Shown one piece after another: positions 1-64,000 of a stretch of 64,000 nucleotides of DNA. Under the pieces are notes generated by a model. That model was not told the DNA's origin, did not search any database, and was given only the letters and a program-made list of their open reading frames with translations. Source of the stretch: Mesorhizobium zhangyense (GTDB lineage: Bacteria; Pseudomonadota; Alphaproteobacteria; Rhizobiales; Rhizobiaceae); NCBI RefSeq assembly GCF_011045115.1, contig NZ_JAAKZG010000002.1:248001-312000 (forward strand). Direction: 5' to 3'. How positions within the stretch are numbered: the stretch's first letter is position 1; each line of letters begins with the position of its first letter. The translations under genes were made by a program, and so were the position numbers.

Positions 1-357
1 ATCTCGCTGACGGAAAAGGCGCAGGCCGATCCCGTTCTCGGCGCGCTGCCGAAGGATTTTTCAAGCTTCCAATGGCACGACGACACCTTCACACTGCCTG
101 AAGGCGCTGTGCATCTTGCCGCGAACGAGGCGACGCAGAACCAGGCATTCCGCGTCGGCCGCGCCGCTTACGGCTTCCAGTTCCATTTCGAGGCCGACCA
201 GCCGCTGGTGCGCTACTGGAACGCGTCGTTCCCCGACCTTCTGCGCGAGCGCCAGCCCGGCTGGCTCGATCGTCACGAGGAAGAGGCGGCAGCCCACGGC
301 GCCGAGGCTGATGCCGCCGGTTTGTCTATCGCCCGGGCCTGGGTGGCGACCATCTGA
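1..357 (+). CDS. Class I glutamine amidotransferase, C-terminal part
   Basis: The reading frame is open from the first base, so the N-terminal part with the catalytic cysteine lies outside the window. The visible 118 residues contain the WHDDTF block and the FQFHFE block. The latter holds the His-Glu pair of the GATase class I triad, as in the stand-alone GMP-synthase-like amidotransferases. Such proteins hydrolyse glutamine, or act as gamma-glutamyl hydrolases when free-standing. No synthetase domain follows, since the frame stops at 357. The substrate cannot be named. Confidence in the family is good. Confidence 0.8.
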   Translation: MSLTEKAQADPVLGALPKDFSSFQWHDDTFTLPEGAVHLAANEATQNQAFRVGRAAYGFQFHFEADQPLVRYWNASFPDLLRERQPGWLDRHEEEAAAHGAEADAAGLSIARAWVATI

Positions 358-548
358 GGGCCATCTACCTCTTTTGCACGTGGCAAAAATAACACGTCCG
401 TAAGATTACGTGACTGTGTGCTTTTCGAGCACTGGACGTCCCGGAGGCCGCAAGCCTAGAAGGACGCCGCTTCCGCCAAAAAACCGGGTTAACCATCCGA
501 CGGACCGCCCGCCGAAGCGAAACACATTCGTAATAATTTCATGAAGAG
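358..548. other. Intergenic region without recognised gene
   Basis: About 190 bases between the amidotransferase stop and the small secreted protein gene. I see no convincing terminator, riboswitch or reading frame with a good start here. Confidence 0.4.
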
Positions 549-710
549 ATGCAGGAAGCCGCAACCGAGATGACCGCCGTGAAAGCCGCTTTACTGTCCT
601 TCGCAATGCTCTCTGCCATCGTTATTGGCGGTCTCGGCATCTATGCTGCCGATGCTGCTGGCGACCATAATGTGGTCGACGGCTACGGCGTCACCGCTGC
701 AAGCTACTAA
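549..710 (+). CDS. Small protein with N-terminal hydrophobic segment
   Basis: A 53-residue frame (46 residues if started at the ATG at 570). A stretch of small hydrophobic residues, ALLSFAMLSAIVIGGLGIY, is followed by a short polar tail ending in AASY. This looks like a signal anchor or a cleaved signal peptide with a tiny mature part. The product is not recognised. The start is uncertain because neither ATG has a well-spaced ribosome binding site. It stands alone between a plus-strand amidotransferase and a minus-strand hypothetical gene. Confidence 0.45.
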   Translation: MQEAATEMTAVKAALLSFAMLSAIVIGGLGIYAADAAGDHNVVDGYGVTAASY

Positions 711-730
711 GGGGCCGCGGGTCGCTCCCG

Positions 731-1255
731 TCAGGGGCGACTGGAATCCTGCAGGCCTAGTTTCTCGACCGTCGTCTTGAGCGGAACGGAGAAGGAAACG
801 TATTTTATCGTTTCATCCTCCCGGTAGAACGCGCTTACCTGCACGTCGCCTTTCATCCAGTGATCCCAGTCGAACTCGCCGTCTTCCTGTTCCGTGTGAT
901 ACGGTTCGCCGAACTCGCGCAGCGCATCGTCGCGGTAGTGGATAGGGCCACTGCTGAAGGGTATGGCACCGACATACGCCTGCCGCTTCTTGCCGGGCCG
1001 GTCGTAGGCGAAGATGGCGGAAAAGATTGCCTTGCCGTCATCCTTGGGCACGCCGAAACTATGTTTGTAGTCGGTGTGAAATTGGAACGCGAGTTCGATA
1101 CCGAGCGAATTCAGCTCGCAATGTCCAGTGCCGCCGCCACGTTGCGCGCGGCCCGGCATTAGGGAGACATCGAACCCGACCGTTGCCAACAGGTCGGACA
1201 GTCCGGTGTTTTGCTCGGAATGCCCGAGAAAGGGCAGAAGCACGCTCAGTTCCAT
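731..1255 (-). CDS. Hypothetical protein, 174 aa
   Basis: A soluble, acidic protein with no membrane segment and no motif I can name. It contains a CELNSLGIELAFQF segment and an alternating beta-like pattern typical of small alpha/beta proteins. The C-terminal half is rich in Asp, Glu and Trp, including a FDWDHW cluster. Its size and acidity resemble immunity-type proteins, but that is only a shape argument and no toxin gene is adjacent. The ATG at 1255 gives a plausible N-terminus. The gene is convergent with its left neighbour and reads in the same direction as the downstream phosphatase gene. Confidence 0.6.
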   Translation of the reverse strand: MELSVLLPFLGHSEQNTGLSDLLATVGFDVSLMPGRAQRGGGTGHCELNSLGIELAFQFHTDYKHSFGVPKDDGKAIFSAIFAYDRPGKKRQAYVGAIPFSSGPIHYRDDALREFGEPYHTEQEDGEFDWDHWMKGDVQVSAFYREDETIKYVSFSVPLKTTVEKLGLQDSSRP

Positions 1256-1317
1256 GGTTTCTCCAGCCTCGCGGTAACGTAAGCTTCACCGAATGTTCCT
1301 GTCGTGCCACGCTCAGA

Positions 1318-2025
1318 TCACGCGCTTATGTCACCGGTCACTGACAAAATCCGCTTTTGCGCGCCGTCTATGACGAGCGCGGTGAGGATGCCTGACTTGT
1401 AGGCCAGCGTGTCTACATTGACCCGGTTGGCCATCACTTCCGGTTCGTCATGGGGCGTGTGGCCGTGCACGACCACCTTCGGATGCAGGTACGGATAGTT
1501 CAGGAATTCTCCGCGTATCCAGATCAGGTCCTGGCTGTCCTGCCGGTCGAGTGGAATGCCCGGCCGGATGCCGGCATGGCAGAAGAAGAAATCGCCGAAG
1601 CTCGCCGAATAAAGGAGATCGGCGAGAAAGGTCACATGGTCTGCCGGCACGGCGTCCATGAGCGCGGCATGGCCTTTCCGGCACGGCTCAGCGTTCGTGA
1701 AATCGATATCGACGCCGTAGGAAAGCGCGGTCTCCTTGCCGCCATAGCGCGCAAACAGCCCATCCGGTTCGGGGCCTGCCAGAAAATCGAGAAAACCGCG
1801 ATCGTGGTTTCCGGCCAGCGAGATGATCCGGCTGTCGCGCTTTTCCGCCTCGAGCAGAAATTGCACAACGCCCTTCGAGTCCGGCCCACGATCGACATAA
1901 TCGCCGAGATGGATGATGCGCCAGTCGGCCGGAGCGTCGCGCTCCAGTTCACTTTCAATCTGCGCATGCATCATTTCGAGAAGGTCGCGCCGGCCATGCA
2001 CGTCGCCGATGGCATAGATGCGCAT
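1318..2025 (-). CDS. PPP-family metallophosphoesterase (serine/threonine phosphatase-like)
   Basis: The metal-binding signature of PPP phosphatases is complete: GDVHG near the N-terminus, GDYVDRG about 45 residues later, then GNHD, and near the C-terminus a VVHGHTPH block. These residues bind the dinuclear metal centre that hydrolyses phosphomonoesters. Bacterial members act on phosphoproteins or on Ap4A-like nucleotides, and the sequence does not decide which. The frame can be extended upstream to a TTG at 2070. I chose the ATG at 2025 because family members begin with the M-R-x-Y-A-I-G-D strand. It is followed closely by lldD on the same strand but is probably not functionally linked to it. 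Confidence 0.85.
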   Translation of the reverse strand: MRIYAIGDVHGRRDLLEMMHAQIESELERDAPADWRIIHLGDYVDRGPDSKGVVQFLLEAEKRDSRIISLAGNHDRGFLDFLAGPEPDGLFARYGGKETALSYGVDIDFTNAEPCRKGHAALMDAVPADHVTFLADLLYSASFGDFFFCHAGIRPGIPLDRQDSQDLIWIRGEFLNYPYLHPKVVVHGHTPHDEPEVMANRVNVDTLAYKSGILTALVIDGAQKRILSVTGDISA

Positions 2026-2104
2026 GGCTTCCGGTCCGGCAGCGTCGAGATAGTGAATGCCTGTGCTCAATGCGCCCGCCGTCGGTTCTTCATGCGCGCC
2101 GGCG

Positions 2105-3241
2105 TCATATGCAGAGCATGTCCTTGCCGACTGTCGTGATGTCGCGCTTGCCGCACAGCGCCAATGTCATGTCCAGTTCCTTGTGGATGATTTCCAGCGT
2201 CTTGGTCACGCCTGGCTTGCCCATTGCGCCCAGCCCGTAAAGGAAGGGTCTTCCGATATAGGTGCCCTTCGCGCCAAGGCACAGAGCCTTCAGCACGTCC
2301 TGGCCCGAGCGTATGCCGCCGTCGAAGTGAACCTCTATCTTGTCGCCGACCGCCTCGACGATCTCCGGCAGCACGGAAATCGAAGACCGCGCACCGTCGA
2401 GCTGCCGGCCGCCATGGTTGGAGACGATGAGGGCGTCCGCCCCCGTCTTCGCCGCCATGATGGCGTCTTCCTTGTCGAGAATGCCCTTCAGGATCAGCTT
2501 GCCGCCCCAGCGTTCCTTGATCCAGGCAACGTCGTCCCATGACAGGCTCTGGTCGAACTGTTCTGCCGTCCATGAGGACAGCGAAGCCAGGTCCGTCACG
2601 CCCTTGGCGTGGCCGACGATATTGCCGAAGCTGCGGCGCGGCGTGCCCAGCATGCCCATCCACCAGCGCGGCCGCCGTCCAATGTCGAACAGGGTCTTCG
2701 GCGTCATCTTCGGCGGCGCCGAGAGGCCGTTGCGGAGGTCCTTGTGGCGCTGCGCCAGCATCTGCAGGTCGACCGTAAGCACCAATGCGGAGCATTTCGC
2801 AGCCTTGGCGCGGTCGATCAGGTTGTAGACGAAATCCCTGTCGCGCATCACATAGAGCTGGAACCAGAACGGCTTCTTCGTAACCTTGGCGACGTCCTCG
2901 ATAGAGCAGATGCTCATCGTCGAGAGCGTGAACGGCACGCCGAATTCTTCCGCCGCCTGCGCGGCCAGCATCTCGCCGTCGGCATGCTGCATGCCCGTCG
3001 ATCCGGTCGGCGCCAGCGCCACCGGCATCGCCACCGTCTCGCCGATCATGGTCGAGGCCAGTGAGCGGTTGTCCATGTCGACCAGCACGCGCTGGCGGAA
3101 TTTTATCTTGGAAAAATCTTCCTCGTTCGCCCGGTAGGTGCTTTCCGTCCATGAGCCGGAATCGGCATAGTCGAAGAACATCTTCGGTACGCGCCGGCGG
3201 GCCTGGTTCTTGAGGTCGTCGATGGTGAGGATCTGTGACAT
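2105..3241 (-). CDS. lldD: FMN-dependent L-lactate dehydrogenase / alpha-hydroxyacid oxidase
   Basis: A 378-residue protein of the FMN-dependent 2-hydroxyacid dehydrogenase family, full length. The N-terminal motif FFDYADSGSWTE and the SNHGGRQLDGARSS block carry the active-site His and Arg next to FMN. The family oxidises L-lactate to pyruvate at the membrane and passes electrons to quinone; related members take glycolate or mandelate. A FadR-type regulator lies 16 bases upstream on the same strand, and glycolate oxidase genes diverge beyond it. This supports a 2-hydroxyacid role. L-lactate is the most likely substrate because of the LldD-like length and motif pattern, but the substrate is inferred. 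Confidence 0.88.
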   Translation of the reverse strand: MSQILTIDDLKNQARRRVPKMFFDYADSGSWTESTYRANEEDFSKIKFRQRVLVDMDNRSLASTMIGETVAMPVALAPTGSTGMQHADGEMLAAQAAEEFGVPFTLSTMSICSIEDVAKVTKKPFWFQLYVMRDRDFVYNLIDRAKAAKCSALVLTVDLQMLAQRHKDLRNGLSAPPKMTPKTLFDIGRRPRWWMGMLGTPRRSFGNIVGHAKGVTDLASLSSWTAEQFDQSLSWDDVAWIKERWGGKLILKGILDKEDAIMAAKTGADALIVSNHGGRQLDGARSSISVLPEIVEAVGDKIEVHFDGGIRSGQDVLKALCLGAKGTYIGRPFLYGLGAMGKPGVTKTLEIIHKELDMTLALCGKRDITTVGKDMLCI

Positions 3242-3257
3242 TCGTCTTTATTCCTGG

Positions 3258-4109
3258 CTACTTCCCGGTTCCGGTCTTGCGCGCCGCATCGCCCGCTTCG
3301 GAGCGTTGACGCAGTCTCAGTTTCGACACGCGTTGCCAGTCGCCGGTGCGTTCAGCTTCCGTCATCGCGCGTTCGACATAGGTTATGTGATCCATCGCCG
3401 CCTTGCGCGCTGCGGCCGGCTCGCCGCCCGCCACCGCCGCGTGGATGGCGCGGTGCTGGGCAAGCAGCTCGTCGCGCGCGCCGGGCAGGGCATAGACCAG
3501 AAGCCGGCTCTGGAACACGCCGTCCGACAGCAGCCGGTAGCACGAGCGCAGCGTATGCAGGAGAATGATGTTGTGCGCGCACTCACCCACCGCATGATGA
3601 AACTCGACGTCGATCTCCGCCTCTTCCTCGAAGTCGACGCGCTCATGTACCGCTTCCATGCGCTGCATGATGCGCTCCAGCAGCGCTCGGTCGTCGGCGG
3701 TGGCGCGGCGCGCGGCGTATTCCGCCGCCACGCCCTCGATCTCGCGGCGATATTCGAGATAGTCGGAGGCCGCCTTGCTGTGCGTGCCGATCAGGTCGAG
3801 CATCGGCTTGGTGAAGACCTGGCCGATGACGTCGGCAACGTAAGTGCCGCCGCCGTGGCGCGTCACCAGCAGCCCGCGCGTTTCCAGGGCCTTCAGCGCA
3901 TCGCGCAGGATCGGCCGCGACACGTCGAACTGGCGCGCCAGCTCGCGCTCGCCGGGCAGCCGGTCGGAAACGCGCAGCACACCCTCGAGGATGAGGCTCT
4001 CGATCTGCTGCACCACCTCGTCGGCGGTGCGCGAATGCTCGATCCTGGAAAAAATCTCGCTCAAGCGAAGTGTCCGGTGAGGCCGATAATCTGTCGAGAA
4101 TAACGGCAT
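3258..4109 (-). CDS. GntR/FadR-family transcriptional regulator (LldR-like)
   Basis: A 283-residue regulator with an N-terminal winged helix (QIESLILEGVLRVSDRLPGE, then DVSRPILRDALKALETRGL). The C-terminal all-helical FCD domain carries the D, H, H metal-ligand pattern around VEFHHAVGEC. FadR-type proteins of this kind bind short-chain hydroxyacids and repress oxidation genes such as lldD. The gene is upstream of lldD on the minus strand and diverges from glcD. The shared 132-base region holds two perfect palindromes that are good operator candidates. It probably controls both arms, but that is inferred from position only. Confidence 0.85.
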   Translation of the reverse strand: MPLFSTDYRPHRTLRLSEIFSRIEHSRTADEVVQQIESLILEGVLRVSDRLPGERELARQFDVSRPILRDALKALETRGLLVTRHGGGTYVADVIGQVFTKPMLDLIGTHSKAASDYLEYRREIEGVAAEYAARRATADDRALLERIMQRMEAVHERVDFEEEAEIDVEFHHAVGECAHNIILLHTLRSCYRLLSDGVFQSRLLVYALPGARDELLAQHRAIHAAVAGGEPAAARKAAMDHITYVERAMTEAERTGDWQRVSKLRLRQRSEAGDAARKTGTGK

Positions 4110-4132
4110 CCCGCATAACTGGTCAATTTATT

Positions 4133-4150
4133 TATCCAATTGATTGGATA
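4133..4150. promoter_or_regulatory. Perfect 18-bp palindrome, candidate operator
   Basis: Arms TATCCAAT and ATTGGATA flank a 2-base spacer, in the divergent promoter region between the FadR-type regulator and glcD. It starts 24 bases upstream of the regulator's start codon, so it fits an autoregulatory site. No U-tract follows, which argues against a terminator. Confidence 0.5.
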
Positions 4151-4200
4151 TCGCGGCCTAAATCAAATGAACCGGCCCCGGTTTACAGGCGGCGTCGATA

Positions 4201-4223
4201 ACTGGTAAAAGGTTTTTACCAGT
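4201..4223. promoter_or_regulatory. Perfect inverted repeat, candidate FadR-type operator for glcD
   Basis: Arms ACTGGTAAAA and TTTTACCAGT are separated by GGT and lie 18 bases upstream of the glcD start codon, just before the ribosome binding site GAGGAG. FadR-subfamily GntR proteins prefer TGGT...ACCA half sites, which this repeat contains at its outer ends. Its position would block transcription of glcD when bound. Confidence 0.6.
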
Positions 4224-4241
4224 GTCCTGAGGAGCGAACCC

Positions 4242-5738
4242 ATGTCCGGTCTGGTCATGCCGGCCCCCGATCAATCGACGCTATCGCGTCGCGCCGAGAT
4301 CGTCGCCGATATGCGTATCATCGTGCCGGGCGAGGGAGTTGTCGATGCCGTCAACGAAATGCGCGCCTTCGAAAGCGACGGGCTCACCGCCTATCGCCAG
4401 CTTCCGCTGGTGGTCGTGCTGCCCGAAACGGTGGCACAGGTTTCCCGCATCCTGAAATATTGCGACGACCGCAAAATCCGCGTCGTGCCGCGCGGCTCGG
4501 GCACCTCGCTGTCAGGCGGCGCGCTGCCGCTGGAAGACGCGGTGCTGCTGGTCATGAGCCGCTTCAACCGCATTCTCGAGATCGACTATCCCAACCGCAC
4601 CGTCATCGCGCAGCCGGGCGTTACCAATCTCGGCATCACCACCGCCGTCGAGCAGGAGGGCTTTTACTATGCCCCCGATCCATCCTCCCAGATCGCCTGC
4701 TCGATCGGCGGCAATGTCGCGGAAAACTCCGGCGGCGTGCACAGCCTGAAATACGGCCTGACCGCCAACAATGTGCTCGGCATCGAAATGGTGCTGATGA
4801 ACGGCGAGGTCATCCGACTCGGCGGCAAGCATCTGGACAGCGAGGGTTACGACCTGCTCGGCGTCATGACCGGCTCGGAAGGACTTCTGGGCGTCGTCAC
4901 CGAGGTCACCGTGCGCATATTGCGCAAGCCCGAGACGGCGCGCGCGCTGCTCATCGGCTTTCCGACCAGCGAGCAGGGCGGCCAGTGCGTGGCTGACATC
5001 ATCGGCGCCGGCATCATTCCCGGTGGCATGGAGATGATGGATCGCCCGGCAATCCACGCGGCCGAGGATTTCGTCCATGCCGGCTATCCCCGTGAATGCG
5101 AGGCGCTGCTGATCGTCGAACTCGACGGGCCGGGCGTCGAGGTCGATCATCTCATCGGCCGGGTCGAGGCCATCGCCTTGAAGAACGGCTCCACCACCTG
5201 CCGCATCTCGCAATCCGAGCAGGAACGCATGACTTTCTGGGCCGGGCGCAAGGCGGCATTCCCGGCGGTCGGCCGCATATCGCCGGATTACTACTGCATG
5301 GACGGCACCATCCCGCGCAAGGAACTGCCGCGGGTGCTCGCCGGCATGCGCGAGCTGTCCGAGCAATATGGCCTCGGCGTTGCCAATGTCTTCCACGCCG
5401 GCGACGGCAATCTCCACCCGCTCATCCTTTACGACGCCAACATCCCCGGCGAACTCGACAAGGCCGAAAACTTCGGCGCCGATATTTTACGCCTCTGCGT
5501 CAAGGTCGGCGGAGTGTTGACGGGCGAACACGGCGTCGGCGTCGAAAAGCGCGACCTGATGCCGGAGATGTTCAACCAGATCGACCTCGACCAGCAAATG
5601 CGTGTCAAATGCGCCTTCGACCCCAACCATTTGCTCAATCCCGGCAAGGTGTTCCCCCAGCTCCGCCGCTGCGCCGAACTCGGCCGAATGCACATCTCCG
5701 GCGGCAAGCTGCCGTTCCCGGACATTCCGAGGTTTTGA
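4242..5738 (+). CDS. glcD: Glycolate oxidase FAD-binding subunit GlcD
   Basis: A 498-residue FAD-linked oxidase of full family length. The N-terminal PCMH-type FAD domain shows PRGSGTSLSGGALP and the IGGNVAENSGGVHSLKYG block that binds the FAD pyrophosphate. The C-terminal domain has the metal and substrate residues in VFHAGDGNLHPLI and GGVLTGEHGVGVEKR. GlcD oxidises glycolate (or D-lactate) and hands electrons to the iron-sulfur subunit GlcF in a membrane-associated GlcDEF complex. A GAGGAG ribosome binding site precedes the ATG. GlcE and GlcF are encoded downstream, but a DUF559 nuclease gene with palindromic repeats intervenes. Confidence 0.93.
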   Translation: MSGLVMPAPDQSTLSRRAEIVADMRIIVPGEGVVDAVNEMRAFESDGLTAYRQLPLVVVLPETVAQVSRILKYCDDRKIRVVPRGSGTSLSGGALPLEDAVLLVMSRFNRILEIDYPNRTVIAQPGVTNLGITTAVEQEGFYYAPDPSSQIACSIGGNVAENSGGVHSLKYGLTANNVLGIEMVLMNGEVIRLGGKHLDSEGYDLLGVMTGSEGLLGVVTEVTVRILRKPETARALLIGFPTSEQGGQCVADIIGAGIIPGGMEMMDRPAIHAAEDFVHAGYPRECEALLIVELDGPGVEVDHLIGRVEAIALKNGSTTCRISQSEQERMTFWAGRKAAFPAVGRISPDYYCMDGTIPRKELPRVLAGMRELSEQYGLGVANVFHAGDGNLHPLILYDANIPGELDKAENFGADILRLCVKVGGVLTGEHGVGVEKRDLMPEMFNQIDLDQQMRVKCAFDPNHLLNPGKVFPQLRRCAELGRMHISGGKLPFPDIPRF

Positions 5739-6256
5739 TGGGGACCTTTCAGAACGAGGGTTCCTCGCCCCCGCCTTGCGGGGGAGAGGTGGCTCGGGCG
5801 AAGCCCGAGACGGAGAGGGGGGTGACCGCCCCGTCTAGCAGGCGCTCACCACAGAAGATCGAGCGAGCCCGACAACTCCGCCATAGCGACAACCTTGCAG
5901 AAGCAACGCTTTGGAATGAACTGAAGGCCAAAAAGCTGGGCGGCTACAAATTCGTTCGTCAGATGCCATTAGGGCCGTATTTTGCGGACTTTGCATGCCG
6001 AAGCGCGAAGCTGGTTGTTGAGCTGGACGGAAGCCAGCATGTGGAAAGTTCCTACGACAGACGCCGGGACGAATTCATGCGAGCCCAGGGCTATTCGGTC
6101 ATTCGTTTTTGGAGTGCTGATGCGGTGAAAAATTTGGCGAGCGTTTGTGAGACCATTCTCGCGGCGTTGAATGGCCGTTTGAGCGAAGAGGTGGTTAGCT
6201 CGGATTTGCGGTTCGTTTTTGCGGGGACCAAGAAGGCAGGGGACGGTTCTCTATGA
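5738..6256 (+). CDS. DUF559 (Vsr-like) endonuclease-domain protein
   Basis: The core, about residues 43-160, matches the DUF559 family: LAEATLWNELKAKKLGGYKF, then FADFACRSAKLVVELDGSQH. Asp84, Glu95, Asp97 and His101 fit the Vsr/PD-(D/E)XK-like nuclease centre. The ATG at 5738 overlaps the glcD stop codon, but the first 28 residues are then translated from a palindromic repeat. An in-frame GTG at 5822, just after the repeat's GGAGAGGGGG end, is an alternative start giving 144 residues. The gene lies between inverted copies of the same repeat and splits the glc operon, which suggests recent insertion as a unit. The biological role of free-standing DUF559 proteins is not established to my knowledge. 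Confidence 0.8.
   Translation: MGTFQNEGSSPPPCGGEVARAKPETERGVTAPSSRRSPQKIERARQLRHSDNLAEATLWNELKAKKLGGYKFVRQMPLGPYFADFACRSAKLVVELDGSQHVESSYDRRRDEFMRAQGYSVIRFWSADAVKNLASVCETILAALNGRLSEEVVSSDLRFVFAGTKKAGDGSL
5759..5825 (+). repeat. Two-hairpin palindromic repeat, copy 1
   Basis: A REP-like element of two hairpins: CCCCCGCCTTGCGGGGG, then GGTGG, then CTCGGGCGAAGCCCGAG, ending ACGGAGAGGGGG. It is nearly identical to the copies at 6256-6319 (inverted) and 6353-6417 (direct). It overlaps the 5' part of the DUF559 reading frame. Confidence 0.85.
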
Positions 6257-6319
6257 TCGCCCCCTCTCCGTCTCGCTACGCTCGACACCTCTCCCCCGCT
6301 TTGCGGGGGCGAGGAACCC
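6256..6319 (-). repeat. Two-hairpin palindromic repeat, copy 2 (inverted)
   Basis: Reverse-complement copy of the element at 5759, starting immediately after the DUF559 stop codon. Together with copy 1 it encloses the nuclease gene as an inverted pair. Its second hairpin (TCGAGCGTAGCGAGA) differs from copy 1 in sequence but keeps its pairing. Confidence 0.85.
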
Positions 6320-6352
6320 AAGTTCTGCTATGTCGCCACCTCGGCGAGTGCC

Positions 6353-6417
6353 GGTTCCTCGCCCCCATGAAATGGGGGAGAGGTGGCTCGGGCGAAGCCC
6401 GAGACGGAGAGGGGGCC
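6353..6417 (+). repeat. Two-hairpin palindromic repeat, copy 3
   Basis: Direct copy of the element at 5759, with loop ATGAAA in the first hairpin. It lies 41 bases upstream of the glcE start codon and forms a head-to-head doublet with copy 2. Confidence 0.85.
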
Positions 6418-6458
6418 TTCCTTCAATCAAACGCCCTCTTCCCGGCAGCAACTCACCC

Positions 6459-7700
6459 ATGACCACCTTCACCCCCACATCCCCCACCGAAACGCTCTCC
6501 GCCGTCGAATGGGCGCTGGCCAACGAATCCCCGCTGGAAATCCTCGGCCACGGCTCCAAGCGCGGCCTGGGCCGCCCGCTGCAGACCGAACACACGCTCG
6601 ACCTGTCGCAACTCACCGGTGTCACGCTCTACGAGCCGGAAGAACTTGTGCTGTCGGCGCGGGCCGGCACGCCGCTTGCCGAGATCGAAAAGCTGCTTGC
6701 GGATCACGGCCAGGAACTTGCATTCGAGCCTATGGATTACGGCCCGCTGCTCGGAGGAGTGGCCGGGCGCGGCACCATCGGCGGCGTGCTGGCGGCCAAT
6801 CTCGCCGGCCCGCGCCGCCTAAAGGCTGGTGCTGCGCGCGACCATATCCTCGGCATCAATGCCGTCTCCGGGCGCGGCGAGGCGTTCAAGTCCGGTGGCC
6901 GCGTGGTGAAAAACGTCACCGGCTACGACCTGTCGAAAGCCATGGCCGGCTCGTGGGGCACGCTGGCCGTGCTGACCGATGTCACTTTCAAGGTTCTGCC
7001 CGCCGCCGAAACCGAAGTGACGCTCGCCATACGCGGCCTGTTCGATGAGGAAGCCGCCGCTGCGATGGCGCTGGCGCTCGGCTCGAGCGAAGAAGTTTCG
7101 AGTGCGGCGCATGTGCCGGAAAACCTTGTCGGCAGCATTGCGGGCGGCGCGCTGAAGGGCGCGTCCGCCACACTGCTGCGCGTTGAAGGTTTTGGACCTT
7201 CCGTGGCCTTCCGGACGAAGAAGCTCATCGATCTCCTGAAAAACGCCGGCCCAATCGACGAGATTTCCGGCGATGCCTCAAAGGCGCTGTGGCGCGATAT
7301 CCGCGACTGCGCACCCTTTGCCGATGGCACGGAACGGCCCGTCTGGCGCGTTTCGATGGCACCGTCGCAGGCCCATGCGATGGTCATGGCGCTGCGCATG
7401 GAAGAGGCCACCGACGCTTTCTACGACTGGCAGGGCGGCCTCGTCTGGCTGCGCATGCAGGCCGATCCCGAAGCCGACCTGCTGCGCCGGCTGGTACGAA
7501 AATTCGGTGGCGGCCACGCCACGCTGGTGCGCGCCAACCACTCGCTGCGCGCGTCGCTTGCCGTCTTCGAACCGCAACTGCCTGCCCTTGCCGGTCTCTC
7601 GGCGCGGCTGAAAGAACAGTTCGACCCGAAGGGCATTCTAAATCCGGGCCGTATGGTGCCTCTCGGCAAGTCTGCTACGCTCGCAGCGTCAAACGAGTGA
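6459..7700 (+). CDS. glcE: Glycolate oxidase FAD-binding subunit GlcE
   Basis: A 413-residue protein of usual GlcE length. It has an FAD-binding PCMH domain (LEILGHGSKRGLGRP, GGVAGRGTIGGVLAANLAGP, GGRVVKNVTGYDLSKAMAGS) and the family C-terminus FDPKGILNPGRM. GlcE is the second flavoprotein-like subunit of glycolate oxidase and is needed for activity with GlcD and GlcF. The frame is open far upstream, but that part translates the palindromic repeats. The ATG at 6459 gives the normal family start. No strong Shine-Dalgarno is visible, so translation may have depended on coupling to glcD before the insertion. Confidence 0.92.
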   Translation: MTTFTPTSPTETLSAVEWALANESPLEILGHGSKRGLGRPLQTEHTLDLSQLTGVTLYEPEELVLSARAGTPLAEIEKLLADHGQELAFEPMDYGPLLGGVAGRGTIGGVLAANLAGPRRLKAGAARDHILGINAVSGRGEAFKSGGRVVKNVTGYDLSKAMAGSWGTLAVLTDVTFKVLPAAETEVTLAIRGLFDEEAAAAMALALGSSEEVSSAAHVPENLVGSIAGGALKGASATLLRVEGFGPSVAFRTKKLIDLLKNAGPIDEISGDASKALWRDIRDCAPFADGTERPVWRVSMAPSQAHAMVMALRMEEATDAFYDWQGGLVWLRMQADPEADLLRRLVRKFGGGHATLVRANHSLRASLAVFEPQLPALAGLSARLKEQFDPKGILNPGRMVPLGKSATLAASNE

Positions 7701-7710
7701 GGGGCAATTT

Positions 7711-8091
7711 ATGAGCGATATCAACAACGGACCGACCGCACCGCGCCAGACCGACCGCTGGCTGGAACCGGGCGCGACCAATGCGCAGGTCATCTACATT
7801 CTCTATCTCGCCGGGTTGGTCATCGGCATCAGCGGGCTGGTCGGCATCGTGCTGGCCTATATCAATCGCGGCAAGTCGGAAGCCTGGGTCGAAACCCACT
7901 ACACCTGGCTGATCCGCACCTTTTGGATCGGCCTGCTCTACGGGATTATCTCGCTCCTGCTGATTTTCCTGGTCATAGGCGTCTTCATGCTGTTCGCGGT
8001 CGCCGTCTGGTTCATCGCCCGCTGCATCATCGGCCTTCAGGCGCTCGGGCGCGGCGAGCCGATCCGCAACCCGAACGGCTGGTTCATCTGA
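7711..8091 (+). CDS. Small polytopic membrane protein, DUF4870-like
   Basis: A 126-residue protein with three predicted membrane segments (about residues 27-50, 66-90 and 92-108) and the pattern YILYLAGLVIGISGLVGIVL...HYTWLIRTFW, seen in DUF4870-type inner-membrane proteins. The short C-terminal tail ends in EPIRNPNGWFI. The function is unknown. It sits in the glc operon, 10 bases after glcE and 24 bases before glcF, so it is co-transcribed. It may be an accessory inserted without polar effect, like the DUF559 gene upstream. Confidence 0.75.
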   Translation: MSDINNGPTAPRQTDRWLEPGATNAQVIYILYLAGLVIGISGLVGIVLAYINRGKSEAWVETHYTWLIRTFWIGLLYGIISLLLIFLVIGVFMLFAVAVWFIARCIIGLQALGRGEPIRNPNGWFI

Positions 8092-8115
8092 GTATCAAAG
8101 AGAAATAGCGCCGCC

Positions 8116-9444
8116 ATGCAGACCAGTTTTACCCCCGCGCAGCTTGCCGATCCGCATGTCGCGGAATCGGAAAAGATCCTGCGCAAATGCGTGCATTGCG
8201 GCTTCTGCACGGCGACCTGCCCGACCTATGTCACGCTCGGCAACGAACTCGACAGCCCGCGCGGACGCATCTACCTGATCAAGGACATGCTGGAAAACGG
8301 CCGCCCGGCCGACAAGCAGATCGTCACTCATATCGACCGCTGCCTGTCCTGCCTGGCCTGTATGACGACCTGCCCGTCGGGCGTGAACTACATGCATCTG
8401 GTCGATCACGCCCGGGCCCACATCGAGAAGACCTACAAGCGGCCTTTGCCTAACCGCGCCATCCGCGCGCTGCTCGCCTTCGTGCTGCCGCACCCGGCGC
8501 GCTTCCGCGCGGCGCTCAAGCTCGCGAAGCTGGGCAGGCCGTTTGCTGGCCTGTTCGAAAAAGTCCCGACGCTCAAGCCCTTGGCCGCGATGCTCAAGCT
8601 TGCGCCCGCCGCCGTGCCTGAAAAGTCGGCGATGGCATCGCCGGGCAATCATGCTGCAACCGGCATCCGGCGCGGCCGCGTCGCCATCCTCACCGGCTGC
8701 GCCCAGCCGGTGCTGGAGCCTGGCATCAACGAGGCGACGATCTCGCTGCTGACGCGGCTCGGCGTCGAGGTGGTGGTGCCGCAAGGCGAGGGCTGCTGCG
8801 GCGCGCTGGTGCACCACATGGGCCGCGAGGAACAGGCGCTGGCCTCTGCGCGGCAGAATGTCGATGCCTGGACGCGCCAGATCGACAATGGCGGGCTCGA
8901 CGCCATCGTCATCACCGCGTCCGGCTGCGGCACGACGATCAAGGATTACGGCTTCATGCTGCGGCTCGACCCGGCCTATGCCGAAAAGGCGGCGCGGGTT
9001 TCGGCGCTGGCAAAAGACATCACCGAATATCTGGCCACGCTCGACCTGCCGGAACCGGCACAAAAGCCCGGCCTCACGGTCGCCTATCATTCGGCCTGCT
9101 CGATGCAGCACGGCCAGAAGATCACGCGCCAGCCGAAGGAGCTTCTGGCGCGCGCCGGCTTCATTGTGAAGGAGCCGCGCGAGGGGCATCTGTGCTGCGG
9201 CTCGGCCGGCACCTACAACATCATGCAGCCGGAGATTTCCGCGCGCCTGCGCGACCGCAAGGTGAAAAACATCGAGGCGACCGGCGCCGACATCGTCGCC
9301 ACCGGTAATATCGGCTGCATCACGCAGATTGCGTCGGCTGCGAACATGCCGGTCGTGCACACGGTCAAGCTGCTCGACTGGGCCTATGGCGGCGAAAGGC
9401 CTGCCGGCGTGCCGGAGGGCAGGGTGCTGGTGGCGGCGGAGTGA
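8116..9444 (+). CDS. glcF: Glycolate oxidase iron-sulfur subunit GlcF
   Basis: A 442-residue protein with two 4Fe-4S motifs near the N-terminus (CVHCGFCTATCP and CLSCLACMTTCP) and two CCG-type cysteine-rich blocks (EGCCGALVHHMG and HLCCGSAGTYNI). This is the normal architecture of GlcF, which passes electrons from GlcD/GlcE to the quinone pool at the membrane. It completes glcD-glcE-glcF. The start at 8116 follows the upstream stop by 24 bases. Downstream lies a convergent membrane-protein gene. Confidence 0.93.
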   Translation: MQTSFTPAQLADPHVAESEKILRKCVHCGFCTATCPTYVTLGNELDSPRGRIYLIKDMLENGRPADKQIVTHIDRCLSCLACMTTCPSGVNYMHLVDHARAHIEKTYKRPLPNRAIRALLAFVLPHPARFRAALKLAKLGRPFAGLFEKVPTLKPLAAMLKLAPAAVPEKSAMASPGNHAATGIRRGRVAILTGCAQPVLEPGINEATISLLTRLGVEVVVPQGEGCCGALVHHMGREEQALASARQNVDAWTRQIDNGGLDAIVITASGCGTTIKDYGFMLRLDPAYAEKAARVSALAKDITEYLATLDLPEPAQKPGLTVAYHSACSMQHGQKITRQPKELLARAGFIVKEPREGHLCCGSAGTYNIMQPEISARLRDRKVKNIEATGADIVATGNIGCITQIASAANMPVVHTVKLLDWAYGGERPAGVPEGRVLVAAE

Positions 9445-9499
9445 ACCGGCGTCTGACCGCTGGCACTGCTGCGGTCAAAAGGAAGCCGAGAGGCTATCC

Positions 9500-10165
9500 T
9501 CACTCATCCCCGCCATTGTCCAGCTCGATGATCTGCGTGAATTCCACGTTGCGCAGTTCGCTGACGACGCTCTTGTCGGCCTTGTAGTTGGGCATGACGA
9601 CGACTTCTACGGCCTTGGTGCCGGGCCGGAACTGACGGTGGCTGTCGTCGCCTTCTTCGGCGATGACGCCCTCGAGCCGGGTCCAGCCATCCTTCGAGCT
9701 GATCTGCACATTCGCCGCGCCGGCAAAGCGGTAAGGCCCGGGGCCGGTCCTTATTGCCTTTCCCTTGGCGTCATACGTCTGCACGCCGAGATAGACTATG
9801 GAAACCTGCGGCGAGCCGTCTTCCTTGGGCAGCACGCGAATGTCGGCTCCGATCCGGTACCGCCGGCTCGTATCGACGGGAATCAGCTTCGACCTGATCC
9901 TTTGCGACCCGGCAATGCTTGCGGGCCGGTCGATCTGCAGTATCCTCTTGGCCGTCGGCATGTCGGGCGTGAACCAGCCCAGCTGTGTGCCTCCGAGCGC
10001 GAAGATGCCGATCAGGGCGAGCAGCACCGTTGCCACGCGCAGATAGAGTATTCCGATCTCGGCAAACAAGCCGTGCGCCTGCCCCCTGTCTGTCAACGCC
10101 TCTACCGCCACCCGAAATTCCTCACAGTATCGCTCCTCACACTCCCTTATGCGGGCGCGATCCAT
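9500..10165 (-). CDS. Hypothetical single-pass membrane protein
   Basis: A 221-residue protein with one membrane segment around residues 42-60 (LRVATVLLALIGIFALGG). The C-terminal region of about 150 residues is probably periplasmic and rich in beta-strand-like patterns (RYRIGADIRVLP, QVSIVYLGVQTYD, VEVVVMPNY). This resembles a carbohydrate-binding or jelly-roll fold, though I cannot assign a family. The N-terminal 30 residues are charged with helical periodicity. It is convergent with glcF and follows tag on the same strand by 33 bases. Confidence 0.6.
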   Translation of the reverse strand: MDRARIRECEERYCEEFRVAVEALTDRGQAHGLFAEIGILYLRVATVLLALIGIFALGGTQLGWFTPDMPTAKRILQIDRPASIAGSQRIRSKLIPVDTSRRYRIGADIRVLPKEDGSPQVSIVYLGVQTYDAKGKAIRTGPGPYRFAGAANVQISSKDGWTRLEGVIAEEGDDSHRQFRPGTKAVEVVVMPNYKADKSVVSELRNVEFTQIIELDNGGDE

Positions 10166-10198
10166 CAGCGACTAGTGAAATAAGGCAACACTGGAGCT

Positions 10199-10837
10199 TT
10201 ATCTCGGCCGCTTGAAGGCCGCGCGCTCGCGTTCGATCTCGGCGCGGCAGACACAGCCTTCGATATGGTCGTTGACCAGGCCCATGGCCTGCATGAAGGC
10301 ATAGACGGTGGTGGGACCGACGAAACTCCAGCCGCGCTTCTTCAATTCCTTGGAAATGCGGGTCGAGGTCGGCGTGGTCGGGTTGGCGATCAGCGAGGAG
10401 TAGTCGACAGTGGCGGGGCGCTCGTCGGCACCGGGCTCGAACTTCCAGAACCAGGCGGCGAGAGAGCCGGCCTCGCCGGCGAGTTCGCGGGCGCGCTTGG
10501 CGTTGTTGATGGTCGAGACGATCTTGCCGCGATGGCGCACGATGCCGGCATTGCCCAGCAGGCGCTCGACATCGGCGTCGGTGAATTCGGCGACGCGCTC
10601 ATATTCGAAATTGGCAAAACCCTCGCGAAACGCCTCGCGCTTGCGCAGAATGGTCAGCCACGACAGGCCGGACTGGAAACCTTCGAGGCAGATCTTTTCG
10701 AACAGCCGCCGGTCGTCGGCCACGGGGCGGCCCCATTCATGGTCATGGTAGTGCTGGTAATCCGGCAGATTGCCATGCCAGGCGCAGCGCGTAACGCCGT
10801 CTTCGCCTTCGACCAGGCCGGTTTTTACGATTTCCAT
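10199..10837 (-). CDS. tag: DNA-3-methyladenine glycosylase I
   Basis: A 212-residue protein matching Tag throughout: the zinc-binding N-terminus RCAWHG, then YHDHEWGRPV, the adenine-pocket block LEGFQSGLSWLTILRKREAF, and the C-terminal zinc ligands in the HIEGCVC region. Tag removes 3-methyladenine from alkylated DNA by hydrolysing the N-glycosidic bond. The ATG at 10837 is preferred over the adjacent TTG at 10840. It is a single gene, divergent from the L,D-transpeptidase gene. Confidence 0.92.
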   Translation of the reverse strand: MEIVKTGLVEGEDGVTRCAWHGNLPDYQHYHDHEWGRPVADDRRLFEKICLEGFQSGLSWLTILRKREAFREGFANFEYERVAEFTDADVERLLGNAGIVRHRGKIVSTINNAKRARELAGEAGSLAAWFWKFEPGADERPATVDYSSLIANPTTPTSTRISKELKKRGWSFVGPTTVYAFMQAMGLVNDHIEGCVCRAEIERERAAFKRPR

Positions 10838-11032
10838 CAAGCCTATTTCCTATTTTTACCCGGCCTTTACCAGATTCCTGAACCGGGCGGTAACCACACC
10901 AAAAGGTTTAAACGCGGTTTGGCTTTTTGCGCATTCCGATTCACGTTTCGGTTGCCACTGGCGGACAACATCGCACACGGAGGGGGTGCAATCCCCGCCT
11001 GTTGATGACGATCGAGTTCGAGAGTGCGTCCG

Positions 11033-11833
11033 ATGAAACATCTTTTTCTACTGGGGGCCACGGCCCTTGCTGTCAGCATGGCGTCAGCAGCCTTCGCCAA
11101 CGACCGCTACGCCGAGCGCCCGCCGGTGGTCGTAAGCCCCGATCTTTCCGCCCCCTGGGTGATGCAGCTCGGCCAGCAGCCCGGCAAGGTGGTGCGCCGT
11201 CAGGTGCGCCAGGTGCGGCAGCAAATCCCGGCCGGCGTGCAGGTCCAGCCCTATGCGACCGAGCCGCGCTTCGACCAGCGCTATGCCCCGGCAAAGCGCC
11301 AAGCCCAGCCGGATGCGCAGCGCACCGCCGGCATCGTCGCTCCAGCGCCGGCCAAGCGCGAGGTGCGCCGGCAGATCGATCCAATGTATCTGCCGCAGCA
11401 GGTTTCCTATGACGGGCCGCACAAGCCGGGCACGATCATCATCGATACCAAGCAGAATTTCCTCTTCCTGGTGCAGGCCAATGGCGAGGCACGGCGCTAT
11501 GGCGTCGGCACCGGCAAGCCGGGCTTCGAATGGGCCGGCACCCACAAGGTCACCGCCAAGCGCGAATGGCCGGACTGGCGCCCGCCGGCAGAGATGATCG
11601 TGCGCGAGCGCGCCAAGGGCCGCGTTCTGCCGGTCCATATGGCGGGCGGGCCGGAAAACCCGCTCGGCGCGCGCGCCATGTATCTCGGCTCGACGCTCTA
11701 CCGTATCCACGGCACCAACCAGCCATGGACGATCGGTGGCGCGGTGTCCTCCGGCTGCATCCGCATGCGCAACGAGGATGTCGTCGACCTCTATGAACGC
11801 GTGAAAATCGGCACGCAGGTCGTGGTAATGTAA
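11033..11833 (+). CDS. YkuD-type L,D-transpeptidase, exported
   Basis: A 266-residue protein with a cleavable signal peptide (MKHLFLLGATALAVSMASAAFA). A basic, Gln- and Arg-rich linker follows, then a YkuD domain from about residue 130. The catalytic motif is present: HGTNQPWTIGG followed by SSGCIRMRNEDV, which contains the active-site Cys. These enzymes make 3-3 peptidoglycan cross-links or attach proteins to peptidoglycan in the periplasm. An in-frame GTG lies 9 bases upstream; the ATG places the signal peptide correctly. An intrinsic terminator follows at 11897. Confidence 0.9.
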   Translation: MKHLFLLGATALAVSMASAAFANDRYAERPPVVVSPDLSAPWVMQLGQQPGKVVRRQVRQVRQQIPAGVQVQPYATEPRFDQRYAPAKRQAQPDAQRTAGIVAPAPAKREVRRQIDPMYLPQQVSYDGPHKPGTIIIDTKQNFLFLVQANGEARRYGVGTGKPGFEWAGTHKVTAKREWPDWRPPAEMIVRERAKGRVLPVHMAGGPENPLGARAMYLGSTLYRIHGTNQPWTIGGAVSSGCIRMRNEDVVDLYERVKIGTQVVVM

Positions 11834-11896
11834 CGACCAACCCGATTCGATATTTCCGGGGGACGGTCCGGAAGCGGCGGTTTTCGCCGCCGCAGC

Positions 11897-11930
11897 AAGG
11901 GCAGCATGATGGGGATCGTGCTGCCCTTTC
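11897..11930 (+). terminator. Intrinsic terminator
   Basis: A perfect 10-bp stem, AAGGGCAGCA with TGCTGCCCTT, around a 12-base loop, followed by a short T/C run. A smaller GC-rich hairpin precedes it at 11874-11890. It lies after the L,D-transpeptidase gene. Confidence 0.7.
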
Positions 11931-11999
11931 GCTTTGAGACGGGTTGGATCGCATCGGTCATCGGATAATATCGCGCCCTCTGATGCTCGGGAGGACATG

Positions 12000-12395
12000 A
12001 TGGCGAAGACCGTTTTTCAGTCCGTGGACGACTATCTCGCCACGCAGCCCGAAGCTGCAAAGGGCGTGCTCGAAGAAGTGCGCGGCATCATCCGCAAGGC
12101 CCTCCCCGAGGCCGAGGAAGTGATCTCCTACCAGATCCCGGCATACAAGGTGCCGGGAGGTACTGCGCTCTATTTCGCCGGCTGGAAGAAGCACTACTCG
12201 CTTTACCCGGCCAATGGCGAACTGGTCGCGGCATTCAAGGACGACCTCTCCCCTTACGAAGTCAACGACAAGGGCACGATCCGCTTCCCCCTGTCGGAAC
12301 CCGTTCCCGCGAAGCTGATCGAACGCATCGCCAAATTCCGGGCGAAGCAGGTCGCAGACGAAGCAAAAGCGAAGGCAGCCGCGAAGAAGCGATAG
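12000..12395 (+). CDS. DUF1801 (YdhG-type) protein
   Basis: A 131-residue protein with the DUF1801 pattern: VDDYLATQPEAAKGVLEEVR, IRKALPEAEEVISYQIPAYK and FAGWKKHYSLYP. Members have a frataxin-like fold and some are described as iron chaperones, but the function is not settled. The C-terminus is Lys/Ala-rich. Two adjacent ATGs are present; the one at 12000 is better spaced from the GGGAGG ribosome binding site. It is a single gene before folD. Confidence 0.82.
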   Translation: MAKTVFQSVDDYLATQPEAAKGVLEEVRGIIRKALPEAEEVISYQIPAYKVPGGTALYFAGWKKHYSLYPANGELVAAFKDDLSPYEVNDKGTIRFPLSEPVPAKLIERIAKFRAKQVADEAKAKAAAKKR

Positions 12396-12633
12396 CACGG
12401 CGCAATTGCGTCAATGAGCGCCTGCCGTTTCCAATAGACAAGCTCCTGCCCTTTCGTTTTGTCGCACTGCCAAATGGGCCGAAATCGGCTATAGGCGGCG
12501 GTGAGAGCGAAATCGCTCTGGACTTTCCTTTTGTGAAAATATTATTCTTCATGGTAGGAAGTTCCAGACAGCATTCCATACGAAGTCCGGCAACGGATTG
12601 CCGGCCATCCTGTCCGCCGAAGGAAGCTAAAAA

Positions 12634-13551
12634 ATGCCTCTCGACGACACACGCTATCTGAAGGGCGCGCCGGTCGCGGCCCGCATCATCGCCGAAGTGC
12701 GCGCCGCCGCCGACAAGGCTGTCGAGGAAGGTTTTCCGCCCCGCCTCGTTTCGATCACCGTCGGCGACGTGGCGGCGGTGGACGTCTATGTGCGCAACCA
12801 GCGTGCCAAGGCCGGGCTTGCCGGCATCGATTTCGAGGAGCGGCGTTTCCCCGCCGAAACGACGGCAGCCGAACTGGAAGCCGCCATCCACGGCATGAAT
12901 GCCGACCCGCGCGTCACCGGCATCATCATCCAGCGGCCGGTGCCGGCGCATATCCCGGTCAAGGCGATCCAGGCGGCGGTGCATCCGCTGAAGGATGTCG
13001 AGGGCATGCACCCGGCCTCGATCGGCAACATCGTCTACAACGAGATCGAGCTTGCGCCCTGCACGGCGGCTGCCTCGGTGGAACTGCTTAAAGCGACCGG
13101 TCTCGACCTGAAGGGCCTCGAAGTGGTCGTCGTCGGCCATTCCGAAATCGTCGGCAAGCCGATCGCCTTCCTGCTGATGAGCGAGGGCGCAACCGTGACC
13201 GTGTGCCACCACATGACGCGCTCGGTGGCGGCCCATACGCGCCGTGCCGATGCGCTGTTCGTGGCGGTCGGCAAGCCGCGCCTGATCAAGGGCGACATGG
13301 TGAAGCCGGGAGCCGCCGTCATCGATATCGGCATCAACGCTGAAACCGCGCCCGACGGCTCGACCCGCATCGTCGGCGACGTCGACACCGACAGCGTCAA
13401 GGACGTGGCCTCGTGGATCACGCCGGTGCCGGGTGGCGTCGGCCCGGTGACGGTGGCGATCCTGCTGCGCAACACCATGGTGGCGCTAAACCGCCAGCGC
13501 GCGCTGTATCAGAGCACCTATGCGACCGAGGGCAAGATGGCAGCTGAGTAG
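12634..13551 (+). CDS. folD: FolD-family methylenetetrahydrofolate dehydrogenase with altered cyclohydrolase site
   Basis: A 305-residue FolD homologue. The NADP-binding block VVVGHSEIVGKPIAFLLMSE, the KDVEGMHP segment and the C-terminal TPVPGGVGPVTVAILLRNT are conserved. FolD normally interconverts methylene-THF, methenyl-THF and formyl-THF. Here the Y-V-x-x-K motif that supplies the cyclohydrolase lysine reads YVRNQ (Tyr52, Gln56). The usual DVDG is DVEG and the usual QLPLP is QRPVP. The Lys-to-Gln change is the substitution known from mutagenesis of the human enzyme to remove cyclohydrolase while leaving dehydrogenase activity, so this protein may be dehydrogenase-only. The single clear start is the ATG at 12634. 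Confidence 0.88.
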   Translation: MPLDDTRYLKGAPVAARIIAEVRAAADKAVEEGFPPRLVSITVGDVAAVDVYVRNQRAKAGLAGIDFEERRFPAETTAAELEAAIHGMNADPRVTGIIIQRPVPAHIPVKAIQAAVHPLKDVEGMHPASIGNIVYNEIELAPCTAAASVELLKATGLDLKGLEVVVVGHSEIVGKPIAFLLMSEGATVTVCHHMTRSVAAHTRRADALFVAVGKPRLIKGDMVKPGAAVIDIGINAETAPDGSTRIVGDVDTDSVKDVASWITPVPGGVGPVTVAILLRNTMVALNRQRALYQSTYATEGKMAAE

Positions 13552-13600
13552 CTCGGGGTCGATAAGCCCGCTCAAATTTAGCAAGGGAATCGAGGTTTCG

Positions 13601-13687
13601 GCGACAGAGTGCTGCTGCTTGTCGGTCTGCGCCATGTGTGATTTCCTGATGTCGGGTTTGATTGTTTTTCAAAGGGATTAGGCGGGG
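13601..13687 (+). repeat. Leader repeat, copy 1
   Basis: The 87 bases before the gene at 13688 resemble the 86 bases before the gene at 14670. Shared segments include GTGCTGCTGCTTGTCG versus GCGCTGCTGCTTGTCG, then TTTCCTGATGT and a T-rich run before the start codon. This looks like a duplicated promoter or leader module. Confidence 0.65.
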
Positions 13688-13900
13688 ATGGAAAGCTCAC
13701 AGACAGATATCGTTGCGACGTTAATCGGCTGGACACCGATCCTTTTGATTATGCTCTGGCTGGTCTATTTCACCAAGCGGTCCCAGAAGCGACAGGGCTC
13801 GATGGTTGAAGTTGCTCGGGAAAATACCGAAGCCATCCGAGAAAACACTGTTGCGATGCGCGACCTAATCGCGAAACTCAATCAGGCGAAAGGCGGCTGA
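13688..13900 (+). CDS. Small membrane-anchored protein with C-terminal coiled coil
   Basis: A 70-residue protein with one N-terminal membrane segment (IGWTPILLIMLWLVYF). A basic stop-transfer stretch (TKRSQKRQ) follows, then a helix with regularly spaced hydrophobic residues (VEVARENTEAIRENTVAMRD). The repeat ENTEAIRENTVA suggests a short coiled coil. No family is recognised. A frameshifted relative lies at 14390. It is preceded by a leader sequence that is repeated before the gene at 14670. Confidence 0.6.
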   Translation: MESSQTDIVATLIGWTPILLIMLWLVYFTKRSQKRQGSMVEVARENTEAIRENTVAMRDLIAKLNQAKGG

Positions 13901-14020
13901 ACTCCTGTTACATCAGTGGCAAGCGGGCATGCCATTGATTGCCGGCTTGCTTGGCTTCTTGAGCGGCACCGTTCGTGATTGGGGGACAGAGTGCGGCTCA
14001 AACAGGATCGGTAGGATCAG

Positions 14021-14299
14021 ATGTCGCTCTACGCAAAATCGTGGCTGTTCACGGCATGGATACTTGTGGTGATGTTCACCTTTCCAGCCTGGCATAGCTT
14101 CTTGCAAAGCCACTTCGTCTCAATCGGCACCACAATCGCGATTGTATTTTGGCTTAGCCACGGCCTCGTCGCACTCTACATCTTCGTTTGCCCAAACTGC
14201 GGCTTTTCACTTTACAGAAGCGGTGGCTCATTGTTCAGAGCCCACCACCCTTGGCCAAACAGGAAATGTTCCCGCTGCGACCGGGACCATTCCCGTTGA
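14021..14299 (+). CDS. Small membrane protein with C-terminal zinc ribbon
   Basis: A 92-residue protein with two predicted membrane segments (about residues 8-25 and 35-57). A CPNCG motif, then 25 residues, then a CSRCD motif together form a plausible zinc ribbon on the cytoplasmic side. Pairing a membrane anchor with a zinc ribbon is common among uncharacterised bacterial proteins. The function is unknown. Base composition is less GC-rich than the flanking housekeeping genes, as in the whole 13.6-15.3 kb patch. Confidence 0.6.
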   Translation: MSLYAKSWLFTAWILVVMFTFPAWHSFLQSHFVSIGTTIAIVFWLSHGLVALYIFVCPNCGFSLYRSGGSLFRAHHPWPNRKCSRCDRDHSR

Positions 14300-14389
14300 A
14301 GAGCGTTCCCTTGATTGGCGGTTGAAACACAAGAAGGGGATTAAACCCCGTTTCGCTGTCGGTTAGCGCCAAAGGGGCAACGTTTTCAA

Positions 14390-14583
14390 ATGGATGTATC
14401 GAAACTCGTTGCGGTCGTCGCCACCCTCTGTTCGCAGGAATGTTCTGGCTGTTGGGTACGTCAAACCAACGCAGAGCAGCAAAGATGATGGACGTTGGAC
14501 GCGCCAATACCAAAGCAGTTGAAGCTAACACCGCTGCGGTGCGTGCGCTCATCGCGAAACTCGACCAGGCAAGAACTCACTGA
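14390..14583 (+). pseudogene. Frameshifted paralogue of the small coiled-coil membrane protein
   Basis: From the ATG at 14390 the frame reads MDVSKLVAVVATL and then loses similarity. One frame over it continues LFAGMFWLLGTSNQRRAAK and ends ANTAAVRALIAKLDQARTH. This matches the layout and C-terminus of the intact 70-residue protein at 13688 (ENTVAMRDLIAKLNQAKGG). The switch falls near 14430, inside the membrane segment. The length of 194 bases is not a multiple of three, as expected for a single-base indel. A sequencing error is an alternative. Confidence 0.6.
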
Positions 14584-14669
14584 GCGACGAAGCGCTGCTG
14601 CTTGTCGCTCAGCGCCATTTCTGGTTTCCTGATGTGGGGTTTTTGTTTTTCAGAGGGGGCGAGGCTCTT
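14581..14669 (+). repeat. Leader repeat, copy 2, with strong hairpin at the upstream stop codon
   Basis: Bases 14581-14611 form a long hairpin: TGAGCGAC, one bulged G, AAGC, then loop GCTGCT, then GCTT and GTCGCTCA. It begins exactly at the stop codon of the frameshifted gene. The rest matches the leader at 13601-13687. A third partial match (CTGTCGGTTAGCGCCA) lies at 14356-14371, before the frameshifted gene. Confidence 0.6.
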
Positions 14670-15146
14670 ATGTCGACGCCGATATATGAGTACGTTGAGA
14701 AAAAGCTCATTGGCCACGGCGTGAACAACTTCGACGCCGGTCGCCTAACAATTACCAACAAACGCCTTTTTCTCGATTTCGTTCGTCTTGAAAGGGCTAT
14801 CCGCTCTAGCGATTTCGATGCCGTCCAAAGCGCCGTGACTACAATTGAGTGCCGGGCTCGATCGATGGGAAAACGCCCCTTACTTTTGTTCGCATACATG
14901 TATGTGCGGTTCTCTTCCGGAAGCCCGCAATATACCTCGGACTCCGTTCTGGATGGAGGTGGCGTTCGCAAGACACTTGATTACAGACGCGCCGTTTCCC
15001 CATCAGAACGCCTCATCTCCGATTGGGCCACGATCTGGGACAATCGATATGGGCCTAGTTTCTTTCGTGCACTGAGCCAAACCGACGGCTCACTTCCCGC
15101 CCGTCCATGGAATTTCAATGTCGAACCGTTGGCAAACCTTAATTAG
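14670..15146 (+). CDS. Hypothetical protein, 158 aa
   Basis: A soluble protein beginning MSTPIYEYVEKKLIGHGVNN, with no recognised domain, signal peptide or membrane segment. A basic central region (RLERAIRSSDFDAVQSAVTT) looks helical. The frame extends upstream, but the ATG at 14670 follows the leader repeat and a purine-rich AGAGGGGGCGAGG stretch. Its last 29 bases overlap the next gene in another frame, which suggests translational coupling. Composition is less GC-rich than neighbouring core genes, pointing to acquired DNA. Confidence 0.5.
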   Translation: MSTPIYEYVEKKLIGHGVNNFDAGRLTITNKRLFLDFVRLERAIRSSDFDAVQSAVTTIECRARSMGKRPLLLFAYMYVRFSSGSPQYTSDSVLDGGGVRKTLDYRRAVSPSERLISDWATIWDNRYGPSFFRALSQTDGSLPARPWNFNVEPLANLN

Positions 15147-15336
15147 CAGCGCGACCGAACACGATCGCTTGGTTTGCGAACTCTACGTCGATGACGTGTT
15201 TGTGCTGTTGGTGTCGAATGATAGCGACCAGTTTATCGTAGAACTCTCTCCAACTGCAGAAACCAAGTTGTCGTACGGGGAGTTTATCGAGGCGCTGCAA
15301 TCGGCATGTGATAGACTGACCGCCGGCGTTACCTGA
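15118..15336 (+). CDS. Small acidic hypothetical protein, 72 aa
   Basis: The sequence starts MSNRWQTLISSATEHDRLVCELYVDD and continues VFVLLVSNDSDQFIVELSP. It then has a helix with SYGEFIEALQSACDRL. The layout W-x-L-I, L-V-C-E-x-Y-x-D, F-x-x-L-(V/I)-S is one I recall from short uncharacterised proteins of proteobacteria, but I know no function. It overlaps the upstream 158-residue gene by 29 bases, so the two are probably expressed together. The low isoelectric character would suit a partner or immunity-type protein, which is speculation. Confidence 0.55.
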   Translation: MSNRWQTLISSATEHDRLVCELYVDDVFVLLVSNDSDQFIVELSPTAETKLSYGEFIEALQSACDRLTAGVT

Positions 15337-15385
15337 CCTCGTGATGCCGCGCTGATGTCGGAACGTGGCAACCGGCCTGTGTGCC

Positions 15386-16261
15386 TCACGCGGCGATCCT
15401 GGCCACGGCATCCAGCTCCGCCACCACATCATCACTCAGCACCAATCCGCCCGCTGCCAGATTTTCCTGCAAATGCCCGACCGATGAAGTACCGGGGATC
15501 AGCAGTATGTTGGGCGCGCGGTGCAGCAGCCAGGCTAGCGCGACCTGAAGGGGGGTCGCATCGAGGCGCTTGGCGACGTCGTTCAAGGTTGACGACTGCA
15601 ACGGGTTGAACCCGCCGAGTGGAAAGAACGGCACATAGGCGATGCCGTCGCGGGCAAGATCATCGATCAGGGCGTCGTCGGCGCGATGCGCCAGATTGTA
15701 CTGGTTCTGCACGCAGACGATCTCGGCGATCCGGCGGCCTTCAGCGATCTGTGTGGGCGTGACGTTGCTCAGGCCGATGTGACGAACGAGGCCCTGCCGC
15801 TGAAGCTCGGCCAACGCGGATAGAGGCGCTTCGATCGACCCTTCGGCGGGGCCGTGCGTGTCGAACATGATGCGGAGATTGACGACATCCATCACCTCGA
15901 GGCCAAGATTGCGCAGATTGTCATGCACGGCCTGGGTCAGTTCTTCCGGCGAAAACGCCGGCAGCCATGATCCGTCCGGGCCGCGCCGCGCGCCGATCTT
16001 GGTGACGATGACGAGATCGTCGGCATAGGGATGCAGCGCCTCGCGGATGATCCGGTTGGTGACATGCGGGCCGTAGAAATCACTGGTGTCGATGTGGTTC
16101 ACACCGGCGGCCAAGGCCGCGCGCAGCACGGCCAGTGCAGCGTCATGATCCCTGGGCGGGCCGAACACGCCGGGTCCCGCCAGCTGCATGGCGCCGTAGC
16201 CGAGCCGTTTCACGGTGCGGTCGCCGAGGGTGAAAGTGCCGGACTGTTCGATGCTGGTCAT
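15386..16261 (-). CDS. pdxI: Aldo/keto reductase, PdxI (YdbC)-like pyridoxal reductase
   Basis: A 291-residue reductase very close in pattern to E. coli YdbC/PdxI. It has RLGYGAMQLAGPGVFGPPRD at the N-terminus, then NHIDTSDFYGPHVTN with the catalytic Asp and Tyr. VTKIGARRG carries the catalytic Lys, followed by DVVNLRIM, and SNVTPTQIAEGRRIAEIVC shapes the cofactor site. PdxI reduces pyridoxal to pyridoxine with NADPH in the vitamin B6 salvage cycle. A LysR-type regulator is divergently transcribed 95 bases away and probably controls it. The family call is firm; pyridoxal as substrate rests on remembered similarity to E. coli. Confidence 0.85.
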   Translation of the reverse strand: MTSIEQSGTFTLGDRTVKRLGYGAMQLAGPGVFGPPRDHDAALAVLRAALAAGVNHIDTSDFYGPHVTNRIIREALHPYADDLVIVTKIGARRGPDGSWLPAFSPEELTQAVHDNLRNLGLEVMDVVNLRIMFDTHGPAEGSIEAPLSALAELQRQGLVRHIGLSNVTPTQIAEGRRIAEIVCVQNQYNLAHRADDALIDDLARDGIAYVPFFPLGGFNPLQSSTLNDVAKRLDATPLQVALAWLLHRAPNILLIPGTSSVGHLQENLAAGGLVLSDDVVAELDAVARIAA

Positions 16262-16356
16262 GATCTCTTTCCTTTTGATCTGACCCTGTATTTAGGCGAT
16301 GACCATTTTCATGATAATGGGCTACAATCGGCACAGGCTGTGCGGAGCTACGAACA

Positions 16357-17265
16357 ATGAAAACCGATCTTGGTGACTTGAACGCCTTCGTGGCGGTGGC
16401 GCGCGCCAAGGGCTTTCGCGATGCTGCCCGCCTCAGCGGCGGCAGCGCATCCGGCCTGAGCGAGGCGGTCCGGCGGCTGGAGACGCAACTGGGCGTCAGG
16501 CTGCTCAACCGGACGACGCGCAGCGTCGTTCCGACCGAAGCCGGCGAAGGACTGCTCGCGCGCCTCAGCCCTGCGCTGGCCGAGATGGAGGCAGCGCTCG
16601 ATGTGGTGAACAGCTTTCGCGACAACCCGGCTGGCTCGCTGCGGCTCAACGTGCCGGTCAGCGCGGCACGGCTGGTGCTGCCAGATGTCGTTCCCGCTTT
16701 TCTCGCTGCCTATCCCGACATCGTGCTGGAGGTGATCACCGAGGAAAGCTTTGTCGACGTGATCGCAGCCGGGTGCGACGCCGGCATCCGCTACGACGAG
16801 CGGCTGGAGCAGGACATGATCGCGGTGCCTATCGGGCCACGCTTCCAGCGTTTCGCCACCGCCGCTTCGCCTGCTTACCTCGATCGCCATGGTCGGCCCG
16901 AGCACCCGCGCGATCTGCTCGGCCATTCCTGCCTGCGCGGCCGCTTTTCGAGCGGCGCGATGCCACCTTGGGAGTTCGAACGTGACGGAGAAGTGGTGCG
17001 GGTCGACCCCACCGGGCCCTTGATCGTAAGGCTGGGCGGGTCGACAGACCTCGCCGTCGACGCGGCGATCGCGGGCACCGGCATCGTATCCCTCTTCGAG
17101 GACTGGCTGCGCCCGTATTTCGACAGCGGCGTGCTCGAACCGGTACTGGAACCATGGTGGCAGCGTTTTTCGGGGCCGTTTCTCTATTACCCCGGACGAC
17201 GCCTCGTGCCGGCACCGCTGCGCGCATTCATCGATTTCATCAAAGCAGCGGCAAACCAACCCTGA
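16357..17265 (+). CDS. LysR-family transcriptional regulator
   Basis: A 302-residue LysR protein. The N-terminal winged helix reads LNAFVAVARAKGFRDAARLS, then SGLSEAVRRLETQLGVRLLN and RTTRSVVPTEAGEGLL. The substrate-binding domain follows, with the GSLRLNVPVSAARLVLPDVV start typical of the AaeR/CrgA-like subgroup that often controls a divergent oxidoreductase. The divergent neighbour is the PdxI-like reductase, with a 95-base shared promoter region. The effector is unknown. Confidence 0.9.
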   Translation: MKTDLGDLNAFVAVARAKGFRDAARLSGGSASGLSEAVRRLETQLGVRLLNRTTRSVVPTEAGEGLLARLSPALAEMEAALDVVNSFRDNPAGSLRLNVPVSAARLVLPDVVPAFLAAYPDIVLEVITEESFVDVIAAGCDAGIRYDERLEQDMIAVPIGPRFQRFATAASPAYLDRHGRPEHPRDLLGHSCLRGRFSSGAMPPWEFERDGEVVRVDPTGPLIVRLGGSTDLAVDAAIAGTGIVSLFEDWLRPYFDSGVLEPVLEPWWQRFSGPFLYYPGRRLVPAPLRAFIDFIKAAANQP

Positions 17266-17360
17266 TAGGAACTGGCAGGCACCACAACAAAGCGTGATTT
17301 TGCCGGCGGCGCTGCCGCTGTTAGCCTTTCCCTGCACCAATGCAGCGAAGGAGACAGACG

Positions 17361-17552
17361 ATGAAGACAATTCTCGTGCTTGCCGCCGCGATCGGCCTGA
17401 CGGTATCGGCCGCATCAGCAGAATGCGTGGGTCATTCGAAGGTAAATGCGTCGATAGACACCGAAACCAAAGTGGCGAGTGTATCAACGGCCGACACGTC
17501 GACGGCCACGGTTCCGCAGACCGTCAAGCAGCAGGAAACCAAGGCCGAATAG
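17361..17552 (+). CDS. Small exported protein
   Basis: A 63-residue protein with a clear signal peptide (MKTILVLAAAIGLTVSAASA, cleavage after ASA). The short Thr/Ser/Val-rich mature part contains a single Cys. A strong AAGGAGA ribosome binding site sits 9 bases before the ATG. The mature chain is rich in repeated ST, TAT and VS pairs and looks unstructured. The function is unknown. Similar tiny secreted proteins are common in rhizobia. Confidence 0.65.
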   Translation: MKTILVLAAAIGLTVSAASAECVGHSKVNASIDTETKVASVSTADTSTATVPQTVKQQETKAE

Positions 17553-17653
17553 GCCACCCAACCAGACATCTCGCCCTGTCGCGCTTGCTGGTGCGGCAGG
17601 TCGAATTGTCGTGAGGTGATGCCAGGTATCACCGCGTTATCCGGCCAGCGCGG

Positions 17654-17884
17654 CTATCTTGCTTTGAACGGGTCGATGGAGATGACGGATTTCAAAATCT
17701 GCTCCGGGCTTTTGATGCCAACCTCGAACAGCGTCAGCACCTTATAGGCCAGGTCGCTGATATCGCTCTGGTCCGTAAGCTGGAGATGCTGCTTGGCCGA
17801 CTGCAGGACGGCGTCCAGCGTAGACAGATCCTGCGGCGAGTATATGCCGGTGCAACCCAAGTGTTTTACGAGATAGTTGGTCAT
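17654..17884 (-). CDS. Small hypothetical protein, 76 aa, paralogue of the one at 53 kb
   Basis: A helical protein starting MTNYLVKHLGCTGIYSPQDL. The pattern Y-x-P-x-D-L-x-x-L, a D-x-x-x-x-(I/A) turn, A-x-x-x-(L/F)-x-x-x-G-I and a final leucine-rich helix is shared with the 69-residue protein at 53064-53273. The two are probably one small family. No function is known. The frame extends upstream to 18019, but the ATG at 17884 gives the N-terminus consistent with the paralogue. Confidence 0.6.
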   Translation of the reverse strand: MTNYLVKHLGCTGIYSPQDLSTLDAVLQSAKQHLQLTDQSDISDLAYKVLTLFEVGIKSPEQILKSVISIDPFKAR

Positions 17885-18336
17885 GGCAATGCTCCACACA
17901 AGCGTTGCAACATATCTGCTGCTGGAACAGCCCTCTATTAACTTTGACGTACAAGCCAAAAAACTGCTTCGACGCGCCCGCATCCCATCCGTTGCTGTTT
18001 GAACGCCTCGCCAGATCATCCCCGATCGGCTCCTGGCCTTCCGGACAATTCGCGACCGAGGTTGACCAACCGTCGACCGATGTCCTACAAGCGGCCTTGG
18101 CGGGCCTTAACGTCGAAGGGCACTAGTGCCGTTTGACGGTTGTCGTTGGTTTGAATTGGTGACGCCGAAAGCTCTGCTCAGTCGTCAAAAATGCCGGATC
18201 TCAGATATTCTGGGTTTCTGGAAAGCAAAATTTAACCATATTTGCCCATCTTCAGTCGATCACTTGGTCTAAATGGGGACATTCTGGAAGTCACGCAACT
18301 ACGGTCGCTTGCCGACCCTGAGGCCGTTTGCGGGAT
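17885..18336. other. 450-base intergenic region, AT-richer
   Basis: Lies between the divergent 76-aa gene and the DUF2778 gene. It is less GC-rich than its surroundings, especially 18180-18280, which probably contains promoters for both. I see no convincing gene, terminator or riboswitch. Confidence 0.4.
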
Positions 18337-19740
18337 ATGCCGGTTTGGCGCGCGTTTGTGAGTAAGGTCGTTCGTACACATTCCTGGCGCCGCTTGATGC
18401 GTCCATTGCTGGTCACCTCCGTTGGCATCGGTTTTGCCGGTGCGGCTGTGTGGTCCGTCGCTGGCATGGTCGCGATGAGCAGCTCATTCGCCTCCGGCTC
18501 AGGCAGTCTTCTTCCCAAACCGCAGTTCTACGGCGTAGAGCGTTTGCAGGCGCGGCTGCCGCAGGAGCATGGCAAGACCGGCAAGGCGCCGCGGCTGGTC
18601 ATTGCGACGGCACAGCCCTTCGTGACTGCGAGCATCGCTGCCGGCCCAAAGAAATCCGCCCGCCATCCCGAGGTGGCCGCAGTCACCGGTACGAACGCCA
18701 ACGCAGCGCGCTTCGACGCCATCGTGAAGAATGCCGCGCTGACATCCAAGAAACTCGCCAGCCTTTTCGACACCCCCAATTCCGGTAAGTCGGCCCGCAC
18801 TGTCGCAAAGGGCACTGTCGCAAAGGCCGGTGCGCCCGCGCAGGAGCGGTTCGCAACGCTGCCCGCTGCGACCGAACAGCATCCTACCTTGCTTGCCTAT
18901 GCCGATCCGTCGCCGGGCGGAGCAGCCGACGCCGCGCTGTCGGCCTTGCTGGCGCCACCGCTGGAGGATGATCTCCTGGCATCGCAAGACCCGAACCTCG
19001 ACACAGGCGAAGCCTCGGCCTCCCTGCCGAACTATGAAAACACCCCGTCCGACGGTCCCCTGCCGCAGCTTCGTCCGCGCTACGAACAGGCCCGCAAGCC
19101 CGTCCCGGAAACGGAAAAGCCCGAGGTCCAGCAGGCCGAAGAGCCGGCAGCACCCAAGCCCGATCAGCCGGCGGCACCGAAAGCCGTCGAGCCAAAGAAG
19201 GTCGAGGAGCGCGAGAAGCCAAAGCCGCAGAAGCTCGCTTATGCGCGGCCGAGCGATCCGGGCGACAGGCCGACAAGCGGCGGCTTCGGCCGGGCGCTGC
19301 AGAACCTGTTCGGCGGCGGAGCCAGGGCAGGCGGCGGCGTGGCTGTCTACGACATCAGCGCCGCGAAGGTGTACATGCCCGACGGCAGCGTGCTCGAGGC
19401 CCATTCCGGCGTTGGCAAGATGGCGGACGATCCGCGCTACGTGAACGTCAAGATGAACGGCCCGACCCCGCCGCACACCTATAACCTCAAGATGCGCGAA
19501 AGCCGCTTCCACGGCGTCGAGGCGATCCGCATGCTGCCCGTCGACGGCCGGAACAAATATGGCCGCGACGGCTTCCTGACCCACAGCTACCTGCTGCGCG
19601 GCAGGCAGGCCGAATCGCATGGCTGCGTCGCCTTCAAGGACTATGAGCGCTTCCTGACCGCCTTCAAGAAGGGCAAGGTCAAGCAACTCGTCGTGGTGCC
19701 GAGCGGCGGACGCTCGACCATGGTTGCATCCAACGGCTGA
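18337..19740 (+). CDS. DUF2778 (Tlde1-type L,D-transpeptidase fold) protein with long disordered linker
   Basis: A 467-residue protein with an N-terminal membrane anchor (about residues 23-48). A low-complexity linker rich in Pro, Glu, Lys and Ala follows (KPEVQQAEEPAAPKPDQPAA and similar). The C-terminal DUF2778 domain runs from about residue 325: VAVYDISAAKVYMPDGSVLE, then DDPRYVNVKMNGPTPPHTY, FHGVEAIRMLPV and AESHGCVAFKDY with the active-site His and Cys. The Tlde1 group cuts or exchanges peptidoglycan tetrapeptides. The anchored form with a long spacer suggests a housekeeping periplasmic enzyme rather than a secreted toxin. A TTG 9 bases upstream is an alternative start. Confidence 0.82.
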   Translation: MPVWRAFVSKVVRTHSWRRLMRPLLVTSVGIGFAGAAVWSVAGMVAMSSSFASGSGSLLPKPQFYGVERLQARLPQEHGKTGKAPRLVIATAQPFVTASIAAGPKKSARHPEVAAVTGTNANAARFDAIVKNAALTSKKLASLFDTPNSGKSARTVAKGTVAKAGAPAQERFATLPAATEQHPTLLAYADPSPGGAADAALSALLAPPLEDDLLASQDPNLDTGEASASLPNYENTPSDGPLPQLRPRYEQARKPVPETEKPEVQQAEEPAAPKPDQPAAPKAVEPKKVEEREKPKPQKLAYARPSDPGDRPTSGGFGRALQNLFGGGARAGGGVAVYDISAAKVYMPDGSVLEAHSGVGKMADDPRYVNVKMNGPTPPHTYNLKMRESRFHGVEAIRMLPVDGRNKYGRDGFLTHSYLLRGRQAESHGCVAFKDYERFLTAFKKGKVKQLVVVPSGGRSTMVASNG

Positions 19741-19754
19741 TCACGCCTTCATTG

Positions 19755-19861
19755 CTTAGAGCGGTTCAGTTTTGATGGAATCGTCGAACCGCTCTAAGTA
19801 TTTGTTTTTACGCAATTCCGAACGGAAAACCGTTTCACGCTTTTCTTGGAATTACTCTAGG
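19755..19861. repeat. Dispersed rhizobial intergenic repeat with 13-bp hairpin
   Basis: CTTAGAGCGGTTC and GAACCGCTCTAAG form a perfect 13-bp stem (19755-19767 with 19786-19798). A conserved-looking tail with T-runs and GAATTACTCTA follows. I recognise the pattern as a repeat common in Mesorhizobium-type genomes. It can also act as a terminator for the DUF2778 gene, and its right end contains the stop codon of the convergent monooxygenase-like gene. Confidence 0.7.
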
Positions 19862-20162
19862 CGCTGTCACTTCTCAGCGGTTTCCAGACCGAAATATCGC
19901 GCGGCGCTTCCAGAAGCTCGTCGAGCGCAGCATGCCATTCCTCGCGATAGGGACGCTTGAGCTGCACGTCGAGCACGTCCTGATGGTCCGCCCACGTTTC
20001 ATGCAGCAGGAAATGGCACGGGTCGTTCGGGTCCTCGTGAAAATTCACGCTGACAAACATCGCCTCATGGCGCATCGCATCGAGCACGCCGTTGAGCAGC
20101 GACAGAAAGCGCTCGCGCTGAGCGGGCCGGACGTTGAAGCCGATGATGTAGGTGATGCTCAT
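19857..20162 (-). CDS. Antibiotic biosynthesis monooxygenase (ABM)-domain protein
   Basis: A 101-residue single-domain protein. It has the ABM fold pattern IIGFNVRPAQRERFLSLLNG, FVSVNFHEDPNDPCHFLLHE and W-x-x-H-x-D-x-x-x-H-L-like helix (WADHQDVLDVQLKRPYREEW). Such dimeric ferredoxin-like proteins include quinol monooxygenases (YgiN) and small-molecule oxygenases without cofactor. The substrate is unknown. Its stop codon TAG lies within the end of a dispersed repeat, so its last residues may have been set by repeat insertion. Confidence 0.8.
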   Translation of the reverse strand: MSITYIIGFNVRPAQRERFLSLLNGVLDAMRHEAMFVSVNFHEDPNDPCHFLLHETWADHQDVLDVQLKRPYREEWHAALDELLEAPRDISVWKPLRSDSA

Positions 20163-20229
20163 TCACGTTTTCTCCATGCAGGATCGGAAACGCCGATCTC
20201 ATGACGAGAGAAATGCCGGAACGAGGGCG

Positions 20230-20780
20230 GTTACAATTACGCTGGAGGTAATAGGATCGCGTTAGCCTCTCGGTCGCTGCTGCCGTTTGAGCGTTCCGGC
20301 GGATCCTCGGGGTCTGCGCATTTCGCTTCGCTCATGCCGCGTCCAAGGATGATGAAGAAGAGGTCCGCGCTTCGAAGCTCAACTTTGGCGATTAGCAGTG
20401 ACAACCATGAAGTTCGTCGTCCCGGAAACCGTAGCGAAGCGCAGGTTATCCGGGACCCATTCCGAGCATCGGTAGGCACGGCCCCGTCCTGATGTTGACG
20501 CGCGTTCAGCACCGCTGAAGTTCTTCTCCATTCCGGCATGGATTCCCGACACTCTCCGCTCGTTCCTCGCTCACGAGGTCGAGAATGACGAATTGCATTT
20601 AGGCTTGCCGCCAATCTCAGGCGCTGGCAGTTTGGCGTCGACGGTTTGCGAACGCAGCAAATAACAAGCTCGTCATCCTCGGGGCTGGAGCTGAACGAAG
20701 TTCGGCGGAGGAACCCGGGGATCCATGCCGGAACATCGATGAAGGCTACAGCGGCGCAGAACTGCCGAAGCTGAAACTGT
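20230..20780. repeat. Repeat-rich intergenic stretch
   Basis: Contains several palindromic fragments typical of dispersed rhizobial repeats. GTCCCGGA...TCCGGGAC is a stem near 20415-20455. A GGCATGGATTCCCGACACTC segment begins near 20534. A CTCGGGGCTGGAGC...GGAACCCGGGGATC segment lies near 20678-20723. I find no coding region with plausible protein features. Confidence 0.5.
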
Positions 20781-20879
20781 GGGAAAGATTCTCACCCAAT
20801 TTCCACTCAACCCATTGTTTTCGCTCACCCACACATTTTTTCACGCCCGATTTATCCCCACCCCAAAACACCGCCGGCA

Positions 20880-21165
20880 TAATTCCCTCATCGCTCCTGC
20901 GGGACCGGGTCTGGAACCGGGATCAAGGGGGAGTGGCGGTGACCTCCCGCCCTGGTGTGGTAGCCAGGGCTCCGAGGGCCCGACACAGGCCGGCGTGGAA
21001 CGAGCACGGCGCAAATGCCACTGCCCAAAACCATGCGGAGAACCCGCGGCGTCTTGTCCATGGAATGTACATGGAGCGGGCGTTGTGACCGGCCGACTTC
21101 GGGACAAGCACCGAGCGGGGCGCGGAAGTCGCGCCACGTACTAAACACTAGGAAGGCACGGCCAT
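20880..21165 (+). ncRNA. Structured, conserved-looking GC-rich segment of unknown nature
   Basis: Many short perfect stems lie close together: GCCCTGG/CCAGGGC (20949-20955 with 20964-20970), TCCATG/CATGGA near 21057-21075, and GGCGCG/CGCGCC around a GAAGT loop near 21119-21136. Two or more frames are open but give low-complexity peptides. I recall near-identical sequence from other Mesorhizobium genomes, where it is over-annotated as proteins. It could be a dispersed element or a structured RNA upstream of hisS. Low confidence on strand and ends. Confidence 0.3.
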
Positions 21166-21234
21166 GCGCCCCGCTTCCCGGCTCTTTGACAATGGCCAGA
21201 TGCGAAAGCAGGCGTGGCGATGATGAAGTGCGCC

Positions 21235-21298
21235 TCTCCTTCTCCCCTTGTGGGAGAAGGTGGCCGACCCGAAGGGGAGGTCGGATGAGGGGTGTTGG
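21235..21298 (+). repeat. Two-hairpin palindromic repeat, second subfamily, left copy
   Basis: Hairpin CTTCTCCCC-TTG-TGGGAGAAG, then GTGGC, then CGACC...GGTCG, ending GATGAGGGGTGTTGG. It has the same two-hairpin plan as the repeats at 5.8-6.4 kb but a different sequence. It forms an inverted pair with 21325-21390. Confidence 0.8.
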
Positions 21299-21324
21299 AC
21301 GGATCGCAAGCGCTGGAGTTTCTT

Positions 21325-21390
21325 CCAACACCCCTCATCCGTCTTGGCGCTGCGCGCCAATCCACCTTCTCCCACAAGGGGAGAAGGAAG
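21325..21390 (-). repeat. Two-hairpin palindromic repeat, second subfamily, right copy (inverted)
   Basis: Reverse-complement partner of 21235-21298: CCAACACCCCTCATCC, a variant second hairpin TTGGCGCTGCGCGCCAA, then CCACCTTCTCCC...GGGGAGAAGG. The doublet lies about 100 bases upstream of hisS. Confidence 0.8.
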
Positions 21391-21494
21391 GGCACCGCAA
21401 CCCTTGCCGCTCCGGGCCGCATAAGTTAGGACACGCGCGCTGTAACTTTATACGGGTTACAACGTATTACACGAGCGACAAGAGCGAACACGAC

Positions 21495-23027
21495 ATGGCC
21501 GAGAAGACCGAAAAAATGAAAGCGCGCCAGCCGCGCGGCTTTGCCGATCGCTCTGCCGACGATATTCGCGCCGTCGAAAAGATGATGGGCAAGATCCGTG
21601 AGGTCTATGAGCTCTACGGCTTCGAGCCGGTCGACCAGCCGATGATCGAATACACCGACGCGCTCGGCAAATTCCTGCCCGACCAGGACCGACCCAACGA
21701 GGGCGTGTTCTCGTTCCAGGACGATGACGAACAGTGGCTGTCGCTGCGCTACGATCTCACCGCGCCGCTGGCCCGCTATGTCGCCGAAAATTACGAGCGC
21801 CTGCCAAAGCCTTACCGCAGCTACCGCGCCGGCTGGGTGTTCCGCAACGAGAAGCCGGGGCCGGGCCGTTTCCGCCAGTTCATGCAGTTCGATGCCGACA
21901 CGGTCGGCACGCCGGGCGTGGCCGCCGACGCCGAAATGGCGATGATGATGGCCGACGTCATGGAAGCGCTCGGCATCAAGCGCGGCGATTATGTCATCCG
22001 CGTCAACAACCGCAAGGTGCTCGACGGCGTGCTTGAAGCCATCGGCCTTGGCGGCGACGACAATGCCGGCCGCCGGCTAACCGTGCTGCGCGCCATCGAC
22101 AAGCTCGACAAGTTCGGCCCGGAAGGCGTGAAGCTGCTGCTGGGCAAGGGCCGCTGGGACGGTGGCAAGGAAGGCGAGGGCGATTTTACCAAGGGTGCGG
22201 GGCTGGATGATGAGCAGATCGCACGTGTAACCTCTTGGCTTTCTTATAGGCCTGACTTTAACGAGCCTGACGTGGCATTTCACACGCTAGCTATTCTCAA
22301 AAATACAGCGATGGGGAATGCAACGGCAACTGCCGGTATTGATGAACTCGAGTTGATTTCGAGTTTAATTGAGGCGGCGGGATACTCCGACCGAGTTTAT
22401 ATCGACCCCTCCGTCGTCCGCGGCCTCGAATACTACACCGGCCCGGTCTACGAAGCCGAACTTCTGGCCGAAATCCCCAATGACGACGGCCAGATCGTGC
22501 GCTTCGGCTCGGTTGGTGGTGGCGGGCGTTATGACGGGCTCGTCTCGCGCTTCCGCGGCGAACCGGTTCCGGCGACGGGCTTTTCCATCGGCGTCTCGCG
22601 CCTGATGACGGCGCTGAAGAACCTCGGCAAGCTGGACACCTCGGATGTCATTGCCCCGGTCGTCGTGCTCGTCATGGACCGCGACACCGAAAGCCTCGGC
22701 CGCTATCAGAAGATGGTGTCCGCGCTGCGACAGGCCGGCATCCGCGCCGAGCTTTATCTCGGCGGCGCCGGCATGAAAGCCCAGATAAAATATGCCGACC
22801 GGCGCGGCTCGCCCGTCGTCGTCATCCAGGGCGGCGACGAGCGCGCCAAGGGCGAAGTCCAGATCAAGGACCTGATCGAGGGCGCGCGGCAGGCGGCGGC
22901 GATCGCTGGCCATGCCGAATACAAGGAAGCGCGGCCGGGGCAGATAACGGTGGCGGAAGCCGATCTGGTCGCCGAGGTGCGCAAGATTCTGGATGCGCAG
23001 GCGGAAGAGCGTGGTCGTGGTCAGTAA
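21495..23027 (+). CDS. hisS: Histidyl-tRNA synthetase
   Basis: A 510-residue class II synthetase of the alphaproteobacterial type. Motif 2 lies in [20 protein letters not shown], the His-A motif in [16 protein letters not shown], and motif 3 in [12 protein letters not shown]-terminal anticodon-binding domain follows. It charges tRNA-His. The ATG at 21495 gives the known N-terminus (ARQPRGF). Codons from about 22192 to 22405 (residues ~233-303) are strikingly richer in A/T at third positions than the rest, as if this insertion-domain segment were replaced. It is followed by hisZ and hisG, separated by a palindromic repeat doublet. Confidence 0.95.
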
Positions 23028-23044
23028 ACGTCGCGTTCCTTCGC

Positions 23045-23094
23045 GCCCCCCTCTGGCCTGCCGGCCATCTCCCCCACAGGTGGGGAGATCAGCC
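23045..23094 (-). repeat. Two-hairpin palindromic repeat, third subfamily, left copy
   Basis: CCCCCCTCTGGCCTGCCGGCC then ATCTCCCCCACAGGTGGGGAGAT: again a GC-hairpin pair with the two-part plan of the other repeats, in reverse orientation. It pairs with 23150-23200. It lies between hisS and hisZ. Confidence 0.8.
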
Positions 23095-23149
23095 GTCATT
23101 GCGACTTTCGCCAATCTTCAGCGTTGCAGAGCAGGCGAGACGAACGACA

Positions 23150-23200
23150 CCGCTAATCTCCCCACCTGTGGGGGAGATGTCCGGCAGGACAGAGGGGGGC
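23150..23200 (+). repeat. Two-hairpin palindromic repeat, third subfamily, right copy
   Basis: Inverted partner of 23045-23094: AATCTCCCCACCTGTGGGGG, AGATGTCCGGCAGGACAGAG, GGGGGC. The doublet encloses about 55 bases of unrelated sequence and lies 46 bases before the hisZ start. Confidence 0.8.
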
Positions 23201-23246
23201 AACGTAGAGCGCCTGCCTCCGCGCCTAGCCTCTTGGCGGTGTACTC

Positions 23247-24365
23247 ATGAACTCCCGCTACCCCGCCATCGCCCCCGATCTCCTGAAACTCTTCGCAGCG
23301 CGCGAGGCCGATCCCGTCGATGTGGCGGTGATCCAGCCGGCTGATCCGTTTCTCGACATGGCCGGCGAAGACCTGCGCCGCCGCATTTTCCTGACCGAGA
23401 GCGAGACCGGCCAGACGCTGTGCCTGCGCCCGGAATTCACCATTCCGGTCTGCCTCGACCACATCGCCAGCCAGTCCGGCACGCCGCGCCGCTATTCCTA
23501 TCTCGGCGAAGTGTTTCGCCAGCGCCGCGAAGGCGGCAACGAGTTTTTCCAGGCCGGCATCGAGGACCTTGGCGATACCAACATAGCCCGCGCCGACGCC
23601 CGCTCAGTGGCCGATGCCCATGCGCTGCTCCAGCTTGCGCTGCCCGGCAAGAAGCTTGGCATCACGCTCGGCGATCAGGCGGTGTTCGAGGCGGTGCTGG
23701 CAGCCCTTGGCCTGCCGCGCGGCTGGCGCATGCGCCTTGCCCGCGCTTTCGGTTCCGCCGAGATGCTGGCGGCCGCCCTTGCCGATCTCGCGACGCCGGC
23801 CCGCAACAACGCACTTGCCGAACCGGCCGCCTCGCTGGTGGCCGACGGCGATTTCGAGCGCCTCTCGGCCCATGTCGCCACACGCATGGAGGCAGCGAGC
23901 CTGTCTCCTTCGGCCGGCCGCACGCCGGGCGACATCGCCCGCCGGTTGATCGAAAAGGCCGAACTGCGAGCCGTGCGCCTGTCGAACGAGGCCTTCGACG
24001 CGCTGAAGGCGTTCCTGGCGATCAACGTGCCGGTGGACGAAGCGGCGGATGCCCTGCGCGATTTCGCTGCCGGCGCGTCGCTGTCGCTTGGGGCTGCCTT
24101 GGACAATTTCGCCGCGCGCGCGGAAGCGCTCACCGCCTATGGCCTGTCGCCGCAGGCGATCCACTACGACGCCGCCTTCGGCCGTCCGCTCGATTACTAC
24201 ACCGGCCTCGTCTTCGAGATCATGGCCGACGGCGACGACCGCCCGCTGGCCGGCGGTGGCCGCTACGACCGGCTGTTGACGCTGCTAGGTGCTACGCAGC
24301 CCATCCCCGGCGTTGGCTTCTCCGTCTGGCTCGACCGCATCGAACGCCTGCGGGGTGCCGCATGA
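23247..24365 (+). CDS. hisZ: ATP phosphoribosyltransferase regulatory subunit
   Basis: A 372-residue HisRS-like protein without a complete aminoacylation site: [36 protein letters not shown] and the C-terminal [14 protein letters not shown] and [13 protein letters not shown]. HisZ is the regulatory subunit that makes the short HisG active and histidine-sensitive, at the first step of histidine biosynthesis. Its stop codon overlaps the hisG start (ATGA), so the two are coupled, as expected for a complex with fixed stoichiometry. Confidence 0.93.
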
Positions 24366-25060
24366 CCATCACGCTTGCGATCCCCTCCAAGGGCCGGCTC
24401 AAGGAACAGACGCTGGAAGTGCTGGCCAAGGCCGGGCTTGCCGTCAGCCTGCCCGGCGACGAGCGCAAATACCGCGCCCGCATCGAAGGCCGCGACGACA
24501 TTGAGGTGGCGTTCCTGTCGGCCTCGGAAATCGCCGGTGAAATCGGGCAGGGCGCCGTCGATCTCGGCATTACGGGTGAAGACCTCCTGCGCGAAAATCT
24601 GGTCGACTGGGAAGCGCGCGCCGAGATATCCGCGCGGCTTGGTTTCGGCCATGCCGATGTCGTCGTCGCCGCGCCGGATGTCTGGCTCGATGTCGACACC
24701 ATGGCCGATCTGGACGATGTCGCCGCCGATTTCCGCCAGCGCCATGGCCGGCGCCTGCGCATCGCAACAAAGTACTGGCGGCTGACGCAGCAGTTCTTTT
24801 CGCAGAAGCACGGCATTCAGGTCTATCGCATCGTCGAAAGCCTCGGCGCCACCGAAGGCGCGCCGGCGGCTGGCTCGGCGGATGTCATCGTCGACATCAC
24901 CACGACCGGTTCGACCTTGCGCGCCAATCACCTGAAGATCCTTCAGGACGGCGTCATCCTGCGCTCGCAGGCCTGTCTCGTAGCCTCAAAGAAATCGCGC
25001 AGCGCCAATGACGAGGCATCGCTGCGCTCGATCGTCGAGGCGGTGGCTGGGATCGTGTGA
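24362..25060 (+). CDS. hisG: ATP phosphoribosyltransferase, short form
   Basis: A 232-residue catalytic subunit of the short HisG type that requires HisZ. Blocks seen: [17 protein letters not shown] at the N-terminus, [24 protein letters not shown], and [15 protein letters not shown] with the PRPP-binding loop. It joins ATP and PRPP to start histidine synthesis. The start overlaps the hisZ stop by four bases. The convergent oxyR gene begins only 3 bases beyond the hisG stop. Confidence 0.95.
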
Positions 25061-25063
25061 ATA

Positions 25064-25978
25064 TCAAGCGGCTTGCGGCAGAACGACCTCGCGCAGGCCC
25101 CTCACGATCTTGGCCAGTTCCACACATTCCTCGTGGCGCTGGCTGTTCCTTCGCCAGGCCAAGCAGACCGTGCGCGACGGCATCGGTTCCATGAAGGGCA
25201 CGATCTTCAGGTCGCGCACCGCACTCGCCGGCCCGGTCGCCATCTCGGGGATCAGCGTCACGCCGAGCCCATGCGCCACCATCTGCAGCAGCGTCGTCAG
25301 GCTGGTCGCGCCATAGCTCGCCATCGCCACGGGTTTGACATTGCCGCAGACGGCCAGCGCCTGTTCACGCAGGCAGTGGCCTTCTTCCAGCAGCATCAAC
25401 CGCTCCAGCGCCGGACTGTCGGGCGCCACCGGTGGTGCGATGAAGCCGGGGTCGTTCTCGGCAACGGCCAGGAAAAACCGGTCCTGAAACAGCTCTTCTT
25501 TGACCAGCCCGGGAAAATCCAGCGGCAGCGCCGCAATAAAGCCATCGAGCCGCCCGGCTGCCGTTTCCTCGATGAGCGAAGCTGTCACCGCCTCGCGCAG
25601 TTCGAGCTGAAGCGCGGGGAAGCGGGATTTCAGCTCCGGCAGCACATGCGGCAGCAGATAGGGCGCGATGGTCGGGATGATGCCGAGCCGGAACCGGCCC
25701 TCCATGGAAAGCCGGCCGCGCCGCGCGATGGTCTCGACCTCGCGAATATCGGCCAGGATGGTCTCGATGCGCGGCAGTAGCACCTGCGCTTCTTCGGTCA
25801 TACGAACGCTCTTGCCGCCGCGTTCGAATAGCCGGCAGCCGAGCCTTTCTTCCAGCTCTGCGATCTGTGCGGATAACGCCGGTTGCGTCACACCGGCAAG
25901 CTCCGCCGCGCGGCCGAAATGCAGCGTCTGGGCCAGCGCGTCGAAATACTGCATCTGCCGGACAGTCAATCTTATCAT
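25064..25978 (-). CDS. oxyR: Hydrogen peroxide-inducible activator OxyR
   Basis: A 304-residue LysR-type regulator. The helix-turn-helix is at LHFGRAAELAGVTQPALSAQ. The redox segment is LLEEGHCLREQALAVCGN, with two cysteines spaced as in OxyR (peroxidatic Cys in GHCL, second Cys nine residues on). Oxidation to a disulfide converts it to an activator of peroxide-defence genes. It is divergent from katG, a classic OxyR target. The ATG at 25978 is preferred to the TTG two codons upstream. Confidence 0.9.
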   Translation of the reverse strand: MIRLTVRQMQYFDALAQTLHFGRAAELAGVTQPALSAQIAELEERLGCRLFERGGKSVRMTEEAQVLLPRIETILADIREVETIARRGRLSMEGRFRLGIIPTIAPYLLPHVLPELKSRFPALQLELREAVTASLIEETAAGRLDGFIAALPLDFPGLVKEELFQDRFFLAVAENDPGFIAPPVAPDSPALERLMLLEEGHCLREQALAVCGNVKPVAMASYGATSLTTLLQMVAHGLGVTLIPEMATGPASAVRDLKIVPFMEPMPSRTVCLAWRRNSQRHEECVELAKIVRGLREVVLPQAA

Positions 25979-25987
25979 AAGCAAAAG

Positions 25988-26058
25988 CTATCGATAAAAA
26001 TAGAAAAGGCAATTTGTTTTTATGGAAATGCCGACCTAGTCTGGAACCGTTCCAGACT
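25988..26058. promoter_or_regulatory. oxyR-katG intergenic control region with perfect palindrome
   Basis: CTAT and ATAG half sites at 25988-25991 and 26000-26003 resemble parts of an OxyR site. Further along, AGTCTGGAAC-C-GTTCCAGACT (26038-26058) is a perfect palindrome with 10-bp arms. Its core TCTGGAACCGTTCCAGA resembles the rhizobial Irr box (TTTAGAA...TTCTAAA) with T-to-C and A-to-G changes. The katG start lies 230 bases downstream. Confidence 0.4.
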
Positions 26059-26257
26059 GAACGAGGCGCGCCGCACGCGCCCTTAGGTCGTTGGATTCGG
26101 CAAAACCTAGGCAGGCCAAGGGAGGCGAAAGCCATGACGAAAATGTCAGCAATGACTATTTACGCGCCGATTCCAGACAACCAGAATTCGATCACAAGCC
26201 CGCTGTCGCTACACGACTGCTGATCGAAAAGATCTCCGCCGACGGCGGAACCGTTGA

Positions 26258-28483
<2,226 letters not shown>

Positions 28484-28533
28484 CTTTCAGTATCGCCGAA
28501 AGGCGGAACTGACCGTCCTCCCACGACGGCAAT

Positions 28534-28571
28534 TCAGGCGCGGAGCGATCCGCGCCTGATTTCCTTTTTTC
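28534..28571 (+). terminator. Intrinsic terminator of katG
   Basis: A perfect 11-bp stem, TCAGGCGCGGA with TCCGCGCCTGA, around a GCGA loop, followed by TTTCCTTTTTTC. It lies 50 bases after the katG stop codon. Confidence 0.88.
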
Positions 28572-28666
28572 GCAGCAGAACATTTTTTGCGCTTCGCCTT
28601 GTGTCCGCCGTGCGCCAAGGCTAGTCAGGCCCTCTCTCGGGTACACCGAAATAGGGATCACCGATT

Positions 28667-29956
28667 ATGCGACTTGGCGGAAGACTGGCTGCGGCCATTG
28701 AAGTGCTGGAAGATATCGAGCGGCGGCATCGCCCTGCCGCAGATGCGCTGAAGGATTGGGGCCTGTCCCATCGTTTTGCCGGTGCAGGCGACCGTGCCGC
28801 AATCGGCAACATTGTCTATGACGGGCTGCGCCGCAAACGCTCGGCCGGCTGGTTGGTCGGCGACGATACGCCGAGGGCGATCGGCTTTGGAGCATTGCTG
28901 CTCGAGTGGCGCGAGACCGCCCAATCCCTCAATCAGACGCTTGACGGCGACAAATTCGCCCCGCCGCCGCTGACCGCGGACGAATTGAGCGCAATCGCTG
29001 CGCGCAATCTGAATGATGCGCCCGATGCGGTGCGCGCCGATTGCTCGGAATGGTGTGCACCGTTGCTAGAACGTGCCTTCGATGGTCAATGGGTCGGGGA
29101 GGGTGCAGCGCTTGCTGCCCGCCCGCCGCTTGATTTGCGCGCCAATACGCTGAAATCCAGCCGTGCCAAGGTACTGGAAGAGCTTGCCGAAACAGGTGCC
29201 GCGCCGACAGCACTTGCCGCCAACGGCATTCGCATCGCGCCGATCGACGGCAGCGGCCGTCACCCCAATGTCCAGGCCGAACCGGCGTTTCAAAAGGGCT
29301 GGTTCGAAGTGCAGGACGAGGGCTCGCAGATTGCCGCCGAACTGGCCGGCGCGAAGCCGGGCATGCAGGTTCTGGATTATTGTGCCGGCGCCGGCGGCAA
29401 GACGCTGGCGCTGTCGGCTGCCATGGAAAATCGCGGCCAGATTTTCGCCCATGATTCCGAAAAGGGGCGTCTCGCCCCGATTTTCGATCGCATCCGCCGT
29501 TCCGAAAACCGCAACGTTCAGGTGGTGACGAAGCAGGCCGAACTTGCCGGCCTGCAGCAGCAGATGGACATAGTGCTGATCGACGCGCCTTGCACCGGCA
29601 GCGGAACCTGGCGCCGCCGCCCGGACGCGAAGTGGCGCCTGACACAGCGGCAGCTCGATGTCCGCAAGAGCGAGCAGTCGACGATCCTTGACGCGGCGAA
29701 GACTTATGTGAAGCCAGGCGGGCTCTTCGTCTACATCACCTGTTCGGTCTTCGACGAAGAGAACCGCGATCAGGTCGAGGCCTTTCTTGCGCGCGAAACA
29801 GCCTTTGCGCCGGTGGACCATGCCGAGCTTTGGCAGAGCGGTTTTCCGGGCAAGGCCGATGCCGCGCGCATCGACAAGGCGATGGGCATTTCGCTCACGC
29901 CGGCCCGCAGCGGCACCGACGGGTTCTTCTTCGCAGCGCTGCGCCGGCAGCAATAG
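28667..29956 (+). CDS. RsmB/NOP-family RNA (cytosine-5) methyltransferase
   Basis: A 429-residue protein. The N-terminal NusB-like helical region (AAIEVLEDIERRHRPAADAL) is followed by a SAM-dependent methyltransferase domain. Motif I is LDYCAGAGGKTLALSAAM, motif IV is DAPCTGSGTWRRRPD with one catalytic Cys, and motif VI is YITCSVFDEENRDQV with the second Cys. Two cysteines and the PC/TCS arrangement mark 5-methylcytosine RNA methyltransferases such as RsmB and RsmF. The target is probably 16S rRNA, not proven. It forms a tight run with the next two genes. Confidence 0.87.
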   Translation: MRLGGRLAAAIEVLEDIERRHRPAADALKDWGLSHRFAGAGDRAAIGNIVYDGLRRKRSAGWLVGDDTPRAIGFGALLLEWRETAQSLNQTLDGDKFAPPPLTADELSAIAARNLNDAPDAVRADCSEWCAPLLERAFDGQWVGEGAALAARPPLDLRANTLKSSRAKVLEELAETGAAPTALAANGIRIAPIDGSGRHPNVQAEPAFQKGWFEVQDEGSQIAAELAGAKPGMQVLDYCAGAGGKTLALSAAMENRGQIFAHDSEKGRLAPIFDRIRRSENRNVQVVTKQAELAGLQQQMDIVLIDAPCTGSGTWRRRPDAKWRLTQRQLDVRKSEQSTILDAAKTYVKPGGLFVYITCSVFDEENRDQVEAFLARETAFAPVDHAELWQSGFPGKADAARIDKAMGISLTPARSGTDGFFFAALRRQQ

Positions 29957-30057
29957 ATCGACGATTAACCGGCCAAGTCTATTGCGCCGCAACATTGCCG
30001 ATTGCTTGCAGCCGGAGCGTTTGCAATAAGCCTTTGAGGCAGCGAAGGTCAGGCGTC

Positions 30058-30516
30058 ATGGCAACGAAGATAGAATCCTCGCCGAATTATGAAGAACGGG
30101 TGAGGGCATCCTTCGCCCGCCAGCAAGTGATGACAACGGTTGGTGCGACGCTGACCCTCGTGACGCCGGGCACCGTCGAAATCGAAATGCCCTATTCCGA
30201 CGCGCTGACGCAACAGCATGGCTTCCTCCACGCCGGCATCATCTCGACCGCGCTGGATTCGGCATGCGGTTATGCTGCTTATTCGCTCATGCCTGAAGAC
30301 GCCGCCGTGCTGACCATCGAATTCAAGGTCAACCTGCTGGCGCCGGGCAAGGGCGAGCGCTTTCTGTTCCGCGGCTCGGTCACCAAGCCCGGCCGCACCA
30401 TCATCGTAGCCGACGGACAGGCCTATGCCTTTACCGTCGACGGCGAGGCCAAGCTCGTCGCCACCATGACCGGCACGATGATGACCATAACCGGCCGTGA
30501 CGGCATCGAAGGCTGA
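30058..30516 (+). CDS. PaaI-type hotdog thioesterase
   Basis: A 152-residue single hotdog-fold protein with the family block QQHGFLHAGIISTALDSACG (the H-G-x-x-x-(A/G)-x-x-x-x-x-x-(D/E) core) and TIEFKVNLLAPGKGE. Members hydrolyse acyl-CoA thioesters in the cytoplasm. The substrate cannot be read from the sequence. The frame extends upstream, but the ATG at 30058 gives the usual start. The next gene begins 4 bases after its stop. Confidence 0.85.
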   Translation: MATKIESSPNYEERVRASFARQQVMTTVGATLTLVTPGTVEIEMPYSDALTQQHGFLHAGIISTALDSACGYAAYSLMPEDAAVLTIEFKVNLLAPGKGERFLFRGSVTKPGRTIIVADGQAYAFTVDGEAKLVATMTGTMMTITGRDGIEG

Positions 30517-30520
30517 TCCG

Positions 30521-31153
30521 ATGACGTTGACGAACCTGAGCGGCAAGAAAATCCTGTTCGTCATGGCGGTGGACGCGGAATATGGGCCGCATCTTCAAAA
30601 GCTGTTCACGCCCTTCATGACGGGCGTCGGCCCCGTCGAGGCAGGCGTCATGCTCGGCGCGGAATTGGCGCGGCTGAAGGCATTGGACGCGTCGCCCGAT
30701 CTGGTGGTTTCGCTCGGCTCGGCCGGCAGCCGCAACCTCGAGCAGACCGAAATCTATCAGGCCGTGTCGGTTTCCTACCGCGACATGGACGCGTCCGTGC
30801 TCGGCTTCGAAAAGGGTGCTACGCCGTTCCTCGATCTGCCGGTCACCGTGCCGTTGCCGTTGCGCGTGCCGGGTATCCGGGAAGCCAGCCTTTCGACCGG
30901 AGCGGCAATCGTTTCGGGCGCCGCCTATGATGCCATCGATGCCGAGATGGTCGACATGGAAACCTTTGCGGTGCTGCGCGCCTGCCAGTTGTTCGGCCTG
31001 CCGCTGATCGGCCTGCGCGGCATATCTGATGGTGCGGCGGAACTGAAGCATGTCAACGACTGGACGGAATATCTTCACGTCATCGACGAAAAGCTGGCCG
31101 ACGCTGTCGGCAAGCTGGGCGATGCCTTGTCGAACGGCACGCTGCGCCTTTGA
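30521..31153 (+). CDS. 5'-methylthioadenosine/S-adenosylhomocysteine nucleosidase-like protein
   Basis: A 210-residue phosphorylase-superfamily protein: KKILFVMAVDAEYGPHL with the proton-relay Glu, TGVGPVEAGV, VVSLGSAGSR, and AEMVDMETFAVLRACQLFG with the ribose-binding Met-Glu pair. RGISDGAAE supplies the catalytic Asp. It cleaves MTA and SAH to adenine plus the ribosyl thioether, recycling methylation by-products. The ATG at 30521 sits just after the thioesterase stop, so the two are co-transcribed. It is slightly shorter than E. coli MtnN. Confidence 0.85.
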   Translation: MTLTNLSGKKILFVMAVDAEYGPHLQKLFTPFMTGVGPVEAGVMLGAELARLKALDASPDLVVSLGSAGSRNLEQTEIYQAVSVSYRDMDASVLGFEKGATPFLDLPVTVPLPLRVPGIREASLSTGAAIVSGAAYDAIDAEMVDMETFAVLRACQLFGLPLIGLRGISDGAAELKHVNDWTEYLHVIDEKLADAVGKLGDALSNGTLRL

Positions 31154-31256
31154 TCTCATCATTTGCGTGAACGCGATGAATCAATTCGCGAGGTCGATGA
31201 ATCGGATCGTTCATACGTTGTCGCAACCCATTGCGCCGACTCACTCTTTTCTCTAA

Positions 31257-32828
31257 ATGCTCGCCATGAAAACCAACAATCATCCCGACACCGTCCTTAT
31301 CATCGACTTCGGCAGCCAGGTGACGCAGCTGATAGCGCGTCGTATCCGCGAGGCTGGCGTCTATTCCGAGATCGTGCCGTTCCAATCCGCCGCCGAGGCT
31401 TTCGAGCGCGTTCAGCCCAAGGCGGTCGTCCTCTCCGGAAGCCCACACTCCACCATCGACATAGGTAGCCCGCGCGCGCCGGATGCGATATTCCAGGCCG
31501 GCATACCGGTTCTCGGCATCTGCTATGGCGAGCAGACGATGTGCGCCCAGCTTGGCGGCAAGGTTGAGGGCGGTCACCATCGCGAATTCGGCCGGGCATT
31601 CCTGGAGATCGAGGACGAAAGCGCGCTGTTCGAAGGCGTCTGGGCCAAGGGCACGCGCCATCAAGTCTGGATGAGCCATGGCGACCGCGTCACCGAAATC
31701 CCCAAGGGCTTTCGCGTCATCGGCACTTCGTCCGGCGCGCCCTTCGCGGCGATTGCCGACGAGAAGCGCAAATTCTACGCCGTGCAGTTCCATCCCGAAG
31801 TGGTGCACACGCCCGACGGCGCCAAGCTGCTGCGCAATTTCGTGCACAAGATCGCCGGCATCGAGAGCGACTGGAGCATGTCCGCCTACCGCGAAAAGGC
31901 GGTCGCGTCGATCCGCGAGCAGGTCGGTGACAAGAAGGTCATCTGCGCGCTCTCCGGTGGCGTCGACTCTTCCGTTGCGGCGCTGCTTATCCATGAAGCG
32001 GTCGGCGACCAGCTCACCTGCATCCTCGTCGACCACGGCCTGATGCGGAAGAACGAGGCAGCCGACGTGGTTGCCATGTTCCGCGAGCACTACAATCTGC
32101 CGCTCATCCTGGTTGATGCCGCGGACCGCTTCATCGGCGCGCTCGAAGGCGAGGCCGATCCGGAAACCAAGCGCAAGACCATCGGCCGCCTCTTCATCGA
32201 AGTGTTCGAGGAAGAAGCCAAGAAACTCGGCGGCGCCGAGTTTCTGGCCCAGGGCACGCTCTATCCCGACGTCATCGAAAGCGTTTCCTTCACCGGCGGC
32301 CCATCGGTCACCATCAAGTCGCATCACAATGTCGGCGGCCTGCCCGACCGCATGAACATGAAGCTGGTCGAGCCGCTGCGCGAATTGTTCAAGGACGAGG
32401 TGAGGGTGCTCGGCAAGGAGCTCGGCCTGCCAGATCATTTCATCGGCCGCCATCCTTTCCCCGGCCCGGGCCTAGCCATCCGCTGCCCCGGCGGCGTCAC
32501 CCGCGAGAAGCTCGAAATCCTGCGCGAGGCAGATGCCGTCTATCTCGACGAAATACGCAAGGCCGGCCTCTACGATGCGATCTGGCAGGCCTTCGCCGTG
32601 CTTCTGCCGGTGCAGACCGTCGGCGTGATGGGCGACGGCCGCACCTACGAATTCGTCTGCGCTTTGCGCGCGGTGACGTCCGTCGATGGCATGACCGCCG
32701 ACTTCTACCACTACGACATGAGCTTCCTCGGCCGCGCCGCCACCCGCATCATCAACGAAGTACGCGGCATCAACCGCGTCGTCTACGACGTGACAAGCAA
32801 ACCACCCGGTACGATCGAGTGGGAATGA
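31257..32828 (+). CDS. guaA: GMP synthase (glutamine-hydrolysing)
   Basis: A 523-residue enzyme of full length. The glutaminase domain has [15 protein letters not shown] (nucleophile Cys) and [10 protein letters not shown] (His, Glu). The ATP pyrophosphatase domain has the PP-loop [14 protein letters not shown]. The C-terminal dimerisation domain ends [11 protein letters not shown]. It makes GMP from XMP. The ATG at 31266 is an alternative start. The 3' end of guaA is a known integration target for genomic islands, and here the accessory betaine block begins directly downstream. Confidence 0.96.
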
Positions 32829-33143
32829 TTCAGGCCCATCCGAACGTATCCAAGAAACCGCTAGGATACGACGCAAGGCATTGAAGACAAATAGAAATTC
32901 TGGCGAAGTCAATCGGTGGCTTTTGGCAGGCAGTGTTTGTCTTTGATAGCCTGTCTGACGGACCTTCGTATGTTGCTCGAGTGAAATTTTCAAAGCACCG
33001 TCACGACAAATAAGGTTCGTGACGGTACTTTTTTTGCTTTAAGTCTTTGAAGGTAAAAGAGTTTTTCGTCCACGAACCCTCGAAATTGTGCTGACGGTAC
33101 TTTTCAGGAGGCAGTAGGAATCCTGCAAAGTTCTGGAGCGAAA
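32829..33143. other. Intergenic region after guaA, AT-richer, with 13-bp direct repeat
   Basis: Apart from a strong terminator at 32997-33035, TGACGGTACTTTT occurs twice in direct orientation at 33020-33032 and 33092-33104. No gene is recognisable. The sequence is less GC-rich than guaA, consistent with the edge of acquired DNA. Confidence 0.4.
32997..33035 (+). terminator. Strong intrinsic terminator
   Basis: A perfect 10-bp stem, ACCGTCACGA with TCGTGACGGT, around a 10-base loop, followed by ACTTTTTTTGC. It ends transcription about 200 bases after guaA, or belongs to a small transcript in between. Confidence 0.85.
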
Positions 33144-33740
33144 ATGACACCCGACGATTACGCCGATATCATCGCTTTTGCTTCCGATTTTTCGGGCGGT
33201 GACACTGCCATTGTTGAGCGTTCCGAGAGATGGCAGCCAACCCGCCGACCGATAATGAGACAATCGGATTTTATGGAGCTGAGGATTATCCGCCGCGCCC
33301 CCGGCCACGCTCAACGTGCTCGACAATGCAGAAAAGCTCTACTCGATCGAAGACAAATATACCGCCGAGCTTTTCTCGATCTGGCAGGAGGATGGGGTCA
33401 TCAGCGAGGAGACGCTGCCCCGGTCGCGAAGGCCGTCTTTGGTCCTCTGATCATTGGAGAACGACCGTCGGGAGAGATAGGGCGCTATCATGACCTGGTC
33501 TGGGAGCAGTACGCCAGCGCGACGAAGGAACTGGAACGGTACATGGCCGATCGCGGCCGGGTTCTCCTGTCCATCGATGCGACCAACGGCGACAAGATGC
33601 TGTTCGCGCTTGTGCCTCCCGATGTTACCACGCGTTGGCGGGATAAGAGCCGTTGGGTTCTTACTGAGCAACCCGAAAGATGTGTCTATCCTGTAAACAG
33701 TGAATGGCCGCTTCGCGCCCTCTTCTCGGCCGTTCGATGA
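33144..33740 (+). pseudogene. Frameshift-damaged gene of unknown function
   Basis: Protein-like sequence moves through three frames. It starts MTPDDYADIIAFASDFSGGD after a GGAG ribosome binding site at 33144. It continues one frame over as MAANPPTDNETIGFYGAEDY from 33230. It then reads TLNVLDNAEKLYSIEDKYTA in the third frame (about 33308-33410). It returns to the first frame with IGRYHDLVWEQYASATKELE to the stop at 33740. At least two indels are needed to join these. The C-terminal part looks like a compact soluble protein. No family is recognised. It lies at the left edge of the accessory block. Confidence 0.55.
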
Positions 33741-33956
33741 CGCTAGCGGTTTCCCGAGAGCGGACGTTCGATTATGCTTATGACAGCCGTGGTCAAGTCT
33801 GCGACCGCAATCGAAATTCCTCATCCGATTCATTGCCTCCGTCATATCGATCGGCCATCGGGTAGCGAAATGGAGACTCGCCGTCCTTAGACTAAATCCT
33901 CGCCAACGAAGCGCGTACAGAACCAGTCGACAGGCTGGAGCGCTCGGACGACCCAG

Positions 33957-34595
33957 TCAACGCGTCATTAGAGCTTTCAGCGCGGCCACGTCCTCAGGCT
34001 GCGGCTCGACCCCAGTGAACGTGACGAGATAAGACGGGACGTGGGAAAAGCGTTCCACCAGGCTCTCCCTCACCTGCAGGGTGAAGTGGCCAATCTGCGT
34101 ATAGTAAAGCACACGGGCCCTGGTTTCGGATACTTCGTCATCGTAGCCATAACGCCTGAACATCCTGGTCAACGCATCGACTCTTTGCCGGTCCGCTTCG
34201 TCCAGCACCGAGCGTATCCTGTCTTCGTGCCGGCCCCAATAACGGATGGCGATATCAAGATCCGGGTCGAACTGGTTGCTGTCGATCCAACACTCGAAGA
34301 CGTTGCAGACAGCCTTGTTGATGTTGGCGGCCGGTCTCATCGCGCACTCGATGATAGGTCCCGTGTTCTTTTTGAGCCAATAGTCCAGAAGCTGGTCCTG
34401 CAGGTCCTGGATGTCCTGGAAAAACCAGTAGAAGCTCGATCGGGACACACCAAGCTGCTTGGCCAAGAGCTGAACCTTTACGCCAGCGATTCCCTCGGCG
34501 ATCAGCTTGTCGATTGCAAGCTTCAACCAGTCCTCCTTAGAAGACTTGGCTGCTACCTCGAGCGCGGGATCCGCGACAGCCCGCTGCACAGTCAT
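33957..34595 (-). CDS. TetR/AcrR-family transcriptional regulator
   Basis: A 212-residue regulator. The N-terminal helix-turn-helix reads WLKLAIDKLIAEGIAGVKVQ, then LAKQLGVSRSSFYWFFQDIQ. A ligand-binding helical domain follows, with YWGRHEDRIRSVLDEADRQR as in TetR proteins linked to choline or betaine and related catabolic loci. It is divergent from the dimethylglycine dehydrogenase-like gene. It probably represses the degradative genes until an N-methylated amine or an intermediate binds, which is inferred from position. Confidence 0.88.
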   Translation of the reverse strand: MTVQRAVADPALEVAAKSSKEDWLKLAIDKLIAEGIAGVKVQLLAKQLGVSRSSFYWFFQDIQDLQDQLLDYWLKKNTGPIIECAMRPAANINKAVCNVFECWIDSNQFDPDLDIAIRYWGRHEDRIRSVLDEADRQRVDALTRMFRRYGYDDEVSETRARVLYYTQIGHFTLQVRESLVERFSHVPSYLVTFTGVEPQPEDVAALKALMTR

Positions 34596-35066
34596 GCCAA
34601 TAGCCCCTCTCCAATGGAGAAAATTATACCGTACTACATTGTGGACACAGTGGTACAGCTAAAAGCAGTCTAATACGATTTCCAGGTCAAGCCGAACCAT
34701 TTTTTTACGGGCCGCCCATGAACCTGGAATGCGCTTCTCTGCCTCCTTAGACTAGCCAAGCCCGACGCATTTTGCCAGCTGTAACACAGCCGTGGCCCGT
34801 GTCCAAACCCTTCCAAATTTTCGCGAGTTAAATCCATGCGGCTGCAACCCATTCGCCTAGCAAGCTTCTTCCGGTTTTAACCTTATCATTGGTGGTTGAA
34901 TCACGCTCTGGCTGCGCCGGGCGCACGCCTCGTCATTCCTCGTCAGATAACAAATAAAGGGCCTGACGACACGCTTCAGTGAAGAGTCAAAAGGGTCGGA
35001 AAAATCTCTAGACATTAGTGTACAATACGGCTAGCGTTCCGGGAAATCTGCAATGGGAGCAGCCAT
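34596..35066. promoter_or_regulatory. Divergent promoter region of the TetR gene and the betaine catabolic genes
   Basis: 470 bases without a credible gene. An imperfect palindrome GTACTACATTGTG-GACACAGTGGTAC (34631-34656, 9 of 13 positions paired) lies just upstream of the tetR start, and a related ATTGT/ACAC core in the sequence CTAGACATTAGTGTACAATA (35013-35032) lies before the dehydrogenase gene. Both are candidate TetR operators. The region is AT-richer than the genes. Confidence 0.4.
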
Positions 35067-37481
35067 ATGAAAACTCATTATCGCGCCGTGATCATTGGCG
35101 GCGGTGTCGTCGGCGCGTCTGTCGCGTACCATCTTGCCAAGTTGGGATGGACCGACATTGCCCTTCTGGAGCGGGACGTGTTGACTGCAGGATCCAGCTG
35201 GCATGCCGCAGGCGGATTCCATGCGCTGAACGCTGACCCCAACATCGCAGCGCTACAGGCCTATACGATCGATCTCCTGTCCGACATCGAGCTTGAATCC
35301 GGTCAGAACATCGGGCTCCACATGACAGGCGGCATATCCGTCGCTTCCGCTCCGGAGCGCTGGGAATGGCTCCAGGCTTCGTACCGCGTTTTTCAGACGA
35401 TGGGCATCGATGACGTCCACCTCATTGGCGTCGATGAGATCAAGAAGCGCTGCCCCATCATCAATACCGATGGCATTATCGGCGGCATGTTCGCCGAGCG
35501 CGAAGGCCATATCGATCCCTCGGCCGTGGTGCACGCATATGCTCGCTGCGCCAAAAAGCGCGGTGCCGACATCATCGAGCACAACCGCGTGCTGGAGTTG
35601 CGGCAGCGGCCGGACCTCAGCTGGGACGTCGTGACAGAGAAAGGCACAATAGTCGCGGAGCACGTGGTCAACGCGGGCGGTCTTTGGGCCAAGCAGGTTG
35701 GACGCATGGCTGGCATTGACCTGCCTGTCACGCCGATGGAGCACCACTATCTCGTCACCGAAGCGATCCCTGAAGTGGCAGCTCTGGACAAGGAGCTTCC
35801 GCTGACCGTGGATCTCGAAGGCTTCACCTACCTTCGACAGGAACAGAAGGGCATTCTGCTCGGCATCTATGAACTCGACTACAAGCACTGGAACATGGAA
35901 GGTGCTCCCTGGGAGTATGGCATTGAACTGATCCAGGAGGATGTTGGAAGGATTTCGAACGAACTCACCATGGGGTTCAATCGGTTCCCGTGCCTTCAGG
36001 AAGCCGGTGTCAAACGTTGGGTGAACGGCGCTTTCACCTTCTCGCCCGATGGCAACCCACTCGTTGGTCCCGTCCGTGGCGTGCCAAACTATTGGGTCGC
36101 GTGCGGCGTGATGGCAGGCTTCCTGCAAGGCGGCGGCGTGGGCAAGTCACTTTCCGAATGGATGGTCCATGGCGAGCCGGAATCGGACATCTTCGGCATG
36201 GATATCGCGCGTTATGGCGAGTTCGCTTCGAACCGCGAATACATCCGGCAAACGACTGGTCAGTTCTACTCGCGTCGTTTCGTAATGAGCTATCCGAACG
36301 AGCAGCTGCCGGCCGGACGCCTCCTCAAGATTCCTCCGGCTTACGACGCAATGACCGCCGTCGGCGCCCGCTGGGGCAACAGCTGGGGACTCGAAACGCC
36401 CCTCTATTTTGCCCCCGAAGACTTCGAGGAAAAGCCGACACTGAAGCGCTCCAACGCACATGACTTCGTAGCCAAGGAAGCGCGGGCCGTGCGTGAGGCA
36501 GCTGGCCTCATCGATACGTCGGCATTCTCCCGGTACGAGGTCGCCGGACCGAATGCGGAGAAGTGGCTGGACTGGCTCCTTGCCTGCAAGTTGCCAAAGC
36601 CGGGGCGAGCCAAGCTTGCGCCGATGCTGGGCGAGAACGGCAAGCTCAAGGGCGATCTCACCGTGCTCAACTGGGGCGACGGCACATGGTGGATCATGGG
36701 ATCGTACTACCTGCGTCAGTGGCACATGCGGTGGTTCGAAAGTCACCTCCAGGACGGCGTCGCCATCCGGGACCTATCCGACAGCATCACGGGCTTCGGC
36801 CTGGCAGGGCCGAACTCGCGGAATATCCTTGAGAAGCTGACCCATCAGGACATCTCGAACTCAGCGATGCCTTTCATGGCGTGCAAATCCCTGGATATCG
36901 GCCTTATCCGCGCAAAAGTCGCGCGCCTCACCGTCACGGGCGAGCTCGGCTACGAGATCAATTGCTCGGGGGCCGAAGCTCAGACCCTTCGTCGGCTCCT
37001 CCTTGAGGCGGGGAAAGATCTCGGACTTGCCGAGATCGGCTTCAACGCAGTCCTTTCGCTGCGGCTCGAAAAAAGCTTCGGGATCTGGTCGCGCGAATTC
37101 ACTCAAGGTTACACACCCGGCATGACGGGAATGGATCGCTTCATCGACTTCGGCAAGGCCGATTTCGTCGGAAAGGCAGCGGCGATCAAAGAGCGCGACG
37201 GCGACGAAAAGGGTCGTGTCGTGACAACGCTCGAGGTCGAGAATGGCGATTCCGACGCGACGGGCTTCGAGCCTGTGTGGAAGGACGACAGGCTGGTCGG
37301 ATACGTTACTTCCGGCGGCTACGGCCACACGCTCGATAAGAGCCTGGCGCTGGCTCTCCTCGACAGGGATGTCATCGCCGAAGGCACGGACCTTCGAGTC
37401 CATATCGTAGGCAACGAACGAAGGGCAAAGGTTCTCCCTGCCTCTCCTTACGACACAAAGGGCGCCAGGATGCGCTCATAG
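35067..37481 (+). CDS. Dimethylglycine dehydrogenase-like flavoprotein with GcvT domain
   Basis: An 804-residue fusion of an N-terminal FAD-dependent amine dehydrogenase and a C-terminal GcvT/aminomethyltransferase-like domain. The FAD fold is seen at IIGGGVVGASVAYHLAKLG. SSWHAAGGFH carries the His that covalently holds FAD in dimethylglycine and sarcosine dehydrogenases. The folate-binding half runs from about residue 420 and includes FGLAGPNSR and RLTVTGELGYEIN. Such enzymes oxidatively demethylate dimethylglycine (or sarcosine) and load the methyl carbon onto tetrahydrofolate. The sox genes downstream handle sarcosine, so dimethylglycine is the likely substrate. Confidence 0.85.
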   Translation: MKTHYRAVIIGGGVVGASVAYHLAKLGWTDIALLERDVLTAGSSWHAAGGFHALNADPNIAALQAYTIDLLSDIELESGQNIGLHMTGGISVASAPERWEWLQASYRVFQTMGIDDVHLIGVDEIKKRCPIINTDGIIGGMFAEREGHIDPSAVVHAYARCAKKRGADIIEHNRVLELRQRPDLSWDVVTEKGTIVAEHVVNAGGLWAKQVGRMAGIDLPVTPMEHHYLVTEAIPEVAALDKELPLTVDLEGFTYLRQEQKGILLGIYELDYKHWNMEGAPWEYGIELIQEDVGRISNELTMGFNRFPCLQEAGVKRWVNGAFTFSPDGNPLVGPVRGVPNYWVACGVMAGFLQGGGVGKSLSEWMVHGEPESDIFGMDIARYGEFASNREYIRQTTGQFYSRRFVMSYPNEQLPAGRLLKIPPAYDAMTAVGARWGNSWGLETPLYFAPEDFEEKPTLKRSNAHDFVAKEARAVREAAGLIDTSAFSRYEVAGPNAEKWLDWLLACKLPKPGRAKLAPMLGENGKLKGDLTVLNWGDGTWWIMGSYYLRQWHMRWFESHLQDGVAIRDLSDSITGFGLAGPNSRNILEKLTHQDISNSAMPFMACKSLDIGLIRAKVARLTVTGELGYEINCSGAEAQTLRRLLLEAGKDLGLAEIGFNAVLSLRLEKSFGIWSREFTQGYTPGMTGMDRFIDFGKADFVGKAAAIKERDGDEKGRVVTTLEVENGDSDATGFEPVWKDDRLVGYVTSGGYGHTLDKSLALALLDRDVIAEGTDLRVHIVGNERRAKVLPASPYDTKGARMRS

Positions 37482-37564
37482 CGCATCCTTTTCCTGACCA
37501 GCTCTGCATTGCCGATGCCATCCGGGCAGCGGCTTTGCGCAGCCATGCCATTTCGGAGCACGCG

Positions 37565-38419
37565 GTGACCAAAACAGCCTTCACCCTTAACCTGTCATGC
37601 CATGACGTACCCGGCATCGTCGCCGGAGTATCGACCGAGCTCGCCGCGATCGGCGGCAACATCATAGAAAGCAACCAATACCGGGACGCCACCACGAACC
37701 GGTTCTTCATGCGGGTGGCATTCGAAGTTCCCGAGGGAACCACGAAGGACGCGATCGAGAAGCTTCTGTCGCCTGCGGTCACCAGGTTCGACATGAAGAC
37801 GAAGATATCGGACGCCACCTCGGTGCCCAGGATCATTCTCATGGTCTCGAAGTTCGACCACGCCCTTCTCCACCTGCTGTACCAGATCCGCGTGGGTTGG
37901 CTGCGTGCAGAAGTGGCGGGGATCGTGTCCAACCACGAAGACAGCCGCGACACCGCCGAACTGGTAGGGATTCCCTATCACCATTGGCGCGTCACCAAGG
38001 ACAACAAGTCGGAGCAGGAAGAGCAGCTTCTTCAGCTGGTCCGCGATACTGGCGCGGAACTCGTCGTCCTTGCCCGCTACATGCAGGTCCTGTCCGACAA
38101 CCTCTCCACGCGACTGCTCGGAAAGGTCATCAACATCCACCACTCGTTCCTGCCCAGCTTCAAGGGTGCCAAGCCGTATCACCAGGCGTTCGACCGAGGC
38201 GTGAAGCTGATCGGAGCGACGGCTCACTATGTCACCGCCGATCTCGACGAGGGGCCGATCATCGAGCAGGAAACCGAGCGTGTCAGCAACGCGATGACCG
38301 CTGAAGACTACGTGGCGACGGGCCGTGACATCGAAAGCCGCGTGCTGGCCCGCGCCGTCAAACTGCACCTGGAAAACCGCATCATGCTGAACGGACACAA
38401 GACCGTTCTGTTCAACTGA
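37565..38419 (+). CDS. purU: Formyltetrahydrofolate deformylase PurU
   Basis: A 284-residue enzyme. An N-terminal ACT domain (FTLNLSCHDVPGIVAGVSTE) is followed by a formyltransferase-fold domain with the catalytic VINIHHSFLPSF (Asn, His) and TADLDEGPIIEQE (Asp). PurU hydrolyses formyl-THF to formate and THF. In demethylation pathways it recycles THF that has been loaded with one-carbon units, which fits its place between the dehydrogenase and sarcosine oxidase genes. I chose the GTG at 37565, which has a TCGGAG ribosome binding site 4 bases upstream; a TTG at 37535 would also keep the frame. Confidence 0.92.
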   Translation: MTKTAFTLNLSCHDVPGIVAGVSTELAAIGGNIIESNQYRDATTNRFFMRVAFEVPEGTTKDAIEKLLSPAVTRFDMKTKISDATSVPRIILMVSKFDHALLHLLYQIRVGWLRAEVAGIVSNHEDSRDTAELVGIPYHHWRVTKDNKSEQEEQLLQLVRDTGAELVVLARYMQVLSDNLSTRLLGKVINIHHSFLPSFKGAKPYHQAFDRGVKLIGATAHYVTADLDEGPIIEQETERVSNAMTAEDYVATGRDIESRVLARAVKLHLENRIMLNGHKTVLFN

Positions 38420-38439
38420 TAAACCCCCGAAGGCTCTAA

Positions 38440-39693
38440 ATGACGAGGCATTATTCGGCTCTGTCCCTACTGAAGGAGGGCCTCAACGATCAGCGAGGCT
38501 GGCAGAAGGCATGGCGTTCGCCGGAGCCGGCCGGCCGCTACGATCTCATCATCATCGGCGGTGGCGGACAAGGATTGGCGACGGCATACTATCTCGCCAA
38601 AAACCACGGCATCACCAACGTCGCCGTGATCGAACGGGGCTGGCTTGGTGGCGGTAACACAGGCCGCAACACGACGGTCGTCCGTTCCAACTACTTCTTT
38701 CCGGAGAGCGTCGCGCTCTACGACATGTCGTTGAAGCTATACGAGAAGCTGTCGCTGGAGCTCAACTACAACGTCATGCTTTCACAGCGAGGGATGGTGA
38801 ACCTCGCGCACAGCCCGAACGACCTTGAAATGGCGGCGCGCGCGGTCAACGCCATGCAGATCAACGGTGTTGATGCTTCGCTTCTCAGCGAGGCCGAGAC
38901 CCGCGACCTGATGCCGCTCTACAACGACAGCCCGACGGCCCGCTGGCCGATCTACGGCAGCGTTCTTCAAAAGCGCGCCGGCACGGCCCGTCACGATGCC
39001 GTGGCCTGGGCCTACGCCCGGGCAGCCGACCGCCTCGGCGTCGACATTATCCAAAACTGCGACGTCACCGAGTTTATCGTCGAAAACGGCCGATGCCGGG
39101 GTGTCAGGACCTCACGGGGTGACATACGTGCCGAGCGGGTCGGAATGGCTGTAGCAGGCCACTCTTCGGCGTTGGCCGCAAAGGCGGGTTTTCGCCTTCC
39201 GATCGTCTCGTATGCCTTGCAGGCGTGCGTTTCGGAGCCAATCAAGCCGGCTCTCGACTGCATCGTGCTGTCGCCTTCAACCGGGGTATATGCCAGCCAG
39301 TCCGACAAGGGCGAAATGGTGATCGGGGGAGGGCTCGACCGTATCCCGTCCTACGGTCAGCGCGGAAACCTTCCGGTCCTCGAGCATATCATCTCCGGGC
39401 TTCTCGAGATGTTTCCAAGCTTCAGGCAGCTTCGGCTTATGCGGCAATGGGCGGGCATCGTCGACGTGGTGCCCGACAGTTCGCCGATCCTCGGCGAGAG
39501 TCCCGTCCCAGGCCTTTACCTCAACTGCGGCTGGGGGACCGGCGGATTCAAAGCGATCCCGGCCGGGGGAACGCTGCTGGCCCACCTTCTGGCAACCGGA
39601 ACCCATCACGAGGTGAGCCGGCCTTTCGACCTCGACCGCTTCGCGCGGGGTCGACTGATCGACGAGGCGGCCGGCTCCGGCATCGCGCACTGA
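38440..39693 (+). CDS. soxB: Sarcosine oxidase beta subunit
   Basis: A 417-residue flavoprotein of the heterotetrameric sarcosine oxidase. It has the FAD-binding fold IIIGGGGQGLATAYYLAKNH, ERGWLGGGNTGRNTTVVRSN near the covalent flavin site, and C-terminal GLYLNCGWGTGGFKAIPAGG. The beta subunit oxidises sarcosine to glycine and an iminium or formaldehyde equivalent that the alpha subunit passes to folate. It is first in the soxBDAG order, the typical arrangement. Confidence 0.95.
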   Translation: MTRHYSALSLLKEGLNDQRGWQKAWRSPEPAGRYDLIIIGGGGQGLATAYYLAKNHGITNVAVIERGWLGGGNTGRNTTVVRSNYFFPESVALYDMSLKLYEKLSLELNYNVMLSQRGMVNLAHSPNDLEMAARAVNAMQINGVDASLLSEAETRDLMPLYNDSPTARWPIYGSVLQKRAGTARHDAVAWAYARAADRLGVDIIQNCDVTEFIVENGRCRGVRTSRGDIRAERVGMAVAGHSSALAAKAGFRLPIVSYALQACVSEPIKPALDCIVLSPSTGVYASQSDKGEMVIGGGLDRIPSYGQRGNLPVLEHIISGLLEMFPSFRQLRLMRQWAGIVDVVPDSSPILGESPVPGLYLNCGWGTGGFKAIPAGGTLLAHLLATGTHHEVSRPFDLDRFARGRLIDEAAGSGIAH

Positions 39694-39703
39694 CAGGATA
39701 GCC

Positions 39704-39967
39704 ATGCAACTCTTCCCATGTCCGTTCTGCGGTCCCCGCAGCGAGAGCGAGTTCCACTTCGGAGGCGACTTCGGAAACCTTCGTCCCGAAGGTTCCGACG
39801 TGTCGGCAAGCGAGTGGTCGGCATACCTTCACCTTCGCGCCAATCCCAAGGGCTCTTCCTCCGAGGTCTGGATGCACATGACGTGCGGAGAACTCTTCCG
39901 CATGGATCGCAACACCGTCGACAACACGGTGAATTCATCAGCCGAACTCGAGGATACGCATCGATGA
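39704..39967 (+). CDS. soxD: Sarcosine oxidase delta subunit
   Basis: An 87-residue zinc protein. It has the N-terminal CPFCG motif, WSAYLHLRANPKG and a C-terminal WMHMTCGELFRMDRNTV with the other zinc ligands (His, Cys). It is a structural subunit of the SoxBDAG complex. Its stop codon overlaps the soxA start (ATGA), indicating coupling. Confidence 0.95.
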   Translation: MQLFPCPFCGPRSESEFHFGGDFGNLRPEGSDVSASEWSAYLHLRANPKGSSSEVWMHMTCGELFRMDRNTVDNTVNSSAELEDTHR

Positions 39968-42798
39968 CCTCGTTCCGTATCGGACGACAGGGCGAACCAG
40001 CGCCGGCGAAGACGATCAGGTTCTCGTTCGACGGAAAGGACGTGACCGGGCTTGAAGGCGACACGATCGCATCGGCCCTGCTGGCAAACGACATCGCCAT
40101 CGTGGGCCGCAGTTTCAAGTACCATCGCCCCCGTGGGGTTTGGGGAGCCGGCGTCGAAGAACCGAATGCCATCGTCGACATCGACATGCCCTCCGCCGTG
40201 CGCAACGCGCGTGCCACAACGACACCTGCCTTGGACGGCATGGTCGTTCGAAGCGTCAACGCGCATCCGACCGCCGCCACTGACAGGCACGCATTCCTCG
40301 ATCGCTTCGCGCGGTTCATCCCGTCCGCATTCTACTACAAGACTTTCATGTGGCCCGACTGGCATTGGTTCGAGCCGAACATCCGGAAGATGGCAGGCCT
40401 GGGCATCCTGGATCCGACAGCGATTTCCGTCGAGCGGGCAGATCAGGTCAACGAGGAATGCGACCTTTTGGTGATCGGCGGCGGTCCTGCCGGGTTGTTT
40501 GCCGCGCGGACTGCTTCTGAAAAAGGGAAGAAAGTCATCATCTGCGATGACGGCTTCCATTTCGGCGGATCGCTGCTTCATCGTCAGGCAAACATCGACG
40601 GCGGCGATGGCCCCGCCTGGATCGCGGCGACGCTGAACGTCCTGCGTGACCGGGGCGTTCAGCTGCTTGCTCGCACGACCGCATTCGGGCTCTACGACCA
40701 TGGACTCGTAGCCCTGAACGAGATCCGTCCTGGAAAAGCTTCTTCCCGCCTCTGGCGCGTTCGGCCGACGAATGTCCTGCTCGCGACAGGCGCCATCGAA
40801 CGCCCTTTGCCCTTCGCCAACAACGATCTGCCTGGAGTGATGTCGGCAGAAGCTGGACTGAGCTATCTCAGGCGGCATGGCATAGCTGTCGGCCGCAGGG
40901 TCGTTCTGGCCACGAACAACGGAGTGGGGGTCGAGACGTCACGGGAACTGGCTGACGCCGGGATCGAGGTCACTCTTGTGGACTATCGTTCGGGACGCAG
41001 GCTTATGGTTGCCGAAGGCAGCAAGCGCGTGGCCGGAGTCAAGCTCAGCGACGGCACGCGTGTCGCCGCTGATGCCGTGCTGGTTTCAGGCGGATTTACT
41101 CCGACGCTGCATCTTTTCGGCCAGGCCAAGGGTAAGCTTCGCTGGGACGACGATCTGCTGACCTTCGTCGCGGGCGATCCGGTCCCCCGTTTGTCGGCCG
41201 GCGGTGCGGCGGCCGGGAGTTTCGGCCTGACAGGCGTGTTCGAAAGCACGGCCCGCGCGCTGGCATCGTTCGGTCTGACCCCACGCGCGATGCCGAAAAT
41301 CGTTGGCCGTGACACCGACTACGGCATCGTGGCGGCGTGGCCGGAGCCGAATATGTCCGGCCGTGTCTGGATCGACCTTCAGCACGACGTCACCACCAAG
41401 GACATCGAACTCGCGGCCCGCGAGAACTTCGTGTCAGTCGAGCATCTCAAACGCTATACCACCCTTGGCATGGCGACCGATCAGGGCAAGACATCCAACC
41501 TGAACGGCCTGGCCCTCATGGCGCAGCTGACCGAGAAGGCTATTCCTGAAGTCGGGACGACGACATACCGCCCGCCGTTCACGCCCGTTCCGTTCACCTC
41601 CCTTGCAGGTGTTACATCCGGAAGCCTGATGAATCCGCCGCGAAGGCTGGTGCTGGAGAATGAGCACTTCGCCGCTGGTGCCAACCTGCGGGAATATGGC
41701 GGCTGGTTGCGGCCGGCTTGGTATGGAGCCGAACCTGAAGCGACGGCTATCAACCGGGAGGTACGCCAGGCCCGGGACTCGGTCGCGTTGTTTGACGCAT
41801 CGCCTCTCGGCAAGATCGAGGTGCTAGGCCCGCAGGCAGCAGAGTTCATGGACTTCGTCTACTACAATACGATGTCCACCCTAAAGGCCGGCCGCTGCAG
41901 GTACGGCTTCATGCTTAGCGAGTCGGGGATCGTGTATGACGACGGTGTCCTGGTGCGCCTGGAGGAGAACCGTTTCATCGTCTCCTGTTCGTCTTCGCAC
42001 GTGCCCGGCGTTTATGCGCTTCTCGAGGAATGGCGTCAGGACCGTTTCGATCGCAAACGGCTTTTCATCCACAATACGACTGCGGACACGGCCACTTTGA
42101 CGGTGTCGGGACCGAAATCCCGGGCGTTGCTCGAAGCCGTGGGACTTGGAATCGACCTCGGTGACAAAAACCTCCCGCACATGGCCACGGCCTGGGGAAG
42201 CTTCGGCGACGATACCGTCCGGATTTCCCGCGTGAGCTTCACGGGTGACCGTTCGTACGAGATTTCGATACGCGCCGACCGGGCCAAGCACCTCTGGAAG
42301 ACCCTCAGGCGGCGTGGCGAGGCTTTCAACGCCACATTGCTCGGCCTCGAGGCCCTGATGGTGCTTCGGGCGGAGAAGGGATTCATTGTAATCGGTAAGG
42401 ACAGTGACGGGATGACGCGCCCGATGGATCTCGGTGCCAGCGCTCCGCTGGCCAAGAAAACTGCAGAGTTTATCGGCAAGCGCTCCCTGTTCACTGAGGA
42501 AGCCCAGCGGCCGGACCGGAACCAGCTTGTCGGCCTTGAGGTCGTCGATGGAACGCAGCCTTTCGCGATCGGGTCTCATGGGGTGGAATCCACGCCTGCA
42601 GGAAAGCGAAGCCTTGGCTACGTGACGTCGTCCTATTTCAGCGCGACCCTCAACCGTCCGATCGCGCTGGGACTGATCGAGCGGGGTGCCGCCCGCCATG
42701 GCGAGGAGATCGATGTACAGCATCTTGGCCAGATTCGCCGGGCACGACTGGTTCCACCATGCGTCTTCGATCCTTCAGGAGATCGCCTCAATGGCTGA
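39964..42798 (+). CDS. soxA: Sarcosine oxidase alpha subunit
   Basis: A 944-residue subunit, in the usual size range. The N-terminal ferredoxin-like domain reads FSFDGKDVTGLEGDTIASAL. A dinucleotide-binding oxidoreductase domain follows with LVIGGGPAGLFAARTASEKG. The C-terminal GcvT-like folate-binding domain runs from about residue 580 (FDASPLGKIEVLGPQAAEF, SFTGDRSYEISI). It binds NAD and THF and forms methylene-THF from the sarcosine methyl group. The start overlaps the soxD stop and the end overlaps the soxG start. Confidence 0.95.
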   Translation: MTSFRIGRQGEPAPAKTIRFSFDGKDVTGLEGDTIASALLANDIAIVGRSFKYHRPRGVWGAGVEEPNAIVDIDMPSAVRNARATTTPALDGMVVRSVNAHPTAATDRHAFLDRFARFIPSAFYYKTFMWPDWHWFEPNIRKMAGLGILDPTAISVERADQVNEECDLLVIGGGPAGLFAARTASEKGKKVIICDDGFHFGGSLLHRQANIDGGDGPAWIAATLNVLRDRGVQLLARTTAFGLYDHGLVALNEIRPGKASSRLWRVRPTNVLLATGAIERPLPFANNDLPGVMSAEAGLSYLRRHGIAVGRRVVLATNNGVGVETSRELADAGIEVTLVDYRSGRRLMVAEGSKRVAGVKLSDGTRVAADAVLVSGGFTPTLHLFGQAKGKLRWDDDLLTFVAGDPVPRLSAGGAAAGSFGLTGVFESTARALASFGLTPRAMPKIVGRDTDYGIVAAWPEPNMSGRVWIDLQHDVTTKDIELAARENFVSVEHLKRYTTLGMATDQGKTSNLNGLALMAQLTEKAIPEVGTTTYRPPFTPVPFTSLAGVTSGSLMNPPRRLVLENEHFAAGANLREYGGWLRPAWYGAEPEATAINREVRQARDSVALFDASPLGKIEVLGPQAAEFMDFVYYNTMSTLKAGRCRYGFMLSESGIVYDDGVLVRLEENRFIVSCSSSHVPGVYALLEEWRQDRFDRKRLFIHNTTADTATLTVSGPKSRALLEAVGLGIDLGDKNLPHMATAWGSFGDDTVRISRVSFTGDRSYEISIRADRAKHLWKTLRRRGEAFNATLLGLEALMVLRAEKGFIVIGKDSDGMTRPMDLGASAPLAKKTAEFIGKRSLFTEEAQRPDRNQLVGLEVVDGTQPFAIGSHGVESTPAGKRSLGYVTSSYFSATLNRPIALGLIERGAARHGEEIDVQHLGQIRRARLVPPCVFDPSGDRLNG

Positions 42799-43315
42799 GC
42801 AACGGAACTGGCAGCGGCTGCCTGATCGCGAAACCAAGACGCTGGACGTCGGCGTTCTCCACGCCCGCAACGTCACGGGCCTCTCGCAGTACCTCATCAG
42901 CGGCGCCACAGGCGATCTGACATCTCGACTGGATGTGAGTTCCGAAGGCGTTGGCGCGCTGGGGCTCGCAAGCGGCGCCAGGTACACGGTGCGGCTCGCC
43001 CGCGATCGAATCCTTGCCGTCAGTGTCGACGAGCTTCCCGTCGAGTCCGGCTGGCACGTCTCCGGGTGCGCCGTCAGCCGGATGACAGGGGCCCTGGAAG
43101 TGTTCGAGATATCGGGCACCGCCTGCGACGAACTCGTCAAGCGCGGGACGACGCTTTCGCTGTCGGGCTCCAGTCGCAGCGCGGCAACGCTCTTTGCGGG
43201 AATTTCTGCCCTTCTTTACCGATACCAGGATCAGGACAGAATCCGCGTCCATGTCGATCGAGGCTTGGCCGCATATTACTGGGAATGGCTCGAGACGGTT
43301 TCCGCCGAGCTGTGA
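42791..43315 (+). CDS. soxG: Sarcosine oxidase gamma subunit
   Basis: A 174-residue protein of the SoxG family, a partial GcvT-like fold that caps the alpha subunit. Features seen: GWHVSGCAVSRMTGALEVFE, SGTACDELVKRGTTLSL and a terminal RGLAAYYWEWLETVSAEL. It overlaps the soxA end by 8 bases. This completes the tetramer. No glyA or gcv gene follows; a 330-base gap precedes the transporter operon. Confidence 0.9.
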   Translation: MAEQRNWQRLPDRETKTLDVGVLHARNVTGLSQYLISGATGDLTSRLDVSSEGVGALGLASGARYTVRLARDRILAVSVDELPVESGWHVSGCAVSRMTGALEVFEISGTACDELVKRGTTLSLSGSSRSAATLFAGISALLYRYQDQDRIRVHVDRGLAAYYWEWLETVSAEL

Positions 43316-43649
43316 GCGAAGCACTCCTTGGCAAAAATAGGCGAAACCTAGACACATATGTAGATGGGTAGCGAACGCCCGATTGACTAAGGAGGCCCTC
43401 TGTATCAATGAACGTTGAGGACCAACCTCCCAGGACGCAGAGATCCCGGTGCGCCGAGACAAATTCTATGGACACATGTGAACGGATGCGCTAGCTTCGG
43501 GCAAAATATAAAGGGAACTCTGCATCCGGCTTAAGCACCTGCCAGATGCATAGGCGAGACGAAGGTATTAACCGGAGTGCTGGGCAGGTTTTGCCTGGGA
43601 TCATCCTTCCCAGGCCCTCCTCCGCACGTCCTTTTGTGGGAGACAGGAC
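43316..43649. promoter_or_regulatory. Promoter region of the ABC transporter operon
   Basis: 334 bases without a gene. Two short palindromic sites CTAGACACATATGTAGATG (43348-43366) and GGACACATGTG (43470-43480) resemble the GACAC-containing sites near the TetR gene. A GGGAGA ribosome binding site lies just before the start codon at 43650. No riboswitch is recognisable. Confidence 0.35.
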
Positions 43650-45251
43650 ATGACGGATAGCATCTTTTCCAAATCGGGAAGCTCGTCGCTACTCGTGCCA
43701 ACCAGGCGGGACCTGCTGCGTTTCGGCGGCGCGGCGCTAGCAGGAACGGCGTTGTTCGGGACGCTGGGAAAGAGCCAAGCCCAGGCCGAAGAGCCAAAAA
43801 AAGGCGGCACGCTCCGTTTGGGCTTGGAAGGCGGCAGCGCGACGGATTCCTTCGATCCGACGACTTACAACGACTCGATCCCCATCTTCATGTCTCTGAC
43901 GATGATGAATGGTCTCATTGAATACGACCAGGCGGGCAACCCGACCGGAGAACTGCTGGAAAGCTGGGAAGCAACCAACGGGGCAACCGAATGGACCTTC
44001 AACGTCCGGCAGAACATCACGTTCTCCAACGGCAAGACCCTTGATGCCGACGACATCATCTACTCAATCCAACTGCACCGGACTGGAGACAGCAAGTCCG
44101 CGGTAAAGGGTCAACTGGCAACGGTTTCCGAAATCAAAGCCCTTTCGCCGTCGCAGGTCTACATCAAGCTTTCCGAGGGCAACGCCGATCTGCCCGTTCT
44201 CCTGGGCGACTTCCATCTTGTTGTCGTCCCGAACGGCCACACGGACTGGACCAAGCCGATCGGGACTGGCGCATATGTCCTTGAGAGTCATCAGCCTGGC
44301 GTGCGCGTGGTCTTCAAGTCGCGCGGCGAGTACTGGAAGCCTGGACGAGGTAACTTCGACGCGATCGAAATCCGTTACATCACCGACCCCGCCGCCCGAA
44401 CCGCAGCCCTTCAGTCGGGGCAGATCGACGTCGCCAACCGCCTCGATCCGCGAACAGTCAAACTACTCATGCGGGTACCGAGCCTCCAGATCGTCCAGAC
44501 CAAAGCGACGGGTTTCCGCTACTGCTTCGTCGCTCGCTGCAACGATGTGCCGACCAAGAGCCAGGACCTTCGCCTGGCCCTGAAATACGGCATCGACCGC
44601 GAGCAGATCTGCAAGACGGTCTACAATGGCTACGCCACCCCGGGACATGACCATTTGCTCGACAGCGCCAGCCCGTTTTTCAATGCCGAACTGCCCCCTC
44701 ACGTTTATGATCCGGACAAGGCGAAGTTTCACTTTAAGAAGGCTGGATTGAGCCCCAGCGATGTGGTCGAGCTCAAGGTTTCGGAAGGGGCATACGGCAC
44801 GTCAGTGGATGCCGGGCTGATCTACCAGCAGAGCATGCGGAAAGCTGGCCTCGACCTGAAAGTAACCAAGGTAGCCGGCGATGGCTACTGGAGCGACGTC
44901 TGGTTGAAGACGCCGTTCTGCGCAGTGCATTGGGCTCGACGCATGTCGGCTGATCAGACGTTTACCACCTGCTACGGCAGCAAATCCGACTTCAACGACA
45001 GCGATTACCGCAGTGAGAAATTCGACAAGCTCCTCAGCGAGGCGCGCGTTGAACTCGACCAGGCCAAGCGCAAGGAAATCTACGACGAGTGCCAGCGTAT
45101 GGTCGCAGAGGAGGCCGGCCATGTCGTCTTCGCAATCTCCGATTTCCTCGACGGCTACTCGGACAAGGTCAAGGGCGTAAAGACCCACTCGCGCTTTGAC
45201 CTCGATGACTGCCGTGTCGCCGAGAAGGCCTGGTTCGCTGAGCCCGTTTGA
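43650..45251 (+). CDS. ABC transporter solute-binding protein, peptide/nickel family, Tat-exported
   Basis: A 533-residue family 5 solute-binding protein. A twin-arginine signal (TRRDLLRFGGAALAG, Arg19-Arg20) is followed by an AQA-type cleavage region. Family features include GGTLRLGLEG, LAESW-like LLESWEATNGATEWTFNVRQ and DADDIIYSIQLH. The family delivers oligopeptides, nickel or various amine-containing solutes to DppBC-type permeases. Its place next to betaine, dimethylglycine and sarcosine genes suggests import of an N-methylated compound, which is inferred. Tat export implies folding in the cytoplasm before export. Confidence 0.9.
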   Translation: MTDSIFSKSGSSSLLVPTRRDLLRFGGAALAGTALFGTLGKSQAQAEEPKKGGTLRLGLEGGSATDSFDPTTYNDSIPIFMSLTMMNGLIEYDQAGNPTGELLESWEATNGATEWTFNVRQNITFSNGKTLDADDIIYSIQLHRTGDSKSAVKGQLATVSEIKALSPSQVYIKLSEGNADLPVLLGDFHLVVVPNGHTDWTKPIGTGAYVLESHQPGVRVVFKSRGEYWKPGRGNFDAIEIRYITDPAARTAALQSGQIDVANRLDPRTVKLLMRVPSLQIVQTKATGFRYCFVARCNDVPTKSQDLRLALKYGIDREQICKTVYNGYATPGHDHLLDSASPFFNAELPPHVYDPDKAKFHFKKAGLSPSDVVELKVSEGAYGTSVDAGLIYQQSMRKAGLDLKVTKVAGDGYWSDVWLKTPFCAVHWARRMSADQTFTTCYGSKSDFNDSDYRSEKFDKLLSEARVELDQAKRKEIYDECQRMVAEEAGHVVFAISDFLDGYSDKVKGVKTHSRFDLDDCRVAEKAWFAEPV

Positions 45252-45255
45252 AACG

Positions 45256-46227
45256 ATGCGCCTGTTCAAGAACGTGATTACGCGCATGATCCTGGAAAGG
45301 GTCATGCTCGGAATCCTGACTCTCTTCGCAGTGAGCGTTCTGATCTTCGCCGCAACTTCCATCCTTCCCGGTGATGCGGCTACGGCCGTCCTCGGCCAGG
45401 GAGCGACGCCCGAGACCGTAAAGGCTTACCGCGAAGAGCTCGGTCTCGATCGTCCCGCCATCGTTCGCTACGGTGACTGGCTCGCGGGCGTGGTCCAAGG
45501 CGACCTGGGGACATCGTTGACGACGCGGCAGCCGATCTCGGACTCCGTAATACCGCGGTTCGAAAACACGCTCTTCCTCGCCGGCTTTGCCGCGCTTATC
45601 GCGGTTCCCCTGGCGATAGGTCTGGGGATCATCGCGGCCATCAATGAAGGAAGGCTGGTCGACCGTGTCGCCAACATCGTGTCCCTCGGCGCCATATCGG
45701 TGCCGGAGTTCTTCGTCGCCTATCTTCTGATCCTCTTCTTTGCAGTGAAGCTCGGGCTGTTTCCAACGTTGGCGACGGTTTTTCCCGAGATGGGTTTTTT
45801 CGACAGGCTTTACGTGACTATCCTTCCGGTCATAGCTCTCATCATGATCGTAACCGCGCACATGCTTCGCATGACCCGGTCCGCGGTTCTGTCCGTCCTT
45901 TCCCAGCCATATATCGAGATGGCCTTTCTGAAGGGGCTGCGGCGTCGATCCGTGATCATGCAGCATGCACTGCCTAATGCCGCCGCGCCGATCATCTCCG
46001 TCGTAGCGCTCAACCTCGCTTATCTCATCGTCGGTGTGGTGGTGATTGAAGTCGTCTTCGTCTATCCGGGACTTGGCCAGTACATGGTCGACGCAGTTTC
46101 CAAGCGCGACCTCCCGGTCGTCCAGGGTTGTGCGCTTTTGTTTGCCGCGACCTTCGTGGCAGTCAATGCGCTGGCGGACATACTGAGCGTAGCAATCAAT
46201 CCTCGCCTTCGACGCTCCAGGCACTGA
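45256..46227 (+). CDS. ABC transporter permease, DppB type
   Basis: A 323-residue inner-membrane permease with six predicted segments. It has the DppB N-terminal pattern LTLFAVSVLIFAATSILPGD, the PGD-x6-G loop and the EAA-like segment FLKGLRRRSVIMQHALPNAA that contacts the ATPase. The ATG at 45256 follows the binding-protein stop by 4 bases. An in-frame upstream extension would lie inside the previous gene and is unlikely. Confidence 0.9.
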   Translation: MRLFKNVITRMILERVMLGILTLFAVSVLIFAATSILPGDAATAVLGQGATPETVKAYREELGLDRPAIVRYGDWLAGVVQGDLGTSLTTRQPISDSVIPRFENTLFLAGFAALIAVPLAIGLGIIAAINEGRLVDRVANIVSLGAISVPEFFVAYLLILFFAVKLGLFPTLATVFPEMGFFDRLYVTILPVIALIMIVTAHMLRMTRSAVLSVLSQPYIEMAFLKGLRRRSVIMQHALPNAAAPIISVVALNLAYLIVGVVVIEVVFVYPGLGQYMVDAVSKRDLPVVQGCALLFAATFVAVNALADILSVAINPRLRRSRH

Positions 46228-46228
46228 C

Positions 46229-47062
46229 ATGAAAAGCTCGCTCCAACGCCCACCACTGACCGCGATCATCGGTCTGGTCATCGTCGCAACGTTCCTCCTG
46301 CTAGCGATCTTCGGAAGCTACATCGCTCCCTATTCCGAATTCGAAACAGTCGGTGAGACGTGGGCACCGTCTTCGGCCGAGTTCCTGCTCGGCACCGACA
46401 ATCTGGGGCGGGATATCCTCTCGCGCATCATCATCGGTGCGCAGATGACGATCGGGATTGCCGTCACCTGCACCATGCTGTCGTTCGTGATCGGCACGGT
46501 CGTAGGGCTCGCTGCATCCGTTGCGAGCAACGTGGTGGATCAGATTTTTTCGCGAAGTGTCGACATCCTGCTGTCGATCCCCGTTCTCATCTTTGCGCTG
46601 ATCGTCCTGTCGGCGTTCGGCTCTTCCATGCCGGTGCTGATCCTCACGATCGCGCTGATCGACGCGCCGCGGGTCTTCCGGGTGGCAAGGGCGCTTGCCA
46701 TGAACGTCCGGAACCTGGAGTTCGTCGAAACGGCCTGGCTGCGCGGGGAAAGCAGATGGTGGTTGATGACAAGGGAAATCCTGCCGAACATCCTGCCGCC
46801 CATGATTTCGGAATTCGGGCTGAGATTCTGTTTCAACTTCCTGATCGTCGCAGGTCTCAGCTTCCTCGGGCTCGGCATCCAGCCACCAAGCGCAGACTGG
46901 GGCGGGATGGTTCGCGAGAACGGCCAGGCGATCACATTCGGCATATCGGCGCCTATCTGGCCAGCCTTGGCGATCGGTTTGGTGACCATCGGCATCAACC
47001 TCGTGGTGGACTGGGTCCTGTCCATGAACGCGCGGCCCTCGGGAGCCTCGGCGGAGCTGTAA
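46229..47062 (+). CDS. ABC transporter permease, DppC type
   Basis: A 277-residue permease. It has an N-terminal membrane segment, the family motif LLGTDNLGRDILSRIIIGAQ, the EAA-like FVETAWLRGESRWWLMTREI region and C-terminal PPSADWGGMVREN. It pairs with the DppB-type permease. It starts 1 base after the previous stop, and its TAA overlaps the ATPase start (TAATG), so the transporter is one tightly coupled operon. Confidence 0.92.
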   Translation: MKSSLQRPPLTAIIGLVIVATFLLLAIFGSYIAPYSEFETVGETWAPSSAEFLLGTDNLGRDILSRIIIGAQMTIGIAVTCTMLSFVIGTVVGLAASVASNVVDQIFSRSVDILLSIPVLIFALIVLSAFGSSMPVLILTIALIDAPRVFRVARALAMNVRNLEFVETAWLRGESRWWLMTREILPNILPPMISEFGLRFCFNFLIVAGLSFLGLGIQPPSADWGGMVRENGQAITFGISAPIWPALAIGLVTIGINLVVDWVLSMNARPSGASAEL

Positions 47063-48696
47063 TGAACGAGCATGTCCTCAAGATCCGGAACCTCCGGATC
47101 GAAAGCGTCGCGGGCACGACCTTGGTCGACGGTGTCGATCTTACGGTGGCTCGGGGAGAGGTCCTTGGCCTCATCGGCGAAAGCGGCGCTGGGAAGAGCA
47201 CCATCGGGCTGGCTTCGATGGGTTATGCTCGCGCGGGATGCCGCATTGTCGGCGGTACAATCGAGCTCGAAGGCAAGGAACTGCGGTCGCTCGGCGCAGA
47301 GGGTCGTCGAGACCTCCGGGGCACCCGGATAGCGTACGTGGCGCAGAGTGCGTCTGCGAGCTTCAATCCGGCTCATACGATCATGCGTCAGGTCTGCGAG
47401 ATCCCCGTCTATCACGGCCTGATGACCCGAGCGCAGGCCAAGGCCCACGCGATCGAGCTCTTCCGTTCACTGGGCTTGCCCGAACCCGAAAAATTTGGCG
47501 AGAAGTATCCGCACGAAGTCTCAGGAGGGCAGCTGCAGAGAGCCATGGCAGCGATGGCGATCGCCGGTAAGCCCGACATCCTGGTGTTCGACGAACCAAC
47601 GACGGCGTTGGACGTCACCACGCAGATCGAGGTGCTGGCTCTCATCAAGAAGATCATCTGGGAATTCGGAACGGCAGCACTTTACATCACCCATGATCTG
47701 GCCGTCGTGGCCCAGGTCGCCGACCGTATCATGGTGCTGCGCGGAGGTCGTACCGTGGAGATGGGCACTTGCGAACAGATACTGAGCGCGCCGGTCGAAG
47801 ATTATACGAGGCTGCTCGTTGCCGAACGGGACGTGCATCACTCGCTCGTGAGCGATGCGTTGGTCGACGCCGAAAAGACCGTACTCGAAGTCGATCGTGT
47901 GAATGCAGCTTACGGCTCCATCAGTATATTGCAGGACGTCTCCTTGACTATCGCAAAGGGTGAGACGCTGGCGGTCGTTGGGGAATCCGGCTCGGGAAAG
48001 AGCTCGCTGGCGCGGGTGATCGTTGGCCTCCACTCCGCCACGTCCGGTTCGGTTCGGTTCGAGAAGAAGACGCTCGATCCGAACTGCCGCAACCGGAGCC
48101 GCACGGATCAACAGGGCATCCAGCTCGTGCATCAGCACCCGGACGTGTCCCTCAATCCGCGGCAGACGATCGGAAACATCATCGGGCGACCTGCGAGGTT
48201 CTACGGCGGCCTTTCAGGGCGTGCGCTGAAACAGAAGATCACCGAGCTTCTTAAGATGGTCGGTCTTCCGGAGAATTTCGCCGTTCGTAAACCCGGCACC
48301 TTGTCCGGGGGACAGAAGCAGCGCGTTTCCATCGCGCGCGCGCTCGCGGCGAATCCCGCCCTCATCATCTGCGACGAGCCGACTTCCGCTCTCGACCCGT
48401 TGGTGGCTCAGGAAATCCTGGAGCTGCTGGTGCGCCTGCAACGCGAGCTAGGGCTTTCTTACCTCTTCATCACGCACGATCTCGGCATCGTCCAGAGACT
48501 GGCCCACCGTACACTCGTGCTTCTCAAGGGAGAGGTCGTATCGATCGGCGCAACACGCGAAGTGTTCTCTCCGCCGATGCATCCCTACACGCAGAAGCTG
48601 ATTGAATCCGTTCCGGCGATGAAGACCAACTGGCTCGACGGCGTCCTCGCCGCACGTGCAGACCGCACGGCTCGAGAGGAGCCAACCGCAGCGTGA
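47062..48696 (+). CDS. Fused double ABC ATPase, DppD-DppF type
   Basis: A 544-residue protein carrying two complete nucleotide-binding domains. The first has Walker A GESGAGKST, signature VSGGQLQRA and Walker B ILVFDEPTTALD. The second, from about residue 275, has Walker A GESGSGKSS, signature LSGGQKQRV and Walker B LIICDEPTSALD. It powers the adjacent DppB/DppC-type permease pair. Fusion of the two ATPases is common for peptide-family systems in alphaproteobacteria. Confidence 0.92.
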   Translation: MNEHVLKIRNLRIESVAGTTLVDGVDLTVARGEVLGLIGESGAGKSTIGLASMGYARAGCRIVGGTIELEGKELRSLGAEGRRDLRGTRIAYVAQSASASFNPAHTIMRQVCEIPVYHGLMTRAQAKAHAIELFRSLGLPEPEKFGEKYPHEVSGGQLQRAMAAMAIAGKPDILVFDEPTTALDVTTQIEVLALIKKIIWEFGTAALYITHDLAVVAQVADRIMVLRGGRTVEMGTCEQILSAPVEDYTRLLVAERDVHHSLVSDALVDAEKTVLEVDRVNAAYGSISILQDVSLTIAKGETLAVVGESGSGKSSLARVIVGLHSATSGSVRFEKKTLDPNCRNRSRTDQQGIQLVHQHPDVSLNPRQTIGNIIGRPARFYGGLSGRALKQKITELLKMVGLPENFAVRKPGTLSGGQKQRVSIARALAANPALIICDEPTSALDPLVAQEILELLVRLQRELGLSYLFITHDLGIVQRLAHRTLVLLKGEVVSIGATREVFSPPMHPYTQKLIESVPAMKTNWLDGVLAARADRTAREEPTAA

Positions 48697-48768
48697 CCGC
48701 TTGCTTCCTGCATTGGCAAAGGTGTCTCTTGGTTCCAGGTAGAAAGCAGCTCTCCTGCCGGATCAACT

Positions 48769-49671
48769 TCAATTATGGGCCTGCTCGAGCAACCAGTCGC
48801 GCAAGGTCGCATGCCGGGTCGACTTGCTCACAAGATCGCTCGTGACCAGGTAGAAATCACCGCGCGGTATCAAGGCGGGGCCAGGAAGCGGAACGAGGAT
48901 GCCGTTCTCTTCTATACCTCCCGTCAAGCCGCTCCAGACGAGCAAAGCCCCTTGACCTGCCGCGGCGGCCTGAAGGGCATCCCAGTACCGGTTAAAGGAG
49001 AGCGCCGGCGGCGCGACAGCGTCGATACCCGCCTCGTGCGCCCAGTCGTTCCAGCTTGTCCAGCTCTCGTCTATGGCATCGTAAGCGATCAAGGGGAGGC
49101 GCAGGACATCGCCTGCTGTCTCGATGGGACCATATCGTTCTATCAGCCGCCGGGTCGCCATGACCTGGATCCTGCTCTTCATGAGCGGCTGAACACGGCC
49201 ATCGGTCCAGTCACCGCTTCCAAAACGGATGACCATGTCGACCGCGCCGTCCTCCAGCGGCACAGGCGTTTCCTGTGACACTACGCGGATCGTCACCTCG
49301 GGATGGCTGTCCCGAAATTGCGGCAACTTTGGCAGCAACCAGAAATGGGAAAGCGTCATCGATGCACCGATCGTCACGACCTTGTCGATGCTGCGCTCGC
49401 GTATGTTCCGCAGCATCGAGGCCATCGCGGACAGGGAGGCGCTCGTGACTTTCAGGAGTTCCTCGCCCTTCCAGGTCAGCCTGATTTCCCGGTGGTGCCG
49501 CGTAAAAAGCGGTGCTCCAACCTCTGCCTCCAAGGCTGCGATCTGCTTGCTAACCGCCGACTGGGACACGCCCATCTCGCGCGCGGCTGCCGTAACCGAC
49601 AAGTGCCGCCCCGCTGCCTCGAAGGCGAACAGCGCAGCTAGGGACTTAATCTCTCGTCGTGGATTACGCAT
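48769..49671 (-). CDS. LysR-family transcriptional regulator, GcvA-like
   Basis: A 300-residue LysR protein. The winged helix is SLAALFAFEAAGRHLSVTAA, then AAREMGVSQSAVSKQIAALE and PLFTRHHREIRLTWKGEELL. The effector domain resembles GcvA-type regulators (VVTIGASMTLSHFWLLPKL). It is divergent from the Rieske oxygenase gene with about 95 bases between them, so it likely controls betaine demethylation. It is convergent with the transporter operon. Confidence 0.9.
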   Translation of the reverse strand: MRNPRREIKSLAALFAFEAAGRHLSVTAAAREMGVSQSAVSKQIAALEAEVGAPLFTRHHREIRLTWKGEELLKVTSASLSAMASMLRNIRERSIDKVVTIGASMTLSHFWLLPKLPQFRDSHPEVTIRVVSQETPVPLEDGAVDMVIRFGSGDWTDGRVQPLMKSRIQVMATRRLIERYGPIETAGDVLRLPLIAYDAIDESWTSWNDWAHEAGIDAVAPPALSFNRYWDALQAAAAGQGALLVWSGLTGGIEENGILVPLPGPALIPRGDFYLVTSDLVSKSTRHATLRDWLLEQAHN

Positions 49672-49764
49672 GTAAAAAGGTTATTCGAACATGGAATATT
49701 TGTCGAGTTGTCTGCGGCAACCAAGAAACTTAGTTATGCTAGAAACCTATGCGGGCGCTCGATC

Positions 49765-51018
49765 ATGAACATCCAAGGCGGCAATTTTGTCGGATCACTC
49801 ATCCATGAGCGAAAGCCGGGATACACGTTGCCGGCCGAGCTTTACACGAGCCAGGACGCGTTCGAAGTCGATCTGGAGATATTCTTTCGCAGGCACTGGA
49901 TCGTCGCCGGAGTGGAGGCGGACGTTCCGGAGCCAGGCGATATCAAGACGCTTGAGATCGGCAAGACCTCAATCATAATCGCGCGGGACGACGACGGCAG
50001 GCTTCAGGCATTCCACAATGTCTGCCGCCATCGCGGAGCCAGGCTCATCACGGAGCACAAGACATCGGTTGGACGCCTGGTCTGCCCCTATCATCAATGG
50101 TCGTACGATCTGGACGGATCGCTAGTCTACGCAAGCCAGATGAACAACGAAATCGACCGGAGCTGCCATTCGCTTCGCCCAGTCCACATCCGCTCGATTG
50201 CAGGACTGCTGATGATCTGCATCGACGAGAATGCCCCTGCCGATATCGACGACTTCGAGAAGCTTGCCACACCCCGGCTGCTGCCTTTCGGGCTTGCCGA
50301 GGCGAAAATCGCTCATGAGGAAGTTCTCATCGAGGAAGGCAACTGGAAGCTCAGCGTGGACAACAACCGCGAGTGCTACCACTGCGAAGGATCACATCCG
50401 GAACTGTGCCGGACTTTGAACGGCCTCGACATCGGGTTCGATCCCGGCGCCCTGACCGAAGAGCAGCTCGAGGAATGGAACAAGCATTCCGCGGAAGTGG
50501 TGCAGGAAACCGCCCGTTGGGAAGCGGCCGGCTTTCCCTCGTCTTTGATCGAGGAGATCACCGGGCGCACGACGATGCTGCGAACCCAGCGCTTCGTCAT
50601 CGCCGAGTCCGGCGAGTCGCACACCATGGATTCGAAAGCCGCGTCGAAGAGGTTGATGGGCGAGATGCCTGAATTCCGCATGGGCGACACGCACATGCAC
50701 ACCCACAATTCGTGGCACCACTTCTTCGCCGACCATGCGGTCGTGAGCTACATCATCCCGCTTTCGCCCAGCCGCACCGAGCTCCGGTCGCTCTGGCTCG
50801 TCCACAAAGACGCGAAGGAAGGCTTTGACTACGACCTGAACAACCTGATCACGGTCTGGAAAGCGACCAATCAGCAGGACGCTGACCTCGTCAAACTCGC
50901 TCAACAAGGCGTCGAGACCACCGGCTACGTGCCCGGACCTCTCTCCAGGCATGTGGAGCGTTTGGTCGATCTCAACCTCAATTGGTACATCGAGCGCCTC
51001 AGAGCCGCTGGTTACTGA
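49765..51018 (+). CDS. gbcA: Rieske non-haem iron oxygenase, glycine betaine demethylase-like (GbcA)
   Basis: A 417-residue ring-hydroxylating-type oxygenase alpha subunit. The Rieske cluster is CRHRG then CPYHQW, 18 residues apart. The mononuclear iron site includes NNRECYHCEGSHPEL. The whole pattern is that of GbcA and stachydrine demethylases, which remove an N-methyl from a quaternary amine. With the dimethylglycine and sarcosine enzymes in the same block, glycine betaine to dimethylglycine is the likely reaction; proline betaine is an alternative. The ATG at 49765 gives the family N-terminus. Confidence 0.87.
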   Translation: MNIQGGNFVGSLIHERKPGYTLPAELYTSQDAFEVDLEIFFRRHWIVAGVEADVPEPGDIKTLEIGKTSIIIARDDDGRLQAFHNVCRHRGARLITEHKTSVGRLVCPYHQWSYDLDGSLVYASQMNNEIDRSCHSLRPVHIRSIAGLLMICIDENAPADIDDFEKLATPRLLPFGLAEAKIAHEEVLIEEGNWKLSVDNNRECYHCEGSHPELCRTLNGLDIGFDPGALTEEQLEEWNKHSAEVVQETARWEAAGFPSSLIEEITGRTTMLRTQRFVIAESGESHTMDSKAASKRLMGEMPEFRMGDTHMHTHNSWHHFFADHAVVSYIIPLSPSRTELRSLWLVHKDAKEGFDYDLNNLITVWKATNQQDADLVKLAQQGVETTGYVPGPLSRHVERLVDLNLNWYIERLRAAGY

Positions 51019-51019
51019 C

Positions 51020-52096
51020 ATGGACATGGACATCGCAGTTGAGCCAGCCGAGGCACGTGTGAATGTCGGCGAAGCGGAATCGCTCAAACTGGTCTGTCGC
51101 AGCATCCGGCAAGAGAGCCGCAACGCCAAGACCTACGTTTTTGGCACAGAGGGGGACGTGCGCGTCCTGTTTCGTGCTGGCCAGTTCCTGAACATCACAT
51201 TCGGAGTAAACGGGCAGGAAGCCGTCCGAAGCTACTCGATCTCATCGTCTGCCTCGCACGGCGCCAGACTTGCCATCACCGTCAAGCGCATCCCGAATGG
51301 TACGGTGTCGAACTGGTTGTTCGACAACCTTCGAGTGGGCGATCGGGTCCGCGCCGAAGGTCCGCTCGGCGCCTTCACGGACGAGGAGATCGAAGGTCCG
51401 TTAGTTTTTCTGTCTGCGGGAAGCGGCGTCACTCCAGTGGCTGCCATGATGCGAACTTACGTCGATCTGTGCGACGACAGGGATGTCGTGTTCCTGCATT
51501 TTTCGCGCTCTCCCGAAGACACGATATTCGCGGCGGACTTCTCAGCCTGGGCACGCGCTCTGCCGAGGGCGCGGATCATCGTGGTTGCGACCAATCCCTC
51601 CTTCGGTTCCGGCTGGGTGGGCCCCACGGGCCGCATCAGTCAAGGACTCGTCAGCGCGCTCATTCCGGATATCGCGGGAAGGACGGTCTTTGCCTGCGGC
51701 CCCGAAGGTTTCATGCAGACCGCGAGGGAAATCGCCGAACGGATGGGGGTACCGGCGGATCGCTTCTTTCAGGAAAGCTTTGTCACCTTTGTCACCAAAG
51801 TCGCTGAAGATGCCCACGAGGGTCCTTCGGAAAAAGCATACGAGGTCCGGTTCGCAAAAAGCGGTTCCACCACGACCTGCAGCGAGACGAAGTCGATACT
51901 GAAAGCCGCCCAGGCGATCAATGTGAAGATCCAGACCTCATGCGGGAAAGGCATCTGCGGTACCTGCCGGGTGAAGCTCACCTCCGGCACCGTCACGATG
52001 ACACATGGCGGCGGCATCAAACAGCGCGAGATCGACCAAGGCTACATCCTTGCCTGCTGCAGCAAGCCCACATCTGATCTGGTCGTCGACCGCTAG
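51020..52096 (+). CDS. gbcB: Rieske oxygenase reductase component (GbcB-like)
   Basis: A 358-residue reductase. The FAD-binding domain shows RSYSISSSAS, the NAD-binding domain shows LSAGSGVTPVAAMMRT and VFACGPEGFM, and the C-terminal 2Fe-2S ferredoxin has CGKGICGTC and a later Cys in ILACCSKP. It transfers electrons from NAD(P)H to the Rieske oxygenase encoded immediately upstream. The start at 51020 lies one base after the gbcA stop, so they are coupled. Confidence 0.9.
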   Translation: MDMDIAVEPAEARVNVGEAESLKLVCRSIRQESRNAKTYVFGTEGDVRVLFRAGQFLNITFGVNGQEAVRSYSISSSASHGARLAITVKRIPNGTVSNWLFDNLRVGDRVRAEGPLGAFTDEEIEGPLVFLSAGSGVTPVAAMMRTYVDLCDDRDVVFLHFSRSPEDTIFAADFSAWARALPRARIIVVATNPSFGSGWVGPTGRISQGLVSALIPDIAGRTVFACGPEGFMQTAREIAERMGVPADRFFQESFVTFVTKVAEDAHEGPSEKAYEVRFAKSGSTTTCSETKSILKAAQAINVKIQTSCGKGICGTCRVKLTSGTVTMTHGGGIKQREIDQGYILACCSKPTSDLVVDR

Positions 52097-52242
52097 CTGC
52101 CCTCCAAATCGTGTACTCGACAGATACGGGCGAGGCCCTGGATGCAGCATCGAAGCCAGCAGCTGTCAATCCGCTACCGGCCTGTCAATTCTTGATCTCA
52201 CGAATTCTCCTGAAGGCCGATGGTGGCCGAAGGAGAACTCAA

Positions 52243-52938
52243 ATGGGTATTGCACAACACGATCCTGCCGCACTGGGCCGTCCGGCTTGGAACGCCGACC
52301 GAAAAGTCGGCGTCAAAAAGCCCCTGAAGCAGCGCCAGATTTGGGCGATCCGCTTCTTCCTCGATCGGGAGAGGCGCATGAGAGATCGCGCGCTATTTGA
52401 TCTCGCGATCGACAGTAAGCTCCGAGGCTGCGATCTTGTTAAGATCAAGATCGGAACCCTTGTCACAGGTCAAGAAATTCGAAATCGCGCCTTGGTCGTC
52501 CAGCAAAAGACCGGTCGCCCCGTACAGTTCGAGATTACGGCCGAAGTCAGAGCGAGTTTGCTTGCCTGGCTTGAACGAAGAGGTGGAACAATCGACGACT
52601 ACGCTTTTCCCAGTCGAGTCGATCATACCGATCATTTCAGCACGCGCCAGTGTGCCCGTTTAGTCGATGAGTGGGTAACTGCAATTGGGCTAAGACGCGA
52701 AGATTACGGCACATACTCGCTTCGACGCACGAAGGCCGCGATGATCTACAAAGCGACGGGCAATCTTCGTGCAATCCAGATCCTGCTCGAACTGGCGGGC
52801 CTTGACGCGGGTTCTGGTGGTCATGTGCTCGGCGCGCGCGGCGAAGGCGTCATTGAACTTTCCAGGTCAAAAGAGGTCGCCGGCTTCGTCAGAACGCTTG
52901 GAGCCCTTCGGGTCTGGAGCGGGGAGACAAAAGCTTAG
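52243..52938 (+). CDS. Degenerate tyrosine recombinase/integrase
   Basis: A 231-residue protein of the small phage-type integrase group. Box I Arg is present (SKLRGCDLVKI, Arg61), and YSLRRTKAAMIYKATGNLRA keeps the RR of box II. The box II His is replaced by Tyr158. The usual GHT...RYLG stretch with the second His/Trp and the nucleophile Tyr is replaced by ELAGLDAGSGGHVLGARG, so no tyrosine is available around residue 195. It is therefore probably inactive. A good AGGAGA ribosome binding site precedes the ATG. It marks the right edge of the accessory block. Confidence 0.75.
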   Translation: MGIAQHDPAALGRPAWNADRKVGVKKPLKQRQIWAIRFFLDRERRMRDRALFDLAIDSKLRGCDLVKIKIGTLVTGQEIRNRALVVQQKTGRPVQFEITAEVRASLLAWLERRGGTIDDYAFPSRVDHTDHFSTRQCARLVDEWVTAIGLRREDYGTYSLRRTKAAMIYKATGNLRAIQILLELAGLDAGSGGHVLGARGEGVIELSRSKEVAGFVRTLGALRVWSGETKA

Positions 52939-52954
52939 AGATCACAAAGAAAAA

Positions 52955-52982
52955 TGCCCGCAGCGTGTCTACGCGGCGGGCA
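52955..52982 (-). terminator. Intrinsic terminator, minus strand
   Basis: Hairpin TGCCCGC-A-GCGT-GTCT-ACGC-G-GCGGGCA with one mismatch. On the minus strand it is followed by TTTTTCTTT. It terminates the small minus-strand gene at 53064. Confidence 0.75.
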
Positions 52983-53015
52983 CAAGCCAGAGAAACTTAC
53001 CCCTGACGCAAAAGA

Positions 53016-53041
53016 CCCGCCGTCCCTCTCGGGACGACGGG
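53016..53041 (-). terminator. Second intrinsic terminator-like hairpin, minus strand
   Basis: CCCG-C-CGTCCC-TCTC-GGGACG-A-CGGG, a near-perfect stem 22 bases beyond the stop codon of the gene at 53064. On the minus strand it is followed by TCTTTTGCG. It is in tandem with the hairpin at 52955. Confidence 0.65.
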
Positions 53042-53063
53042 CAAGGCGTGGTGAGGGAGTTTC

Positions 53064-53273
53064 CTACGCCTGCTGCCTGAGTTTTTGGAAAAGCGCCTCT
53101 TCCTCGGCAATCCCTGACGAGAAAAAGCGAAAGGCGCGGTCCGCGATTTCCTTGGCACCCTGGTCAGCGGTGTCGCATCCCCGTTCTTGTCGCAATATTT
53201 TGCAAATACGGGTCAGCATCATCAGATCCTCAGGATAGTAGATGTCTGGATGAGAATTTTGAGGCGCAGTCAT
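53064..53273 (-). CDS. Small hypothetical protein, 69 aa, paralogue of the one at 17.7 kb
   Basis: A helical protein: MTAPQNSHPDIYYPEDLMML at the start, then ADQGAKEIADRAFRFFSSGI and a final charged helix. It shares the Y-x-P-x-D-L, A-x-x-x-F and G-I pattern with the 76-residue protein at 17654-17884. The ATG at 53273 is used; a GTG at 53285 is an alternative. Two tandem terminators follow. It lies beyond the integrase remnant and before a divergent Crp/Fnr gene. The function is unknown. Confidence 0.65.
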   Translation of the reverse strand: MTAPQNSHPDIYYPEDLMMLTRICKILRQERGCDTADQGAKEIADRAFRFFSSGIAEEEALFQKLRQQA

Positions 53274-53449
53274 TGCTTGCTCCACTGCTGGGGCGAAAGC
53301 TTGGTGGCCACTTTCAATCGCCAGCGCCCATTCGTATGGCTGACGACCTGATTGTTATAGGCGCGCTTGCAAATGATTTCTGTATAAAATTGACCAATTT
53401 CTGAAAATATACCAAATTATTCAAACTAGAGACCATCAATTTCACCGAG

Positions 53450-53469
53450 AAACTCATTTCGGCGAGTTT
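53450..53469. promoter_or_regulatory. Inverted repeat upstream of the Crp/Fnr gene
   Basis: AAACTC and GAGTTT flank 8 bases within an AT-rich stretch, 57 bases before the start codon at 53526. It is a possible operator. The AT-rich run upstream (53370-53440) probably holds the promoter. Confidence 0.3.
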
Positions 53470-53525
53470 ATACATTACCGTTCAAGCACTTAATCAGATT
53501 AGGCCGATGAATGCGGGGAGCTTTC

Positions 53526-54197
53526 ATGTCTAGCAAAAACAATTCTACGTTCGACCCCATGGCCTTCCTTGCAAAGGCCGACGGAGGGAGAAGCATCACA
53601 AGGTATCAGGCTGACCAGGTCGTTTTCCTGCAGGGTGATCCTGCGGATTCCGTTTTTTACATAATGGCCGGAAAGCTGAAAGTTACCGTCGGTTCACCGC
53701 AGGGCAAGGAAGCCGTCGTGGCAATTCTCGATCAGGGTAGCTTCTGTGGGGAGGGTGCGCTGGCAGGTCAGCAACGGCGCATGGCTACTGTCACGACTGT
53801 GACGGAAAGCGAAATTATGAGGATCGAAAAGAAGGCCATCATTCGCGTTATCCATGATGAGCCCGCCTTCTCTGAGATGTTTATTTCGCACCTGTTGGCC
53901 CGCGCTATCAGGGTCGAAGAGGATTTGGTCGATCAATTGTTCAATTCGAGCGAAAAGCGCTTGGCGCGAGCACTTCTTCTTTTGGCGAATTTTGGCAAGG
54001 AAGGGAGGCCCGAAGCAATCATAGGCAAGGTCAGCCAAGAAACACTTGCAGAGATGATTGGCACGACACGGTCCCGCGTGAGCCACTTCATGAACAAGTT
54101 TCGAAAGTTGGGCTTCATTGAATACAATGGAACGCTCAAGGTCCATAGCTCTTTGCTGAGCGTCGTCCTCTATGACCAGCCGCACATTGAACGATAG
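53526..54197 (+). CDS. Crp/Fnr-family transcriptional regulator
   Basis: A 223-residue regulator. The N-terminal cyclic-nucleotide-binding fold reads GDPADSVFYIMAGKLKVTVG, then GSFCGEGALAGQQRRMATV. The long dimer helix is followed by a winged helix with VSQETLAEMIGTTRSRVSHF. No FNR-type cysteine cluster is present, so it is not an oxygen-sensing FNR. The ligand is unknown. The ATG at 53526 has a GGGGAG ribosome binding site 6 bases upstream; an earlier ATG at 53511 is less likely. It is convergent with the response regulator gene. Confidence 0.9.
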   Translation: MSSKNNSTFDPMAFLAKADGGRSITRYQADQVVFLQGDPADSVFYIMAGKLKVTVGSPQGKEAVVAILDQGSFCGEGALAGQQRRMATVTTVTESEIMRIEKKAIIRVIHDEPAFSEMFISHLLARAIRVEEDLVDQLFNSSEKRLARALLLLANFGKEGRPEAIIGKVSQETLAEMIGTTRSRVSHFMNKFRKLGFIEYNGTLKVHSSLLSVVLYDQPHIER

Positions 54198-54310
54198 GCC
54201 TCAATCCCGGTTGGAACAACCAAAACGCAAGCTCTACCGCCGGTTCCGCAACCCAGCGTCAAGCCCAGCTTTAGCGATTGCCACCGGATGTACGCCGTCA
54301 GATCGTTTCG

Positions 54311-55018
54311 CTACGAATAGAGATATCCGACACCGCGAATGGTTCGGATAACCTCGGGCTTGGAAGGATCAATTTCGATCTTCTTGCGCAACCGGGAGAT
54401 GCGGATGTCGATGCTGCGGTCGAACGGGTCCCAGCCTCGGTCGTGCGCCAGTTCGAGGAGTTGATCCCGGTTCAGGACGCGCCCACGATGATCGGCGAAT
54501 ACTTTCAGAAGCTGGAACTCCATCGCTGTGATCGCGATTTCAATGCCGTCCTCGTCGAACAGCTTGTGCGCCTCACGGTCGAAGCTGCAGCGTCCGAACT
54601 GGACCTGCTGAGTACCGTGAGTGCCGGCCTTCATTTCAGGCCGTGCCCGGCCTGAAGTTCTGCGCAACACCGCCTTGAGGCGGGCGAGCAGTTCCCGCAA
54701 ATCCACCGGTTTTGCGATATAGTCATCGGCGCCCATTTCGAGGCCGACGACGCGGTCGATGGTGTCGGCCGAACCCGTCAGCATGAGAATGGCAACGTCT
54801 GAGCGTTCACGCAGATATCGGGCCAGCGACAGCCCATCCTCACCGGGCATCCTTATATCCAGGATTATCGCGTCGATATGGCGTGCATTGGCCAGTTCGC
54901 GCAAAGCCGGGCCGCCATCGACGGGCGTGACGGCATAGCCATGGCGCTCCAGATATTCCGCGACAATGTCACGTATATCCGGCTCGTCGTCGCAAACAAC
55001 GATGTGCGCAGCGTCCAT
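54311..55018 (-). CDS. OmpR-family response regulator
   Basis: A 235-residue two-domain regulator. The receiver domain has the acidic pocket VVCDDEPD, phospho-acceptor Asp in ILDIRMPGEDG, Thr in MLTGSAD and Lys in ADDYIAKPVD. The C-terminal OmpR-type winged helix ends SRLRKKIEIDPSKPEVIRTI and RGVGYLYS. It lies 94 bases downstream of the hybrid PAS kinase on the same strand and is its probable partner. The ATG at 55018 is preferred over a TTG at 55036. Confidence 0.92.
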   Translation of the reverse strand: MDAAHIVVCDDEPDIRDIVAEYLERHGYAVTPVDGGPALRELANARHIDAIILDIRMPGEDGLSLARYLRERSDVAILMLTGSADTIDRVVGLEMGADDYIAKPVDLRELLARLKAVLRRTSGRARPEMKAGTHGTQQVQFGRCSFDREAHKLFDEDGIEIAITAMEFQLLKVFADHRGRVLNRDQLLELAHDRGWDPFDRSIDIRISRLRKKIEIDPSKPEVIRTIRGVGYLYS

Positions 55019-55112
55019 CAAGACATCGGTCGACAAGTAGCTTGCCCCAGATACAAACTATTCTCGTTCACATCGGATGGCAAATCACCGGGCGCCAACA
55101 CCAGTTACACAA

Positions 55113-58100
55113 TCAGATACTTTTGCTCATCAATTTGGACACGAAAGAACGGAGTTCGTCAGGTTTGACCGGTTTTTCGAGATAGGGCCGCTTTGTCGCC
55201 CGCAGGAAAACCTGCGCGTCCGGGCTGATTGTATCGCCCGTCAGGAAGGCCAGCCGCTCGATCTCCGATGGATGGAAATCGGCGACATGGTTGAACAGGT
55301 GGCGGCCATCCATATTCGGCATTTTCAGATCGCTCAGGATCAGGGCGAAGGTGCGGTTCTTCAATTGCCGCACGGCTTCCTCGCCAGATCGGGCGACCGT
55401 GACCTTGAAACCGTCACGCCGCAGTACTTCCGCAATCAGGTCGCCGACCTCCTTCTCATCGTCCACGACAAGACAGGCCAGTCCCGAGGATTTTGCCGGT
55501 TCGTCAGGCTTGATCTCGGCTTTCACACCCGGCCGCGCGGAAGCCGGAAGCGAGACGATGAAGGTGGATCCTTCGCCAACGGTGGTTTCGACCTCGATGG
55601 TTCCACCATGCGACTGGACGATGCGGTGACAGAACGACAGCCCGATCCCGGTTCCCGCACCGACCTCCTTGGTGGTGAAGAACGGCTCAAAGATGCGTGA
55701 CAGGATTTCGCCGGCGATTCCGGGACCTGTGTCGGCGATTCTCACGATCACATTGCCATTCCTGGGGTGCAGATGCGCGGAGATCGTTATTTCTCTTCGT
55801 CCCTCCCAGCCGTGCAAAGCCTGTTCGGCATTGACCAGGAGATTGATCAGTACCTGGCTGAGCTGGTCTGGATCGGCCCAGATCGGCGGGAGACCTTGCT
55901 GGAGGTGAACCGAGAAGGCGACGTCGGAGGAACTGATGGAATAGCTGGCCACCTCGATCGCAGAGGCAACGACGTCATCTATCCGGACGTTCTGGGTCCT
56001 GGTTGGTTGCTGCCGAGCCATAGCCAGGAAGGTCTTGACGATACGGGCGCAACGTTCCGCGGCCTTGCTGATCTTGTCGGCGCGCTCCTCGGTCGTTCGA
56101 TCCTTTGCCGTTTCCTTCAATATCAAGGAAAGCCCGAGCACAACCGAGAGCGGGTTGTTCAGTTCATGCGCCACTCCGGCCAGCAACTCGCCCAAAGCCG
56201 AGAGTTTTTCGTTCTGATGCAGTGTTTCGCGCTGGCGCTCGAGTTCGGTCTGCATCCTGATGCGGTCGGTAAGATCGTAGGCGTGCGAAACGATGACATT
56301 CTCGCCGTGGAAGTCGATGAGCCGGGACGAGATCGAGCACCAGCACGTTCCGCCGTCCTTGCGTTTGAGCTGTGTTTCGAAATCGTCGACCGATCCTTCG
56401 CCCAGAAGTTTCTCGACATATCGCTTCCGGTCTACCTGATCGACATAGTAGTCCGCCGCGTAAGCGACATTGCCAAGCAGTTCGGCCGTTGCGGGGCTGC
56501 GGTAAAGCACCTTGCCGTCGTGAGCGCGGGTCATCTGGATGTTGACCGGGCAGGCTTCAAGAACCTTGCGGACGAGTTCGTCGGCTTCCTTTGCCGCCAG
56601 TTCCGCACGCTTGCGTTCTGTTATGTCGACGCGGGTGACGACGAAGCCGCCCTCGCGGGTGGGGCAGGTCGAAACGAAATACCAGCTGCCGTCGGTATGC
56701 TGGAATTCCTGCTGACGGAACTCGCGCCGGTCCTTCGCCCGCTCGGCCAGCCAGGAGTCTATCCCCTGCGGCGGAACAGGGAACTGTTTTCGCTCTGCAG
56801 TGGTGCGCAGAAAGTCGAACCAGTTCACGCCGGGAGCCAGAACATCCGCGCTTATCGCATGCATCTTGCGATATCGGCTGTTGGCGAGGATCAGGCAATC
56901 ATCCTTGCCGTAAAGCGCAAACCCTTCCGCCAGTGACTCGATCGCATCGATCAGCCGGTCATTGGCCCGCCGTGTCTGGTCCTGGGCCAGGATCATGTCG
57001 TCGATATTTGTCGAGTTGGAGACGATCACCGACTGGCCCTGGAAGTCGATCAGGCGCGCTGAAAGCGAAGCCCAGAACACGCGGTTGTCTGCCGTGTATT
57101 GCTGCACCCGGACGTCGTCGACCCTGCCGTCTTCCTGCAGGGTTTCGACAAGGCGCCGGCTGTCGTCGGCATCGATGTAGTAGTCCGTAATCTTAGCGCG
57201 ATCGCCGTAGAGATTTGCACATGCGGGATTGCGATAAAGCGTCTGGCCGTCGACGGTGGACATGCGTGTGGGCGAAGGGCAGGCATCGAGAACCTGACGC
57301 AGCAAGGCATGGGCGTCGCGTTCGGCGGTCTCGGCCTTCTTGCGCTCGCTGATGTCCGCGCGGGTCACCACGAATCCGCCGAGGCGGGTTGGATGAACCG
57401 ACACCGAGTGCCATTGCCCGTTGCCAAGCTCGACGGGTGCATCCTTCAGGAACCCGACGCGATCCCGAACGCGCTCATTGAACCACTGGTCTTCGCGGCC
57501 GATCGCGGCACGATATGCCCCGCGCCTTGCCGCTTCCCGCAGGAGTTCGGCCCATTCGACCCCGGGCTCGACCATATCCTCGACCAGATGGTTCATTTCG
57601 CGGTAGAGCCGGTTGCACATCACCAGCCGGTTGTCGTCACCGTAGAGCGCGAAGCCCTCGGATAGGGATTCGATAGCGTCCGAAAGCAGCTCGCGCGCCA
57701 GTGCGATTTCGTCGTCACGCTTCTTCTGCTTGGTGACATCGGCAATGCCGCCAAGAATCATCTGCCGCCCTTGATACTCCACGACACGGAGATTGCCGGT
57801 TGCCCAGATTTCCTGACCATCAGCCCGCTTCAGGAGTGCCTCACAATTTTCGACGGTTCCCTTGAGCATGAGCTCGCGGCTGATCTTCCGATACTGCCGC
57901 TGGTCGACGAAATAGTCGCAAAGCTTAGGCATCTTCCGGGCCGCGCTTGCGTTCTTCGGCCAGCCGAACAGCCGCTCGGCGGCGCGGCTCTGGTAAATCA
58001 AATCCCCGGATTCGATATCGTTCATCCACACTGGCAGCGGGTGATGCTTGATGAGAAAGCCGAACAGGTCTTCGCGCCGCTTGCGTTTGGTGATGTCGAG

Positions 58101-58808
58101 AACGCCTATGACGATCGAGGGACGCCCCTGATAGAGCCCGGGCCGGCAATTGGCCGAACACCAGACAATCGTGCCGTCCGACCGCTTGAACTGTATTTCG
58201 TGATCGCGGACGATATCGCTCGCGCTGACGAGTTCCCTGATCTTGTCGAAATCGCGAGGGTCTACGGAATGGTCTGTTATGAATTGCTGCTCATTCGGCT
58301 GCCATTTCCTGCCGAGCAGGTTCGAGGCATCGAGGCTCTCATAGAGGATCTCCATGCTCTTCTCGTCGACCACCCAGACCGGCAGCGGATGACTGTCGGT
58401 GATGCAGCGGAATATCTCCGCGCTGTCCTGATATGCGATCTGCGCCCGCTTGATATCGGTGATGTCGATGCTGACCAGGGCAACGCCGCCGTCGGGCCGG
58501 GGATGTGTCGTCAGCAGTTTCCAGCGCCCGTCCAATGTTTCGGCCTCGACGGGAGCTTTGGCGGTTTCCTTCCAGCGCTCTGCGGCACTTCTAATGAAGC
58601 TGTCGCTCCGCTCGACAGTCCTGCCATCGAAGCTCTTGAACCGGGAAAGAACCCTGGCGCTCGCAGTCTCCAGGGTCATTGAGCCCGGTTCAGCGGCCGT
58701 GGAGGCGCTTTCACCGAAGATCTCGGCATTGGCCTCGACGAGGACGTTCTCGCCATTGAACAAGGCATAGCCGGTTGGCGCATTCATGACTTGGCTTTCG
58801 TCGAGCAT
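55113..58808 (-). CDS. Soluble multi-PAS hybrid histidine kinase with C-terminal receiver
   Basis: About 1231 residues with no membrane segment seen. Around seven PAS-type modules occupy the first 810 residues. Two consecutive long-plus-short PAS pairs look duplicated (DAIESLSEGFALYGDD and DAIESLAEGFALYGKD, each followed by a DYYxD-containing module). The kinase core has the H-box GVAHELNNPLSVVLG, N-box NLLVNAEQAL, G1 IADTGPGIA and G2 GTGIGLSF. The last 115 residues are a receiver with LVVDDEKE, phospho-acceptor in ILSDLKMPNMDG and Lys in YLEKPVKPDEL. It is thus a cytosolic sensor whose signal is unknown. The GTG at 58853 is an alternative start. Confidence 0.9.
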   Translation of the reverse strand: MLDESQVMNAPTGYALFNGENVLVEANAEIFGESASTAAEPGSMTLETASARVLSRFKSFDGRTVERSDSFIRSAAERWKETAKAPVEAETLDGRWKLLTTHPRPDGGVALVSIDITDIKRAQIAYQDSAEIFRCITDSHPLPVWVVDEKSMEILYESLDASNLLGRKWQPNEQQFITDHSVDPRDFDKIRELVSASDIVRDHEIQFKRSDGTIVWCSANCRPGLYQGRPSIVIGVLDITKRKRREDLFGFLIKHHPLPVWMNDIESGDLIYQSRAAERLFGWPKNASAARKMPKLCDYFVDQRQYRKISRELMLKGTVENCEALLKRADGQEIWATGNLRVVEYQGRQMILGGIADVTKQKKRDDEIALARELLSDAIESLSEGFALYGDDNRLVMCNRLYREMNHLVEDMVEPGVEWAELLREAARRGAYRAAIGREDQWFNERVRDRVGFLKDAPVELGNGQWHSVSVHPTRLGGFVVTRADISERKKAETAERDAHALLRQVLDACPSPTRMSTVDGQTLYRNPACANLYGDRAKITDYYIDADDSRRLVETLQEDGRVDDVRVQQYTADNRVFWASLSARLIDFQGQSVIVSNSTNIDDMILAQDQTRRANDRLIDAIESLAEGFALYGKDDCLILANSRYRKMHAISADVLAPGVNWFDFLRTTAERKQFPVPPQGIDSWLAERAKDRREFRQQEFQHTDGSWYFVSTCPTREGGFVVTRVDITERKRAELAAKEADELVRKVLEACPVNIQMTRAHDGKVLYRSPATAELLGNVAYAADYYVDQVDRKRYVEKLLGEGSVDDFETQLKRKDGGTCWCSISSRLIDFHGENVIVSHAYDLTDRIRMQTELERQRETLHQNEKLSALGELLAGVAHELNNPLSVVLGLSLILKETAKDRTTEERADKISKAAERCARIVKTFLAMARQQPTRTQNVRIDDVVASAIEVASYSISSSDVAFSVHLQQGLPPIWADPDQLSQVLINLLVNAEQALHGWEGRREITISAHLHPRNGNVIVRIADTGPGIAGEILSRIFEPFFTTKEVGAGTGIGLSFCHRIVQSHGGTIEVETTVGEGSTFIVSLPASARPGVKAEIKPDEPAKSSGLACLVVDDEKEVGDLIAEVLRRDGFKVTVARSGEEAVRQLKNRTFALILSDLKMPNMDGRHLFNHVADFHPSEIERLAFLTGDTISPDAQVFLRATKRPYLEKPVKPDELRSFVSKLMSKSI

Positions 58809-59181
58809 GTACTGTCTCCATCCCCGTCGAACATCGATTGCGATCGGCCGCACTGTCCGGAAGAGGTATTTCCGAAGGAATACTACCTCTATTTTTCAGG
58901 ATTCATTCAAGATTCCGGCGATTTGTTTCAATTGTTTCAGCCGCATCAAGCAACCCGAGCCTGAATCCCGAAACAAAAGAAACACTTCTGCTTCCCGCCA
59001 GAAAAACAGGTGAAACAACGCTGCGCTAAAACCGGAGCGTCGACTTCGATTGAATCGATCGTTTGCCGAACAGGTTTTTCAAAACCGAACGATGTCGTCA
59101 GTTTCATCAATTTCAGCGGAGCAACGCTGCAATGAAGCGCGACAGCGAAGCCAGAAAATCGAAACAACAACGGAGACTATC
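58809..59181. promoter_or_regulatory. Divergent intergenic region with palindrome and GAAAC clusters
   Basis: GAGGTA-TTCC and GGAA-TACCTC form an imperfect palindrome at 58863-58889, upstream of the kinase start. The next 300 bases contain repeated GTTTC/GAAAC words (for example TTTGTTTCAATTGTTTCAG near 58922, and GAAACAAAAGAAACAC near 58970). No gene is seen. Confidence 0.35.
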
Positions 59182-59550
59182 ATGAGACAGATCATCCTTG
59201 CGTTCGCTGCCATGCTGCCGGCAGTGGGCACCACGCATGCCACCGACATCCTTTCCACCCTGCAGTTTCCGGGCGCAGGCATGACTTCCGCCCGTCACGG
59301 CGACGCCGCCCCACGCTCCATCGTGAAGAAGGTGCCGACCGGCCTCAACTTCTCGTCAAGCGCCTCGATCGGTGCGCCTGCGGCTAACGGAAAGCTTTCA
59401 TCCCGCTACACCTATGGCGACGCGCCGATGCCATCGACTGTCTACAAAGCGCCGCGTGCGCTCGGCTTTTCCTCGGCGGCATCTATGTCCGCCGGCAGCC
59501 GGGGGACAGGCATCGGGGCCAGCCCGCGCATTCTCTACGGCAGCAACTGA
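59182..59550 (+). CDS. Exported protein with two internal repeats
   Basis: A 122-residue protein with a signal peptide (MRQIILAFAAMLPAVGTTHA). The mature part is rich in Ser, Ala and Gly. A motif occurs twice: KVPTGLNFSSSASIGAPA and KAPRALGFSSAASMSAGS, about 45 residues apart. A GCGATAC-like codon spread matches neighbouring genes. A CGGAG ribosome binding site precedes the ATG. The product is not recognised. Low complexity suggests a surface or periplasmic structural peptide. Confidence 0.6.
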   Translation: MRQIILAFAAMLPAVGTTHATDILSTLQFPGAGMTSARHGDAAPRSIVKKVPTGLNFSSSASIGAPAANGKLSSRYTYGDAPMPSTVYKAPRALGFSSAASMSAGSRGTGIGASPRILYGSN

Positions 59551-59648
59551 CGTTGGGCCGGACGGCGGCATTGTCAGAAGGCGCAAAGCTGCACCTGCCG
59601 CCGTCCAGACCGCAATCAACCACGCCGCCGATCGGGCGGTCTCAATCA

Positions 59649-59900
59649 ATGGAGTGTACCGTGTTTGCAATCACCCTTTTACTTTCACCCGACAATCGGG
59701 ACATGTCTCTCATCGAGAGAGTGCGCATCGCCTACGACGCGTTCCGCGCAGATCGGAGTCAGCGCCGGACCGTACGGGACCTGTCCAAGCTGGACGATTA
59801 CATGCTCAAGGACATCGGGATCACGCGATCCGAAATCATGTCGATCGCCTATGACTCATCAACCGAGAGGATGCGCGGTCATGATAACCGGACAGCCTGA
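59649..59900 (+). CDS. DUF1127 (YjiS-like) small protein
   Basis: An 83-residue protein whose core is the DUF1127 pattern: IERVRIAYDAFRADRSQRRT, then VRDLSKLDDYMLKDIGITRS with the conserved L-D-D-x-x-L-x-D-I-G-(I/L)-x-R. Short arginine-rich members influence RNA turnover and small-molecule metabolism in rhizobia and Agrobacterium. The domain itself starts near the ATG at 59703, an alternative start. Its last 20 bases overlap the next gene, an alpha/beta-hydrolase-like protein, so they are co-expressed. Confidence 0.8.
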   Translation: MECTVFAITLLLSPDNRDMSLIERVRIAYDAFRADRSQRRTVRDLSKLDDYMLKDIGITRSEIMSIAYDSSTERMRGHDNRTA

Positions 59901-60747
59901 CCGGTTCGCTTTCGAGCCTATTTCGAGGGATCCCCGCTTGCCGGTGCTTGCCTTGCATGATGGGGCGAGTTCCGGCCGGCAATGGCAGGGCCTCTCGAAC
60001 TATCTTCGCGGCCGGTATCAGTTGATCGCGCCGGATCTCCCGGAGCACGTGGACGTCGGTTTGCGCACAGCGAATGACGTCCACGATATAGCCCAGCTTC
60101 TTATCGGCAAGCTCGCCCCTCACACGGTCCCGATACATATCGTCGGCCATGGCCATGGTGCTGCGGTGGCGCTGGAAATCGCGCTGTCCCGGCCGACATT
60201 GGTCCGAAGCCTGACGCTGATCGAGCCGACTTGCTTCCACCTGTTGCTCGCGGATGATCCGGCTGATCGGATGCTGTTTAGCGAACTCGTCGATCTTGCC
60301 GATCGAATGGCGGCATCCATCGCCGCTATCAGGCCGACTGATGCAATTCAGGCCTATATCGACTTCTGGTATGGAGCCGGCGCCTGGTCCAGAACCAGCA
60401 GCGGCCTGCGCGCGTATCTCGCTTCTCAGGCCGAACAGGTGGCGATGACGCTTGCGGCGTCCCTGGCCGAGTACTGGCCCTTGTCGCGCTGCAGGCGGGT
60501 GTCGTGTCCGACACTGGCAGTCATGGCGCTGGAAAGCCCTGCCGCAAGCCTTCGCGTCACGGAACTTGTCGCAGAAGCAATAATCGGAGCGCGTCTCGTC
60601 ATGATTCCCGGCGCCGGGCACATGGCGCCGCTGACCGATCCGCATATTCTCGATCCGTTGATAGGCTCACACTTGAAATCAGTCGATCATATAGAGACGA
60701 TGCAACCATCGTGGCTCCGCGCAGGTCGACCAAAACGCGCCGCCTGA
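59881..60747 (+). CDS. Alpha/beta-hydrolase-fold protein lacking the nucleophile
   Basis: A 288-residue alpha/beta-hydrolase-like protein: VLALHDGASSGRQWQGLSNY (oxyanion region), YQLIAPDLPEH, then the nucleophile-elbow position IHIVGHGHGAAVALEIAL, and PGAGHMAPLTDP with the catalytic His. The elbow G-x-S-x-G reads GHGHG, with Gly91 where Ser should be. The protein may be catalytically inert or use another mechanism. The start overlaps the DUF1127 gene by 20 bases. The function is unknown. Confidence 0.8.
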   Translation: MITGQPDRFAFEPISRDPRLPVLALHDGASSGRQWQGLSNYLRGRYQLIAPDLPEHVDVGLRTANDVHDIAQLLIGKLAPHTVPIHIVGHGHGAAVALEIALSRPTLVRSLTLIEPTCFHLLLADDPADRMLFSELVDLADRMAASIAAIRPTDAIQAYIDFWYGAGAWSRTSSGLRAYLASQAEQVAMTLAASLAEYWPLSRCRRVSCPTLAVMALESPAASLRVTELVAEAIIGARLVMIPGAGHMAPLTDPHILDPLIGSHLKSVDHIETMQPSWLRAGRPKRAA

Positions 60748-60936
60748 GTGTGAAGCACCGTGTCTCGCGGTCGAAACAAACTTGCAGGTTCTCAATCGAC
60801 AGTAGTGCGCTCTTTCCCCGACTTCGCTTAGATTGGATTGGCGATGTCTTTGATTGGCCCTGCAGCTGTGTCACCTTTTTCGGGGCGATCCATGGCGGCG
60901 GCTGATGTCTTCACGAGGAAACCAAGGAGCAGACTT

Positions 60937-61956
60937 ATGACCAGAATCGTCCCGGTGTTGGATTTGAGCCGGCTTGAACAGGGCCACTCGGAAAGCCGGA
61001 CATTTCTTGCCGATCTCCGCTCGGCAGCCCGCGACGTCGGTTTCTTCTATCTGAGCGGCCACGGAATAACCGAAGACGAGATCGCCGACGTTTTGACAGC
61101 TTCGCGGCAGTTCTTTGCGTTGCCCGAGACCGACAAGCTTGCCATCGAGATGGTCAATTCCTCGCAGTTTCGCGGCTACACGCGTGCGGGCGGCGAACTG
61201 ACCAAGGGCAAGGCCGACTGGCGCGAGCAGCTCGACATCGGTGTCGAGCGCGACGCCATTCCGCAAGGCCCGGACACCCCGGCCTGGACGCGGCTGCAAG
61301 GACCAAATCAATGGCCGGGGCAGTTGCCGAGCCTGAAGCCCGCTTTGCTCGCCTGGCAGGCAAAGGCGACGGCGGTGGCGATACGCCTGCTGAAGGCTTT
61401 CGCTGTCGCGCTCGAGCAGCCGGAAGATGCGTTCGATCCCATCTACCGCGAATCGCCCAATCACCGAATGAAGATCGTGCGCTATCCCGGCCGGGACACG
61501 ACCGGCGACGGCCAGGGGGTCGGGGCGCACAAGGATGGCGGCTTCCTGACCTTGCTGCTGCAGGACGAAAACAAGGGGCTGCAGGTCGAGTATGACGGTC
61601 ACTGGGTGGATGTCGACCCGATCCCCGGAACGCTCGTCGTCAACATCGGCGAACTTCTCGAGCTTGCGTCGAACGGGTACTTGCGGGCGACGGTTCACCG
61701 CGTGATTACGCCGCCGGTCGGTGTGGAACGTATCTCGGTACCGTTTTTCTTCAGCGCGCGCCTTGATGCCACCATCCCGCTTCTGACCCTGCCCGAAGAA
61801 CTGGCAGGGGAGGCGCAGGGACCAGCGAGCGACCCGGACAATCCGCTGTTTCGCGATGTCGGCACGAATGTTCTGAAGAGCCGATTGCGCTCGCATCCGG
61901 ACGTAGCGCGGCGACACTATGCCGATCTGCTGGACTCGACTTTGGCGTCGACCTGA
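60937..61956 (+). CDS. 2-oxoglutarate/Fe(II)-dependent oxygenase, isopenicillin N synthase-like
   Basis: A 339-residue oxygenase. The N-terminal DIOX_N region has VGFFYLSGHGITEDEIADVL. The jelly-roll core has the iron facial triad: His and Asp in GAHKDGGFLTLLLQDE and the second His in YLRATVHRVI, followed by the 2-oxoglutarate-binding R-x-S in ERISVPFFF. Members hydroxylate or cyclise small molecules. The ATG at 60937 has an AAGGAG ribosome binding site 7 bases away. The substrate is unknown. The next gene is 390 bases downstream beyond a predicted small RNA. Confidence 0.88.
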   Translation: MTRIVPVLDLSRLEQGHSESRTFLADLRSAARDVGFFYLSGHGITEDEIADVLTASRQFFALPETDKLAIEMVNSSQFRGYTRAGGELTKGKADWREQLDIGVERDAIPQGPDTPAWTRLQGPNQWPGQLPSLKPALLAWQAKATAVAIRLLKAFAVALEQPEDAFDPIYRESPNHRMKIVRYPGRDTTGDGQGVGAHKDGGFLTLLLQDENKGLQVEYDGHWVDVDPIPGTLVVNIGELLELASNGYLRATVHRVITPPVGVERISVPFFFSARLDATIPLLTLPEELAGEAQGPASDPDNPLFRDVGTNVLKSRLRSHPDVARRHYADLLDSTLAST

Positions 61957-62039
61957 GTCGTCGGTTTTTCGCGAGCAGAGGATACTGTCCTCACAAGGAA
62001 GACTATTCGCTGAGTGTCGGTATCTTTAGAATGAAATTC

Positions 62040-62177
62040 GTATCAAAGAGGATCGAATCGGCGCATAAAAGAAAAATCATCTGGTTCTTCTCCTCCCATT
62101 GGAACCGGATGTGTGTTCCCCTCTGGAGGTTTTAAACCTTCAATTCGCCGGGCCGTATTCGAGCCCGGCTTTCTTTT
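62040..62177 (+). ncRNA. Candidate AbcR-family (alpha-r15) small RNA
   Basis: A hairpin ATCTGGTTC...GAACCGGAT exposes TTCTCCTCCCATTG in its loop (62088-62111), the anti-Shine-Dalgarno feature of rhizobial AbcR RNAs. A second CCCCTCTGGAGG element follows. A textbook terminator, GCCGGGC-(CGTATTCGA)-GCCCGGC then TTTCTTTT (62147-62177), ends it. I recall the GAUCGAAUCGGCGCAU start and CCGUAUUCGA terminator loop from this family. The 5' end is approximate. AbcR RNAs repress many ABC-transporter mRNAs with Hfq. Confidence 0.6.
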
Positions 62178-62347
62178 GCTTGATGCAGTGTGTGCCAGGA
62201 TGGCGCTCTTCGGCGGCCGTTGAGAAGCGGTTTGCTCCACCACACAGCTTGGTGAAACGAAATACCTTTCCCGGATGGCCTGGACGGCTCATCTTCTGGG
62301 TCGATGCAACATCCGGCTTAACATCATCGTTTGTCGAAAGTCCTCCC

Positions 62348-63703
62348 ATGGCCCAAACCCGACAATTGCGGCTCGGCGCATTCATGCGCCCGGTCAGTCT
62401 GCACACTGGCGCATGGCGCTATCCCGGCGCCTATCCCGATGCCAATTTCAACTTCGCGCATTTGAAGCGCTTCGCGCAGAGGCTCGAAGGCGCGAAGTTC
62501 GACGCCTTTTTCATGGCCGATCATCTGGCCGTGCTGAACATGCCAATCGAGGCGCTGAAGCGCAGCCACACGGTCACATCCTTTGAACCGTTTACGCTGC
62601 TGTCGGCGCTCGCTGCAGTGACCGATCGCATTGGCCTTGTCGCGACAGCCTCCACTACATTCGACGAGCCCTATCACATTGCCCGCCGTTTTGCCTCGCT
62701 CGATCATATCAGCGGCGGCCGCGCAGGCTGGAACATCGTGACGACGTCCAACCCGGATGCCGCGCTGAACTTCGGCAGGCAGGAGCATGTCGAGCACGGC
62801 GAGCGCTATCGCCGCGCCCGCGAATTCTACGATGTCGTGACCGGGCTGTGGGATAGTTTTGCCGATGATGCCTTTGTCCGCGATGCCGAAAGCGGTCTCT
62901 ATTTCGACCCGTTGAAACTGCATGTCCTCGACCACAAAGGGCCTAGTCTTTCCGTCAGAGGGCCGCTCAACATTGCGCGGTCGCCACAGGGCTGGCCGGT
63001 CATCGTGCAGGCCGGCGCTTCGGAACCGGGTCGGCAACTCGCAGCCGAAACAGCCGAGGTCATTTTTGCCGCGCATGCCGATCTTGCCGCCGGGCAACGT
63101 TTCTACGCCGACGTGAAGGCGAGGGCGGTGAAGGCAGGCCGGTCGCGCGACGACATAAAGATACTGCCCGGCGCTTTTGTCGTCGTTGGCGATACGGTCG
63201 AAGAGGCACGTGCCAAGCGCGCCAAGCTCGACAGCCTGGTCTATTACGAAAGCGGCATCGCTTCGCTGTCGATCGCGATCGGTCACGACGCATCCGGCTT
63301 CGATCCGGATGCACCGCTGCCCGATATTCCCGAAACCAACGCCAGCAAGAGCGGGCGCGAGCGTGTCATCGAACTGGCGCGCGAGGAGGACCTGACGGTC
63401 AGGCAGCTTGCACAGAGGCTCGGCGGCTATTCCGGTCTCGCCTTCGTCGGCACGGCGAAGGCAATAGCCGACGAGATGGAGGAATGGCTGGTGTCGGAAG
63501 GGTCGGACGGGTTCAATGTCATGTTCCCGTTCCTGCCTGCGGGGCTAGATGATTTCGTGGACAAGGTGGTTCCCGAACTGCAGCGCCGCAATATCTTCCG
63601 ACGCGAATACGAAGGTTCGACATTGCGCGAAAACCTCGGCCTGGCCCGGCCGGCAAACCGCTTCTTCGAAGAGGCCCCTGTCGACCGGCGGAAGGCTGTC
63701 TGA
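62348..63703 (+). CDS. LLM-class flavin-dependent monooxygenase, NtaA/SnaA/DszA group
   Basis: A 451-residue monooxygenase with the family start RLGAFMRPVSLHTGAWRYPG, FDAFFMADHLAVLNMP, then SGGRAGWNIVTTSNPDAALN and WPVIVQAGASEPGRQLAAET. These are diagnostic of the nitrilotriacetate, pristinamycin and dibenzothiophene-sulfone monooxygenase group, which use reduced FMN from a separate reductase. No reductase or sulfonate/sulfur transporter gene is next to it in the window. The ATG at 62348 lacks a Shine-Dalgarno; the bases just before it read TCCTCCC. Confidence 0.9.
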   Translation: MAQTRQLRLGAFMRPVSLHTGAWRYPGAYPDANFNFAHLKRFAQRLEGAKFDAFFMADHLAVLNMPIEALKRSHTVTSFEPFTLLSALAAVTDRIGLVATASTTFDEPYHIARRFASLDHISGGRAGWNIVTTSNPDAALNFGRQEHVEHGERYRRAREFYDVVTGLWDSFADDAFVRDAESGLYFDPLKLHVLDHKGPSLSVRGPLNIARSPQGWPVIVQAGASEPGRQLAAETAEVIFAAHADLAAGQRFYADVKARAVKAGRSRDDIKILPGAFVVVGDTVEEARAKRAKLDSLVYYESGIASLSIAIGHDASGFDPDAPLPDIPETNASKSGRERVIELAREEDLTVRQLAQRLGGYSGLAFVGTAKAIADEMEEWLVSEGSDGFNVMFPFLPAGLDDFVDKVVPELQRRNIFRREYEGSTLRENLGLARPANRFFEEAPVDRRKAV

Positions 63704-64000
63704 TGCCGGAAATCGGAATGCCTGTTCGCCCCCCAACGTGTATCAGCTTCGGATCGTATCCCGGATAACGAGGTAAAATCTCCGCGCATCTCTCGATCAA
63801 GCCAGAGACCTTGCCGAGACCGCTTGCGCGGGTCGCGCGCCGCCACCCGATCGAGAACGCCATGGCGGATGGCGCGCTCGTTCCCGTCTTGCTTGACCAG
63901 GGTGTCGCCTCAATCGCGACATCAAGCGCTTTGGCAATACGATTGCGTCAGCAATCGAAGTTTTGGTTCGCTTAATCGATTAGGCTTGACTAATCAATTA
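63704..64000. other. Intergenic region to window end
   Basis: About 300 bases with no convincing gene. A minus-strand frame over 63519-63863 lies mostly inside the monooxygenase gene and looks like a shadow. A palindrome lies at the very end. Confidence 0.4.
63972..64000. promoter_or_regulatory. Near-perfect inverted repeat at window end
   Basis: TTAATCGATTAG and CTAATCAATTA flank GCTTGA with a single mismatch. It is AT-rich and unlike a terminator, so it is a candidate operator for a gene beyond the window. Confidence 0.35.

Follow-up and report, generated by a model that had tools for sequence, protein, structure and literature searches.

The DUF559 nuclease encoded beside the glycolate oxidase genes of Mesorhizobium zhangyense and the two-hairpin palindromic repeats that adjoin it are probably a working pair, since in many bacteria the type of nuclease goes with the type of repeat, and the pair may be previously undescribed. 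The explanation that we favour, and consider fairly probable, is that the DUF559 protein is a dedicated partner of its flanking repeats, in the way that RAYTs are of REPINs, with an enzyme of an unrelated class (PD-(D/E)XK, Vsr-like). Few intergenic repeats are as common in bacteria as REP elements, and to our knowledge the only enzymes tied to them are the HUH RAYTs. One large group of REPs reportedly has no enzyme of its own (PMC3733652, in the part consulted). If the explanation is true, a conserved nuclease partner gives a function to a DUF family and accounts for repeat families in genomes that lack a RAYT, and the question is open to test in laboratory strains such as E. coli K-12, which has ycjD.

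The window, that is the whole stretch of 64,000 nucleotides that was analysed, contains the nuclease gene on the forward strand at 5738-6256 (PF04480, E 1e-34; stop codon 6254-6256). Upstream on the same strand lies the open reading frame of an FAD-linked glycolate oxidase subunit (4242-5738, PF02913/PF01565), which we take to be glcD, the label used in the preliminary description, and downstream lies glcE (6459-7700, forward strand), recognised by its open reading frame and Pfam domain. The three repeat copies claimed around the gene were all found. The left copy, of family A, occupies 5759-5821 on the forward strand, with hairpin 1 at 5763-5789, hairpin 2 at 5792-5809 and a tail pointing towards the gene at 5810-5821. 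The right copy, also of family A, lies on the reverse strand at about 6260-6319, inverted relative to the left one and likewise with its tail towards the gene. The third copy, on the forward strand at about 6353-6415, has the orientation of the left copy, with which it shares 42 identical nucleotides (6374-6415 and 5780-5821), and is the dimer partner of the right copy; these two lie head to head and make up a dimer of about 155 bp (6259-6416). An Rfam scan of 5600-6600 gave only matches under the gathering score. A second repeat family (D) is present in the window as an unstranded inverted pair with 52-nt arms at 23045-23200, and this kind of repeat is also found to the left of another DUF559 gene in the same genome (locus L009).

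The nuclease likely starts at the ATG at 5738, which overlaps the glcD stop and from which the frame is open through the left repeat; the alternative is a GTG at 5822. Among the glcD-clade loci displayed, 32 of 37 have an in-frame ATG ahead of the left repeat that reads through it, in many cases sharing letters with the glcD stop (TGATG), and in this clade the left copy seems even to contribute a translated N-terminal tail to the nuclease. The preliminary description had suggested that the purine run at the end of the left repeat could be the ribosome binding site of an in-frame GTG. Such a GTG is indeed present in frame at 5822, but it is not conserved, as 38 of the 52 family-A loci having a left repeat contain no ATG, GTG or TTG after it. 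The role proposed for the tail found no support in the glcD clade; in family B the start codon lies exactly 7 nt past the repeat tail in 11 of the 35 loci having one.

Inverted repeats (IR score at least 20) closely bracketed 124 of 246 testable DUF559 genes, compared with none of 840 control genes, from which any gene overlapping a DUF559 match on either strand had been excluded. The 246 are what was left of 254 DUF559 genes after 8 had been dropped whose flanks did not reach far enough for this test, locus L019 was kept out of the set as it lies at a contig edge, and the set is not a random one, being composed of the best-scoring search places and 60 stretches out of further family places. 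Bracketed members occur in 48 of 101 clusters formed at 70% identity and, with codes and names counted separately, under 69 of 134 genus labels, spanning Alphaproteobacteria and other Pseudomonadota, and such repeats are also present at single loci of Deinococcus, Neisseria and E. coli (ycjD). A repeat-type hairpin was found within 300 bp on either side of 195 of 247 DUF559 genes; for genes in random stretches the count is 6 of 318, and for the other genes of the nuclease loci it is 31 of 333. The nearest repeat points its tail towards the gene at 189 of 220 DUF559 loci. About half of the DUF559 genes are without two-sided bracketing; some of these have a one-sided pair, as at L009, and some have no recognisable repeat. 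The enrichment of repeats near DUF559 genes that the preliminary description had proposed to look for is thus borne out by the bracketing counts.

Repeat type follows the nuclease clade and not the host. Where nucleases at least 70% identical come from different genera, 962 of 1010 pairs share the repeat type, a sharing that among orthologues is partly the inheritance of one same locus; where nucleases less than 60% identical come from the same genus, only 11 of 195 pairs do. On the nuclease tree the repeat-type label changes 25 times, whereas 100 shuffles gave 131 changes on average and never fewer than 120, so the expectation that nuclease phylogeny tracks repeat type held. These label changes, together with the control counts for bracketing and hairpin proximity, speak against chance or an annotation artefact as the source of the association; no point in favour of either was found, and we regard this possibility as practically negligible. 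At the level of whole genomes, of 21 genomes with a nuclease at least 60% identical to that of the window, 16 contain REP-A units, as do 6 of 72 other DUF559-bearing genomes (Fisher p 2.7e-9; p 0.22 for the same nucleases and REP-B), a correlation that ignores kinship and a tally that includes the copies adjoining the nuclease. The correspondence has exceptions. The strict pattern finds no REP-A unit in five of the 21 genomes whose nuclease is window-like, six genomes have 2 to 5 REP-A units and no window-like nuclease, and of 58 genomes in which DUF559 had no match, 13 contain family-B repeats, in up to 20 copies. The M. zhangyense genome (G000) itself has 16 family-B units, yet no repeat of that family lies within 450 bp of any of its three nuclease genes.

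Repeats of this kind are common and intergenic, and a RAYT or some other transposase might spread them, their build-up near a DUF559 gene with a task in defence or repair being incidental. DUF559-like domains do occur in defence proteins, the matches in defence libraries being weak and partial only. Such a bystander role is very improbable in our judgement: the Y1_Tnp profile (PF01797, HUH/RAYT-class) had no match in G000, in the sister genome (G001) or in any of 22 REP-A genomes, none of the 840 control genes was bracketed, and a repeat type that stays with its nuclease clade across genera is not what this explanation leads one to expect.

The repeats are dispersed well beyond the nuclease gene. 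A BLAST search with 5738-6437 against the genome of origin gave 89 matches, mostly to the head-to-head dimer and with dimers often counted on both strands, and the strict single-unit pattern of family A occurs 60 times in this genome. The unit that recurs across the genome is this dimer of about 155 bp: in 400 kb of G000, 18 of 25 elements are head-to-head pairs, and in G001 the same holds for 11 of 19. Between these congeneric genomes, 3 of 25 and 3 of 19 elements are present in one and clearly missing from the other, a comparison for which only orientation and presence or absence were used, family letters being unreliable (one pattern caught another family), and from which several sites without a recognised repeat were excluded, as their gaps of 215-505 bp possibly hold diverged repeats. 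No target-site duplication was seen at five aligned presence/absence sites. The second hairpin forms stems of at least 4 in 24 of 33 distinct inner sequences of family A (2 of 33 when shuffled) and in 7 of 17 of family B (0 of 17 when shuffled), so its pairing is kept though the letters change.

The nuclease gene itself is vertically inherited under strong purifying selection. In 32 named loci (35 with either gene named) from Mesorhizobium, Aminobacter, Pseudaminobacter, Aquamicrobium and others, glcD and glcE enclose the A-clade nuclease, and the median dN/dS is 0.071 for the A clade (169 pairs) and 0.059 for the B clade (15 pairs), with 0.072 for glcD. The preliminary description had set a fixed glcD-glcE order with the repeats absent against its own proposal; Mesorhizobium and its relatives do have a fixed order, yet they retain the repeats. 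The C-type nuclease lies, to judge by eye, at one shared junction of genes in both G000 and Sinorhizobium. Recent movement of the Sinorhizobium unit was also considered, but the repeats of K101, C101 and M103 did not differ when aligned.

That the nuclease and its repeats are themselves a mobile cassette, either an insertion sequence or of homing type with the repeats as its ends, is suggested by the inverted ends in Sinorhizobium meliloti Ak57, which match over 114 nt at 96% with the spacer included, by those at locus L015, which match over 51 nt with no mismatch, and by a homing endonuclease among the nearest solved structures. The fixed positions of the A clade and apparently also of the C type weigh against such a cassette; the lack of target duplications at the five aligned repeat sites and the three nucleases of the M. 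zhangyense genome, which differ from one another and include no repeated gene, may count against it too. A phage-borne homing gene is disfavoured because matches to the nuclease in phages are few (5 records) and weak. Altogether, we hold the cassette to be quite improbable.

Selection and fixed location would also fit a host-domesticated nuclease that does not mobilise anything. Such a structure-specific enzyme would police or use the repeat hairpins in repair, replication, RNA or its own regulation, the adjoining repeats would be regulatory, and the dispersal would be ancient or otherwise caused. The 7-nt spacing in family B or the open frame through the clade-A repeat fits such a role, and so do the genomes that hold repeats without the nuclease. 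The DUF559 protein VsrA of Caulobacter, which according to the part of PMC12907096 consulted acts on chromosomal DNA in vivo, is a further point in its favour. A domesticated role alone leaves unexplained, however, why each nuclease clade has its own scattered repeat family and why repeats turn over between sister species, and we consider it unlikely, though with some weight.

The partnership of nuclease and repeat that the preliminary description had likened to that of RAYT and REP is supported by the enrichment and the matching of clade and repeat type; a domesticated, vertically inherited branch of it fits, while a recently moved cassette fits less. How the dedicated partner would work can be outlined. 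The predicted nuclease would recognise the two-hairpin repeat, extruded or single-stranded, and nick the DNA at or next to it. The host's replication or repair might then occasionally place a copy of the dimer at another intergenic position. The copies adjoining the gene would be retained as putative binding or regulatory sites of the nuclease itself. PD-(D/E)XK nucleases hydrolyse DNA without rejoining it, so in contrast to RAYT chemistry the joining step must be the host's. It is in this sense that we infer mobilisation of the repeats by the nuclease. A broader claim can be put forward tentatively, at slightly less than even confidence: a superfamily of two-hairpin repeats that spans the phylum (CCCTCTCCC...GGGAGAGGG with a GAGGGG tail) would have the DUF559/YcjD nucleases as its dedicated partners, and these would spread and maintain it by nicking and host-dependent copying, a second, HUH-independent way of keeping REP populations that may operate even beside ycjD of E. 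coli K-12.

Among solved structures, Foldseek gave 3HRL as the best match to the window protein (E 4e-9) and the catalytic domain of I-Bth0305I as the second (E 5e-4), and in the VIA structural comparison I-Bth0305I reached Z 11.9 and Vsr (1cw0) Z 10.1. Five residues are invariant in 68 diverse relatives, their codons lying between 5900 and 6058 on the forward strand: E27 (5900-5902), D56 (5987-5989), D69 (6026-6028), H73 (6038-6040) and D79 (6056-6058), with numbering that starts at the GTG at 5822. They match the active-site residues that the consulted part of PMC12907096 lists for Vsr and Caulobacter VsrA. The window protein thus resembles these enzymes in fold and active-site residues but differs from them in the scattered repeat that flanks its gene and in having no match to the curated NCBIfam vsr model (TIGR00632) at E 0.1; of three relatives scanned, one matched that model at E 0.012, far below the cut-off. 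I-Bth0305I is a homing endonuclease with a Vsr-like catalytic domain, whereas the gene in the window is intergenic, vertically inherited and interrupts no other gene, glcD and glcE flanking it as open frames with their own Pfam domains.

In E. coli the intergenic repeat downstream of ycjD, itself a DUF559 gene, lies on one side of the gene only and is scattered in the species, with a median of 4 places per genome by megablast and 13 by blastn, partial matches included. It contains the 23-mer GGGGAGAGGGTTAGGGTGAGGGG, which also adjoins DUF559 genes of Rhizobium and Sinorhizobium, and it may be an element of the kind called RSA. Scattered intergenic repeats have long been known in rhizobia, including RIME, Sm and AB/C (PMC2573895, in the part consulted), and the CGTC REPs are reportedly without a dedicated transposase (PMC3733652, likewise in part). 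For RIME, Sm, AB/C and the GTAG/CGTC REPs, which can be likened to the present repeats by description only, the consulted parts of these two papers name no nuclease partner. An identification of the rhizobial repeats as CGTC REPs was considered, but the stem sizes and tails described in that part of PMC3733652 seemingly do not fit. The closest likeness in organisation is to RAYT (TnpA-REP) and REPINs, for which the consulted parts of PMC3116915 and PMC8049555 describe a single-copy, vertically inherited gene with a cognate REP and inverted doublets. The DUF559 gene is likewise single-copy and vertically inherited, is adjoined by its own type of REP and has scattered inverted doublets; it differs in that the enzyme is a Vsr-like PD-(D/E)XK nuclease and not an HUH Y1 transposase, and in that the repeats have two hairpins and a GAGGGG tail.

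Between glcD and glcE the window encodes a DUF559 protein (PF04480, E 1e-34), and its gene lies among repeats. A single two-hairpin repeat is found to the left (5759-5821) and a head-to-head pair to the right (6260-6319 and 6353-6415), with the left and right copies mutually inverted and the tails of both directed at the gene. The right-hand pair is also the unit dispersed across the Mesorhizobium zhangyense genome, which carries 60 strict single units of this repeat type (family A). Together these features confirm the preliminary description, in which the gene was enclosed by inverted two-hairpin repeats. In the AlphaFold2 model of the protein (pLDDT 84), the closest folds are NGO0050 (3HRL), the catalytic domain of the homing endonuclease I-Bth0305I, and Vsr. 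Eight columns are invariant in 68 sequences, among them E27, D56, D69, G70, H73 and D79. One paper (PMC12907096) lists E25, D51, H64, H69 and D97 for Vsr, and E73, D102, D115, H119 and D124 for VsrA, a DUF559 protein of Caulobacter; the residue spacing of the window protein matches that listed for VsrA except for one residue between H and D. The same paper describes a DUF559 protein as responsible for an in vivo SOS response when a solitary methyltransferase is absent.

Such repeats are enriched at DUF559 genes, as had been proposed. The comparison used 254 DUF559 genes, drawn from M. zhangyense itself, from samples of its genus, family, order, class and phylum, and from 80 contigs of named genomes. 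The set consists of top-scoring or selected places and is not a random sample. With flanks of 450 bp included, an inverted repeat spanning the gene scored at least 20 in 124 of the 246 testable genes and at least 16 in 139, against 0 and 1 of 840 control genes, of which 531 came from the same loci and 309 from twenty 20-kb stretches (nineteen of them in genomes sampled from the order, class and phylum, one in M. zhangyense). Bracketed genes made up 52/72 in the named loci, 36/100 in the own genome, genus and family taken together, 16/27 in the order, 12/29 in the class and 8/18 in the phylum, and 48 of 101 clusters at 70% identity had a bracketed member. About half of the DUF559 genes are without two-sided bracketing. 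Under a less strict criterion, 195/247 DUF559 genes had a repeat-type hairpin up to 300 bp away on either side, compared with 6/318 genes of random stretches and 31/333 genes elsewhere in the nuclease loci.

Nuclease phylogeny also tracks repeat type, another expectation of the preliminary description. With six types assigned by pattern (34 of the 254 genes had no assignment), the nuclease tree shows 25 changes of repeat type, while 100 shuffles gave 131 on average and never fewer than 120. Where nucleases are at least 70% identical, the type is common to 962/1010 pairs from different genera and 376/389 from the same genus; in the 60-69% range roughly four pairs in ten share it, same or different genus alike, and below 60% only 11/195 same-genus pairs do. 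Common descent of the locus accounts for part of this sharing. A test at genome level, which draws on more than this one locus, covered 151 genomes from the family: 22 carry repeat A, 21 encode a nuclease with 60% identity or more to that of the window, and 16 have both (Fisher p 8e-13; p 2.7e-9 among the 93 DUF559-bearing genomes; phylogeny ignored, and copies beside the nuclease included in the repeat counts). All six genomes with at least 10 A units have the matching nuclease. Repeats of another type found beside other DUF559 clades (family B) show no association with window-like nucleases in the 93 DUF559-bearing genomes (p 0.22).

The pairing has exceptions. Strict A units are absent from 5/21 genomes with a window-like nuclease, and six genomes have a few A units and no such nuclease. 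Family-B repeats occur in 13/58 genomes without a DUF559 match, and M. zhangyense itself carries them while lacking a nuclease of that family; such repeats could be relics, or there may be a different agent at work. Five genomes of the family (G012, G041, G113, G136 and G138) hold orphan populations of 14 to 20 family-B units each, with no DUF559 match.

Among the 80 named loci, glcD and/or glcE (at least 60% identity) are present in 35 and both in 32, in Mesorhizobium, Aminobacter, Pseudaminobacter, Aquamicrobium and others; in the remaining 45, whose nucleases are mostly less similar, the stretch retrieved contains neither gene. A fixed glcD-glcE order lacking the repeats, named beforehand as evidence against a nuclease-repeat partnership, is not what these loci present: at least one A repeat is kept between the two genes in 32/32, and, L078 and L087 excepted, A repeats flank the nuclease on both sides. 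The dN/dS of the nuclease is about 0.07, equal to that of glcD. Given the retained repeats, this placement and this selection, the window nuclease is read as vertically inherited: it is not in decay, nor is it a recent insertion at this site. In some species (L068, L071, L072, L074 and L077) an additional open frame of about 190 codons, which may encode an ASCH-type domain, separates glcD from the left repeat.

The repeats themselves turn over between M. zhangyense and a congeneric sister genome. In 400 kb of each, 18/25 and 11/19 repeat elements are head-to-head pairs, and 3/25 and 3/19 are clearly missing at the orthologous position in the other, with many more common to both and some ambiguous. 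At five aligned presence/absence sites no target-site duplication was seen, and the joints are imprecise. The letters of hairpin 2 vary while its pairing is kept, a pattern that is clear for family A and less so for family B.

The in-frame GTG start proposed after the left repeat is not conserved, as 38/52 family-A loci have no start codon there. Instead, 32/37 loci of the glcD clade have an ATG upstream of the left repeat, in frame through it. Translated in this frame (window 5738-5821), the left repeat of this clade would give the nuclease an N-terminal tail, a repeat-derived peptide (SSPPQSGGEVARAKPETERG-like). In family B, whose tail GGATGAGGGG resembles a Shine-Dalgarno sequence, the start codon lies exactly 7 nt past the repeat tail in 11 of the 35 loci that have one.

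All three DUF559 genes of M. zhangyense have such repeats nearby, each from a different repeat family. One (L011) lies between 56-nt arms (95%), and the other (L009) lies right of an inverted repeat pair. At L009 the DUF559 gene carries, at its own 3' end, a duplicate of the upstream gene's 3' end (1182-1226 and 1840-1884; 45 nt, 87%), as if the unit had arrived carrying a copy of its neighbour's end. In Sinorhizobium meliloti Ak57 (L338), inverted 114-nt arms (2855-2968 and 3431-3544, 96%) flank the gene, and each contains a whole repeat dimer including the spacer. On a Deinococcus plasmid 23-nt arms (96%) lie on both sides (a single locus), and in Neisseria gonorrhoeae (L354, 1328-2300) a DUF559 gene is found amid long direct repeats, their hairpin core being CCCTCTCCC, on both sides. 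In E. coli such a repeat, dispersed in this species, lies downstream of ycjD, in the ycjD-fabI intergenic region of K-12 MG1655 (a single locus). It is found at a median of 13 and a maximum of 24 places per genome (blastn, partial matches included), and shares an exact 23-base core with repeats beside Rhizobium DUF559 genes.

A mechanism to accompany the observed association, type pairing, selection and turnover would have the nuclease recognise the repeat hairpin and then nick; copying of the repeat would depend on the host, and the flanking copies may serve the nuclease gene's own control. Dispersed rhizobial repeats have themselves long been known (PMC2573895). Searches of open-access literature and a few subscription papers, judged from listings and text passages, turned up no paper linking DUF559, COG2852 or YcjD with REP-type repeats, which does not prove novelty. 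The organisation of the DUF559 genes and their repeats is like that described for the RAYT/REPIN systems (PMC3116915, PMC8049555). The HUH transposase that defines those systems is absent here, with no PF01797 match in M. zhangyense, the sister genome or any of the 22 genomes with repeat A. The nuclease-repeat system therefore probably works like a RAYT system but is not one.
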